A stretch of DNA of 64,000 bases from contig NC_087377.1 in assembly GCF_963675165.1 (NCBI RefSeq), positions 5,456,042 to 5,520,041 on the forward strand, given 5' to 3'. This document shows, piece after piece, positions 1 through 64,000 of this stretch. The notes under the pieces are model-generated. The model saw only the letters and a list, made by a program, of their open reading frames with translations. It was not told the origin of the DNA and made no database searches. The stretch comes from Halichondria panicea (taxonomy: Eukaryota; Porifera; Demospongiae; Suberitida; Halichondriidae). Position 1 is the first letter of the stretch. Each line of letters starts with the position of its first letter. The position numbers were made by a program, and so were the translations under genes.

Positions 1-18
1 TTGGATCTGTACTTACAG

Positions 19-2914
19 ATTCACCCTTTGCATCTGCAAGCACCTCTCCACAAGCTTCACAGCCTCCCGAGGTACCTGACTGTATAAGATTGCTAAGTGA
101 ATGTTGAGATTCCCTACTGATCAGCGATGGATCAGATATTTTGTGTACACTCTATAGCTACATGTATAGAGCATTCATGCTCAATATAATTATATCCACG
201 TGCATGCATGAATACTAGTTTCATATTCAACTCTGCATGGTGGTACACAAAATAATAATACACATGCATGTGCAGACAGAGGGGATGCAGATGTTTTGTA
301 CCACTGACAAAGAGGAGCTGGAACATGTTGACTCAGCTGATCCCTACAAGATCCCAACAGATACTCAGGGTGCATGGGTAGCACCACACCACTTGCTGTG
401 GGATGTGAAGCAACTTCCCGATCTGAAAGTGTATTTTTTGAATCCGGAAATTCTTGAGGATGAGCACTGGAAATGTGGGCATGCGGGTCCCTTAACAGTC
501 GACATTATCCTGGCTTGGGCCGCTGTCTGGAATAGCCATGCTGATCACTACCCTAAAATTTCTAATTATGTAGCAAAAAGGGAAAAAGCTCATATCCGGG
601 TGATATTTAAGAAGGACAGTGAGTATGCTTATGCAGTTGTATCAAGCTAGAAATTAAGTGAGATATTATTTTATCACCACCTTTGAAGCATGCAGTTCTA
701 TAATTATAAAACCCGACTATAGACTACCTATCGATACACCATTTCAGGCACAAACATGAGTCACATGTTCTTTTCTTGTACATGCATGCAGAGAAGGTGA
801 TCTCATCGTCAAAGGTCGGACGTTCGGCATTAGATGTTGACACGAATGAGCCGACAATGGTGCTCAACTTGTATCGCATGACAAAAGCTCTCCAGAGAAG
901 CATTGTGATTCATGAATTTGGCCATGCTCTAGGACTGTATCATGAGCATCAGCGATCCGACTTCTGGGATGTGCTGGAATCAAAAGACAAGGACAACCAG
1001 TATCGATTCATTATTGGGATAGATCAAATGAAAACTGGAGATGGTGGTAATTGCAATCCAGCTGTTGATGCTGTGTTCAGAGATGATAATGCGCCACTCG
1101 AAAGTCAAAAATCCAGTTACGACCCAGACAGCATTATGCACTATTGGTGAGTTAACTATAAATTATGGTTATTTGGGGCAATCCGCATAATGATAGCAGC
1201 TGTTACAAAACTAACAGTAATTTGTATAATAATAAATTTTAGCAGACCGTATATTCAATGGTTTCATGTAAATGGTGTACAGTGTATAACAATTAACGAA
1301 TGATCAATCCCAATGTATAGGTTTGACACAAACTGGTTGTTAAAGAAGTATCGAAAGCGTTCAAGTGTGGCTAAACATGTGGAAGATGAGCGAGAGAGAA
1401 AGGTGTTGTTGGGAGTTCATGACCGTGACTACCACAATGGGCAGCTGGCAGAAAATCCCTCCAAGCTAGACTATGAAACATTGAATAGGGCTTATGAAGT
1501 AATAAGGTATTATGAGCTCTTGACACAATTATACATGTATGCACAATACTTTCGATTTTACTGGTCAATTTTTGAGAGTGAGCTGTCATTGTCAGGTCCC
1601 CAAGGTGTGTTCCGCCAATTATCTTCCCTCTCATTTGTTACGCTCAGCCAATACTTGCCCGTATTTTCGTCACAACAAACTTTACACTCTTCACTGTCAC
1701 TGCATGCAGACTCATGCTAATCCATGAATACATAATTATGGTTAGCCGGTTTAAAATTGTTGATCATTAATCCAACTGCAGGTGGTATTTTATCGAGCAA
1801 TGTATTATAATGATTAAGCGATGTAACTCTATATATTTATGCAGAGATCCAACTCTATACATTCAGCAATGGTAAGGTCATTCATCGAGCGATGAATAGG
1901 GTTAGCCCGCGGCCTTTAATCAAAGTACGCATGCCATTATTTCAGTCATGAATGTTTCTCTGTCTATTCATGTATACTTTGTTAAAGGCTACGGTATACA
2001 GTAACCTTTGAACCCTACACTCGTATTCGTCACGCGATGCATGACCTATCGTCACTGTATGTATAGAGTTGCGTCCCTGGATAAATATAGAGTTACATCG
2101 CTCGATAATTGTATTACATTGTTCGATAAAATACCGCCTGTAGTTGTAAATGATCACATGCAATTTTGAAACAAATGGCTCTCCATAAATTCATGTACAT
2201 ATTTATAGTGCCATAAATACATGTACATAATTATTTATACTGCTAATAGAGGGCTGTAATAATGGTCATATGTATTATAATTATGTGAGTCAATATAATA
2301 ATTTGCAATGTATAGCGGGCAAAGGTTGCCCATAACTACAGTTGCTGATGGCCCTCCAGGCATTTCCCAGAAAACAAAGCCTGAAGGTGAACACGTTGCA
2401 TTATTATTTAGAATCAGGCGCTGGTTATTATTGTTATCAGTGTTGTACTCCAACATAATAAGCCTGCCATGCTTACAAATTTAATTATTATGTCCTGTTT
2501 TGAACTTAGACATGACATTGTACTAACGTGTTACTTATACTTATAGGATCATCAATAGGATCATCATCAGAAGAGTATTCCAGCAAACACCCGAAAGTGG
2601 TAGAAACTGTGAAACAATCAGTTGTTTTGAATGAAACGGATATTTTAACAATTTGTGAGAAGCTGAAGAGTGCTCGCAAAGATTGGTTCGATTTGGGAGC
2701 GGCATTTGGACTGAAGTATTCACGGTTGAAAGACATTGAAGACCTATACCCTGATAATAAGCGCCGCCTAAGGGAGATGATAAGCAAGCGTCTTGAAGGC
2801 GCTGATTCAGATAATCCAGTCACATGGCCCTACATCTGCGAATGTCTAAGAAGTCCTACTGTTGAGCGTAAAGATGTAGCTAATCAACTTGTAGCAATAG
2901 GACTATGTGGCTAG
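19..2914 (+). CDS. Astacin-type metalloprotease with C-terminal death domain (gene 1, 5' end outside window)
   Basis: Inferred exons: 19-71 (Ser/Pro/Gln-rich linker), 276-618, 792-1146, 1321-1498, 2342-2386 and 2547-2914 (stop TAG). Exons 276-1498 form a zinc metalloprotease domain. The active-site helix HEFGHALGLYHEHQRSD (911-961) fits the astacin (M12A) signature HExxHxxGxxHE, and SIMHY (1130-1144) is the Met-turn with the extra tyrosine ligand. The last exon encodes a death-type fold with WFDLGAAFGLKYSRL near its middle and a TWPYICECL helix. Family knowledge: astacins are zinc endopeptidases, usually secreted; death domains are cytosolic interaction modules. The combination suggests an intracellular protease wired to DD signalling (inference). 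No signal peptide is visible because the gene starts off the window. Phases agree except after exon 1321: its paralogue ends in phase 1 just after TATG, but here the only GT lies 2 nt later, giving phase 0. An exon may be missing, or the donor has shifted. Confidence 0.75.
1740..2183. mobile_element. Small TIR element inside the last large intron of gene 1
   Basis: The outer roughly 110 bases at each side are imperfect inverted copies of each other. On the left GGTATTTTATCGAGCAATG faces CATTGTTCGATAAAATACCG on the right, and a GTTAGCCG / TGGCTC-type end flanks a TTCAAAATTG stretch. The right half (1937-2180) is also similar to 23345-23592 and 33125-33392, where the same words occur (ATGTCTTTCTGTCTAT, then AAAATACCGCTT). 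This makes it a dispersed non-autonomous family with at least three copies here, two of which arose by the 9-kb duplication. No coding sequence is seen. Confidence 0.5.
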
Positions 2915-3225
2915 TATGAAAATGAAATTGTGGTGCTAGTTTTATATATAATTAATTATATTACCCGTTTTTCGTATTTTTCTCTGCTTGTCAACTTTGT
3001 ACTGAGTTACGTGTATACTTGTATGTTGCATGCGTGCAGATAAAGCGCATATATGCCCTATACGTACTCGGCTTAAAGCAAACACGGAAATACATTTTAA
3101 CAGCTAATTATGGTTATGGTTACAATAGTAAGTTTTGATAATTATTTACAATACATTGAGCGTGTGAACAAGATCATATAATTTTAGAGCTGCAAAAAAA
3201 GTAGAAGCTTTACTATACACTATAA

Positions 3226-5082
3226 TTATACTACTACACTGCAAGTAAGGACAAGTTCTATAAAGCTAATGGCTAGACAAGTCTCGACACTTTCATTGAC
3301 CTGCCTTTGTATTCTAGGAGGGCCTTTTAACAAATCCAAATAATCCACTACCAAATGCTGTGACTTTTCCCAATCATATTTACTTAAAAAAAACTGTGGA
3401 AATGTTACGATATGGCCACGAATTTGTCGTATCAAATTCCATTTTGATTTCTCAGATAAGGAATTCGGTTTATTTTTCCACTTTTTCAAATCTTCCTCAT
3501 TAGTGACGGTGTCAATTGGAACGATTTCTCCCTTAAACACCTCTTCATATATCTGAGTATTTCGGGCAGCTATTTTCGTGAGACTTTTACGGAAATGTTG
3601 ACTAATCGGATCACTGACATCGATATCAACATGCAAACCTTTTAAAATCCCGAGATGCTCCTTAATGAGATGGCAACGTAATGAGTGAGAGAACTCGCCT
3701 ACTTTATGTGAACTTCCGTTCATTTTTACAACAATCATTTCTTGGTCTTCAATTATCACATTTACTTCAGAATCTCTGTATCCAAGCATGCTTCGATCAT
3801 TAATATTTGCTGAACCAATGATTGTAAGTCGGTCGTCAACAATCATCACTTTGCTGTGCACATAAATCTGCTCGGTAGTGAGAATGTCATTTATTAAGTC
3901 ATAGGTACGCAATCCATAGACACTGATATACTTCTCAACAGACACATTTTTAACGATTAACTTTCCAAATAGGGATTTCACTCCTTTGAAAAGTGTGAAA
4001 TAAATTTTTTGGGTTTGTAATTCGAGAAAATTAGGACTGGATAAATTGCTCAGTTCACAGAATTCTCCAGGAAGATCTGATTTCAGTGGCAACACAACCA
4101 TCACATGAAAGTCCTCATTGTTCTCATCAGCTCTGACTATTCTATCAACAAGACTTTTTTGGATTGTATTTTTAATTGTTGTGTCATCCTGTGGACCAGA
4201 AACAAAAAACTGGTTCTCTATGTAAATTGAATGGTTTGATACGTTAATAGCATGGAGGTAAGCTTTCAAGATAGAATTTTCCAGACGTTGATTTGCAGAC
4301 CAGCTTGTAGCAGAACGAACCACTTGAATCTTTGAGTTCCTGGTACTCGGATTCTGTATGCGATGAATAACATTTGGACGATGCTCAGGGAGCTTATGCC
4401 TAGTCCGGATTGCATTGAGTCTTTGAATAAAATGATTTGCAACATCCAAAGCTGGCTCTCCGTTAAACATACAAGATGCATCATGCCAAGGCAGTCGAGA
4501 GGAATTGGGGAAATCTTTGTCTGTTAGCCTATGATTAGATGTATCCCATCGACGTAAAGCTAGGTCAATTCCACCTACAAAGGCAAGACCTCGATCAATA
4601 ACGACTAGCTTCTCGTGATGACTCCAACGTACAGTATTCCTGAACCAATCGTGAGGATGATGAAGGACAGTTATGTTTGCATTCACAAGTACATTAGCAT
4701 CCTTATTCCCGAGTTTGAGGACATCAATTGGATCGTTGTAGAGCAGAATATATATCTGAACACCTTCCATTGCTTTTTTCTTAAGGAGCATGTCTAGTCG
4801 CCACTCCTCAGTGGCATTGTTGGAATTTGAGCGCTTCAAAGACAAATTATAGCAGAACTCCCAGCCGGTTATTAAAACTTCATAAGTTGCATTGTTGATG
4901 CCATCAGCCACTTCAGACATGTAGTCTTTTCCATCCACAAGCCATTTTACCTCATTTGGACCATCTCTTACTGGTGCAAAAGAATCGAATCTGTTAGATC
5001 TACCAGTTGGCAACTGAGTTGCCCTAGAGCTATGAGTGAGAAGGCCTAGACTAACAGTTATAAACAAGCACACTATTAACAT
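3226..5082 (-). CDS. Phospholipase D-like protein, intronless, with signal peptide
   Basis: Single open frame of 618 codons from the ATG at 5082. The frame is open for 37 more codons upstream (to 5193), but those run into an inverted-repeat element. The 5082 start gives a typical signal peptide (LIVCLFITVSLGLLTHSSRA), so I prefer it. Two HKD motifs are complete: HEKLVVID followed by FVGGIDLALRRWD, and HSKVMIVDD followed by IIGSANINDRSMLGYRDSEV. LPWHDAS lies between them. These resemble the catalytic core of eukaryotic PLD1/PLD2-type enzymes, which hydrolyse phosphatidylcholine to phosphatidate and choline. No PX or PH domain precedes the core, and the product should enter the secretory pathway (inference). 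The gene is convergent with gene 1, its stop 311 bases from that of gene 1. Lack of introns beside intron-rich neighbours suggests a retrocopy or horizontal transfer. Confidence 0.9.
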   Translation of the reverse strand: MLIVCLFITVSLGLLTHSSRATQLPTGRSNRFDSFAPVRDGPNEVKWLVDGKDYMSEVADGINNATYEVLITGWEFCYNLSLKRSNSNNATEEWRLDMLLKKKAMEGVQIYILLYNDPIDVLKLGNKDANVLVNANITVLHHPHDWFRNTVRWSHHEKLVVIDRGLAFVGGIDLALRRWDTSNHRLTDKDFPNSSRLPWHDASCMFNGEPALDVANHFIQRLNAIRTRHKLPEHRPNVIHRIQNPSTRNSKIQVVRSATSWSANQRLENSILKAYLHAINVSNHSIYIENQFFVSGPQDDTTIKNTIQKSLVDRIVRADENNEDFHVMVVLPLKSDLPGEFCELSNLSSPNFLELQTQKIYFTLFKGVKSLFGKLIVKNVSVEKYISVYGLRTYDLINDILTTEQIYVHSKVMIVDDRLTIIGSANINDRSMLGYRDSEVNVIIEDQEMIVVKMNGSSHKVGEFSHSLRCHLIKEHLGILKGLHVDIDVSDPISQHFRKSLTKIAARNTQIYEEVFKGEIVPIDTVTNEEDLKKWKNKPNSLSEKSKWNLIRQIRGHIVTFPQFFLSKYDWEKSQHLVVDYLDLLKGPPRIQRQVNESVETCLAISFIELVLTCSVVV

Positions 5083-5190
5083 GATTCTTTCACTTAGAAA
5101 TTGATTGTGGTAAATTTCTGCATTTGGGTGTATGATATGAGGCCAGATGATGATGACTAAATTAACCTCCTGAACGGCTTCATGGCGCGG

Positions 5191-6030
5191 CAAAGCCCAG
5201 AGGAGGTGCGAAGCACTTAACCTTTGCTCATTAGGTCTCTAATTGCCGTTGTGTTAATTGCATGCCAGTCTCGTAAATTAGCCGCCCTTCCTAAGTGAGA
5301 GACCTAGGAAGGGCGGCTGATTCGTGAGACTAACCAACAAGCTGAAAGACATCATGCAAGACAGCCTGGAGCAAAGAGCTTGCCATCAATAGAATCATGT
5401 CAGGGAACACTCCAAAACAACCAGCTATAAGAAGCCATCATCTATGAGAAGTTATATCCAGGACCATGCATGTACCACAGCAGAAGAGCCTGAGGCCTCC
5501 TTTTACAATGTATATACGTATAAAGTGGACCGTACATGCATGCTACATGCAACAAAGGCCAGCTATTGAGAAGCCTGGCCAAAATCTCATCCGCCCTGTG
5601 TTCGACTGTGGGAAGGAGCAGCTCAATACTTGACTGAAAGTGGTCGCAAAGCAGCTAGGCTAAACGCACAAGTTAGTTTTATTCTCTGTGTTACGTTTTA
5701 ATAATCCACTCTCGTTCACACAGTTAATGTGCATGTGACGCTCATTCAACTCTAAAATGATCTTGTTGTTGCCAAACCAGTTCAAGATACGACAAGAAAT
5801 GAAGATTTTGATGAGCTCGAGCATTCTTCCTCATTAGTATTCACACCTGCAAGTGAGAGAGATCTTTATAGCAGTTCACTCCTGTGTACCGATGGTTAGG
5901 CTCTTGAATCAGCCGCCCTTCAGGTAGGAAGGGCGGCTAATTCATGAGACTGGCATGCAATTAACACAACGGCAATTAGAGACCTGATTAGCAAAGGTTA
6001 AGTGCTTCGCGCCTCCTCTGGGCAAAGCCC
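5191..6030. mobile_element. Inverted-repeat element next to the PLD 5' end
   Basis: Arms of roughly 130 bases (about 5191-5325 and 5905-6030) are inverted copies: the left GCGAAGCACTTAACCTTTGC and TTAATTGCATGCCAGTCTC recur reversed on the right. Each arm also holds its own smaller hairpin, AGCCGCCCTTCC against GGAAGGGCGGCT. Related sequence (GGCGGCTGATTCATGAGACT, then a CCTCCTCTGG end) occurs at 57617-57740, and a fragment lies near 41200. No open frame of note is present in the 580-base centre. It abuts the likely PLD promoter and first codons. Confidence 0.6.
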
Positions 6031-6824
6031 AATGGCAACAGAGTAGGTAAAGACATCACAGCTAAAAATGCTAATGTCTCCCCTAGAGAGCCAGCTAGTG
6101 AATTTGTGCTTTATTGGGGTCTGCATTAAACAATCCACCTTGTTATCGCCTATAAATTAAAGTGTCACTTCCTTGGGCTCTATATAAGTGTTAATTAACA
6201 GGAATGCATGAATAATAATCATTGGTGTTAACTATAATTATATTATTGTGATTGCCTCCTTTTGAGACTTGAGAGGCAGTTCTATTGTGTTGGTTTCTCT
6301 ATGATAACTATTGGCCCGACAATGCTGCTATTGAATGGCAGTCATGGTACCCCGGTAGTGGGGTATGAACCTATAGTTAAGTGATGAGCATGATGGGTTA
6401 ACTCTACATCAGAACCCATTCGTAACAAGCACCTTTCAGGTGCAACATTTTAATTATCATACAGAAGCGATCTAGGTGATTGTTTTGTACACCAACTGTT
6501 CATTTTGGACCTAAATCTATGTGCCTGGCCTTTTTACCGCATGCAGTTAGCTTGTTTTTAGGGAAGCTAAGCCTTAAGAGGGGTTCTAATGCCTTATCAC
6601 TAGCTATTATAGTACTTGTACTTCACTCCTTGTATACATGCAGGCCTCGATTGTCAGTAATGATTTCAGAAGAACCAGATGTGCATGCTTCTCGAGATTA
6701 CGAGAACGCAACGGAAAGATGGAATTATTCTACTTGCTTATAACTATAGGTATTTTGTGATTTATACTCATCATTAGGCGCATAATTTTTGCGTTAGATT
6801 GACCCTTGAACCTAAAACATTATA
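6031..6824. other. Non-coding stretch
   Basis: No convincing gene or exon is seen. The open frame at 6480-6743 lacks recognisable protein features and contains a TTTTGTACACAAACTGTTCA-like word that recurs at 6905-6925, so it is probably repeat-derived. Confidence 0.4.
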
Positions 6825-7002
6825 CAGTGGAACCCCTCTATAACGGATACCTTTGGGAAACAATGTTTTGGCCTTTATACAGAGGTGGCCTTTGTTGAGA
6901 GGTTGTTTTGTACACAAACTGTTCATTTGGGACCTGGGTGCCTGGCCGTTACATAGCAGCTGGCCTTTATTCGGAGGTGGTTGTTAACAGGGGTTCCAAC
7001 TG
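6825..7002. mobile_element. Tigger/pogo-type MITE (178 bp)
   Basis: The ends CAGTGGAACCCCTCTATAAC and the inverse GGGGTTCCAACTG are flanked on each side by TA (6823-6824 and 7003-7004). CAGTGGAACC ends with TA target duplication are typical of pogo/Tigger members of the Tc1/mariner superfamily. It is too short to encode a transposase. Confidence 0.7.
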
Positions 7003-7739
7003 TAGTCGTGAAGTTGACCTATCTGTGAAATAAATGGTCCTCGAATACTTCGCTGTACTGGTAGCCATAAATTATTACAGCTATAGTTAGTAAGATACAC
7101 TGAATGCAGATGTCTCATTATCTATATCCCATAACCTTCACTATCTGTGGAATCATGACACCATATGCATGCAGGATGTTGAGGTCAGTACTCAGTCTGT
7201 ACATAGGAGGTCAGAGCCAAGTGGTATGACCTGCATGAGATTGAGCTGCTGGAGTCCAGTTGGCATGCACTATACCTTGTGATGTGAGTTATGCTATATG
7301 CAAAAAAGTTATATATAGCTAGTATATACCATGTAATTACTAATCTTGTTTATTGAGTATAATTATTATGTCCTTTCTATGACTTTTTTTAGTTGTGGAC
7401 AGCCTCATCAGGGGACCGGACCCACAGGAACACATTATGCCTTTCCTGCATGTAGCCTTGCACTGTAGGGTGTCGTTAAGTGGAGACTTGGCTTGATACA
7501 ATATTAAAAGCCAAAAGGGCGTAAGAACTCAGTCATCTTTGCACAATTCTTCTATGTAACGGATTACAACTTCAGAATACAAAATAGTATACTGTTTAAA
7601 TTACTGGCAGTATCCACAAATACACGGAACGGATTGAATTACCTCCTTTTGGGGGTAATGTACGCGCATGCGCATATACAAGGTATATCAGGCCGCCTTT
7701 CTCTTCACGGCCTGGAATCGAGGATAGATTCCACTGTCC

Positions 7740-8040
7740 TATATGCAGTCCACTATATATACTCACACTGTCACTGACCTATACATGCAGTCGATGGAAT
7801 TATATAACAGCGGGAATTTACAATGGAATATAAGTGTATCTATATAGTAGTGTATAGCCTTGATTTTCCAAGTATTTGCATTGACCTGAATTCCTATACA
7901 TGCACTTATCAGCCACTATAGTGGGTATGTTGTGTAAACAATCACTAGCCATTGTTATGGTGGTGTCCCTTCTGGTGAGAGAGGTATTTGCTTTTCACAG
8001 CACCTGTTTACCAGAAGCCCAACTGCAAGGTCCCACATTG
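7740..8040. repeat. Dispersed repeat, second copy at 39090-39580
   Basis: The stretch containing TTGACCTGAATTCCTATACA, CACTTATCAGCCACT and TTTACCAGAAGCCCAACTGC recurs with small differences at about 39425-39580. The upstream part with CTATACATGCAGTCGAT recurs at about 39100. A short degraded piece is also at 36765-36835. No coding potential is seen. Confidence 0.6.
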
Positions 8041-8620
8041 TATAGGCAGCAATAAGTTGATTTAATGTGTGTAACTGCATGCAATCCATTGCAACAGCTT
8101 TAGGTTAAGGTGCAATGCATACATGCTATTAAATAAAGATTGTTTACCATGATTATAAATGAGCTAGAGTCTAATTTTCCAACATATGGCTGCATGTGCT
8201 CATAATTATAATTAGCTATTCATATGAGCAGTATACCTGAGCTATATATAAAGGACAGTTTTGAGTATTTAAATTGCTCTGTCTATTTTGTTGAGGTATA
8301 ATTATACCCTACTGCCTTTCCTTTTATTATTTGTTTATGTGCATGCATGCATATCACATAATACACTTATTGATTGTAATTTTATAGCTCATCACTGTAA
8401 AGTAAATTACCATATGCCCGAGGCATGTATCGTATATTCAAATTTAAGGCAACATTTTTTTACACAAACATAAGTATAAACGTCGCCATTTTTGGAGATT
8501 CATGAAGTCTGGCTAGTTGCATCTAAATGGAGTGTTATAATTATTATGTACATATAGATTTACATGCATGCATTCAAATGGCTATATGCCAGAGTACGTA
8601 TATAATAAAATAATAATGAC

Positions 8621-8825
8621 TATACCGTATTACTAGAATATTTTGCGAGTGAAAAACCTTTGCGAATGAACCAAATCAGCAGAAATTTTGACCCTTTGCG
8701 ATCTGCGTTCTGGCAAGGATCGTGTGTAATAATTTAGGTTTTGCGATTTTATTGTTGCGAATCGATCAACCCTCGCAAAGTTCGCATATGTTTGATGCTC
8801 GCAAAACATTCTAGTAATACGGTAT
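8621..8825. mobile_element. MITE with ACCGTATTACTAGAAT ends
   Basis: The ends TACCGTATTACTAGAAT and ATTCTAGTAATACGGTA are inverted copies and start and end at TA. The inside carries TTGCGAGTGAAAAACCTTTG and TCGATCAACCCTCGCAAA. Two further copies lie at 25100-25305 and 35540-35747, at equivalent places in the 9-kb duplication. Confidence 0.7.
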
Positions 8826-9598
8826 ACTATCCAGGGCTACTATACAAAACGTGCCTCAGAACAGCAGTAAATAATACTTTAGTGTCAAGTTATGGAGGCG
8901 AAACAATTGTGTATGACTGCATGCATGCATGCATGCAAAGTTTAATCAATTGTCATATAGATCTACATAACGTGACAGAGAAAGAGTGTCATTAATAATT
9001 ATGTTGATATTTGATAGGTTTAAGAGTATTCATTAGCTCACATGCAGAAATGATGCAGATGCATGTGGGCTGCACAGCATGACAATGATTAGAATGGTCA
9101 AATGAGGTAACAGTATAAATTATACAGCCTCTTATATACATGAAGATTTTGAGAGCTCACTAGAGCTATACTGTACCAGTGTCTATGCACGCGTTGCAAC
9201 TATTATAAGGAGCACTGTGAGTGAACTAGCTGTATTATAGCTGAATCAACATGAAGATAAAATATGTATTGCAGATCTTCAATGCATGCATGCATGATTA
9301 TACTGTAACGATTTGCTCTGCAGCTGAATGTGTAATGTATGTGTAATTGTATAGAGTATACTTCCATGCATGTTGTCTTAGTTATAGTAGACTAGCAGCT
9401 ATCATTATGCATTATATTTCTTTGTTTGTTGTGTTTCTCATTTGTGGCCCTGAAGATTATTATTATTATTATTATAAAAGTGACACTATTATATAGGTGG
9501 CGAAGTGTGTGTATAATTATAACTAAACAACAGTCCATGCACCGTGTCACGTGCATGTGTGAGGCGAGAATTGTTCGTCAATATTTTGTCCCCTGCAG

Positions 9599-12500
9599 AT
9601 ACAATTCTGTAAGAAGGGGGTGATGTCTAGGAAGATTACAGTCAATGATTTGAAGGTAGAAAAAGAAGTGACAGATGAGCAACTGCGACAGAAATGTGCT
9701 ATTGAGCATCTGAAGGATATTGCACCAGATGTCGAAAGCTACAAAAAATTTGCCAAGCACTACGAGATTCCCAAAGGTGAGCTAGCTGATATCACTGATC
9801 CCTTGAAATCTGTTGTCGAGAAAACTGAGGCTGTGGTCCTGTGGTGGAGAGAATTCAACCCGGATCCTACATACTTGCGGTTTGTAAATGACTGTCTCAA
9901 GCTTAGGGAACCCAACCTAGCACGTAAAATGTGCAGCCTTTGCAAAAGTACGTTAGCTATATAATTATAGAGTGCATAATTATTGTGCTACTATGATATT
10001 ATTGTTTCTTTGACACAGCAGGTGTTGAAGAAGATCCTGAGCCAAATTCAGGTAACTAACTCTACAGCAAGTATTGAATTCATGGTTACTGTTTTTTTGC
10101 ATGTCTCTGCGCATTCAAGCAAGGTATATATATGGTAGTGTTGTGTGCATGTCGCCACTGTTGTAGTGCTACTTACAATGAAAGTGCATGCAGGTGTTAG
10201 CCAGTAAATTTGCAACACTCTTTTTGACCATTCCTGGTTAACAACTACCAAAATATCTACCCCAAAATGTATTAAATACCTTTCATATGATAACATTTTA
10301 ATTGTTATGTGAATTTAACTGTGACCAAAAAGCCACCTAGTTTCTATTGCACTGTATAGAGATTGGGTCATGTATGAACTATTTTACTGGTTAAAATAAA
10401 TAGTCAGCTAGTTAACCTACACAACGTGATAGTAAACCATGGCAACAATGTTATCATCCTGGAATCGATACACAATGACAATGAATAGCCTTAACCAACC
10501 TAAATGCTAGTTGTTTGCCCGTTCGATAAAAGCGGCCAGGATCGAGGCTACATTCCTGCTAGCCACGTACCCAGGCTGATTTGTTAAGATAGAAAGAACA
10601 AATTCTGTCTGCATGGGATGAGGCTACATTAATCCTGGATGCAAAATAGCTATAATGCATGCAAAAAGTATAATAGTAGGTATTTTCGAGGCTTTCGAGG
10701 ATTGACCCTCGAACCTAAAAAATTGAGTGCCTCAAAATAATATGAAGACCTTTCTACTGTAGTGGTGTGGTCATTTGAACCTATAATTATTAATGTGTAA
10801 ACATGCAGCTTTCCACCGAAGCATCAGCACCCACTGTATTTGGTGATCTGAAACTCACCTTTAAATCTTACAGATACCAAAGCCAAAGATTCCCCCTATA
10901 AATCTGCAAGCAATTCTCCATCTTCTTCACAGCTTTCCAAGGTACACCTGACTGTATACTTATAAGGTTGCTCGTATCATAATTATGGTGAGCCTTTTGT
11001 TTCAAAATGGCGATACAAAATACCATGTGTTGGTGTCCCAAACTGGGGAAGGATAAATCGACTCGATGTGTTTTATCAAGAGTTCATTAGGAAGAGTACG
11101 CAACTCTACTTAAAACCATAGGGGGCGTTTCTCCAACCTTAAAACCAAGGGGGCGTTTCTCCACAACCTTAAAACCATAGGGGCGTTTCTCCAACCTTAC
11201 CTTACGTTGCAACCACATGCTGTTGTATAAACAAATTTGCAATGAATAATAACATAATAGTGATGATTGTGATAATTATCACTAATTTACAACTGCCAGT
11301 AGGAAAGGCAATGAGTTACTAATTTTATTCATTGCCTTTCCTGCTAGTTGCGTTACTACAGCCAGTATATCTATGACGTAAGATTGGAGGAATGCTTTTT
11401 GTGTACAGTCTATTGGAGTTGTGTACTCTTCCTAATGAACTCTTGGTTTTATCAACTCGATTTTATTGACTTCATCTGGTAGGGATCGACTCGATTCCAG
11501 GTCGCTGGGGGAAAAGGCGAGTTTCGAGGGCGGCCTGATATGGCTGTACTCTAGCAACGAAGGCGCTAGGTTCAGACAAGGCTACAGGCACGCCTATACA
11601 GCAGCTCAGAGTAGCTCAGATGGGGACCTTCTGAGCCTGAGATCACACAGCAGCTACTTGCTATGTTTCATGAACTCAAGTAGACAAGCATTTAGTGATT
11701 TAATTACTGTGACCCAGCACAAGTAAGCTGCTGTGGCCTTCTGCAGGCGTGCCTGGAAAGTCAGCTACTCTGACCTGCTGTAGGCGTGCCTGTGGCCTCA
11801 AGAGTCTCAGTGCCTTGTCTGAGCCTAGTGCCTTTGTTGCAAGAGTACGGCCATAGATAGCCTCGATATCAAGCCGCCCTCTAAACTCGCCTTTCCCCCC
11901 AGCGGCCTGGAATCGAGTCGATCCTTACCAGAAGCAGTCGATAAGATAAAACACATCGAGTCAATCCTTACCAGATGAAGTCGATAAAATCGAGTCGATC
12001 CCTACCAGATAAAGTCGATAAAATCGAGTTGATTTTTGGGACACCAACACATGGTATTTTGCATCGCCATTTTGAAACAAAAGGCTCACCATAGTATGAA
12101 TGCTATATGCATGGATCAGATGTATCATGCAAAACTATATACCCCTGCAAATCATACTACAATTATTACGCTATATACATTTTCTCAGTTATTGATCTTG
12201 CATTCAACCACATGCAATTCTAGGTAGACTTCCTAAACCTTGCATGCATGGTTATACATAATCCTATACATGTGCAGATAGAGGGGATGCAGATATTTTG
12301 TACCACTGACGATGAGAAACTGGAGCAGATTGACCAAGATGATGCCTCCAACATCCCAACAGATGCTCAGGGTGGGGTAGCACGACTCCACTTACTGTGG
12401 GATGTGGAGCAAATTCCTAAGCTGAAGATACATTTCTTGAATGACGGCATTCTTAAGGACGATCACTGGAAATGTGGGAATGCGGGTCTCTTAACAGTTG

Positions 12501-15500
12501 ACACTATCCTGGCTTGGGCTGCTGTCTGGAATAGCCATGCTGACAACTACCCACAGATTGCTGAGGGACTAGCAACAAAGGAAAAAGCCCATATCCGTGT
12601 GGAATTTCGGAGTATGTTCAGTTTCTATATATACACTGTATTGTAGCTCTTGGTTCTATAGCTCATTGAATTTCAGCTCAATGTAATATTACTTATTATT
12701 ATATAGGCCATAGTCATGTATGTGCTTTAAGTGTTTGTTGTTACAGGGAAAGAGATCTCATGGTCAAAGGTTGGAACCGCAGCCACCTGGGAAACTGACA
12801 AAAAGAAACCAACGATGGTGCTCAACTTGTATGGCATGACAAAAGCTGACCAGAGAAGCATGGTAATTCACGAGTTTGGCCATGCTCTGGGCCTGGATCA
12901 CGAGCATCAGCGATCCGACTTCTGGGATGTGTTAAAGCGATTCATTATTCCAAAAAGTGATATGGAAGATGGAGTAAAGTGCAAAAAAGCTTGTCCCGCT
13001 GTGTTCAGATCCGACAATAACGATGCACCGTCGTATGGATCTGAATACGATCCTGACAGCATTATGCACTATTGGTGAGTGGTACTGCGGTGCTATGTGG
13101 ATCCAGATTAGGTCTAACTTACGTAGATCAAGCTAGGGACTAAAACATAATTATAGATCTGTCCAGCATCTGTAGAGGCCTAGGTTCTATTCTACCTACA
13201 TACAGGGTTCCACATGCATTAATAATGCGTATAGCTATAGCTATAGTGATACAAAGTTTATTTCTTGCCCAATTAATATAAACATGCATAGGTTTGACAG
13301 GAACTGGTTGCTACCGAAGTATCGAAAGCGAGCAGATGTGGCCAAGCATGTGACAAATGAGCGGGATAGGAAGGTGCTGTTTGGAGTTCATGACCGTGAC
13401 TACCACAATGGGCGGCAGGCAGAAAATCCTTCCAATCTTGACTACGAAACATTGAATGGAGCGTATGGTACTAAAGGTGAATTTTGGTACTGCATGTAGA
13501 TGGAGTTGATGTAATGATTACAGGGCCATGCACCAGAATTTAAGTACCGTATAATCTGGTTAATAAGCACACATCAACTAAGGCCACACCAATGTTTCAC
13601 GGATTTTCCGGGTCATATTTTTACAGAATGTCCAAAAAAATAAACCAATTAGTGGTCCAGGTCAGAGGTCAGAATAGCCACGTGATCTAGCAAAACGTTA
13701 CAACGTTTTGCTAAAGTGACTTTTTGTGGTGTGTTGTGACTCTGTTTGTGGTCAAATTTTTTTCTTTTTTTGCCTGCCACCCTGGTCTGTTTTTGAGGAT
13801 TAAAAGTCCGTGAAACATAAGATCAATTTGGTGTGACCTAATAGGTGCATACTGGTAAGCAGACCATGCGCCTTGATAGAAGGCGCATGGTTTTCTGCAA
13901 AGTTCTCTGCCCAACAACTGGTCTCCACACTTCTTTATAGATGTTAAGTCTCTTTCACTACCCGTAGTTGTCTTACTGCTGTCAGATATAACTATAATAG
14001 ACCTCTTGCAGACAAACGATCCAGCTATAGCTAATGAGGATTTGCTTCATTGAAATGTCATGGGCGTGGTTAATCTCTATAAGCGCATCTGGATAATAGG
14101 CGCATAGAGGCTTGCTTTTTTCCCTATAGGCGCATGCGCTTACTATACGCAGGGCCGTAAGAACCAGGGGGGCTGGGGGGGAAACTGCCCCCCCACTCTG
14201 AAAACCAGAGGGGCAGAGCCGCCCTGGTTTCAGACAGTGAAATGGGGTGGGGCGGCCCCTCTGCAGAGTCCAACAGATCCACAGTCGTCCTGCATGATGA
14301 TGATATTATATTTAGTGCCTTTTAAATGCATGTGGTTTGTTGCAACAACACTGCATGTACAGTAACTAAAGTAAGTTGATCCACATGCAGCTGAAATTTA
14401 TATAGCTAGAGCTCACTATGGCACAATATTCATTCCTTTTCTCTTCAGTACCTCAGCCTGCCCATGATGAAGAAGGTAGGCAAACTAAGACCTTCTTCAC
14501 GAAGCTCGATAATCCACAGCGTCTATTCTTACTTTATATACACAAGTTGCTAACTGATTCGCTTGACTTTGAAGCAGTTGCTCGTGACTTTGCTTCCAAA
14601 CACACGTCGAATAAACTATTTTGCTATAGCTTTCACATGCAGATTATTTCATTTATGTCTTTCTCCTGTTTATCTCTGAGAACATACAAAATGTAAAAAG
14701 TTCGCCTCCGGCAGAACGGGAGAGGGAATTTCCCCCTCCCGGACCCACCCCCTGCGTCACAAGGAGAGGGGCCATTCCTTTTTCTGCCCCCCCCACCTAA
14801 AAAATCTTCTTACGGCCCTGATACGGTACCAACTCAACAATTTTTAGGTCTTACGCCATAATTGTAATATTTTTTCTGCCACTTATAAAAAGACGTGTTT
14901 GTGGTCGTCTATATATATACTTTTTGGCCTATAATAACTATTACACGTATGCATATAATTATAGCTGTACTGGATGTATAACTGTCGCAACTGTAAATAC
15001 AGAGACCAAAAATTGAACTGTAGATCCACCTGTGTACTAAAAGTTTGCACTCAAAACAAAGTGCGCCATTTTGCAAGTGTAATTCCTTTTTCGAGTGCTG
15101 CATATAATTACATCAACTATGATACTATCATTGGAACAAGCGAAGCAAGCATGCATGTATACCTAGTACATTGTATCATGGACCGGCACAATAATTGTAA
15201 CTATTATGCTTTTAATTTGGTACTCTGATTTACCAACTTCCACGCAATAAGCCAGCTAATTTACACATCCAGCTCAGAAAGGAAACAAGGACTCCTGAGG
15301 TCACACACAAACAGCATGCAGCTAACTTGATTGCTATATAAGCACTATAGGTTGTTTTTCTTCTTACTGCTTGTATTTGCGTCAAGCAAGAGCCATATCA
15401 ACTTTTGATTATGTTCTCCTGCCAGACTGTGCATGCACCCAGCTTTTTCGTCATAAAATTGTAGGTTATATCTACTGCTGCATGCATGTGTGTATCATTT

Positions 15501-16998
15501 TTGGCAGCAACATTGTAAGATGCTGAACTTTCTCATGACAATTATATACAATGGCTACACCTTCTAAGATATCAAGCAGCTAGCATTTATCATGCCAATA
15601 TCGATTGGCTATACACCTTCGAAGATATCGAGCATGCAACTAGTATTATTGTGCAGTTGCTCGATGCACGTCAAAATCATTATAGGCTTATAGCTACTTC
15701 TCTTATACATGCACACATCATAATTATAACCCAAAATCACAATTCGCTCATGCTCGCCCCAAACATGACTGTATTATTTTGGGGGTTTTTAGTGGGAATC
15801 TCTTATAAGACATGCTCATGTTCATTGATTGGAATGCACCACTCCTCCTCCTTAGCAGTACATGGTTCCCAACATGGTGCCCCAGTGGCTGCTACTGCAA
15901 GTTTTCTACAGGGTGATCAATCTGGTGCACAACCGGAAGGTGAGTAGCACCCATGCACACATTAATTAATGGACTAAGTGTGACAATTAGGCTTTGTGCT
16001 ATTTAATTGTTTAGTGCATGCTCAGTTTATTGTGGCGAAATAATAATGTCTCTATTACGCATACAGATCCTATAGCCTTAAGTCATCGCAAAAGAGCTTT
16101 GGCATCAGATAAAGAAGTTGAAACTCCTTCAAAGCGTTGGAAAGAGGATATCGGTATGCTTTATTTTCATAATGAGTTTATAAATACATTGATTCAGTGA
16201 ACGGCTTTGGCCACACACACTAAAAACCATTTGTTTCTCAGGCACGCCTGCATGCTTACTCATTAAAAAAACGACGTATAATTGACCTTTGACATTTTTT
16301 ATGCGATGATGTGAGTTTTTTTATTTTTATTATGCTGATGCCCTGTCAAAAATGTGCATTCCCGCATCCGATTTTAAGGAAAAGGCCTGAAAAACAAGTG
16401 ATTTAGCGTGGGAAACAACTGTTAATTGTATACAGACACAAAGACATCCAGTTATGTATATGAGTCCCAACTTTTATATTAACAACACAACATAACTCAG
16501 GAGAGAAGGTGTATTATGGACAAATTGCAGCTTATTAATAGCTTAGAAATATGGGGTGGAGCCCCCCCTTCCTACGCCACTGTATAATAATACATAAGTG
16601 CAGATGATTAACTGGCTATATATAAGTACATCATACGATGCTTATGTTTATACAATAGCATTGTCATCAGTCGAGGGGCATCCTAACAAAAACCGTCCTC
16701 CGATCCCATTGTACTTACTGGAAAGGATGTTCAAACAATTTGTGTGACGTTGGTGAACGCATGCAATAATTGGTTCAATTTGGGATTGGCTCTTGGAATG
16801 AACTATGACCAGTTGGAATCTATCCAAGATCAATTCCGTGACAATAGTGGTCGCCTAACAAAGATGATAGCCAAGCGTCTTTCAGTCACTGATCAAACAA
16901 ATCCAATGACATGGTCTTACATCTGTGAATGCCTAAGGCGTCCTACAGTAATGCGTTATGATGTAGCAGAAGCAATTGAAAGAGAAAAAGGACTATAA
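9599..16998 (+). CDS. DD - astacin-type metalloprotease - DD protein (gene 2)
   Basis: Inferred exons: 9599 (ATG at 9623)-9947, 10019-10051, 10874-10941, 12278-12611, 12747-13074, 13292-13467, 14449-14475, 15859-15939, 16067-16153 and about 16659-16998. Phases join correctly through exon 16153. Exon 1 encodes a roughly 105-residue DD-like fold (IEHLKDIAPDVESYKKFA, then VLWWREFN and VNDCLKLREPNLA). Short acidic or Ser-rich linkers follow. The protease carries HEFGHALGLDHEHQRSD (12869-12919) and the SIMHY Met-turn (13058-13072). Exon 16067 encodes a basic linker (HRKR, then PSKRWK) that could act as a nuclear localisation signal. The last exon is a second DD (NWFNLGLALGMNYDQLESI). The protein would be about 590 residues, with no signal peptide or membrane segment in the exons found, so probably cytosolic (inference). 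In the DD frame an in-frame TAA at 16684-16686 separates the domain from the expected phase-1 acceptor, so the 3' exon is frameshifted or uses another acceptor. Astacins are normally secreted; a protease flanked by DDs is unusual. Confidence 0.75.
10986..12091. mobile_element. Nested TIR element in an intron of gene 2
   Basis: The ends TGGTGAGCCTTTTGTTTC and GAAACAAAAGGCTCACCA are inverted copies of about 55 bases, flanked by TA at 10984-10985 and 12092-12093. A second inverted pair lies inside (11053-11110 against 11405-11460, sharing TCATTAGGAAGAGTAC). A third region (about 11483-11925) is bounded by GATTCCAGG...CCTGGAATC with GGCGAGTTT/AAACTCGCC, resembling the 9-bp-TSD family. Imperfect direct repeats of CGAGTCGATCC(C/T)TACCAGAT lie at 11910-12035. 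The open frame at 11466-11726 shows no known domain. Confidence 0.6.
11112..11199. repeat. Three-copy minisatellite
   Basis: Three tandem copies of a roughly 30-base unit with AACCTTAAAACCA followed by GGGGCGTTTCTCC. It lies inside the intronic TIR element. Confidence 0.8.
14151..14819. mobile_element. TIR-bounded repeat that encloses a small exon of gene 2
   Basis: AGGGCCGTAAGAA at 14151 and TTCTTACGGCCCT ending at 14819 are perfect inverted ends, each followed inward by C- or G-rich runs. The 27-nt exon 14449-14475 lies inside. No clear target-site duplication was found. Whether the exon came with the element or the element ends flank older sequence is open. Confidence 0.45.
14820..15858. 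other. Intron sequence
   Basis: No exon is recognised between the 27-nt linker exon and exon 15859. ATGCA-rich low-complexity words are frequent. The short open frames here have no recognisable features. Confidence 0.4.
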
Positions 16999-16999
16999 A

Positions 17000-17511
17000 T
17001 ATAGCTATATAAATTATGGTAGAAATGAGCTATATAAAATTAATTATGGTAGAAATGAATAGTTGTTTAATAGGTTGTTTAATAGTTATTTATAATTATA
17101 GCCATTAACACAATACTGCATGCATGCTTAATTGCACAGTCTTGTTTCTATATTATTTTATTGACATACCAGATACCGTATATATAGCGGGTATATATTT
17201 TCAAGAGTATAAATGTTCGTGGTCTTTGCGGATTAAGTATGTACCGCAGACATTTATAACCGCGAATTTAATATTGCATGCATGTATGCTGCTGCTGCTC
17301 CACGAAACTTAAATCCGCGAAAACCTTTCTAAAGGCATTTCCGCGAAAATTTACACCCTTGAAATATCGTGGCCAGAATATAGTTTATATATAGTTCGTA
17401 TGCGCATATGCAACGTGCATTACGTTGTATCATGCATGGCCTAGCCTTCTCCATAGGCCTCAAGGAAAGAAGGAGCTAGTGCCTCCTCTACCGCTAAGGG
17501 GTACGTCGGCA
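17000..17511. other. Gene 2 3' flank with a MITE relic
   Basis: AT-rich 3' flank with a short duplicated block (TTATGGTAGAAATGA twice at 17014-17060). Between about 17173 and 17390 lies a degraded element with words such as TATAGCGGGT, GTTCGTGGTC and CCGCGAAAA, similar to the 24808-25017 family. No gene is seen. Confidence 0.4.
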
Positions 17512-17698
17512 CATGTAACTTAGTATGCTGGTTTGAAATTGTGGACCGTATATCTATAGAACACTATAATTATAGAAACCACATGTACTACAAAAAGCAA
17601 TGGATAGATTTGTGGCGGTAAGACTAGGTGATGACCAATCGTCCTCTAGCAAAGCTACATGTAGCAAAATACCGTGTCTTGTAGATAATGTTGGGTCT

Positions 17699-17700
<2 letters not shown>

Positions 17701-17741
<41 letters not shown>
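17701..17741. repeat. (CT)n microsatellite
   Basis: About 20 CT units. The allele at the same place in copy B is longer (27413-27482). Confidence 0.95.
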
Positions 17742-17744
<3 letters not shown>

Positions 17745-18349
17745 TCCTATATTCCCCTTTCTTTTGGGTAGGAAGCTTCCCCCCCCCCCCCACTAGATGA
17801 AACCCTGCCTGTGCGAGGGGTTGTCCAGATATGTCTTCAGGGAAGGCCGTTCTCTTGTGCGATCCTCGATATCTGAATATATCAATCGGTATATATAGGC
17901 CTGTGCCGAATTTTCAAATTTGTTTACCTATTTGTTTACCTATTATTCTTTTCACTTCATCAGCCTATTATTCGTATTATTTCAATAATTATTATGATAC
18001 ATAATTTATACTGCATACACACAGCAGCGAAATAATTATTATAATTATAGCACCATTTCAGCAATGAACGACGAACAATGTGTGAAACTAGTTGGGTGTG
18101 GTCCGACCTTCCGTTAGGGTGGGAGGTTGGGTTGCAAGCTTATCTTGGATTTGTTCTGCCACTATAGTGGCACCATATCAGATTGCAGCATTTTGCATGT
18201 GGTTGGTTACACTTTCTTGGTTACACTTTCGTTTGTATCTAGTTGCAAAACCCGCATGCAGTATCCTTACTATGCTGTGGTTTAGCCACGTCACGAAGTC
18301 AGTTAGCACCTATGCACTTGAGTATAAAAACAGTGTTACATATAATTAG

Positions 18350-18744
18350 TGTGAAACCACATAATTAGATTGCCAAATCTATTTTTGGGGCTGTGCTTAA
18401 TTTCACAGCTTACTACAAACACTTATCGCCACTTAGAGCACCACTATAATTATATATTTGTGGCGCAGTCAACACAAATATAAATTGGCCAGACCCTATC
18501 AATTAATCTACTTGACAGTTACAATGCAGCAGAACAAATCCAAGAAGCTTGCAATCTGACCTACTATCCTAATGGACGTTCGGGCCACGCCCAACTAGTG
18601 TGAAACTGCATAATTAGATTTGCCAAATCTATTCTAGCTAAGCAGGTGCGGGCTGGGGCTGTGCGGTTTCACAGCTTACTGACAAACACTTATCAGCCAC
18701 TTAGAGCTCCACTAACATATTTGTTGCGCGGTAAACACAAATCT
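18350..18744. repeat. Two direct repeats of about 135 bases
   Basis: The block starting GTGTGAAACCACATAATTAG at 18350 and ending with CAACACAAAT near 18480 recurs from 18598 to 18744 with differences (shared ACAAACACTTATC, CCACTTAGAGC). In copy B only the first block and the end of the second are kept (27945-28180). No coding content is seen. Confidence 0.65.
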
Positions 18745-19315
18745 GTATGGTGATACCCTACTCTTGAATTGTGTCTGCATGGCTTTCGCGAAACTAGATT
18801 AGCATGAGATCATAACTTAGAACTACAGTGGAACTTCGATCCGTAAAACTTGGCCATTATAGGCCACTATTAATGAAAGCCATGCTTCCGGTCACCTCCC
18901 TAACGGCTTCTCTAGCTCGAAAAGGCTGTATGGACGAGCTACAGCTAAGTTTTCATGATTGTGCCAAATAATGCTGCTACGCAATGGTCAATGGTTGAAG
19001 TTTCCTGTATTCAAATTGTTAGAAGATATTTGCCAATCCACTTTTTTCTCTTCCTCTATTCTTTGGTACGGTGGTTCACCACAGTAATACTGTGCTCCAA
19101 GGTTTTGCAGCTAAGATTTCTATAATACAAACAGCTTTCTTCAGGTAAACAGCTCTAGCTATTCCTTTCAATGTCATCTTAGATCTACACGTGTTATAAC
19201 TTGCTTGCACTCCAATTTTAATAGAGTATAGATTCCAGTAATTTCCAATGACTTTCTACTCACTATCCTATAATAACTGATGACAAATAACATAATTATG
19301 GGCAGTTGACTAGCG

Positions 19316-19533
19316 CAAAGACCAAGTGGTACAATATTGCATTTGCTTTGGGGTTTTTTGACACTTCGAATGGAATTAAAATATAAATATCGTGTAAAAA
19401 CTGGCAAAGCTAGCACTCGATCTCCAGGAAATGCTTAAAAATTGGTTAATATAGAGAAGCAGACCAACCTGGGAGAAGGTGTGTGCTTCTTTACGCTCTC
19501 TAACTGTTGGAATGAGTGTGCTGGCAACAATTA
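19316..19533 (+). pseudogene. Broken DD exon, copy A
   Basis: Counterpart of the open exon 28731-28958 in copy B. It starts after a CAG acceptor with the same TTGACTAGCGCAAA, but the frame is lost after GCTTTGGGG, where copy B has extra bases, and TAA codons follow at AAAATATAA. Only the first helix (KWYNIAFAL) can be read. It looks like loss of one terminal DD module after duplication. Confidence 0.65.
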
Positions 19534-19612
19534 ATTACACGATGTCATAAATAAATACAGGGTGTGCTATTAATTACCACTCACTAGACTTTGATCGTAA
19601 TTATGACTGTAG

Positions 19613-19992
19613 GTGCTCAGAGTGAACCTAAACTTGTTACCAGAACTGAAGAGGCAACACAATCTGGTCGAAAAGGCGGAAGAGATCCACCTGCTAGCAG
19701 CCCAAAGAGAACAAAAGCAGGAAAGATCGAAGGTGAGCAAGTTCTCATGAAGATTGGCCGCGAGCTTGGAGACCAGTGGATGGATGTTGGTGTGGCATTA
19801 GGAATGAAATTCATGGACCTTAAAAACACAATTGAAAATAACCCCAAAATAAAGCACCACCTCAAACCAATGGAGATGTTGCAGAAGTGGCAAAGTAAAG
19901 CTGGTGACTCTTTTACGTATGCAACACTGGCGTCAGCACTGGAAGAAGTTGGCCTCGATACTTGTGCACAAACACACTGTTATGAACAATGA
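19613..19992 (+). CDS. Death-domain terminal exon, copy A
   Basis: The open frame begins after a CTGTAG acceptor with a phase-1 join (G+GT) and ends at a TGA. The N-terminal 40 residues are charged and basic (SGRKGGRDPP, SPKRTKAGK). Then comes a death domain of about 85 residues with QWMDVGVALGMKFMDL, KPMEMLQKW and TYATLASALEEVGL, which fits the family pattern of a central Trp, LGM and a helix-5/6 W. The upstream exons of this transcript are not identified. Its phase would allow splicing from the phase-1 linker exon of gene 2 at 16153, about 3.5 kb upstream, as an alternative 3' end (inference). It is nearly identical to 29056-29435. Confidence 0.75.
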
Positions 19993-21989
19993 TAGATCTA
20001 TAGGTTGACAACCACTTTATTTTTGACAACGTATATATGTTACGGTAATAATTATTTTACACTATTTCTTCATGCATGGTCTATTTCTAGCTAGTAATGA
20101 TACCAGCTGAGAGCATTAATTTGCAAAACTTTTCTCTAAAGTCCGTATAAATAGTCCCTAAAATATCTCTAGGTTATTGGATTATGGGGGAATCTTGGGT
20201 GTTAGCATCGTTGTCTTTGGTCACTCTCCTTCTTGCCTCATGCATGCAGGGTATACTTACTTACTTAGTTTTTTCCATACAGTTTCTGTATGAGCAAAAG
20301 GTAGTAGAAGTGTAAATATGTCATTGTAATAGAGTTTTGTTAGGTGAGAATGAGCACGCATGCAGGTTCAATTCTTGGGCTACATATAGTATAGGTCCAT
20401 AATTGGAAGCACGTCCAATTTAGCCTTGAAATTGACGATCTTGCACCCCTATAATGCAATAATTGAGGAACGTAGTAGGGAGAAAGAGAGCCTGCATCGT
20501 AACCAACTCATGGTTATGTTGGTCGTGTTTTACAGAGAGTAGTGATGCCAGACTTTTTTAGCATGCATGTAGTGGCAGCATTGCCGAGGCCTCCAGTGCA
20601 TGAGTGACAGTAAAGGAGCTGTGCTCCACTTCTCTTACGCTCGTTTCTTGATATTTTCGTGCTTTCTATATAGGTGGCAGATAGCTATAATTATATATTA
20701 TATATAGATGACATTCGACTTAAAAGCGGCATGTGGATTAAACGTATAATGTCAAAACATTTTCTCAAAGCGGCTTCCCCAAAAGCCGTTCGCAGCGATG
20801 TCTATAGACGAGCGCAACCTGCTACTATGGCGGAGGCACCAGAGGAGGGTTCACCAGTAATGGGTTGTATAAGACTAAGTCTTGATTGCTATGCTCTGTA
20901 CTGATCCAGTCATGTCATACATAACTTTTGATGTTTTGTTTGTGTTCTACTTATCGGATTGTTGATTGCTATATGCTCGTCTACATTGTAGATCTACAAT
21001 AACATGCAGTACTGTTGCTTTTCAACCCATGCATTCTGTTTCCATTTTTAAGCTCCTCTACTCTATAATAACCGAGTGGCATTCATTGTCAAATTCCAGT
21101 ATAAAAAAAACAGTATACTTTATACAACATAATAACGCAAACTAATTACCTCTTCTATAACACTAAGCGAAAGCAAAACATGGTGAGAGGCAGCTTGCAG
21201 CACTCGTTTTTCCATTATTGACTTCTGTATACGTTTTTACTCCATTATCATGCAGTAACTGTCATTAAGCCACAAGGCTATAATTATGTACTTTTGGCTG
21301 AGCAATATGCAAATGGAAAATTCATTGTAATAGATAATGTTAAGAGCTCGCTCTCATCAAATTCTGAGAATTCAGGACAGAAAACTAAATTGTTAGTTGG
21401 AGGGCCTTATGCATGCAGACTTCTAAAGTCTTGATTTCCATGATCCCTTGGTGGTGGGTGTGTTATGTGCATGGTTATTTAAAAAATGTTGTCCTGATTA
21501 GGAGATACATATGTAGCACCCTTTTGAGATACATGCCTGTATGTACCAATAGCATAGGTGCCAACTGTACAGTCCCGAATTTGGAGACTCTGTCCTGTGT
21601 CCCGTCCGGAAATTGCTATTTACCTGAAATGTCCCGAATTTTCAAGGTTGCTGCTCCTGAACTGGGATAATACAGTCAAATATTCTAAAGCTATGCGGAT
21701 AATTTTTGTTGGTGCAAAATTTTCACACACATTTAAATAATTATTATGCCTGAGCATTACGAGTCCTAGTTCCTTAGTATGGTGGACTGAAATGTTGAAA
21801 GTAAGTCACTATTAAATTATTTTTCGAATATTCGTAACATGCAGCTCAGGATAGTGACTTCGTAGTTTTTAATGCTCTTTAATGCAATACGAAATAAGAA
21901 AATTTCCACCGTGCTGAATTTTTAGACCACGCCCCATTTAAAAATGCCCCGCCCGCTATAACCACGTTCTCCTTCAACAAACACAGGAT

Positions 21990-22313
21990 CTAAAGCCTCG
22001 TTTACACCACATGTACACCTAATCCGGGTCAGATTTTCTGAGTAGTGGGCGTAGTAAAATGACCACTAATTGCATTTACGCAAACATTGGCTGATGGAAG
22101 CTATAGGCCTAGAAACACCCACGAACATGTACAACACCTCAATTAGCTCTCTGTGCTTACACCGCTTCTGACACAATCTGCACCACCTCTAGAAGTGGTT
22201 GGCTTATTGCGCTAATCCGGACTAGAACGCGGATAAGGGCCGTTTATACGAACGCGGTTAGGTTTAATCAGGATTCCAACCTGGATTATAGGCCTGGTGT
22301 AAATGGGGTTTAG
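21990..22313. mobile_element. TIR element, copy A
   Basis: The ends CTAAAGCCTCGTTTACACCA and the inverse TGGTGTAAATGGGGTTTAG face each other, with CTAATCCGGGT-type words inside both. It is also present at 32144-32438 in copy B, so it predates the duplication. No coding sequence. Confidence 0.65.
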
Positions 22314-22409
22314 GAGAGAGAGAGCTAGTAGAAAAAACTCATACTTATAGTAAACCCAGGAGTGCGAGTTCTATAGGCTATCTCAGCTATCGTATGGATC
22401 TCACCTCTG

Positions 22410-22515
22410 GTGACCAATGCTGCTCAAAGACAAGAAAAAATACAAAGGAGAGCCACAAAGTTTATCCTTCCCCAAACCACATCTACTATGACCTATAAGA
22501 ATAAAAATACGCATG
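22410..22515 (+). pseudogene. LINE reverse transcriptase C-terminal relic, copy A
   Basis: Broken frames read like the end of a LINE reverse transcriptase: Q-KIQRRATKFILPQ followed by MTYK. The matching C-terminus in the fuller element at 63.1 kb reads IQKRATKFILGN, then YKERLVKLKLLPL. The copy B equivalent at 32680-32800 keeps YKERLIYLK. Confidence 0.55.
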
Positions 22516-22720
22516 CACATGGGCAGTAATTGGTCCTCATCTAGAAGTGAATGTCACCAGTTAAGAGCGTTGAGCAGGCGAAAGGATTGCTCCCTACATG
22601 CATGGTGGGGGGGACTGTGACAGGGGCGGCTGGTTCCGCTTGGCCTGACACCCATGTTTTGCCCAAAAATCTTACATTAGGTATACATATCTACACTAAT
22701 TACGGTGTCCTACACACCAC

Positions 22721-23203
22721 TAGCCTCGCTCCTTCACCGGCCTTCATGGGAAAGAAGGCCTGCTATCGACTGCTTGCGCATGCACCAAATTATTGGGATA
22801 TTTTTACCCGTAAAATTTCCTATAATACTGAATTCATCAGAGAAAAATCTTAAAAATCATACACAGAGCTATATAGCTAGCTAGCTAGAGACAGAGCTGT
22901 GTAGGTTTGTTGTACTGCTATTTTTTTCTGATAGAATCAGTAGCAGTAGTATAGTAGACGTTCACCAAAGTTAGTGTTAAAGGCTGCAGGCTAAGGGTAG
23001 CTATCAGAGAATGCTATCCGATGAGCTAGAAACCTTCAATAGAACAATCCACTTCCGTTCGTTGTGATGTCATAGTTTTACTGAGCATATACGATGTTAT
23101 CCAAAGCCCCCAGATACCGGGGGATATTAGCGCATGCGCAAGCAGTCGATACCGGGCCCACTTCCCTAAGTGAAGTGGGAAGTGCGGCCTGGGATCGAGG
23201 CTA
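22721..23203. mobile_element. Mutator-like MITE (483 bp), copy A only
   Basis: The ends TAGCCTCG and CGAGGCTA, with GCGCATGC and CAGTCGATACC-type subterminal words. Flanks ACACACCAC (22712-22720) and ACACACCCC (23204-23212) form a 9-bp target duplication with one mismatch. Copy B has the uninterrupted site near 32990-33005, so this is a post-duplication insertion. An internal stretch (AGCTATATAGCTAGCTAGCTA, AGAGACAGAGCTGT) is shared with 34598-35178. No transposase. Confidence 0.85.
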
Positions 23204-23330
23204 ACACACCCCATGTATGCATTCAGCAGCAAGAATGACGAGGGTGGATATGCCATGCAATGCAAAAGTGTTAGGGCAGGGTTTCAGAACCTGCTTGCTC
23301 CTAAACCCCAAGAGGAACATAATTGTTAAT

Positions 23331-23391
23331 AGACAGAAAGACATTCGTGACTGAAATAAGTTATTTCAGTCACGAATGTCTTTCTGTCTAT
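23331..23391. repeat. Near-perfect hairpin of about 60 bases
   Basis: AGACAGAAAGACATTCGTGA runs into its own reverse complement, separated by a single base within AAATAAGTTATTT. Only the right half exists at the same place in copy B (33125-33160), so the left half was added by local inverted duplication in copy A, or lost from B. Confidence 0.8.
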
Positions 23392-24435
23392 GCATATGTA
23401 CTCTAATTAAAGGCTGCAGGATGTACCCTTTGAACCCTATGAACTCTAAACTCGTATTCATCGCTTAATGTTTGTATCCCTAGATAAATAATTATGTACA
23501 TCGCTAGAGTTATAATTATCGCTCAATGATTGTAAAATATATCGCTTGATAAAATACCGCTTGGAATGATCAACAATTTTGAAACAAACGGCTAACCGTA
23601 GCCTTCAGCATTAATACTAATAAGTCAGTGCTACATCTACATACATAATGTATTTTGTCCTTAATGTTTTTGAAAACAATAATGGCAGATCATTGCATTA
23701 CCCACTCCATAGAGTTTCCCTGTTCATAATGACATTGTATTTTGTCCTTAATGAAAACAATAATGGCAGATCATTACCCACTCCATAGAGTTTCCCTGCC
23801 GGTTCACAGGCTGTGATAGGTAAAGACATCACAGCTAAAAATGCTAATTCTCCTGTGCCAGATGAATTGAGCTCAGCGCAGCAGAGCTAGCTAGCTACCT
23901 AGCTAGTGAAATGTGTACTTTCTGCCAGCATGTATAAATAGTAGTTTCAAATCACATGCAGAGATCATCCCACGTACCTCCTCGCCCTACACGTACGTGT
24001 GCATTCACGGCTGTCAGAGCTGGAGTTCTAGTTATATACACATAATCACTAGTACTTGACTCCACAACGCACCACAACCTTGCAAGGTAACATACAAATT
24101 GATGTTATCACCTTCGCCCCCACAACTCTGAGCCAATATAATTACTCCCACCCTTGACAGGAATAACCTCGCCCTCTCTCTACCTAGGGATCTCAGACTA
24201 AAGACTTTGCGACAGGTATATTTACGACTGTAAATTGATATACAAGGCCATGTTCTGTCATTAGCCAGATGCACACCTTTCTTGGGGAGCAAATAATTCC
24301 GCGATTGTGATCGGTTCATTGTGTGTCATAAGTATAGGATATAGTCTACCACACCTAAGAGGAGGATACAATTATGGGGTTCATATCCTCCGAGTAGGTG
24401 TGGCATATCTGACTTATACCATGTGACCGCAGCAC

Positions 24436-24443
24436 TATAAAAG
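24436..24443 (+). promoter_or_regulatory. Possible TATA box
   Basis: TATAAAAG lies 31 bases before the ATG of the 46-codon frame at 24474. In copy B the same place reads CACTAAAAGG, so the box is lost. A match by sequence alone in AT-rich DNA is weak evidence. Confidence 0.3.
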
Positions 24444-24473
24444 GACCTCCCCCTAGCAACAATTCAATCCACG

Positions 24474-24614
24474 ATGCAGACTGCAAAAAAGAACAAGACT
24501 ATGCGGCCGGATTTTTCAGCCGTCAAAGAGCTAGTTGAGCACCTACAGATGCTCAAGAGCTTCCTTGTTGACCATTTGACGTCCCTTACTGGAGTTCAAG
24601 CTCTTCTTGGATAA
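24474..24614 (+). CDS. Possible 46-codon microprotein frame
   Basis: An ATG-to-TAA frame of 46 codons: basic start (MQTAKKNKTMRP), then an amphipathic-looking stretch SAVKELVEHLQMLKSFLVDH and a hydrophobic end. It could form one or two helices. No family is recognised. In copy B the ATG is ATA and the frame is broken by indels, so either the gene is intact only in copy A or the frame is a chance one in repeat DNA. It is recorded because of its position just after a TATA-like box. Confidence 0.25.
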   Translation: MQTAKKNKTMRPDFSAVKELVEHLQMLKSFLVDHLTSLTGVQALLG

Positions 24615-24807
24615 AATATATCTAAACCGCGCCCATGGACCCATGGAAGCTTAGCCATCTTGTTGGAGAGCACCTTCCGTGTTTTTGCCGTCGCTTTGAG
24701 TCTTAGTACCGTCAAGCATGGCTCTTTTCTCTTTGCTTACTTTCTTGAACAAATGAAAAATCTAAAAAACAACTTGAAAAACTGTACATGCCTGGGGCCG
24801 TATGCTA

Positions 24808-25017
24808 CCGTATAGCTGGTAATTTTCGTGGGGCAAAATATTCGTGGTTTTCGTGGTTGGAGGTCTGACCACGAATATTTTACCCACGAATGAAGCGACC
24901 TTGCCTACCTTTACCTACAATCCAAGCTCCAACCACGAAAATATTATCCACGAAATGTCTCAATAATTATTGCTGAACCACAAATATTTTGTCCCCCGAA
25001 AATTACCCGCTATACGG
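24808..25017. mobile_element. MITE with CCGTATAGC ends, copy A only
   Basis: CCGTATAGCTGGTAATTTTC faces GAAAATTACCCGCTATACGG. TA flanks both sides (24806-24807, 25018-25019). Copy B shows the empty TA site (ATGCTATATATATCC near 34468-34482). The inside has TTCGTGGTTTTCGTGG and its inverse. Related pieces are at 57832-58037, 54690-54815 and 40010-40080. Confidence 0.8.
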
Positions 25018-25099
25018 TATATTATATCCTACAGCTGTTGACCAATGAGATCAATTAGTGGTGACGTAAGTGTGGTGACGTAAGTGTGGTATAATTATG

Positions 25100-25305
25100 T
25101 ATACCGTATTACTAGAATAAATTTGCGAGTGAAAAACCTTTGCGAATGAGCCAAATCAGCATAAAATTTGACCCTTTGCGATCTAACTATTGCGTTCTGG
25201 CAAGGATCGTGTGTATTTACTAGTAATAATGCGAATTTTTTTGATGCGAATTGATCAACCCTCGCAAAATTCGCAAATGTTTGATGCATTCTAGTAATAC
25301 AGTAT
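25100..25305. mobile_element. MITE with ACCGTATTACTAGAAT ends, copy A
   Basis: Same family as 8621-8825, present at the same place in copy B, so it predates the duplication. The right end is mutated (ATACAGTA). Confidence 0.7.
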
Positions 25306-26332
25306 AGGCTAGGGCTTCAAGGAAAGAAGCTTAAGGTCATCTCGTGCAGCCGTTCACTACTGTATACTGCCATGCATATGTATAAAGCTTTGCACACAAA
25401 ATTCATTGTAGTTTAATTGTTGTCTGGCATAACAACTATCATTAAGCTGTTATTTGTGTATGCATTTTCATTAAAGTTGCATTTCCATTATTAAAAGGGA
25501 CATTAAAGGGACATGCCATTTCTTGGTTATCAGTTGAACTTTGAGCCTATAATTATATTGTAGAGAAATTTTCCTAGCCGGATAATCAAGGTTATCGAGG
25601 TACTGGTACTGATAAATTAAACTTTGATTTATCAGTGAGGTCACCAGTACCTAACTACACTGTTCCCTTTGAATACAGTGACTTCATGCATTCATTGTGG
25701 GACTGGTAAAGGATCCTTAAATGTAGCAAGCACTGAGGCCATATAAAACATCTAGTGAAATGCCTGACCTTTCATCGATAATTGCGTTGATAATCAGTAT
25801 ACATGTACATAATCTACCCCTTCCCATCTGCTGTAAATAGGAGAGCCATGATTTACACTTTAATTATTTTTTAGCAAGGCCATTTCACATAAAGCAATGG
25901 AATGTTAGCTCACCGTTAATAATTATTAGTGTGACGTCATCACGGCTAGGGTACATTTCTGCGCCATTTTTTAACCACTAACAATGAAGTCAATGTAAAA
26001 GTACATCAACTTCTGCGCAAAAACCCAGTAAAGAGACATTCCAGTAAAGTTATAAGTTCTCAAGGCTGTTTTAGAGTTAATATGGAACGTGTAACGTGTA
26101 AGCCTGGTTATAACTACAGGCAGTACTACAAAAGGACTATACCTTGATATATAAGTGAGTTGCACGGACTGAGCACAATTACTTGTAGTTTATTATGCAC
26201 CGTTGTGTATGAATACTGAGATATTGTTGTAATGGCCTCAACTAAACTGCAGCGTAGTGCGGATATTACTCGAGGGTAACTTCCTTTCCAATCCCTCTAA
26301 CTCTTCAATCAATATGCTGTAAAAAAAATCCA

Positions 26333-27021
26333 TGTACAGCAGTTTTAAGCACCTTTGCAACACACACACACAAATGGGTAAACCACAATGTAAACCCACA
26401 ATGTAAACGTGGACTACATGCAGGCTAGCCTTGAGTGGTTTCTTACCAAATAAAAATTGGCCAGTGTACTAACACAACAACTATAGATCTAGCTATATAC
26501 AGGGTTGCAGTAATAAGGCCTACTCCACAGATGTGATATATGGAGAATGGTGTACCAGAGCTGAGGTGTGTACTTGGTCTATCTCATACCACACAGAAAA
26601 AATAACTAGCAATTTGAAATGTGAACATAATTATTGACAGCAGTGATAGCAGTGGTGTAGGAAGAGAGTTATCACTTAGAGAGCATGGAAAAAGTTTAGA
26701 AGGGGAGCTGATACGCATGTGCACACATATTAAAGTGCGCCTGCAAGGGGGTCTTAGGGTAGTCCCCTAAAAAAATTGCATGCTCTGGTATTGATTGGTG
26801 TATTTGGTACAATTAAAAGCTTGATCTTTGATTCAATTGAGCTTGGGTAAAAAGCAAGCATGCAGTGTTAGGGGCCTGGTTCCTACTTTTAGTACACCAC
26901 TGGACTGCATGGACAGTACTGCAGATGTCTCCCATTTGAGTAACCACAATTTACTACAATAGTACATTGTGGTTTTATGCTTGTGTTCATGTGTTGCAAA
27001 GGTGCTTAAAACTGCTGTACA
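26333..27021. mobile_element. TIR element in the spacer between the two duplicates
   Basis: TGTACAGCAGTTTTAAGCAC, then CTTTGCAACA, faces TGTTGCAAAG, then GTGCTTAAAACTGCTGTACA. AACCACAATGT/ACATTGTGGTT lies further in. It starts exactly where copy A's homology ends. No coding frame is recognised. Confidence 0.65.
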
Positions 27022-27287
27022 GCACATACAGTAACACTTTGTTCTACCTCGTGGCTCTCATCTTCGGTGACGCCAGCAATTGTTGCTCATCCAGAGAGTC
27101 AAGTACGACTCCAAACGCCACCTGTCAGGGTTTCATCCAGGATTTTATATTTAGGGGGGAAGTTTGAAAAGAAACCGCACGCACCAGCGCAGAAAAGTTG
27201 AGGCCACGCCCACTTACGGTCACCACACCCCCTATAATATAGGGGGTGTTGTTTGTGCCTAATATTAGCGATATACTCCGGCAACTC
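27022..27287. other. Spacer between the spacer element and copy B
   Basis: Short non-coding stretch. It contains GGGTTTCATCCAGGATTTTAT, a word also found near 53236 (GGGTTTCATCTAGGATTAAA), so it is probably repeat-derived. Confidence 0.4.
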
Positions 27288-27409
27288 CATGTAACTTAGT
27301 ATGCTGGTTTGAAATTGTGGACGTATCTATAGAACACTACAAACCACATGTACTACAAAAAGCAATGGATAGATTTGTGGTAAGACTAGGTGATGACCAA
27401 TCATCCTCT

Positions 27410-27412
<3 letters not shown>

Positions 27413-27482
<70 letters not shown>
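27413..27482. repeat. (CT)n microsatellite, expanded in copy B
   Basis: About 33 CT units at the place of the shorter 17701-17741 run. Confidence 0.95.
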
Positions 27483-27489
<7 letters not shown>

Positions 27490-28730
27490 GAATACGCTCT
27501 GAATACGCTCTATATCAATAGGCCTACGCCAAATTTTCAAATTTGTTTATCTATTGTTCTTTTCACTTCATTAGCCTATTCCAATAATTATTATGATACA
27601 TAATATACTGCATACACACAGCAGCGAAATAAGGCGCTTATAAATTATTATAATTATAGCACCATTTCAGCAATGAACGACGAACAATGTGTGAAACTAG
27701 TTGGGCGTGGTCCGACCTTCCGTTAGGGTGGGAGGTTGGGTTGCAAGCTTATCTGGATTTGTTCTGCCACTATAGTGGCACCATATCAGATTGCAGCATT
27801 TTTCATGTGGTTGGTTACACTTTCGTTTGCATCTAGTTGCAAAACCCGCATGCAGTATCCTTATACTATGCTGTGGTTTAGCCACGTCACAAAGTCAGTT
27901 AGCACCTATGCACTTGAGTATAAAAACAGTGATACGTATAATTAATGTGAAACCACATAATTAGATTGCCAAATCTATTTTTGGGGCTGTGCTTAATTCA
28001 CAGCTTACTACAAACACTTATCGCCACTTAGAGCACCACTATAATTATATATTTGTGGCGCAGTCAACACAAATCTAAATTGGCCAGACCCTATCAATTA
28101 ATCTACTTGACAGTTACAATGCAGCAGAACAAAGCCACTTAGAGCGCCACTATACATATTTGTTGTGCGGTAAACACAAAATTAATCTGTATGGTGATAC
28201 CTTATTCTTGTGTCTGCATGGCTTCCGCGAAACTAGATTAAACTATAGCGCCATTATAGGCCACTATTAATGAAAGCCATGCCATGCCTGGTCACCTCCC
28301 TAACGGCTTCTCTAGCTCGAAAAGGCTGCATGTAGGGACGAGCTACAGCTAAGTTTCATGATTGTGCCAAATAATGCTGCTACGCAATTGTCAATGGTTG
28401 AAGTTTCCTGTATTCAAATAAATTGTTAGAAGATACTTGCCAATCCGCTTTTTTCTCTTCCTTGGTATGGTGGTTCACCACATGCAGTAATACTATTATG
28501 CTCCAAGGTTTTGCAGCTAAGATCTCTATAATACAAACAGCTTTCTTCATGTAAACAGCTCTAGCTATACCTGTCAATATAATTATGTCATCTCTTAGAT
28601 CTACACGTGTTATAACTTGCTTGCACTCCAATTTTAATAGAGTATAGATTCTAGTAATTTCCAATGACTTTCTACTCACTATTCTATAATAACTGATGAC
28701 AAATAACATAATTATTGGGCTTTTTGACAG

Positions 28731-28958
28731 TTGACTAGCGCAAATACCAAGTGGTACAATATTGCATTCGCTTTGGGGTTGGGTATTGACACTTTGAATG
28801 GAATTAAAAATAAATATCGTGGAAAAACTGGCAAAGCTAGCACTCGATCTCCAGGAAATGCTTCAAAATTGGTTAATAATTATAGAGAAGCAGACCAACC
28901 TGGGAGAAGCTTCTTTACGCTCTCTAACTGTTGGAATGAGTGTGCTGGCAACAATTAA
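28731..28958 (+). CDS. Death-domain-like terminal exon, copy B (open)
   Basis: It follows a TTTTTGACAG acceptor. Only phase 0 keeps the frame open. The exon reads KWYNIAFALGLGIDTLNGIKN early and SFFTLSNCWNECAG at the end, then TAA. The W-IA-LGL-L-I spacing fits the first three helices of the sponge DDs in this window, and the C-terminal Trp helix is shortened. It lies 98 bases before the next DD exon (29056), so the two could be alternative 3' ends. The counterpart in copy A is broken. Upstream exons are not identified. Confidence 0.5.
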   Translation: MTSANTKWYNIAFALGLGIDTLNGIKNKYRGKTGKASTRSPGNASKLVNNYREADQPGRSFFTLSNCWNECAGNN

Positions 28959-29055
28959 CACGATATTATAAATAAATACAGAGTGCATGTGCTATTAGTT
29001 ACCGCTCACTAGACTTTGCATATACCTGATCGTAATTATGATTCAATGACTACAG

Positions 29056-29435
29056 GTACTCAGAGTGAACCTAAACTTGTTACCAGAACTGAAGAGACAA
29101 CACAATCTGGTCGAAAAGGCGGAAGAGACCCACCTGCTAGCAGCCCAAAGAGAACAAAAGCAGGAAAGATTAAAGGTGAGCAAGTTCTCATGAAGATTGG
29201 CCGCGAGCTTGGAGACCAGTGGATGGATGTTGGTGTGGCATTAGGAATGAAATTCATGGACCTTAAAAACACAATTGAAAATAACCCCAAAATAAAGCAC
29301 CACCTCAAACCGATGGAGATGTTGCAAAAGTGGCAAAGTAAAGCTGGTGACTCTTTCACGTATGCAACACTGGCGTCAGCACTGGAAGAAGTTGGCCTCA
29401 ATACTTGTGCACAAACACACTGTTATGAACAATGA
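29056..29435 (+). CDS. Death-domain terminal exon, copy B
   Basis: It follows a GACTACAG acceptor in phase 1 and ends at TGA. The same domain layout as 19613-19992: a basic linker, then QWMDVGVALGMKFMDL and ATLASALEEVGL. Only a few residues differ between the copies (for instance IK for IE and LN for LD), and the frame is intact in both. This argues for recent duplication or conservation. The parent transcript is unknown. Confidence 0.75.
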
Positions 29436-30812
29436 TAGATCTATAGGTTGACAACAACCACTTTATTTTTGACAACGTATAATTATACGTTACGCTAATA
29501 ATTATTTTACACTATTTCTTCATGGTCCATTTCTAGCTAGTATAATGATGCCAGCTGAGAGCATTTGCAAAACTTTTCATAAAATAATAGTCCCTAAAAT
29601 AATTATCTCTAAGTGGAACAAGGTTATTGGATTATGGGGGAATCTTGGGTGTTAGCATCGTTGTCTTTGGTCACTCTTTCTAGAATGTCTCTGTACAGGC
29701 AGCTATACTTCCCTGGTAGCACAATCCTTCTTGCCTCAGGGTTACTTACTTACTTACTTAGTTTTTTCCATAGTACAGTTTCTGTATGAGCAAAAGGTAG
29801 AAGTGTAAGCATGTTATTGTAATAGAGTTTTGGTGAGAATGAGCACGCATGCAGGTTTAATTCTTGAGCTAGTATAGGTCCATTGGCAGCACGTCCAATT
29901 TAGCCTTTAAATCGACGATCTTGCACCCCTAATGAAATAATTGAGGAACGTAGTAGGGATAAAAAGAGCCTGCATCGTAACCAACTCATGGCAAAGTTGG
30001 TCGTGTTTTACAGAGAGTAGTGATGCCAGACTTTTTTAGCATGTACATGTAGTGGCAGCATTGCCAAGGCCTCCAGTGCAAGAGTGACAGGTTAAAGGAG
30101 CTGTGTTTCACTTCTCTTATGCTTATTTCTTGATATTTTCGTGCTTTCTATAGGTGACAGATAGCTATATATAATATATATATATAATTATAGTGATGAC
30201 ATTCGACTTAAAGGGGCATGTGGATTAAACATCGAACGTTAAAACGTTTTCTCAAAGCGGCTTCCCGAAAAACCGTTCGCAGCAATGTCTAGGCGAGCGC
30301 CACCTATTATTATGGCAGAGGCACCAAAGGAGGGTTCACCAGTATTGGGTTGTATAAGACAAAGTCTTGATCGCTATGCTCTGTACTGATCTAATCATGT
30401 CGTACATAACCGTTGATGTTCTGTTTGTGTTCGTATTTATCAGATTGTTGATTGCTATGCTCGTCTACATTGTATATCTACAATAACTTGTACTGTTGCT
30501 TTTCAACCCATCTTTTGTTCCATTTAAGCTCCTCTATACTCTATACTTTGTAATGACTGAGTGGAATTCGTTGTTAAATTCCAGTATAAAAAAAAAACAA
30601 TAATAATGTGCTTTCACTTAGTGTTATAGAAAAGGTAATTAGAGTTTGCGTTATTATGTGTCCCGTCCGGAAATTGCTATTTACCTGAAATGTCCCAAAT
30701 TTTCAAGGTTGCTACTCCTAAACTGGCAGTCCAAAAAAGCTCAAAGATTCTGAAGCTACTATGGGGATAATTTTTGTTGGTGCAAATTTCCGCACGCATT
30801 TAACTATTATGC

Positions 30813-31896
30813 TAGCCTCGATCCCAGGCCGAGTTTTCGCTTTTATAACGGTTAGGCGAACAACTGGGCCTGGTACTAGTTGTCTGCGCATGCGTCAGTC
30901 GTTCGTCAGATTCTGACGAATGGATATTCTCGTTCACTTTCGTGACATTTATATTCGTGTACTATCGTGTACTAGAAGTCAGTTCCCGTTTTATCATTAT
31001 TGGAATCGATTGGAATGGCTCTTAGCTGAAGCTTCTCTCTTCTCTGAAGCTTATTCTGAAGACTGAACAACAAGGGAAGAGGTATAAAGCTTTGTCAAGC
31101 TTGTTAAGGTCAGATATTTTTGTGTGGGCCCTATGGCTATGCTATCAAGTCTTGTTCATGTTTGGCAAGAATGTAGGTAGACTATAGTTTCATCATTAAT
31201 ATGGTGGATCAAGTGAAGAGTGTGAGCTAGAGAACTTGGTGCTGCCATCATCAGCTCGTCGACAATGACACTATAACCGAGAAATTTAATATGTATAGAT
31301 CTACACGTATTTAAAATGTCTACTTCTCTGTACAGGAGCAATGGCTAATATCCAGCTATCCCAACAGTGCTCCTCTTGGCTATACTAACGGACGAGACTG
31401 GACAGTTTGAGGTAAGGGTTTAACCGTCTTTGGTTTCTTTTAACATTGTCCTATACTCACAGACACAGGACTGGAGTATGACCTGCTCATTCGAGCGTTG
31501 CTGGGTAGCTCAGAGACATCAAGAGAATCTACGTTTTCTCAAGCAATGAGTTACGAGTTGGGGCCTAGAATCAGAGAAGTCCAGCAGCCTGCTAAATCTT
31601 TTTGAAACGTAATTTGAAGGCATTCAATCATCCTGAAGTTGCCCTGGGTCACTGTAATTGTGCTGCAGCACAACTGGCAACTCCCCAGGCCTTTGTGAAG
31701 CAGCTCCCTATGTGCATCTTTTGTGTACTCACTCTGTGCATTTTCTGTGTACAAATTTCTATTATTGATTTATTAAATATTTTTGTCGACCACAAATATA
31801 CAATGAAAATTTGACGCATGCGCAGACAACTAGTACCAGGCCCAGTTGTTCGCCTAACCGTTATAAAAGCGAAAACTCGGCCTGGGATCGAGGCTA
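30813..31896. mobile_element. Mutator-like element (1084 bp), copy B only
   Basis: Perfect 85-bp terminal inverted repeats (30813-30897 and 31812-31896) start TAGCCTCGATCCCAGGCC. A perfect 9-bp target duplication CTATTATGC flanks it (30804-30812, 31897-31905). The empty site is in copy A near 21745-21752. Long TIRs with 9-bp duplications are the hallmark of Mutator/MULE elements. The 900-base interior has no transposase frame. Frames at 31156-31341 and 31602-31814 show no known domain. Confidence 0.9.
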
Positions 31897-32143
31897 CTAT
31901 TATGCCTGAGCATTACGAGTCCTAGTTCCTTAGTATGGTGGACTGAAATGTTACAAGTTAGTCAATAGTGTACTTTGTCAAAATATTCTATTCTACATGC
32001 AGGATAGTGACCAGAATAATTTCATGCTCTTCAATGCAATACGAAATATGAAAATTTCTACCGTGCCGATTGTTTAGACCACTCCCCCTTTTAACATGCC
32101 ATGTCTGTTAACTAACCACGTTCTCCTTTAACAAACACAGGAT

Positions 32144-32438
32144 CTAAAGCCTCGTTTACACCACACCTAATCCGGGTCAGATTTATCTGAGTTAGTGGGC
32201 GTAGTAAAATAACCACTAATTGCATTTTGCAAACATTGGCTGATGGAAGCTACAGGCCTAGAAACACCCACGAACATGTACACAACACCTCAATTAGCTT
32301 CTGACACAATCTGCACCACCTCCAGAGGTGGGTTGACTAATCCGGACTAGAACGCGGATAAGGGCCGTTTACACGAACGCGGTTAGGTTTAATCAGGATT
32401 CCAACCCGGATTAAAGGCCTGGTGTAAACGGGGCTTAG
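32144..32438. mobile_element. TIR element, copy B
   Basis: Counterpart of 21990-22313. Its ends CTAAAGCCTCGTTTACACCA and TGGTGTAAACGGGGCTTAG match better here than in copy A. Confidence 0.65.
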
Positions 32439-32679
32439 AAGAGAGAGAGCTAGTCATACTTATAGTAAACCCAGGAGTGCATGAATATGGTACCGTATAG
32501 CGGGTTATTATGCCTCGGTGTGCATGCGCAAGCGAGGTAGACTACTACGGTAGTGTGTTTGTGATCAATTAAGTGCAAGTATAAGAGTTCTATAGGCTTC
32601 TAGTCATATTTATTTAGATACAACTCTACCTTTTCTTATAGTGAGATCTTAGCTATCGTATGGATCTCAACTCGATCTG

Positions 32680-32800
32680 GTGACCAATGCTGCTCAAAGA
32701 CAAGAAAAAATACAAAGGTCCAGAGCCACAAAGTGTATCCTTCCCCAAACCATCTCCTATATGACCTATAAGGAACGACTCATCTACCTAAAGTTTAAAA
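32680..32800 (+). pseudogene. LINE reverse transcriptase C-terminal relic, copy B
   Basis: Reads QEKIQRSRATKCILPQ, then YKERLIYLK, the C-terminal signature of LINE reverse transcriptases in this window. It is duplicated from 22410-22515 or shares its ancestor. Confidence 0.55.
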
Positions 32801-34568
32801 TAAAAATACGCATGCACATGGGCAGTAATTGGTCCTCATCTAGAAGTGAATGGTACCAGTTAACAGCATGGAGCAGGCGAAAGGATTGCTCCCTACATGC
32901 ATGGTGGGGGCACTGTGACAGGGGCAGCTAGTTCTGCTTGGCCTGACGCCCACGTTTTGCCCCCTACATTAGATACAATAATTACGGTGTCCTACACACC
33001 CCATGCATGCATGCATTCAGCAGCAAGAATGACGAGGGTGGATATGCCATGCAATGCAAAAGTGTTAGGGCAGGGTTTCAGAACCTGCTTGCTCCTAATA
33101 TAAACCCCAAGAGGAACATAATTATTATTTCATACAGTCACCAATGTCTCTCTGTCTATGCAAATGTACTCTGATTAAAGGCTGTGGGATGTAACCTTTG
33201 AACCCTATAAACTCTAAACTCGTATTCATTGCTCGATGTATAGAGTTGCACCCCTAGATAAATAATTAGATCTATGTACATCGCTGGCCCGATAATATAG
33301 AGTTCTATCGCTCGATCACATCGCTCAATGATTGTAAAACATCGCTTGATAAAATACCGCTTAGAAATGATCAACAATTTTAAAATAAACGGCTAATTAC
33401 TATAGCCTTCAGCATTACTAGCTACATACATGTATTTTGTCCTTAATGTTTTTCAAAACAATAATGGCAGATCATTACCCACTCTATAGAGTTCCCTGTT
33501 CACAGGCTGTGATAGGTAAAGACATCACAGCTAAAAATACTAATGTCCCTGTGCCAGATGAATATCAAGCTCAGCAGAGCTAGCTAGATAGCTAGCTAGC
33601 TAGTGAATATTGTACTTTCTGGATAACCTCCAGCATGTATAAATAGTAGTTTCAAATCACATGCAGAGATCATCCCACGTACCTCCTCGTCCAGCACACG
33701 TACACGTATGTGTGCACTCACGGCTGTCAGAGCCGGAGTTACACATAACCACTAGTACTTGACTCCACAACACACCACAACCTTGCAAGGTACCATACAA
33801 ATTGATGTTATCACCTTCGCCCCCACAACTCTGAGCCAATATAATTTCTCCCACCCTTGACAGGAATAACCTCGCCCTCTACCTGGGGACCTCAGACTAA
33901 AGACTTTGCGACAGGTATATTTACGACTGTAAATTGATATACAAGGCCATGTTCTGTCATTAATTAGATGCACACCTTTCTTGGGGAGCATTATGCTAAA
34001 TAATTCCGCGATTGTGATCGGTTCATTGTGTGTCATAAGTATAGGATATAGTCTACCACACCTAAGAGGAGGATGTGACCGCAGCACTAAAAGGACCTCC
34101 CCCTAGCAACAATTCAATCCACGATACAGACTGCAAGACTATGCCGGATTTTGCAGCCGTCAAAGAGCTAGTTGAGCAACACGTCGACTCCTACTGATGC
34201 TCAAGAGCTTCCTTGGCCCAAGCGTTGACCATTCGACGCCCTATACTGGAGTTGCGAGCTCTTCTTAGATAAAATAATTATATGTAAATCGCGCCCATGG
34301 ACCTTATAGCCATCTTCTTGTTGGAGAGCACCTTCCGTGTTTTTGCCGTCGCTTTGAGTCTTAGTACCGTCAAGCATGGCTCTTTTCTCTTTACTTACTT
34401 TCTTGAACAAATGAAAAAACTAAAAAATAACTTGAAAAACTGTACATACCGGGGCTGTTGCCTGTATGCTATATATATCCTACAGCTGTTGACCAATTAA
34501 TGAGATCAATTAGTGGTGCCGTAAGTGTGGTATAATTGTGTGGTATAATTATGTATACCTAGAATATT

Positions 34569-35450
34569 TACACCCCATGCTATTGTAGTTACACCCCTAG
34601 CCTCCTTCACAAGGCCTAAACAATTAGGCCTGCTACTGACTGCTTGCGCATACGCAAAATTATTGGGTAATATTCCCGTAATGTTTCCCATTAAACTGAA
34701 TTTTTACCCGAATTATATCCTGAATAACATATACAGACAAAGAATACTCTTCATAAAGTCAGACACAGAGCTATATAGCTAGCTAGCTAGAGACAGAGCT
34801 GTATTGGTTGCAGCAATTTCTTTCTGATAGAGTCGACTTTCACCAAGGTTAGTGTCAGATGGGCGTGGCCTATCCATATAGGCTATTGTCAGCCTTCCCC
34901 TCCGTTCAGAGGATTGTTATCCACACTGTTGCAGGCTGTGAGTCCTTTGTTAACATAGTAGGCTAAGGGTAGCTATTAGAATGCTATCACACGGGCTACA
35001 ATCACACTTCTATCCACTTTCTTCAATCCACTTCCATTCGTTGTGACGTCATTGTTTTACTGAGCAAAATACTGGCAATATACAATGGTATCCGAATTAC
35101 CCACTTTCTGGGTAATAGGTGGCGCATGCGCAAACAGTCGATACCAGGCCCTCTCTTAGCGGCCTGGAATCGAGGCTATTACACCCCATGCTATTGTAGT
35201 TTACACCCCATGCTATTGTAGTTACACCCCATGCTATTGTAGTTTACACCCCATGCTATTGTAGTTTACACCCCATGCTATTGTAGTTTACACCCCATGC
35301 TATTGTAGTTTACACCCCATGCTATTGTAGTTACACCCCATGCTATTGTAGTTACACCCCATGCTATTGTAGTTTACATCCCATGCTATTGTAGTTACAC
35401 CCCATGCTATTGTAGTTTACACCCTTATGCTATGATATTTACACTCCCTT
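34569..35450. repeat. Tandem array of a 21/22-base unit, split by a MITE
   Basis: The unit TTACACCCCATGCTATTGTAG(T) occurs about once before the MITE and about eleven times after it (35179-35417), followed by decayed units to about 35450. Unit length alternates between 21 and 22. It is absent from copy A, so the array expanded after, or was lost since, the duplication. Confidence 0.9.
34598..35178. mobile_element. Mutator-like MITE (581 bp) inside a tandem array, copy B only
   Basis: Same family as 22721-23203: TAGCCTCC start, GGCCTGGAATCGAGGCTA end, and shared interior (AGCTATATAGCTAGCTAGCTA). The perfect 9-bp duplication TTACACCCC (34589-34597, 35179-35187) comes from the repeat unit of the array it split. 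Confidence 0.85.
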
Positions 35451-35539
35451 TTGTTTACTCCCCAAACCAGGTCATATTTACACCCTAGTACATGGTGTAT
35501 ACACCCCTATTTTAACAGTGTAAGTGTGGTATAATTATG

Positions 35540-35747
35540 TATACCGTATTACTAGAATATTTTGCGGGTGAAAAACCTTTGCGAATGAGCCAAATCAGCA
35601 GAAAATTTGACCCTTTGCGATCTAACTATATATTGCGTACTGGCAAGGATCGTGTGTATTTACTAGTAATAATGCGGATTTTATTGGATCAACCCTCGCA
35701 AAATTCGCAAATGTTTGATGCTCGCAAAGCATTCTAGTAATACGGTA
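35540..35747. mobile_element. MITE with ACCGTATTACTAGAAT ends, copy B
   Basis: Counterpart of 25100-25305, with both ends intact (TACCGTATTACTAGAAT and ATTCTAGTAATACGGTA). Confidence 0.7.
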
Positions 35748-36736
35748 TAGGCTAGGGCTTCAAGGAAAGAAGCTTAAGGTCATCTCGTGCAGCCGTTCAC
35801 TACTGTATACTGCCATGCTAAAGCTTTGCACACGAAATTCATTATAGTTATAATTGTTGTCTGGCATAACAACTATCATTAAGCTGTTATTTGTGCATGC
35901 ATTTCCATTAAAGTGGCATTTCAATTATTAAAAGGGGCAAAGGGACATGCCATTTCTTGGTTATCAGTTGAACTTTGAGCCTATAATTATTGTAGAGAAA
36001 TTTGTGTAGCCGGATAATCAAGGTTATCGAGGTACTGGTACTGATAAATTAAACCTTGATTTATCAGTGAGGTCACCAGTACCTAACTACACTGACTTCA
36101 TGCAAATACATTAATTTTGGGACTGATAAAGGATCTTTAAAGGTAGAAAGCACTGAGGCCATATAAAACATCTAACTGAAATGCCTGACCTTTCATGGAT
36201 AATTGCGTTTATAATCAGTACACATAATCTACCCCATCCCATCTGCTGTAAATAGGAGAGCCATGATTTACTTTAATTATTTTTTATAGTAAGGCCATTT
36301 CACATAAAACAATGGAATGTTAGCTTACCGTTAATTAGTGTGACGTCATCACGGCTAGGGTACATTTCTGCGCCATTTTTTAACCACTAACAATGAAGTC
36401 AATGTAAAAGTACATCAACTTCTGCGCAAAAACCCAGTAAAAATACATTCCAGTTAAGTTATAAGTTCTCAAGGCTGTTTTAGAGCTAAAATGGAATGTG
36501 TAACGTGTAAGCCTGGTTATAATACAGTACTACAATAGGACTATACCTTGATATATAAGTGAGTTGCACGGGCTGAGCACAATTACTTGTAGTTTATTAT
36601 GCACCGTTGTGTATGAATACTGAGATATTGTTGTAATGGCCTCAACTAAACTGCAGCGTAGTGCGGATGTTACTCGAGGTAACTTGTTTCCAATCCTCTA
36701 ACTCTTTAATCAATATGCTGTAAAAAAAAAATCCAT

Positions 36737-37508
36737 ATGGTGTGTGAGATATAGTGCTTAGACTACACTTATCAGCCACCAGTGGCTAGCCACTGTTATC
36801 AGTTGTATTTCCTCGCTTTACCAGAAGCCCAATATTGTGTGCAGCAATTTTAGCAGCAGGTGAGTTCATTATAGGAACTCTTGATGTAATCCATGTAGCA
36901 AGTAGGCAGCAATAACTACCATCTTAGTGACCTTACCAACCAGGATATGGGTTACTTAATTATAATCGAAGCTTTACAGTATGACTTTATATTTAGACAA
37001 GGTGAATAATTTGTGATGGGTCAGAAATTAAGATCATACTGATAGGAAGTTCCTAGAAGGAACACCTGAGTGAATAATTTATACTACGTAAAATTTATAC
37101 ATAATTATACAGTTATACAGAGCAACAGGGACAAACTAGGTGATAAGTGCAGATGATTGATTGGTCAAAGCGATCTAGAAAATTAACTGTCCCAGAAATG
37201 TTTGTAGAGTTGATTCTTGATAGTTGACATCGAGTGAGAGAGATCTATAAAAGCGAGGGCAGAAGTTCCAGAGTCTGACCAATCTTTTGAAGTAGAAGTG
37301 TCTTGTTGTGTTTGAGCGATGATGACCTTAGCTTATGATTAGACGATACTCTTGTTTTGCTGGTAGAGAATGATATGAACTCAGTAATGTCGAAGTTGTC
37401 TACTGGTTTTTGGAGACACCTGACGGCGAATATATGACATCTTGCAACTCTAGCCAGTTCATTAGTGGCAAAAGGTCCAGTTTAATGAGGCGACGTTTGT
37501 AGTCGAGA
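36737..37508. other. Non-coding stretch
   Basis: It begins with a fragment of the 7740-8040 repeat (ACACTTATCAGCCACCAG, TACCAGAAGCCCAA). The remainder up to the LINE relic shows no supported exon. Confidence 0.4.
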
Positions 37509-38652
37509 CTAATTAGATCTACATGTAAGGTTCAGAATAAACTTTGAAGATCTTCTCTGGATTTGTTCCACTTTTGTGATGGCCTTGTGTGTTTGTGGTC
37601 TCCACAGTTGCGAACAAAATGTTAAATTAGATCTAACAAGTGTAGTATAAAGTGTTCTTTTTGTGTGGAGATCATGAGAGCATAGAGTGTTTCTTTTAAT
37701 AAGGTACAAACAGCTAGCTGTAGGCCTTCGAACATAGGTGGTTGATATGTTTGTCCCAGGAGAGACTATTCTGGATGGTCACTACTCCCAGGTCTTTGTG
37801 AGAGTCTCTTGTTAAGATTAGCTTTGAGTCCAAATTGTATACCGAGTCAGGAATGGTTTTACCAAAGTGGAGGTAGACATATTTGTAAATTGAGTGATAA
37901 GTTCCAGTCCTTGCACCATGTGACAAGATGGTGTAGATCAGATTGCAGGTCAACTTGGTCTTTTGCATTGGCTATTCGTTTCACTAGTTTAGTGTCATCT
38001 GCATAGATATATATGGACGAATTAACGACTGGAGTGGTGATATCATTGACATTATACTAAAAACAACGGAGGACCGAGAATGCTGCCTTGAGGTACGCCT
38101 GATAGCACAGATAGTGATAAAGAGTTTGTTCCCTCTAAACAGACATAGTGGCTTCGGTTGCTCAAATAACATTCAAACAATTTCCATACATTACCTGTAA
38201 TGCCTAACCTCCATAGTTTGAACAACAGTTGTTTGTGGGAAACTTTATCAAACGCCTTAGCAAAGTCCAAGTATAATTATAACGTCGCAGGATTCTCCAG
38301 CATTAAGAGCTTCCACAATCTCGCTGTATGATGTTAGCAGCTGTGATAGCAGGGTCTGCCCTTTAGGAAACCAAATTGATTTTTAGAGAGCTGTGGTCTA
38401 ATGAAGTAAATTATGTGGTTGTAAAACAATTCTTTCCAGAATTTTAGAAAGCATACACAGTAGAGAGATCGGGCGATAGTTTTTAATGAGCGTTAAGTCT
38501 CCTTTCTTAGGAATTGATACGATCTTGTGAATCTTCCATTCTTCTGAAAGTGAGCCAGTACTTAGACAGAGATCAAAAAGCATTGAAACAGGTTCATATA
38601 TTTGTAGTGCACTCATTTTTAAGAGAGCTGGATGTAATTTGTCACAGCCCAT
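37509..38652 (-). pseudogene. Degraded LINE reverse transcriptase
   Basis: Minus-strand fragments in changing frames follow reverse transcriptase order: EEWKIHKIVSIPKKGD and NYRPISLLCMLSKILERIV (38652-38398), MDFAKAFDKVSHKQLLFKL and LSGVPQGSILGPPLFLV (38270-38052), a YADDTK-type active site in another frame near 38000, KDLGVVTIQNSLSWDKHI (around 37760), and a C-terminal CSQLWRPQTH (around 37610). This is a non-LTR retrotransposon of the Jockey/CR1-like broad class, and several frameshifts make it inactive. The endonuclease part is missing. It is related to the plus-strand element at 61.7-63.5 kb. Confidence 0.85.
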
Positions 38653-38659
38653 TGCTTTT

Positions 38660-41220
38660 GAATTATTTGAGGTATCCTATATTCCTCACTCACCTACCTA
38701 CACACGTGTGCTGTCTCCATGATTGGTAACTAAACAGTTGTAGAGAGCATTATGATCCTGGGAAAAATGAGGCGCCATTTTGAATAATGCTAGCTTAATC
38801 AAAGGTTATGGCAATTGACCCTTTAATGAGTCCCCATGCATGCATGCACCCTCTTTAAACATGTCACCTGAATCCACATGTCAAAATTAAAGGTGTACCG
38901 TATAACGGGTAATTTTCTCATTGGTGCACATTTTTGTATGAACTATATACCTGTTTAAATTTTGTATTTTGCAGCTCCTATAATAGCTCATCTGTTTCTG
39001 AGATAATTATATAGCCTCAAAACAAACTGTAGATTGTTTCATAACTGCAGTATTTCATGATTCCACTATCTTATACGTATATGCAGTTCACTATACCTAT
39101 ACCTATACATGCAGTCGATATAGTAATTTACGATGAAATATAACAACGTGAATTTACGATGGAATATGACAGCATGTATGATGTCATAATTATAACATCG
39201 TCCACGATGGCATATTTCATCCGAAATTACTACATGCACAACATAGTATAAGGATGATGATTTTTGACAATACATGTATTGTCAAAAATCATCATCATAA
39301 TTATACTGGCACTGCTATTCCTCAGAGGTCAAAAGGCAACAAGTAATAGTTGTGACACATGGGGCCTAAGTTACTACTGAGCCAATATTATTATATCCCA
39401 TGTGGCACAACTATTACTTGTTTTCATTGACCTGAATTCCTATACATGCACTTATCAGCCACTGTAGTGGGTATGGTGTGTAAACAATCACTGAGCCATT
39501 GTTATCGGTGGTATTCCTTCTGGTGAGAGAGGTATTTGCTTTTCACATCACCTGTTTACCAGAAGCCCAACTGCAAGTGCTTTCGGAAGTAAGGTGCCTG
39601 CATGTACGTTATTATAAGGAAACTGTTCGTTTACCATGAAAAAGTAAATTGTATATAATTATCATTATACAGGTGTATATAATTATTCTGAAATTTTTGG
39701 CCATATGCATGTCGAATGTCACACTCCCATGCAAAGTGCTTGATGGATTACAACTGCTGGAGACATGTGTATCTATATAATTATAGCCGCACTAGGGATA
39801 CAGTAATGCTGTGCGTGCATGTGTGCATGTATTCCAGCTGTAATTGCTCCAACGAGACGAAAACTAACAGCGGTTTCTAGCAACGTTCTCTTGGATTTTG
39901 ATTCGTGGATTTGCAAACTAAAGCTTTCTTCTCGAGAGTCATGGTGAAGGCTGTTGCAGTCTCCTTAGAATCTTTCATATAGCATCGTCTGTTCGCATAA
40001 AGACTCTACCGTATAGCGGGTAATTTTTGTGGGGTAAAAATTTCAAACACTGATTTTTGTGAGTAAAAATTTTGTTTGACTTTATTGCCTGTACTGTATA
40101 TCGAGGCAATGTATTGCATGCATTGTTCCGGTATAACCCATGCCTACATAATTATAATATACATGTACAACAGTAAATTGATATGCATGGTTGTAAATAA
40201 GGTGACAATTATTTTCACAGGTAGATTTGTTTGCATTTTCACTGTTTAGCTCATTTTGCTGGTATTACATTCTGCAAATCATAGATCTATTACTCGCCAG
40301 TGGTTTTAATGAGCATTTTTTATCTGCGAGTACACATTTTCCGATATTTTACTCTCATTCGCACAAATAGCATGCAGAAATGATGATATGACACAAGTCA
40401 TGGATAATGACTAGATCTACTCATGAATAATTATACTTTCAAAAGTGGGTGGTACTATGAATTACTCAAAAGAGGTGGATAAGACAATGAAAAGTATAGA
40501 TCTGTAGCTAACAGAATCAATGTAATAAGTCAAGAGAATTGTTTTAATTACTGTGCAATATCAAATTGAGGAGCAATGTGAGTTAGTACTGGATCAGTAT
40601 ATAGCAGCTTCTCAGCTGCTTATTATTATTGTTTCCTATAGATATATAGAATCTCTATCTATATTCTTACACTAGTTCACCATCGATGATTTTAAAAACT
40701 TGACAAGCGAGAGACTGAGTAGATCTAAATCTAGAACACTGTTTCCTACAATGCGGTGTTTAAACTGTATGCCAAGAAAACTTTACTTATAATATTATTA
40801 CTAATAGTCACTGGCATATCTGAAGTTACGTTGTATTAAGTCACTAGATCTACTAAATCCTGTTTTACCAATCAGATCAAGGATTGACAAAATAAAAAGA
40901 AGCGTATGCGTTCTCTTACAGTAGGACGCATTTATAACTAATAGTCAGCCTAACTGTGGCTGCTGTTAGCCAGTCAAGGAGCTATAGTAAGTCGAGTTGA
41001 CTGCACTAGTGCTGTGCAACCTTTTTCTTGTTCTTTTAGCAACGTTCTTGGAGCAAGCCAAACAAAAATTCATAGCAGCTAGTCAAGCGTTTACGGTTGA
41101 CCTTTTGCATGCGTTGGAAGTGACACTGACGTAATGACAATTAACATTCCATTGTGGAATGACCTCTAGACTATAAAGTGCTCAGACTGACTCTCCAAGG
41201 CAGGCTGATTCATGAGACTA
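38660..41220. other. Intergenic repeats before the 2A gene
   Basis: It contains the second copy of the 7740-8040 repeat (about 39090-39580) and a perfect 44-base palindrome at 39253-39296 (GATGATGATTTTTGACAATA and its inverse). A degraded MITE end (ACCGTATAGCGGGTAA) lies at 40010, and a dispersed repeat at about 39830-40000 recurs at 55290-55490 (CGTTCTCTTGGATTTTGATT, GAAGGCTGTTGCAGTCTC). No supported coding exon. The promoter and any 5' non-coding exon of the 2A gene should lie in the last kilobase. Confidence 0.5.
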
Positions 41221-41354
41221 CCGTAAAACCTCGATTTAAGGCGACACTTTTAAATAATTACGTTTTGCGAAAGTAGTTTTATGTACACAAAAAAATGGGC
41301 GAAACGTCCAAGTGTCGCATATTTAGAGGGTCGCCATAAATAGAGGTTTTACGG
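41221..41354. mobile_element. 134-bp MITE just upstream of the 2A gene
   Basis: CCGTAAAACCTCGATTTAAG faces AAATAGAGGTTTTACGG, with TA on both sides (41219-41220, 41355-41356). The inside carries GCGACACTTTTAAATAATTA, shared with the nested element at 53809-54138. It ends 67 bases before the preferred ATG. Confidence 0.8.
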
Positions 41355-41421
41355 TAAGAGTGATTATTAAGTGAAATTTTCCAGCAATAAATGTTTTCAT
41401 GCATGTATTCCAGCTAGATGC

Positions 41422-43074
41422 ATGGAGGATTGGCCGGCTTATGAAAGCAACTGCAGCTCAGTTGAATCAAGTCTGTTGGCTAAAGATGCTACCACCTATA
41501 TTGATATTAAGTGCTTAGCAATGGTTAAATCAATCCAAGACAGATTCAATTTTAGGAATGTTCCTCCCTCAAATAACTATTACTACGAAGATGTAGGTTC
41601 CGATCATGAAGAACCAGTGACTAGCACAGCTATTCATAGCCCTAATCACTTGAAAAGAGTTTGTTTTGGTTTCACAACTACTGTGCTGATTGTGATTGGA
41701 GCATTAGTCGTTTTTCTTCTCCTGTTATTGGCCGGAGATGTGGAGATAAACCCTGGACCTGGACTAGGTATATATTTCCTGATGTTTTAATTATGATACT
41801 ATTTCACTTAATGTGATGCAGATACTGTTCTGACTGTCTCTGACCTATTTGAGGTGTGTGAGAGGGTGAAGAGTGCTAGTCCGAACTGGTTCAACTTGGG
41901 ACTGGCGTTGAAGCTGAGCTATACCGATTTAACCAACTTTCATGAGATGTACGATGACAATTATGTGTGTTTGCGTGAGGTCCTAGCTCATCGACTGCAG
42001 ACAGGTGTTCCTCTAACTTGGGGAGGTATATGTACTGCTCTCAGGCACTCTACAGTGGCAAGAAATGATGAAGCTGAGGAGATAGAGGAGTACATGTATG
42101 CACAAAGTAAGTAGCTGTGTGTAAGTAATGGCATACGTCTCTAATGATGCATAATTTTACATATAAATTACATGCACACATTTGCAACAGGTAGAGAGAA
42201 AGAAGCACTCAAGGTAAATCATTGCATTGGGTATAGTACCTATAGGACAGGTTACCATAAATTGCATTCAACATGTATGAGCCATGCACAGTTGATTTGG
42301 TATCAAGAGTCTATAATAAAGCATTAATTTACTTCAGTGTGTATTTGGAAAGTAACGTTACTTCCTGCTTTGTAACTGATCAATCCGAGTGCTTGGAGCC
42401 GCCACTTGCCTCGAGGCAGCGATAATGTTATTACCAAATTGTCATTTATTGATTGATCATGCGTTACAAACAGGAAGTCACGTTACTCTCTGAATACATT
42501 TGATGCAATTAAGGCAAGACTTTGTTGGATCTCTTTTATTATGGATTAATAATTATATTCTTGTTACTACAACTATTACTAGGGAATTTAAATTTTAAAA
42601 ATAGAGCAGCGCTGAATTATTAATCTGCATGAGTGAACCTTCCCAGCTTTTTCATATAATTATACAGATAACTCAAAGCACTCAGAAAAGCGATTCATCA
42701 GACGGTAAGATTTTATTATTATTATTTTTTATGTTTGTTAATAATTATGATGCTATAGTTATTGATTATCATTGTGCTCCAGATTCTGTTCTGACTGTTT
42801 CTGACCTACTTGAGGTGTGTGAGAGGGTGAAAAGTGCTAGTCCGAACTGGTTCAGCTTGGGACTGGCGTTGAAGCTGAGCTATACCGATTTAACCAACTT
42901 TCGTGAGACGTACCGTGATAACAATGATGTGTGTTTGCGTGAGGTCCTAGCTCATCGACTTCAGTCAGGTGTTCCTCTAACTTGGGGAGGTATATGTACT
43001 GCTCTCAGGCACTCTACAGTGAGTAGAAATGATGTAGGTGAAGCAATAGAGGAACACTTTCATGGTGAGTGGCT
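41422..43074 (+). CDS. Membrane segment - 2A-like motif - tandem death domains (3' end open)
   Basis: Exons: 41422 (ATG; an upstream acceptor may lie at 41412)-41770ish, after which a G completes phase 1 at GGACTAG|GT; then 41822-42106, 42191-42213, 42668-42704 and 42783-43074. All joins keep phase (1, 1, 0, 1), and the last ends in phase 1, so more exons must follow. Exon 1 encodes about 80 polar residues, a hydrophobic segment VLIVIGALVVFLLLLLA, then GDVEINPGP, the 2A ribosome-skipping consensus D(V/I)ExNPG|P. Exons 2 and 5 are near-identical DDs: NWFNLGLALKLSYTDLTNF and NWFSLGLALKLSYTDLTNF, each with PLTWGGICTALRHSTV. Family knowledge: 2A sequences make ribosomes release the upstream peptide and go on from the proline. 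Here that would give a 112-residue membrane peptide and a separate soluble DD protein, with some uncleaved membrane-anchored DD protein (inference). Confidence 0.75.
41731..41760 (+). other. 2A-like ribosome-skipping site
   Basis: Codons for AGDVEINPGP. The predicted skip lies between GGA (41755-41757) and CCT (41758-41760). The invariant Asp, Glu, Asn-Pro-Gly and Pro are all present. The residues just upstream are a leucine-rich hydrophobic run, as in the 2A sites known from the N-termini of sea urchin NLR proteins and of some non-LTR retrotransposons. Activity is not shown by sequence alone. Confidence 0.8.
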
Positions 43075-44454
43075 TTATTATTATAATTTTATTACGTGCC
43101 ATAATAATAATATAATTTTGTGATTATGCTTCGGAGCATAAGGCAGAGGTGTCCGGTACGACTGATTGTGGGGGAGGTACGACAAACATGCGTGCGCCTA
43201 ATCAAGAAATTTGAGTTCATGTGACCTATAATAAAGTCCATATTTCAGATATTAATTTTGTCCACTCTATAAAAATAAATTGTGGTGACAAATATAGTTC
43301 AAAACAAGATGCTCATAATTATAGAGCATTCACCCTGTGTGTTGAGCTTCATCGCATAGCGGCAAAACGGATATATGATACTGTATAGTGCGAAATTTTC
43401 GAGGGGCTTAATTTTTGCGGATTTCGTGAGTTAGCAATCCTACACAAAAATGAAGTCAACGAAAAATTGTTCTTTAATTAGAATTATCTGCTATAACGTG
43501 CAAAGATTAAAGGCGTGGCTTCCGATAAGCAGTCATTCCATGAACATTGTGCAACGAAATGCTTTTAGAGGCCATTCCACGAAATGTATAAGTGCCTCGA
43601 AAATTTCGCTCTATACAGTAATTAACATTATATACGGAATGGTCCTGAATCGGGGTGATTCTGAAGCAACGATCAGATCGATTAGAAACAGTGTTTTTTG
43701 TCGCCTTCGAAGATCGCCTACAAGTTTTAACTGTTAAGCAGCCTATTATTTTTCAACTGTAATAATTATTATGTAGTTAAAGCAGTCCATGAAACAGCTT
43801 AAACAGCTCATTTTGTGTCTATACACACACACACACACACAGCATGCACACACACCGATCACTCTATACCCCTGCTGCGCGCACACGGGGTATTTAGTAG
43901 ATACATGATGCGAATCTGGTTGGAGATGTCATTTGAAACAAAAAAAACTCAAACTTTTTATCCCTGCCTATCAGATTACACGCGAGACAAAACAAGAATT
44001 AGTCATTAGATTCGAGGTTGGGTCGCTTAAATTTAGCCGCATCTGATTTTCTGAAATTTTCTGAAGCCACCTCGCTATTCCGGCCAAACTTCACTGTCCA
44101 AAGGGTGGCCGAATTAACAAGAGTCTACTGTATTGTAAATGTACATGATGACTATATTGGTTTGTTGCATTTTGAGTGGGCAGATCAAAGGAAACACTGT
44201 GCCAATATCTGCCATATGGTACAGGTCAAACCGTGAACTGTGCCACTATCTGGATACTGGCATAGCGTGGCTTAAGTTACCTAAATCCCACCAACCACCC
44301 AGTAACCTGAAACGGTCCCTTTTATAGTATAACACCGTTGTAGTTACTAGTAGTTTTCATTAAGTATTCATGACTTCCTGTGTATTATTAAACATCATTT
44401 TTTAAGCATAACGATTGTTTTTGAACCATCAAGCACACATAACATAATTAACAA
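43075..44454. other. Non-coding stretch after the DD exons
   Basis: It holds a MITE (43381-43618) and a short (AC)n run (about 43826-43845). A segment at 43985-44140 has pogo-like wording (GGTGGCCGAATTAACAAGAG, TCTACTGTA). No exon continuing the 2A gene could be placed here. Confidence 0.45.
43381..43618. mobile_element. MITE with CTGTATAG ends
   Basis: CTGTATAGTGCGAAATTTTC faces GAAAATTTCGCTCTATACAG, with TA on both sides (43379-43380, 43619-43620). The interior open frame (43450 onward) has no known domain. Confidence 0.75.
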
Positions 44455-45933
44455 TCACTCTTTTGTACATTGGTTCTCACAGTTGTCAAAAGAAATTTTA
44501 TTCGGATTTCCAGAGCTAGTGAGTCTGCTAGTCTCTTCTTTTGCAATGACTTCGAAGTCCCGTTTAGAAGAACAAGCAATAATATCAGACACTGACTGTT
44601 TCTGTTCCATGGAAGTGCGTTCATACACTCGTAGACCTTCTGTACTGCGATGACCAGTACGTTCAGCTATTAACTTCTCTGGAACATTTGCAGCAAACAA
44701 TCGTGTGGCCCCAGTAGCCCGCAGACTGTGATTTGTTTTTCCATATATGCCAACTTGCTCACACATTAGTTTGACAAGGTTTCCTAGGAGCTTTTTGCCA
44801 CAGGTCTGCATCGTGAACCAACAAGCGTCTGCATCTGTAGGAAGCCTTTCCTTGGCTTTCCAGTAGAAGGAATCGTCTTCCTTGGCTTTGGTAGGCAATT
44901 TATCTAAATATTTCTTCAGCAAATACACATAGCAGCGATCGCCTGAGGATGGGTCAGAGAAATGCCTGATAACTTTGTTGTCGGTGTTGTCTTTATAGCT
45001 TCCTGATCTATTCTTCGAGCCAAACTCAATGTATTCGACATATTCACGCTTATTTTCAACTCCAAAAGTGAATTGGGATAACTTAAGAGCCCTGTGCCCG
45101 CGCCCTCCTCTCAGGCATAAAACTTTTCCGTTCATGAAGAAGATGGTAGAAAATAGACATTTCGGAGTTGAAGATCCCAATACTTCACGATCCCAGAGTT
45201 TATCTTCTTCCTCGTAGGTAATCACTTCCGCATGTTTTACTGAGGAACCAACACCATCTTCTCGTAACTGGCGTGAAACAGTGTCTCTAGTCCCTCTTAG
45301 TCCATCGAAACGATAATCATTCTCGTCAAAAAAGTTTGGGAGAATAGGGTCTACCGACGTCATGTGACGTCTAATTCCAGCCAAAAGCAAATCGATCGTT
45401 TTTGAAAGGTAGGGACTGCCATTTTTTTTTTTAGCTTCCATTACAAACAGAGAAAGCCACTTGTTCAGAGCAGTAGCATCAACACAAGTGAGAACATCAA
45501 TAGGTACCTTATCATCAGTTTCTTTATGGGAGCTGTTTCTCCATTCACACCAACAGTAGAACACTTGAAGGGCCCAACTCGTATTATTCTTAGTGTTTGC
45601 AGGTACAAAGCCCTTGGATGCAGTAGCCAGAGAGGTAAGGTTGGTAACTGTACTGCCAAATCGAGATGCACCAGTAGATATGCTCGCACTAAAACTCGCC
45701 GCACAATTAGTCACGTCTTGAAGTTCCTGGTACTTCACTCGCTTTGCTAGACGTGGTTTGGAGACATAGGACAGTGCCTCAGTGCCTAAAATGAGTTTGT
45801 CAGTAGGTATGGCATCCCAGTCAATTTTTGCTGCATCTTTTTCGGCTCGCAACATTATGGAGGTACTTACTACCTCTTCCCAGTCGTCGAGATCTTCAAC
45901 CGTTACATCAGAGAAATCCAAATCTAGAGCCAT
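44455..45933 (-). CDS. Crypton-type tyrosine recombinase, intronless
   Basis: One open frame of 492 codons with an acidic start (MALDLDFSDVTVEDLDDWEE). The catalytic residues of the tyrosine recombinase fold are in order: an arginine in LCLRGGRGHRALKLSQF (about residue 280), HSLRATGATRLF (His-x-x-Arg, about 406), TGHRS (about 430), and the nucleophile Tyr in LRVYERTS (about 440). A helical N-terminal core-binding part precedes them. This layout matches Crypton transposases and their domesticated animal relatives (KIAA1958/ZMYM/QRICH1-like). It should cut and rejoin DNA through a phosphotyrosine link. The frame is unbroken, so it is either recently active or under selection as a host gene. It starts 31 bases from a 1.2-kb inverted repeat. 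Cryptons lack TIRs, so I cannot define the element ends. Confidence 0.85.
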   Translation of the reverse strand: MALDLDFSDVTVEDLDDWEEVVSTSIMLRAEKDAAKIDWDAIPTDKLILGTEALSYVSKPRLAKRVKYQELQDVTNCAASFSASISTGASRFGSTVTNLTSLATASKGFVPANTKNNTSWALQVFYCWCEWRNSSHKETDDKVPIDVLTCVDATALNKWLSLFVMEAKKKNGSPYLSKTIDLLLAGIRRHMTSVDPILPNFFDENDYRFDGLRGTRDTVSRQLREDGVGSSVKHAEVITYEEEDKLWDREVLGSSTPKCLFSTIFFMNGKVLCLRGGRGHRALKLSQFTFGVENKREYVEYIEFGSKNRSGSYKDNTDNKVIRHFSDPSSGDRCYVYLLKKYLDKLPTKAKEDDSFYWKAKERLPTDADACWFTMQTCGKKLLGNLVKLMCEQVGIYGKTNHSLRATGATRLFAANVPEKLIAERTGHRSTEGLRVYERTSMEQKQSVSDIIACSSKRDFEVIAKEETSRLTSSGNPNKISFDNCENQCTKE

Positions 45934-45963
45934 CGCTCATATAGTCATAGCTAGCTCACTAGC

Positions 45964-47198
45964 ACTACAGTGCAACAACCAAAGAGAGTAGAACTTTTGT
46001 TTTTTTACGTTTTTGTGTATATCTTCTAAACTAAATGTGATTGTATCAATTTGAGTGCAGGTACTGAAAGTTCAACTATTGGCGCTTCCAGTGGACCACC
46101 ACCTGTTACATCATATGACATCATCATTCCAAAATGGCTGCTAGAATATGTGTACATTGGAAAATATGTTAGGCATGAAACTATCTTATATGTTTGAGTT
46201 AAGATCTGAAATTTGTTGTGCAAGTACTTCATTACCTTGCACATCTTTTGAGCTCCAGCGGAAGTGCAGGCTGTTAGTAGGTTCTGAGATACACAGAATT
46301 TTGTAAATATTTAGTAGCAAATGTGTTAGGCATTGATTTTTTGAGTTTGTGCTAGTTAAGGTCTGATTTTTGAGGAGCATGTACTGCAATAGTATACTTT
46401 TCATTTGTACTAACTTACAGGAGCTAGACAAGTCTCTTCTTTGCTAGAGCGGCCCTTCTTGTCAAAAATGGTGATTTTGCTCCATTTTGCTGCTCTTTGC
46501 CTGTTTGTGCTGACGTAAACAATGATATTCATTGATTTGTGACATCACAAATCATCTTGTCTTTATTTGCTACATCCAAGCTCATGTGATGTCTAACCTG
46601 GCAACTACACCCAGTTGATCAGTCATAATGTGTCACAGGGGCGTGGCAATTTACACTACGCAACAGAAACCGTGAAAATCAGCTAAAATTACCATTTTTG
46701 GCAAAAAGGGCCGCTCTAGCAAAGAAGAGACTGGTCTAGCTCTTGTAAGTTAGTACAAATGAAAAGTATACTATTGTAGTACATGCTCCTCAAAAATCAG
46801 ACCTTAACTAGCATAACTCAAAAAATCAATGCCTAACACATTTGCTACTAAATATTTACAAAATTCTGTGTATCTCAGAACCTACTAACAGCCTGCACTT
46901 CCGCTGGTGCTCAAAAGATGTGCAAGGTAATGAAGTACTTGCACAACAAATTTCAGATCTTAACTCAAACATATAAGATAGTTCCATGCCTAACATATTT
47001 TCCAATGTACACATATTCTAGCAGCCATTTTGGAATGATGATGTCATATGATGTAACAGGTGGTGGTCCACTGGAAGCGCCAATAGTTGAACTTTCAGTA
47101 CCTGCACTCAAATTGATCCAATCACATTTAGTTTAGAAGATATACACAAAAACGTGAAAAAACAAAAGTTCTACTCTCTTTGGTTGTTGCACTGTAGT
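45964..47198. repeat. 1.2-kb inverted repeat with arms of about 470 bases
   Basis: The left arm (45964 to about 46452) and right arm (about 46718-47198) are near-perfect reverse complements: ACTACAGTGCAACAACC at one end and GGTTGTTGCACTGTAGT at the other. The GTACTGAAAGTTCAACTATT block and the GCCCTTCTT/AAGAAGAG-type inner ends also pair. The 265-base centre is unique. Frames such as 46026-46244 and 46918-47136 are the same sequence read from each arm and are not separate genes. No target-site duplication was recognised. Confidence 0.85.
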
Positions 47199-47199
47199 A

Positions 47200-48286
47200 C
47201 AGTAGAACCTCCATTATCCGGCCCTCCATTATCCGGAACCTCGATTATCCGGCTTGGCAGTTTTCTTGTTATCAGATCAGAAAATGGGCGTGTCCCTCAA
47301 ACGCGCATGCGCGTTGCAGCTGTTACCATGGAGACATGCCTGCTTATCTTCTGCGCATGCGCAGACAACCATGTGGCTAGACTCGCAAGCCACTCCCTTT
47401 TCTCTGATTGGACGGGGGCGGGAGAAAAGGGACTGGTGACTCTGGGCTACAGCTTGTGTAAATCAGGAATGCTATTAAATATTAATGTCACGTGCAAATT
47501 ATCCAATTTATTCTGATGCATCAAAAGCTAAAGACACACAGAAGACAAGTATACAGATCTATCTAGCCAGCCTTTTTTGATATTATAGATCCTTGTACCA
47601 GTGTCTGTTGTGCCACAACTTGTGGATTAGCATGGAACAGCTGATGAACGTAGAAATCTTGGCAGTCCTTCTTTGAACCGAGGAGTTCGAGTGGCAGCGA
47701 TTTAAGACAGCTTGTACAAGTCTGACTACTCTCAATTCAACTTCTGCCCTCTGCCATTATCTGTCTTGTATTGTACAGGTTATTAAAAGCTTTAGGCAAC
47801 CAATGACTTTCGGCTGCCAGTTCTCATCACGTAAAACTAAAACAAGCTAATCTCTGCTGGTACATGGTGTGATGACTATATCCTAGCTGAATGCCTGATG
47901 TCTTTATTACTCCATCATCTTCTCTTTTCTAGCACTAGCATCATATCCATTCTCAAACTGTAACTAAGAAGCCCGCGATCACTTTTGCAGGGTACGCAAT
48001 TCTACTTAACCTCACGCAATTTTTGGATCACGTGGAAAAATCAATGAATAATCTCTACCCAAATTCTGATAGAGACACAAAATGTAGCCCAGAGTCACCA
48101 GTCCCTTTTCTCCCGCCCCCGTCCAATCAGAGAAAAGGGAGTGGCTTGCGAGTCTACCATGTGGCACTGCTGTTTATCAATAAAGTGGGTGGATCAAGGC
48201 GTGGTTTATCTATTCGATTATCCGGCATATTCACTTATCCGGCCTGCTTCTGGAACCAAGGTGTCCGGATAATCGAGGTTCTATTG
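47200..48286. mobile_element. Tigger/pogo-like non-autonomous element (1087 bp)
   Basis: CAGTAGAACCTCCATTATCC at the left and GGATAATCGAGGTTCTATTG at the right are inverted ends, flanked by TA (47198-47199, 48287-48288). The next blocks repeat TTATCCGG near both ends. A second inverted pair of about 80 bases lies inside (GCAAGCCACTCCCTTTTCTC at about 47387, inverse at about 48135). No transposase is left. It sits exactly on the edge of the 45964-47198 inverted repeat. Confidence 0.85.
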
Positions 48287-48288
48287 TA

Positions 48289-51200
48289 GCTGGACTGGTT
48301 GCAAGATAAATCTAGTTTCTAAACTAGTTTCGCAAGCTTTTGCAGACCATATATGGATACAGGATGCAACAAATTAGTTGTGACACATGCACGAGTGCCA
48401 CATGGGATATATTGGCTCAGTAGTGACGTAGGCCCGAGGGCCGCATGCATGTGTCACAACTATAACGTACCGTACCCTCACGAAAATAAGCCCATCTTGA
48501 ATAAACGCCCATCCCCTCTTTTTTGCTTCGAAGTTCTTGCACAAGGGTATTTTCACTCGATAAGCCCACCCAGAATGAAAAGTTGAGCATGCGCAGTAGC
48601 TGAATGCCACATGTTCACTATTAATTTTAGTGAAGAAAGGAAGTTTTAGGTAGTAACTAGTAAGACTATACTCCTTGCTGGACCAAGATCAGACATATAA
48701 CTTTTTCTGTATGGATCTGTTTGCCCTTGAAGATGTATATGCAGGGAACAAGTAGTCCTTATATAATTATATGAAAAGAAACACGAAGTCCAAGAAAGTT
48801 ATCACACAGGCCATTTTTGCAGGTTACCTTGCCTGGTTTTCTGAAACAAAGTACCTGATAGCTGCTCTGTAGGAGTATGACCTAGCATCCTTTGGGAAGT
48901 TTCTGCTACATCGACATCGACACAAGTGACAAGCAACGAATAGAGTCAGAGTCCACTTCTTTTTAATCATGTTCATTCTCGCTTTTTAATCATACTCATG
49001 CATTAGTCACGCAGTAGTTTTTAACTTACATTGTTGTTGTCAATGAAATGTTCATAAACTAAAGAATTGTCATAGAGCAAAGTGTAAACTCGATTTGAGG
49101 CCGCGCGGGTGGGCGTATATTCGAATGAAAACTCGCCGTTCGCGATTAAAACACCCAGTCCCCTAATAAGCCTAAACTTCTTGCAGAAAAAGGTGGGCGT
49201 ATTTTCGCGAGAGTACAGTATTATTTATTCTGTATGAAAAGCTATCATCAGGTCTAAAAGCTGCTAGTAGTTTAGTAACTTTGTGTTCTTTCTTAATTAT
49301 GTTATAGTTATTGACTGGTTGACTAGTAATTATGGCTTATAACCAACCAATGCCGAGGGCGCAGCCCGAGGCTGAGGTTGGTTATAAACCATAATTACTA
49401 GGCAACCAGTCAACAACTGATTTATTTACTGCAAAAACAGCAAAACAGTCATTTGAACATCAATGGAGACAGTCAAACTTGCTCTCACAGCCACTTGTGC
49501 CTCAGAATATGCAGTTAGAACAGTTACAGCTGTCAAATATGAGAGCTAGCTAGCTAGCTACTTCTAATTCTCCAAACAGCTAGGTTCTACTGGAAGCTAG
49601 CTAGCTATAAACTTTGACCAGCCCGCCCACCACCAATATTCAGCAGCTGCCGTTTTCAATTTGTATTGCACGAGTCTACCAACACTGCTCTACCTCTGAT
49701 CTGAGCCACAGCTTGACTAGAAACACAGAGCAAGGATTGAACTGCAGTGTTTCAAGCCTCATGAACATGTAATAAGTAGCTTAGACTGCTAGCTAGCTCA
49801 GGTCAATATGACAATAGCACAGAACATAGTCTACAAACCTTTTTGCTTGCTGTATTGCTATTTTACTGTGTACACAGCCAAAAATCCACTGGTCCGTTTC
49901 AGGCCGTTAGTTGAAAACGGGCCGTTACGGGCCCGTGAACGGCCTGTATACAGGATGTAGCCCACCCACGTCCTGTGTGCAGGACGTTCTCACAGGCTGT
50001 AAACAGGACGTTAGCCCACGTCCTGTTTACAGCCCGTGGATACGGGCCTGTATCAGGGCGTAGCAACCACGTCCTGTATACAGGCTGTTGACAGCTTATG
50101 CGCATGCGCTAGCTTGAGGCAGGGATGACGTCACCTGACTACAAAAAGAGAATGAGACAAAGCTCTGAAAGATGAGAAAAAATCATGCTGCTTGTCACAA
50201 GAGGAGCTGCTGGTCCAAAAAGACAGCTTATATTATCTTGTTCTTGTCTTCTTTGTCTTTGAATTGTGACCTTTGAAGCATGATACTAGCTTATTAAATT
50301 GTGCATAGTATATAGATATATGTTCACTTAAATTCGCCAGGGTAAAACTGTGAACTTATGTAGTACCAATTATATTATATATATATATCGGGTTTCGTAT
50401 GCGAGTCTCTTTTGATTGCAAATTACGAGTTTTTACATAGATTGCAAACGAAAGACACGCAAAGAGTGAACATGGCGCATGCATTTCGCAATCAAAGAAA
50501 GTTTCGCGATCTCCCAACAAGAGCTTTGCATGTAAAATATGAGTTTCTCCCAGTTTTACTTACCGCAGTAACTGCTCTGCCTGAATTTTGTACCTCACAA
50601 AAATTCCAACTATATCTACTGTAGTTAGAAACGCATTTGGGCTTGTACATATACACTTTATCATTCACAAATGATTATAACTACACAGTCGAAACCCGAT
50701 ATAATGAATGTTACAAGCTGCGCTGCGCTAATGCCTCTTGTCATGTTTTGCTTTGCTCATGCAGGAGCTTAATGGAACAGAAGTCTATATCATGGCTTTG
50801 AAGTACACATCTGATGACTACCGTATATGTTTTGCATTTCCTGTCTTTAAAGAAAGGGGTGGATCTGCAAAGAGGTTGGAGTGCACAATTAGCTGCTTCT
50901 AGCTGACATTTACAGCTCTTTTTTGTAGCTAACAAGCAGCTAGACTTTAATGCTATAGGGCTCATGGAAAATAATTTATGGATGATGCTACGAAAGATTC
51001 TGAAGAGACAGCAACAGTCTTCACTGTGAAGTAAAACTATAGCTTTAGTCTCCAAATCCACAATCTAAGAGAATGTGGCTAGAAGCCTCCTATAATTATA
51101 TAGAAGCTTTTAGACTAGCTGACCACATCCGCAAGAGACAGGTCTGGTCAAGTGCCTATCAACGAGTTGTTTTCGTTACCTGAATCTAGTATGACCAATC

Positions 51201-51819
51201 ACATTGCTGAAGCAATGCCCACGTATTTTATTGTAGTTTGGTTGGAGCTATGTTGTTCAACCACACAACCCACACGATGTTGTCACACAACTAATTAAAA
51301 TTCTACTAGAAAATATTGACTCACTTTCATTAGTGTGTTGAATTGTACCCTATACATTAATTAAAAAGCAAAAATAAATCATATTGGTCTTCATATGAAC
51401 GCAGCTGCATGAGCTAGAACACACCAAACAGGTTGAATAATTATTACAGCATGATAGTCACATGCATGCAGATGTTATATTATTATTACTATTTGGGATT
51501 TACCTTAAGTTCTTTTCTCTCTCCGCCTGTAACATATAATTATAGGATTATATGCATGTATCGTGAGCAATTAGTTACCGCCTCGAGGCATATAGCCACA
51601 CGAGAAATACGGTAAAGTTGACTGTTGGCCAGTCCCACATGCGCAAGGGAATTAGGAACTGGTCAACTGCCTATCATCGATTTGTTAACGTGTGCTGCAA
51701 GCTGTACCGTACCGTATCCCTCGTGTAGCTACGCCTCAAGGCATAATTATTACGATAGCTGCAACAAAGCATATAATTATATCATGTATACGTATCTCTT
51801 GGATGTAATTTTCATGCAG
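48289..51819. other. Repeat-rich stretch without a supported gene
   Basis: Contents: a block shared with 39340-39420 (TAGTTGTGACACATG, TATTGGCTCAGTAG) at 48370-48465, and a TIR element of about 48463-49219 (GTACCCTCACGAAAATA against TATTTTCGCGAGAGTAC). A hairpin at 49312-49414 has ACTGGTTGACTAGTAATTAT and its inverse. GC-rich imperfect repeats at 49900-50100 are built on CACGTCCTGT and its partners. A roughly 320-base element at 50384-50702 has ends ATATCGGGTTTCG and CGAAACCCGATAT. No exon was accepted. Confidence 0.5.
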
Positions 51820-52390
51820 CCCATCAAATGTATCCAAGCATAAAAGAGTTAGAAGCAGATTCTATGAAGATGGAATCACAATTCTCCATGCTTGTGTCAG
51901 ACCTGTGTCGATCACTTCAAGTTCGACGAATTCCAAAAGATTCTTTAATTGCTAGTTTGATGAGGTTTAATTGTCTAAAGAAGGTGTTTGGAAGAAAAAA
52001 AAAAAAATCAGAGTGTTTTCAGAGCTCAACGAAGGAAATTGGAGGACTGCTCAACTAGTGAAAATGTTTGGCAAATTATTGGAGACTATTTCTCCTTCTT
52101 TAGGTATGACATGATTGAGCAGATTACACACAGCTTAGGATCAGACGAGGACAAGGACAAAATGAAAATGTACAAGATAAACTTTATTGAATATGCTAGA
52201 CGTCGACTAGTAAAATCTAACGGGGAAGTACCGTTTCTACAGTTTCTGTTGGATAGTTCATACGACGATTGTGAACTCAGTCATCTGAAACTGCTCGAAT
52301 GGAATCTACAATCAATTTTAAACTTGGATGATGAGGTTGTTTTAAAAGTACAGGGCCAATCAAGTGAAAGGGATTTTACGGCCAGTTCAG
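51820..52390 (+). CDS. Candidate effector-domain exon, frame broken at A13
   Basis: It follows a TTTTCATGCAG acceptor in phase 1 and ends at TTCAG|GTGAGA in phase 1, so it behaves like the DD modules. The first frame runs to a run of 13 A (51995-52007). The second continues directly after it, so one insertion or two deletions would join them into about 190 codons. The text is helical and charged: IKELEADSMKMESQFSMLV, VWQIIGDYFSFFRYDMIEQI, DKDKMKMYKINFIEYARRR. I recall similar unnamed helical repeats in sponge and cnidarian immune-type proteins, but cannot name a family. The break could be an assembly error, a pseudogene, or ribosomal slippage on the A-run. Confidence 0.5.
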
Positions 52391-53325
52391 GTGAGAAAGT
52401 TGATACTGTTGGTATGATTTGAACCAAAATAATAAGCTTCTAGTCTCGGTTTGGGTGCATGGAAGAAGTGAATGAATTTTGCCCCTACATCTGTGCACGA
52501 AAACAACTACAATGTCATGCATGTGTATAACCCGCGATTTTCTTCAGATTTGCGATAATTATAGGTTTCTGAATTATGTATACATGTAGTTCGACTTACC
52601 TCAGAAATTCGACACTTGTGCTATAGGCCGCAGCAGGAGCTCCTGGCCGCAGTAATGTTAAATACTTTACCATTATACTTATGTAGATTGTGGCTGCATG
52701 TGACATGCCATTAGCTTTATTACTATTATTTTTTGTAGATCTATGTAATACCATGCACATGCAGTCAGTCCATTAATGTCTTTTGGCAGTTGATACATCG
52801 AATCAAATTACAATAGCTAGCTGGTAGCTGTATACTAAAGCCATAATATCTAGACTGAAAGGGTGGTTCCGTGGCATCCTGGGATCTCCCCCTGGATCTG
52901 CCACTGCATACATGCACCTATATATAATCTCCCCTATATATATAGGAGTCATTCCCAATGTAGCTGACTCATATACTGCATGGAACCTCCGTATAAACCC
53001 TCACATGCACCAAAGAACAATTAACCTCTCCATGAAAGGGCATTACAGCTATGGCCTATATGGCACACACGAGCGGACCTTCTTGATGCGGAACAGCAGG
53101 CAAGCTACGTGCTCCCATCTTATATAGACTCGCTGGCCAGTCCCATGCATGCACATGCATTCGCAAGAGAAGGGACTATAACTGCCTATTAACAACTTGT
53201 CCTATGTTTAATACAGTAGTGGATAAACTGACTCAGGGTTTCATCTAGGATTAAAAGTTTGGGGGAACCTCCTTCCCCACAAAATGTTTGTAGAATAATG
53301 ACATCATCACATTAATACTGTCTAT
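52391..53325. other. Non-coding stretch
   Basis: No supported exon. A GGGTTTCATCTAGGATTAAA word near 53236 matches the spacer at 27130. Confidence 0.4.
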
Positions 53326-53336
53326 GATGCACTAGC

Positions 53337-54173
53337 AGAGGAGGTACGACATGTAGGAGCAATTACATGTAAAATTGGAAATTAATTGGAAATTTTTGCT
53401 GAGTCAGCAAATACGTTCAGATACAGAAAACTCAGCGTTTGCAGAGTCCTATGGCTAATAAAAACAACAGGCAGCAATTGCAAGATCACTTCTATATATG
53501 TAGCTAGCTTGTTAGTTCTCAGGTATAAGGTCACTGTATTGTATATTCGCTGACTCGACATGTAGGGCAATTACTATTACATAACAATCACGTGCTACGA
53601 ATATTGTCATGTCAGCAAAATATGTGTAGCTACGTTGATGCTCAATACAGTGACCTTATACCTGAGAACTAACAGGCTAGCTACATAGAAGTGATCTTGC
53701 AATTGCTGCCTGTTGTTTTTATTAGCCATAGGACTCTGCAAACGCTGAGTTTTCTGTATCTGAACGTATTTGCTGACTCAGCAAAAATTGTCAATTAATT
53801 TCCAATTACCATACTTATTCGATTTAAAGCGACACTTTTAAATAATTATGAAGCCAGAGGTCGTTTCTTTTGGAGGTTGAAAAATTATGTTGAAGTCCTG
53901 GTGTCGCATATTTAGAGGGTCGCATCTAATTGGAGGTTATTCTACTGTCCTCGATTATAGGCCGCTTAAATTACATTGTTTTTTGCGGCCTGGAATCGAG
54001 GCTGCGGTTTGACCTCTATTTAGGATGCGACATAAAAAAATAATTGTGAACGCTGCAGTCGCTATTTTAGAGGTCAGAAAATTGGAAAAGATCGAGTGTC
54101 GCATATTTGGAGGGTCGCTTTAAATCGAATAAGTACGGTACATCTAATTGCTCCTACATGTCGTACCTCCTCT
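53337..54173. mobile_element. Foldback element with 11-bp target duplication, hosting a second element
   Basis: The ends AGAGGAGGTACGACATGTAG and the inverse CTACATGTCGTACCTCCTCT carry arms of about 220 bases. The perfect 11-bp direct repeat GATGCACTAGC flanks it (53326-53336, 54174-54184). The right arm is interrupted by the element 53809-54138. Without it the element is about 507 bp. Long TIRs with 9-11 bp duplications suggest Mutator-like transposition. Confidence 0.85.
53809..54138. mobile_element. 330-bp TIR element nested in a foldback arm
   Basis: CCATACTTATTCGATTTAAA faces TTTAAATCGAATAAGTACGG, with TA on each side (53807-53808, 54139-54140). The uninterrupted partner arm (about 53368-53380) shows the empty TA site. 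It shares GCGACACTTTTAAATAATTA with 41221-41354. Confidence 0.85.
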
Positions 54174-54184
54174 GATGCACTAGC

Positions 54185-56225
54185 ATGTAATAAGGGGTGT
54201 GACCAACAAATGTGGGAGTGGCCAAACATTTTGGGTTGTAGCAGCATTCTAGTGCAGACAGTACAGACGACCCTTGGGCTATTTTTATGCTTGCACAGCG
54301 AGGTATACCGTCATCTGTCTGTCTGTCTGTGAAGACTGCTACAGCTGCTCAAGGATCAATCAAGTGCAAGTTTCTATAGGCTTCTAGTCATGTTTTCTTA
54401 GATTTTATTTGTGGATTTGCAAAATAATACTTGGTTCTCGAGTTATGCCTAGTTTCGCTACTCTACTTAGTATTTAGCTCTGCACTAGAATGCTAGCTAT
54501 TGGTATTGGTAGCTGCATAGTTTCAGACCCAAAATTTACCTCTGGGATGAAACGGCTGGCTTGCAAGACTAAGATCTGCAAGGCGTTGCTGCATTGGACA
54601 TGGTGCTTGGGGGGGATCAGCAAGTATATAGCAGTAAGAATTTTGGCATTGATCATTTTTAACAACAATCATGGTCGATGTGAGTAATATTTTCGTGGTT
54701 GGAGCTTGCACTGCAGGTAAAGATAGGCAAGGTCGATTCATTCGCGGGTAAAATGTTCGTGGTCAGACCTTCAACCACGAAAACCACGAATATTTTGCCC
54801 CACAAAAACTGTATTAAAACGAAAGAAAAACAATTTTGGCACAAACGGCGCCCCATAATGTGGGAGGACAGTTATTGAGGTTTTCTCTCGCCCACGCTCA
54901 TTAAAATTGTTCTACGTCAGTAGGGGATCACGCGACTTAGCAAGGCAGGCTCTCCTTTTCTTTGTCGCTTTGTTCCTCCAATTTCCTCTTTTAATTCTTA
55001 CAAAGAACAGAAAAAGGAGGGCCTGCGAAGGAGGCTAACTATACGTACCTATAGATCTCTCCTGTGCAGCAATTTATACCCTATATAGCCGGGTTTGAAA
55101 AATTCAATAAAAAGTCAAAGTTGGCAATTCAATCCTGGATCTCTCAAGCTGGTTCCTCTGGGGCACGATATAGCTCAACCAATTTTTGTTGTGATTATAC
55201 CTCGAGGCGCAGCCGCACAAGGGATAAGGTAAAACTGGCTGTGTGTACGTACGTGTGTGTGCGTGTCTGTCTGTCTGTGTGTCTGTTCCAGCTGTAACTG
55301 CTCAACGGTTGTAGTGCAACGAAAACTAACAGCTTCTATACGCTTCTAGCCACGTTCTCTTGGATTTTGATTAGTGGATTAGCAAGCTAAAGCTTCTTTC
55401 TCGAGTTATGGCTAGTTTGACTCACATTGAAGGCTGTTGCAGTCTCTTCAGAATCTTTCGTAGCATTATCTGTTCGCACAAAGTTTTTATTCAACTTATA
55501 AGTTAGTCTTGCACTAAAGTGCTAGCTTTTTGTTAGCTACAAGAGTCAGAAAAGTGCTGTAAAACTAGTACATATACTAGTTGGGCGGAGCCCACCGTCC
55601 CTGACGGGAGGTAGGGTTTCAAGCCTATGTCAGGATTTGTCTTTGCTGCAACTATAGTTGCAGCCCAATCAGATTGCAGCATTTCTACTGCGGTCTGTGT
55701 CACGTCTGGTTGCGCAACCTCAAGCAAGATAAAATGGTTAACACCCACTTTAGAATAATTATATTCATAGAATAAAATGATTATTCATAGCTGCTTATCA
55801 GCGTGTTACATAATTCAGCAAGACAAATCCTGACATAGGCTTGAAACCCGACCTCCCGTCAGGGACGGTCGGGCTCCGCCCAACTATACATATACCGTAG
55901 TATAGTAGCCATTAATTTTGTGAACTTGACCTCTTGCAGACACACCCCTTATTTCTGTGTATGTAATGCGCATGCACGCTCACCCCCACGTGTTAAGAAA
56001 CAGATCAGATCCTCCTGGCAGAATCTTTTTCTTGCCAGAGAGCCGGCTAACTAGATATAACAATAATTATGCATGTACACAAGTTTTTTTAGGATATACA
56101 CTGAACTCCAGATCCTGGAAGAATCAATTTTCTTCTTTCTTGAGGCCACAACTACAATGATACCATAATAATAATTATAGATGAATGTAAACAAGTCTTT
56201 TCTTTTAGCACATTAAGTACTGTAC
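54185..56225. other. Repeat-rich stretch
   Basis: It holds a relic of the CCGTATAGC MITE family (54690-54815: TCGTGGTTGGAGC, TTCGTGGTCAGACC) and a dispersed repeat at about 55040-55490. That repeat contains GAAAAATTCAATAAAAAGTC, a GTGTGTCTGTCTGT tract and GAAGGCTGTTGCAGTCTC, also seen near 39830-40000. A TIR element lies at 55579-55885. The frame at 55064-55297 is repeat-derived. No gene accepted. Confidence 0.45.
55579..55885. mobile_element. TIR element (307 bp)
   Basis: AGTTGGGCGGAGCCC faces GGGCTCCGCCCAACT. The inverted arms run about 65 bases through ACCTCCCGTCAGGGACGG and CAAGCCTATGTCAGGATTTG. A relative without the inverse half is in both duplicates (near 18090-18200 and 27700-27800: GTTGGGCGTGGTCCGACC, CAGATTGCAGCATTT). 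Confidence 0.75.
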
Positions 56226-56302
56226 ATGGGTCAAAACAGCCCAACCTGCCCACCTAGAATCAACCATTCAGACGGAATCCTGCCCACCCCAAGTTCACCC
56301 AG

Positions 56303-57000
56303 TTGTTTTCGAACGCTAGCTCCATCCGCTCTGCTGCCCTTTGCACAACCGGGGCTACCGGCCCCTCAGGAATCGATGCACACAGCTGGAGGAGACTCTG
56401 TACGTCTTTCAAATCCGCCTCACAAGACCTATGCAACTCTCTGGCGCTCCTTGCGAGAAGACTGAGTACAGAGTTTGTGGACCCAAATGGCCTGACCGCT
56501 CTGATGGCTTGTAGACTTATTGCCCTGGACAAATGCCCCGGAGTCCGACCGATTGGCATCTGTGAGACAGCTAGGAGGATTATCGCAAAAGCGATACTAT
56601 TCATCACCAAGAACGACCTTCAGGACGTGACTGGCTCCCTACAACTCTGTGGTGGTCAAACTGCCGGTATAGAAGCTGCAGTGCATGCCGTCAGATCAAC
56701 CTTTCAAGATGAAAACACAGAAGGAGTACTCCTGGTGGATGCCAGTGCCTTCAATTAATGCGCTAAACAGAAGAGCAGCACTTCATAACATCCAATACCT
56801 ATGCCCAAGTCTGGCCACCATCATGATCAACACTTATAGAGGTGCCGCTGAACTATTTGTGGATGGTCAAGCATTGTACAGAGGAAGGCACTACCCAGGG
56901 CGACCCTCTTGCAATGCCACTCTACGCCCTTGCAACAGTCCTGCAAATTCCTGCGCATGTAGGGCCACTAAACACTGTAAACAGGAACGTCAATAAACAG
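56303..57000 (+). pseudogene. Reverse transcriptase fragment of a second type
   Basis: Broken frames keep reverse transcriptase order: CPGVRPIGICETARRIIAKA (motif before the palm), [11 protein letters not shown] (motif A, with a residue lost and a stop soon after), then [13 protein letters not shown] in the next frame, and [20 protein letters not shown] (motif B) in a third (about 56887-56945). The YxDD box and C-terminus are missing, and the frame runs out near 57000. It is unlike the two YRPISLLC-type LINEs in this window. The lineage is not assigned. Confidence 0.75.
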
Positions 57001-57099
57001 AAACAACCGGAAATGAAGCCAATAAATGGGCATGGCTATTGCGAATTATTGAACTGGGGAATGGAGCTGCGACATGGAGGCATGGAGTCTAGAGAGTGA

Positions 57100-58372
57100 T
57101 ATTGTAGTGTAGCTGTATACTAGCTATATTATATACAAAAAAAGGTAGCTAGAAATCAAATGAATCTTATTGTTTCTTTAATTTAATTCACTAACACTGG
57201 TACGTCTAGTTTGTTTTGGGGAGAAAGATGCTCCTCTATGACATAATAAGTCATCTGGGTGCCTGGTTGAGTTGCACAGCCTGTATCTTGGCACAAAACT
57301 AATCAAATTCGTGACCTTACGCCCCACGTATTAAATAATTGTACAAAGCGTCAAGCGCATGCGTAATGATTATCCAAATGCGTTGAGCAACGGTCTTGGC
57401 AAATTAATAAAACTGTGACAAGAACTCTTCGTTGCCGATGATAAAACTGTTTTCAATAGGAGATGTGAATGTGAGAGGTGGAGGCGGCGTAAGATGATCC
57501 GTTTCCATTTCCATTTTCATTTGAGCATTAAAACCTCCAACAGTTGCAATATGCGAAACGAGCTCGGAATACAATAATTTTTTGAACTTAGACGAGGAGA
57601 GCTCAGATAGTCAAGAAGGGCGGCTGATTCATGAGACTAGCATGTGACATGTTCCTGCTCTAAGCCTCATTCAATTAGTGACCTTAGTTAGCTAAGGTCA
57701 AGTACTTCCAGCCTCCTCTGGACCAAGCTCAGTTCGTCCAGCTGGTTTACATGGCTTTCATTAATTCTGTGAGAGTGTTTAACACGTGGTTCGACTCATT
57801 TGAACTTCTTTGAACTATTCCTACTTACATACCGTATAGCAGGTAAGTTTCGTGGGGTAAAAAATTCGTTCAACTCGAGAAACGGTAGTTTTCGTGAGTA
57901 AAAAATTTCGTTTAGTCTCGTGGCTGCACGGCATTCCTACGTTCAGATAAGCCATGCCTACGATAAAATTTCGTGGAGGTCAGCCTGCCCACGAAAATAA
58001 CGAATATTTTACCCCACGAAAATTACCCGCTATACGGTATAGTGTTGGCAGGGGATCTATAATGCCTCGGTTTGCTTAGCTAGGTCAGACGGACAGGGGT
58101 TTAGAGTGAAACACACAGAGACATACATGCTATTTATACAAAACGGAAAACCAGTTTCTAGAACACTAATACAGAACTCACTAAATAAGGTCATGCAACC
58201 ACTATAGAAATAACAAGAATAGTGACAGTTCACTATTTATTTTACACAAATCACAAGCTATCTAACCGGCATAGTTATACATTTGGTACAAGTGTTAATG
58301 TCCTTTCCACATGCATATAATTATAGATCCTCTAGCCTCAGGCCAGCACAAAAAATTATTTCTGTCATGCAG
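57100..58372. other. Intergenic repeats
   Basis: Contains a single-arm relative of the 5191-6030 element (57617-57740) and the MITE 57832-58037. No exon is seen before 58373. Confidence 0.45.
57832..58037. mobile_element. MITE with CCGTATAGC ends
   Basis: CCGTATAGCAGGTAAG faces AATTACCCGCTATACGG. TA flanks both sides (57830-57831, 58038-58039). Same family as 24808-25017, with TTCGTGGGGTAAAA and its inverse inside. Confidence 0.8.
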
Positions 58373-58435
58373 ATGAAGAAGTTGAAACTCTGCATCCAAA
58401 GCTTCCGAAGAAGGATTTCACTCTCACTGTACAAG
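58373..58435 (+). CDS. Possible 63-nt linker exon
   Basis: It lies between a CTGTCATGCAG acceptor and a CAAG|GTATAT donor. It is symmetric phase 1-1 and reads EEVETLHPKLPKKDFTLTVQ. The start resembles the gene 2 linker exon at 16067 (KEVETPSKRWK). This supports a further DD-type gene running through 51.8-58.6 kb, probably continuing past small exons near 58597 or the window edge. A single short exon is weak evidence on its own. Confidence 0.35.
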
Positions 58436-59660
58436 GTATATGATTGTTCAATGAGACAGAAATAATTATGTTTATAATTTTTTTTAGAATACTGCGTATA
58501 CACTTTGAGGCTATGGTTTTGCCTTGTATAGTATCGAAAATAATTATTGTTGTCTTAATCTATAATTATATACTTTGTTTGAGAATACCACAATAGGTGC
58601 CCATACAGAAATGTCAACTGAACAAGCTAGCTACAAGGTGGTTTGGTCAGTTCAGTGCAGAAAGGTTGTTCATAGTACAACCTGGAAAACAGTAACAACC
58701 TTGCATTGTGCATGGTTGTCATTCTGTACAATTGATTTACAACCTTGTAAAATAGTTGCAGCAACATTGCGTTCTGGTTGCTCATTTTGTAACAACCTGT
58801 TTCAGTACAACCTTGTACTGAAAAGACATGGCAAGTGCACCCCAATTGGAATTATTTTCATATCTTGAATGTCAGCTGTCTAGCTAAGAGCAGGACAGAC
58901 CTACTGCATACTAGTTTAGCTAACTCAGACTACTCTATAATAGAACAACTAGATGTTTAGGTTAATTTACAAGCCAAAATGAATGACACATCTATTGGTA
59001 TCTCTTGAGGTGGATCGAAGAGGAGTCAGTAGGAATCATGCCCTCCTCCAATGTGCACCAAGTTGCTGTAGCTGTCGTGAGACTGTAATGGTTGGCCAAG
59101 AAGTACTATGATGCCAAAATTTTAAAGATGTCCAGTAAGTAGCATTCATGATATTAAAAGCCAGACAAACGAGTGCTGCGCTGTGCATGACATATAGCCT
59201 CGCTATATGTCATGCTTTCTATCAAAAGTATTAGAGTGTTTTAGTACTAGAGACTTAGTATAGGGGGAATTCTATAATGAATTTGAATTTGAAAGTGAAT
59301 AATCTCTATATATCTATATCCCTTTACTGGTCAAATTGTTGTAAATTTTACAACAACAATCTGGGAGGGAGCGTGCTATCAACTTGTGAATGTTGCATGA
59401 TATTGGATTCTGTGGCAGATTGGATAGTATCATGAAGGTGATTATCCTTTGAAGTTCTGCTGAGTTGTTCAATTAGGACACTAAAAAAAAAAAAAAAAAA
59501 AAAAAGGTTCATGTATAGGACTGAGTAGTATCCATTGGTAGACCCTCTGGACTATCTTGGTAGCCATAGACTATTTTCGAAGAGGAAGCAGCAATGTACA
59601 CAGGCACTTCACAAGTGGACACAAGCTCTACAATAGTCTACATGCTTGCTAAGCAGCTTA
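58436..59660. other. Non-coding stretch
   Basis: A frame at 58575-58868 follows a possible acceptor (ACAATAG, 58596) but has no recognised domain. A run of 23 A lies at 59483-59505, possibly a retroposed poly(A) tail. Nothing else is recognised. Confidence 0.4.
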
Positions 59661-60892
59661 CAGTTCATTTAGTCTAGAGAGTAGATTACCACAAATGTGT
59701 GAGTAGTTGTACTTAAATGTTAATATCTTTTGATTGGAGCATTTCTAAGAAATGATGTTGATACCCGTGTGTAGATGAATGACTGAACTACAACATATCC
59801 AAAAATGTTTCCATGGAAACATAAAGTGGTGGGTTTGTGGTGATTAATTGAACAACAGCAAATTGTTATAGTGGGTAATCGGTTAGAGTAATAAAACAGT
59901 AATCTTGTACAGCTAAGGTCCTAGACTTCATCACATAATTGCTCAATGGTTTAGATATCCTGGCCATCCCTTTATGGGTGTTACAAATGTTCACAGTGAT
60001 TATAATTTATGATTTACTGGTTTTTAGGTGCACTTTTGGTTAGAGTAATAACTTTTGAAAAATTAATAGCTTAGCTTTCAAATTTCTGTAGTAAGTTTAC
60101 AGATAAATGGGCTACATTTTGATACCAAGAACATCCTATATGCTTATTCCATTGCTGAGATAACACTGAAAAGCTACATAATTTACTATTTTCTACTGTT
60201 TTGATGACATCAACAGCTGCAAACCACAAACCAATGATGCTTTAATCAACCACAAACGTAATGAAGAGTGGGTGTACAGTTATTGTACGCCCACTTACGT
60301 GGTTAATTAGAGTGTCATCGATTTGTGGTTAGCAGCTTGTGATGTCATCAAAACAGTAGAAAATAGTAGAATATGTAGTTTTTCAGTGATATCTCAACAA
60401 TGGAATAAGCATAGAGGATGTTCTTGGTATCAACATGTAGCCCATTTATTTGTAAACTTACCAGAGAACTTTTAAAGCTAAGCTATAAAATTTTCAGAAG
60501 ATATTACTCTAACCAAAAGTGTACCTAAAAACCGGTAAATCATGAATTATAGACACTGTGAGCATATGTAAGACCCATAAAGGGATGGTCAGGAAACCTA
60601 AACCATTAAACAATTGTGTGATAAAAGTCTAAGACCTTATCTGTTTAAGGTTAGTGTTTTATTACTCTAACCGATTACTCACTATAACAATTTGCTGTTG
60701 TTCTATTAATCACCACAAACCCACCACCTTATGTTTCCATGGAAGCATTTTTGGATATGTTGTAGTTTAGTCATTCACCTACACACGGGTATCAACACCA
60801 TTTCTTAGAAATGCTCCAATCAAAAGATATTTACATTTAAGTACAACTACTCACACATTTGTGGTAATCTACTCTCTAGACTAAATGAACTG
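59661..60892. mobile_element. 1.2-kb palindromic (foldback) element
   Basis: CAGTTCATTTAGTCTAGAGA at the left and TCTCTAGACTAAATGAACTG at the right. Arms of about 600 bases are inverted copies nearly to the centre (about 60240-60310), where a short hairpin (GTGGGTGTACAGTTATTGTA) sits. TA flanks both sides (59659-59660, 60893-60894). The arms differ by scattered substitutions. No protein frame. Confidence 0.85.
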
Positions 60893-61264
60893 TAGTTGAC
60901 CAGAGTGCAGCTTTTAAAGGCCACACATATATACTTCCATCGAGGCAGCAGCAAGGCATAAAATCGATGGTTAGTTTGTGCACAGCCATTGACCCACGCC
61001 CATCTCTACAAGCCATAGCCCGGCGATAACATCAAGCTAATTTGGTGGGTTGGGCTCAGATGCAAACTAAAGTGATGGAACTGTTCCAGGTTCCAGATTG
61101 TGTGCGATTGACCTGGAAAGGGATATATAGGGGTATGTCTGCAAGAGCTCACACAATTAATGGCTACTAAATAGAGTAAACAATGGAACTTCGAACAACA
61201 CGGATTTTCGAACGATTTAGCACCACGGTAAGCAAAAACAAACAGCGTTATGCAGAATCTGACC

Positions 61265-61322
61265 TAGCCTCGAATCCACGCCGATTAAAATACGTATTTT
61301 AATCGGCGTGGATTCGAGGCTA
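61265..61322. mobile_element. 58-bp perfect palindrome with 9-bp target duplication
   Basis: TAGCCTCGAATCCACGCCGA followed by ATTAAAATAC and the exact inverse. AATCTGACC is repeated on both sides (61256-61264, 61323-61331). The opposite arm of the host element (near 63840-63855, reading GGTCAGATT) shows the empty site. It has the same ends as the Mutator-like elements here but almost no interior. Confidence 0.9.
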
Positions 61323-61632
61323 AATCTGACCCTACACAAGCCGACTTACATGCCTTAGGAACAAGCTGGGTTGAATATCAACGTCGTAGTTCTTGCAATG
61401 ATGACGTAATAATCCAGAAAACAAAAGTGTGCGATAGTTGGAATTTCGAAAAAAAGTAATGTATCCCCGAACCGAGGTACTTGCCGCTTTAATTAGCTAA
61501 TATCGAGCTTCCCATCAGCTTTAGTATGTCCTATTTAGTATGTAGTGAACATAAGCAACACTAAAATTACTTCACTGCTACTCAAAACAAACAATAAGCT
61601 TTCGAACAGTAAGTGCTGAATCAGCACTTTTA

Positions 61633-61687
61633 ACACCCACGTGGATGGTTGTATACAGCAGATTTTATACAACCATCCACGTGGGTG
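61633..61687. repeat. Short inverted repeat
   Basis: ACACCCACGTGGATGGTTGT and ACAACCATCCACGTGGGTG are separated by about 15 bases, at the left border of the LINE fragment. Confidence 0.8.
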
Positions 61688-61689
61688 GT

Positions 61690-63456
61690 AGGCATGAAAA
61701 AGAACTGTGTGATCATATGGAAATCTCAAAGTCGATATATGAAGCACAACTTGTTGAGGAGTTTGCCCACAACAACAGCAACAAAATCTACAAATACATA
61801 AATAGTGTTCTGCACAACAACAGCCTACCTGTAGCAATGCATCTCAATTCTCACACTGCCACATCTGATGCAGATAAAGCTTCTCTCTTTAATGAGTATT
61901 TCGAATCAGTCTACTCCAATCCCACTTCTAATGCCTCCCATACCCACACTCTCTGTTCAGGAACCTCTGTTCTGAATAATATTGCCTTCTCAGATACTGA
62001 AGTATACACAGCCCTCTCAAGTTTGGATCCCTTCAAAGCCTCAGGAACTGACGGTGTATAGGTTCTAGGATACTAAAAACATGTTCCCTTGCTCTTTACC
62101 CAGTGGTACATCATCTGTTTAAAATGAGCCTGGCTAGCTGCAAGCTCCCAAAGGAGTGGAAATTACACTGCATTATCCCAATATTTAAGTCTGGGGACAA
62201 AAGCCTTATTTCAAACTACAGACCGATCTCCCTTCTATGCTCGATCTCTAAAGTTCTTGAAAGGATTGTGTATGATAAGGTGTTTGGGTTCATTGGCCAA
62301 TCAATATCGAAATCCCAATATGGATTCCTGAGGGACCACTCATGTCTGCAACAACTATTCTCTTTTTTGTCATGCGTTGAAAAGTCCCTAGAAAGAAGAT
62401 GCCAGCACGACACGATATATCTTGATTTCCAAAAAGCATTTGATAGAGTACCCCATAAGGAACTTCTCTTCAAACTCCATGATCTGGGGATTTCCGGCAG
62501 ATGGTTTAAAGAATACCTTACTTCTAGATGGAAAATGGTACCATCAATGGTCACCACTCAACTCTCCTACCGGTATCTTCTGGAGTTCCGCAAGGAAGCA
62601 TCCTTGGGCCTATGCTTTTCCTGGTTTATATCAATGATCTTCCTCTTAGCATTAACTTCTCTAATATTCATATCTTTGCAGATGATACCAAATGCTCTCA
62701 TCAGATGAAATCAACCTCAGATACAATTGAACTACAATCAGACCTTGATATGCTGAATGATTGGAGCAACAAATGGAACCTCTCTTTTAATTCTCAAAAA
62801 TGTGTGTTGTTGAAATTCTCTAAAAACCCCTCACTCTTTATAAACTCCTCTTTACTTCCTTTCGGGGAGGCAGATCTCACCAAAGGAGAGTCACAGAGAC
62901 CTGGGGATAATACTGCAACAGGATCTGGGCTGGCACAAGCATTATGACAGCATTTCTGCTAAGGCATACAGACAACTAGGTTTACTCCGCCGTACTTTCT
63001 CATCATCCAACTCAGTATATACCAAGAAGAAGCTATATATACCTGTCACTGGTTCGCTCACAGCTGTTGTATTGCTCACAACTTTGGAGACCAATGCTAG
63101 TCAAAGATACTGAAGCTCTGGAGCGTATTCAGAAGAGAGCAACAAAGTTTATCCTAGGCAACTCTGATGGTGACTACAAGGAAAGACTAGTGAAGTTAAA
63201 GTTACTTCCTCTGATGTACTCCTTTGAGCTGGCAGACTTAATGTTCTTTGTTAACTCATTTAAAACAAAACAAATCGTTTCTGCATTACAGATTTCGTCT
63301 CAATATCCTGTTCTAACACAAGGTCATCTGACAAGCTCACCCTCCGTCACACCAGATCAAGCCACAATCAACACCGTCATTTCTATTTTAACCATCTGCC
63401 CAGACTGTGGAACTGCCTACTGGCCATTGATATGTCTCTCTCATCTCAATGCATAA
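61690..63456 (+). pseudogene. LINE reverse transcriptase with several frameshifts
   Basis: In order: a linker with SSLDPFKASGTDGV (stop soon after, 62059-62061), then LPKEWKLHCIIPIFKSGD, NYRPISLLCSISKVLERIV and YLDFQKAFDRVPHKELLFKL (62103-62520). Next, in another frame, come SSGVPQGSILGPMLFLVYIN and the active site IFADDTK (62560-62700), then the C-terminal CSQLWRP and IQKRATKFILGN (63067-63456). At least three frame breaks make it inactive. The apurinic endonuclease is absent. It is the same family as the minus-strand relic at 37509-38652. It lies between the arms of 61179-63927. Confidence 0.85.
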
Positions 63457-64000
63457 AGACACTGATCAAGCGATTTCTATGGTCCCACTTTGTAACTCAT
63501 TTCGACCCCTACAACATATGTTCCTTTCATTTTCTCTGTCCCTGCGGTAAATGCTCTACAATGGTAATTAGTATTCGTTTGTGAATCGCTTGTTCTCTAT
63601 AATCTATCTCATACTGGGCAATCTGACTAGTTTCAGATTAGCCTTCAGCTGTACACTCACTATGTCCTGTTTTTTTGTAATCACCTGTATGTATGCTGAG
63701 AAACCATAATTATTATTATATTATATTATTTTTTCGAAATTCCAACTATCGCACACTTTTGTTTTACGTCATCATTGCAAGAGCTACGACATTGCTATTC
63801 AACCCAGCTTGTTCCTAAGGCATGTAAGTCGGCTTGTGTAGGGTCAGATTCTGCATAACGCTGTTTGTTTTTGCTTACCGTGGTGCTAAATCGTTCGAAA
63901 ATCGGTGTTGTTCGAAGTTCCATTGTTTACTCTAGCTAGCTGCTCTTTTCTGACTCTTGTAGCTAATAAAAAGCTAGCGCTTTAGTGCAGGACTATATCA
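63457..64000. other. LINE 3' tail, TIR arm and right edge
   Basis: The LINE 3' region ends in AT-rich (TTAT)-like sequence near 63705-63730. The right TIR arm follows (about 63735-63927), then a fragment similar to 55520-55545 (CTGACTCTTGTAGCTA, AAAAGCTAGC). No gene. Confidence 0.5.

Follow-up and report, generated by a model that had tools for sequence, protein, structure and literature searches.

We estimate, with a probability of about three in four, that a sequence in the genome of Halichondria panicea is a StopGo (2A) element in one member of a large gene family, in which a small N-terminal membrane module is separated co-translationally from a death-domain (DD) protein. The site lies in a 64,000-nt stretch of NC_087377.1 (forward strand, 5,456,042–5,520,041), here called the window, from whose first letter window positions are counted. 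By analogy with published systems, one mRNA would probably yield two products, a small membrane peptide and a protein of cell-death or immune signalling. The sequence, the in-phase exon model, the DD fold, the genome-wide association with DD and NACHT domains and the retention of the motif were computed here. Skipping, tunnel geometry and two-way localisation are carried over from background knowledge and published work on other 2A sequences.

The 2A exon and death-domain exons of the window gene

The coding part of the first exon considered, exon A, runs on the forward strand from the first in-frame ATG to a phase-1 donor (41422–41767), is delimited by comparison with paralogous exons, and encodes the membrane module together with the 2A sequence. 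A possible acceptor, ag, lies 5' of 41414. The module ends in a hydrophobic segment, FGFTTTVLIVIGALVVFLLLLLAG (41665–41736), which also provides the leucine-rich upstream context ending in (A/S/C)G of a described StopGo motif class (PMC12846837), here LLLLLAG followed by D. The core DVEINPGP follows directly at 41737–41760, in frame and in agreement with (D/G/C/N)(V/I)ExNPGP, and the break is predicted between the Gly (41755–41757) and Pro (41758–41760) codons. A putative phase-1 intron of 54 nt (41768–41821) leads to the first DD exon (41822–42106, donor AAA/GTAAGT), of which a second DD exon (42783–43064) is a tandem duplicate. Between them lie two candidate small exons, SREKEALK (42191–42213) and ITQSTQKSDSSD (42668–42704), each with a counterpart in the paralog L063; all these features are on the forward strand. 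The two larger exons are assigned to the death-domain superfamily because they show the six-helix death fold and resemble solved DDs in sequence, and the 2A sequence is N-terminal to the DEATH domain. The observation made in the sequence-only reading, of a canonical core that has a fitting upstream context and is flanked by a hydrophobic segment and in-phase death domains, is real on the predicted exon model. An Rfam scan of the window gave no matches.

The product had been described as a DD-only adaptor, which is doubtful. Members of the window family are found on contigs C1, C11 (four), C12, C4 and C3, and two paralogs, L062 and L063, continue past the DD into a domain of ∼240 residues, followed in L063 by a further DD (29.5 bits); the window family is therefore not DD-only. 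Pfam gave no match for the ∼240-residue domain, and the best PDB hit (E 0.86) was unconvincing. A homolog of this domain of L063 (the 'YFSFF' domain) is present in the window as a putative exon at 51837–52341 on the forward strand, with a frame break at 13 consecutive A, and it is uncertain whether it is part of the window gene. No NACHT was recognised in the L062 and L063 ORF lists, from which selected pieces were scanned with Pfam, or near the window site among the at least 102 NACHT matches scored.

The window copy could itself be a paralog in decay, in a family that is otherwise functional, with the gene unused and its 2A exon and DDs still open owing to recency or gene conversion. We regard this as a serious possibility, though one that we would bet against, and it is compatible with the StopGo reading for the family. 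The structural features fall on both sides. Exon A keeps an open frame and canonical splice sites, as do both DD exons, whereas the N-terminal WRARIGL block of the module is missing (none was found across the 64-kb window) and a MITE-like inverted-repeat element (41219–41356, arms 41219–41253 and 41322–41356) lies directly 5' of exon A; pieces related to it occur at 53819–53938 and 54095–54128. The frame break in the putative downstream exon would also speak for decay, but a 13-A run is a classic place for sequencing error, and the break may be either that or a real frameshift.

Sequence divergence is similarly divided. Against seven paralogs, exon A has a dN/dS of 0.42–0.67 at a dS of 0.65–0.95, which argues against decay, whereas the window DD, also against seven paralogs, has a dS of 0.09–0.25 and a dN/dS of 0.49–1.36, and by itself is without a strong signal of constraint. 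As the dS of exon A is several-fold above that of the DD, the two seem to have different histories, which suggests conversion or exon exchange; this difference and the dN/dS of the DD count on the side of decay. In a comparison with ten paralogs (nine for the intron and the DD), identity is highest in the core (87–97%), followed by the DD (80–91%), the segment just upstream of the core (71–90%), the intron (65–80%, with one at 95%) and the far part of exon A (65–72%). That the core and the DD are better kept than the intron of the same paralogs is a further point against decay.

Genome-wide sites and their association with death and NACHT domains

The sequence-only reading had suggested a search of sponge DD genes for DxExNPGP. 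We ran this on the present genome (assembly G000, 131.5 Mb), using the codon pattern GAYNTNGARNNNAAYCCNGGNCC for the exact core, and found 116 sites, compared with none for the reversed-pattern control. Leaving the second codon free did not alter the total (71 + 45 sites; reversed controls 0 and 1), and the second residue is V or I at every listed site. When other first residues were allowed, there were 118 conforming sites, 116 with D and two with N. Copies occur in tandem arrays, such that site counts are counts of non-independent events. Flanks were read at 105 of the 116 sites, the other 11 all being on contig C14. At these 105, the core is immediately preceded by AG at 47, SG at 42, CG at 12, GG at two, RG at one and CR at one, and a 17-residue hydrophobic run occurs within 40 residues upstream of the core at 87 of the 102 sites where this was measurable.

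The Pfam Death model is too weak for this branch of death domains: the window's two DDs are absent among the 148 Pfam matches listed, and on the same strand it places a DD within 2 kb downstream of only 5/116 sites and within 2 kb upstream of 1/116. A local HMM built from the window and paralog DDs was therefore used to scan up to 1.5, 1.2 or 0.75 kb downstream, depending on the locus. Of the 105 sites, 71 (53/85 plus 18/20) proved to have a DD downstream in the same orientation; none was detected on the opposite strand downstream of the 105, and none in the 450 nt upstream of the 2A sequence at the 85 sites tested. The reverse comparison, starting from the DD query alone, agrees. Of 564 candidates, 150 DDs were scored, and 62 of these have a 2A sequence within 1.5 kb upstream on the same strand, with none on the opposite strand and none downstream at that distance; widening to 3 kb gives 66 DDs with a same-strand 2A sequence upstream and two with one downstream, the opposite strand again giving none (these counts include the two N-variant sites). 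The exon boundary is also shared. A GT donor seven bases past the Pro codon, in phase 1, as in the putative first intron of the window gene, is present at 57 of the 71 DD-positive sites and at 4 of the 34 sites with no DD.

NACHT domains show the same polarity. Among the at least 102 NACHT matches scored, no fewer than 14 of the 116 sites have a NACHT in the 10 kb that follow on the same strand and none has one on the opposite strand, whilst four sites, in tandem arrays, have one upstream on the same strand. With this number of downstream NACHT domains, several families (on C14, C15, C13, C6 and at 10.2 Mb of C1) look like genes for 2A–DD–NACHT receptors, as in the sea urchin.

Retention of the motif and alternative origins

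To follow retention, we used queries that end short of the 2A letters. An upstream piece of the C14 type has 47 matches, and in 45 of these the exact core comes within the next 60 nt; the remaining two places read NVEANPGP, and N at this position (p12) is a functional StopGo variant (PMC12846837). For the WRARIGL-type module, 32 matches fall at 30 loci, 26 of which carry the exact core. All four loci without it have stops or a broken frame: L126, L127 and L128, for which three frames were read, and a fourth with two stops. Loci found by the upstream module alone thus nearly always keep the motif. Retention is not restricted to intact copies, since the core is also kept in some copies with a stop or frame break (C13:4031031, C5:3080211, C4:4176070 and C2:209374). 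Among public relatives, an expanded core is present in 40 of 43 proteins. The other three are P0022, which is frame-broken, P0039, which has YVELNPGP, and P0007, which has NPGA. P0007 reads LLLLAGDVESNPGA, a natural form expected by the usual rule to be non-skipping. For two public relatives, P0034 and P0023, no near match over the full length exists in G000 (the best being 71% over 38 of 95 residues, or 50–52% over almost the whole length), and these hence come from another genome or an unassembled copy. In an alignment of 13 modules, picked for having the core, 11 rows have an exact WRARIGL and one a variant of it, whereas the row of the window copy lacks it, and the leucine-rich end and DVE.NPGP appear at 75% consensus, with the middle scrambled.

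These data bear on whether the NPGP is inactive, or nearly so, the genes then encoding plain membrane-anchored DD proteins and NLRs in which the leucine-rich run is a mere membrane segment. Such segments have no need of D(V/I)ExNPGP; nevertheless almost every copy retains the core, even as the stretch from the N-terminal block to the hydrophobic run is scrambled, and both the core and the residue preceding it match the described StopGo class. Whilst P0007 is an example of an open module that does not have the standard core, and putative membrane-bound NLRs have been reported in sponges (PMC12909245), we consider an inactive motif unlikely.

The 34 of 105 sites with no DD in the stretch read are of several kinds. 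At least five are followed by PHD-finger-like retrotransposon ORFs (L012, L014, L016, L028 and L079), and two (L015 and L085) by a zinc-finger-like start. In the C2 array of 11 copies, six are without a DD and five have one. In nine others (L058, L064, L072–L075, L080, L087 and L088) the first half of a DD seems, from the sequence, to lie in the same exon as the 2A; two pieces of this class were scanned and have no Pfam match. Several of these nine are without a long hydrophobic run. A further four (L066, L083, L084 and L086) have hydrophobic stretches before the 2A and Ser/Thr-rich sequence after it; of the three scanned with Pfam (L066, L083 and L086), only L086 gave a signal, a sub-threshold bZIP-like coiled coil.

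The presence of 2A sequences ahead of PHD-finger-like ORFs in the same genome, and their known occurrence in such elements (PMC4981915, PMC11512398), raise the question of whether the window motif is the remnant of a non-LTR retrotransposon whose ORF started with 2A, its junction to the DDs being an accident of insertion. We think this very improbable, more so than an inactive motif. Exon A has paralogs of its own, most of which read as preceding DDs, and the five PHD-type sites have neither the shared donor position nor the 17-residue hydrophobic run, although the zinc-finger-like sites L015 and L085 do have such a run upstream. In the window gene no PHD, endonuclease or reverse transcriptase was found, and the sole reverse transcriptase match in the ORFs scanned (5 + 9 proteins) is a piece at 62052–62708 on the forward strand. 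A retrotransposon ORF was accordingly rejected as the identity of the window gene, which does not have these domains after its 2A; a remote origin of the window-type 2A from a non-LTR element may nevertheless be envisaged. A chance occurrence of the motif is ruled out by the reversed-pattern controls together with the same-strand-only DD association.

Proposed mechanism and relation to known 2A systems

If the window site acts as a StopGo element, the leucine-rich nascent chain in the exit tunnel would block formation of the Gly–Pro bond at NPG/P. The first product would be released with its hydrophobic run near its very C-terminus, and the ribosome would continue to make a DD protein starting with Pro and free in the cytosol. 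From the dimensions of the ribosome, a hydrophobic run that ends at the 2A core should remain in the tunnel during skipping. Because the run should still be inside the tunnel at this point, the first product would be expected to behave as a tail-anchored peptide, without dragging the DD to the membrane. Ribosomes that do not skip would make a fusion, in which the now internal hydrophobic run would serve as a signal anchor and carry the DD into the secretory pathway. For several sister families, the protein set free would be a DD–NACHT receptor (NLR).

The expected pair of products, a DD protein in the cytosol and a small peptide carrying a hydrophobic run at its C-terminus, is drawn by analogy with the 2A of a sea urchin NLR, for which ∼80% skipping in vitro has been described, with the downstream protein cytosolic and the non-skipping form mainly in the Golgi (PMC4981915). 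Among StopGo sequences, the leucine-rich motifs 2 and 6 end in (A/S/C)G with D at p12; motifs 1, 3, 4 and 6 were assayed, with activities from about 92.7% to almost 100%, the leucine-rich motif 2 not being among them (PMC12846837). It had been supposed that imperfect skipping would leave a membrane-anchored pool of the adaptor. This is unsupported: with the hydrophobic run ending at the core, and hence expected to be in the tunnel, the unskipped product could equally enter the secretory pathway, like the sea urchin non-skipping construct. An anchored DD adaptor is possible, and requires that the unskipped form be inserted with the DD facing the cytosol, for or against which the charges flanking the window segment give no decision.

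The sequence-only reading had also taken the use of 2A on a DD-only adaptor to be a new arrangement. A 2A before a death domain is already known from sea urchin NLRs of DEATH–NACHT–LRR architecture, ∼35% of which (85/241) have a 2A-like sequence at or near the N-terminus (14/87 in current NCBI entries) (PMC4981915), and genes of the 2A–DD–NACHT type occur in the present genome too. Overall, that interpretation stands in so far as the arrangement is genome-wide and kept in most copies, whilst novelty, DD-only character and the anchored pool have been either changed or left unsupported. A literature search found no paper on 2A in a sponge death-domain gene. What is new, as far as this search shows, is the scale of the 2A–DD combination in this genome, the exon-encoded membrane module with its conserved boundary, and the use before tandem-DD genes with no NACHT seen.

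The closest known system is SpNLR2A of the sea urchin (PMC4981915), where D(V/I)ExNPGP likewise comes directly after a hydrophobic run and N-terminal to DEATH in a large innate-immune multigene family, as it does here, with NACHT downstream in several of our families. The sponge module differs in its length, ∼70–165 residues where the WRARIGL start is visible as against 26 in the sea urchin, in usually having a conserved phase-1 exon boundary at its end, and in its additional occurrence ahead of tandem-DD genes where a NACHT was not seen, the window gene among them. The hexapeptide ending in (A/S/C)G, the D at p12 and the (V/I)ExNPGP are shared with the leucine-rich StopGo motifs 2 and 6 of RNA viruses (PMC12846837), but here they belong to a cellular gene rather than a viral polyprotein, and the leucine run is of transmembrane length. 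The 2A of APE-type non-LTR retrotransposons (PMC11512398) has the same core in a genomic ORF, and such elements are present in this genome; the window gene differs from them in its boundary as well as in its domains. Lastly, the putative membrane-bound NLRs of sponges (PMC12909245) have transmembrane segments in a NACHT-protein architecture, whereas the 2A core described here would give two separate proteins.

Natural use of StopGo is described as mainly viral, with very few instances in the coding sequences of cells (PMC12846837), whereas here one animal genome has 118 conforming sites, with most of those read linked to DDs. If they are active, the sea urchin case would be extended to an animal branch that is probably much earlier, as well as to DD genes in which no NACHT is visible, gene models of membrane-bound NLRs would have to be read differently, and translation and immune signalling would be joined by a directly testable link. 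More tentatively, StopGo may be a standing part of innate immunity in an early-branching animal, with dozens of DD proteins and NLRs released from a membrane or signal module during their synthesis; we hold this to be possible rather than likely. As the hydrophobic run should sit in the ribosome tunnel at the moment of skipping, the state of translation, for example in infection or stress, would then set the share of product going to the cytosol or the secretory pathway, and the sponge NLRs described as membrane-bound would for the most part be pairs of separate proteins.

Several other ORFs were seen in the window. Other ORFs of death-domain or DD-like type, none with a 2A core, lie on the forward strand at 2615–2899, 16705–16983, 19588–19992 and 29013–29435, those starting at 19588 and 29013 being near-identical. 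Just past the DD exons, a 493-residue ORF on the reverse strand (44455–45936) has matches to DUF3504 and QRICH1-like proteins and weak ones to phage integrase; we take it to be a Crypton-like tyrosine recombinase. Pieces of a phospholipase D-like protein (3226–5238, reverse strand) and of an astacin-like peptidase (710–1150, forward strand) are also present.
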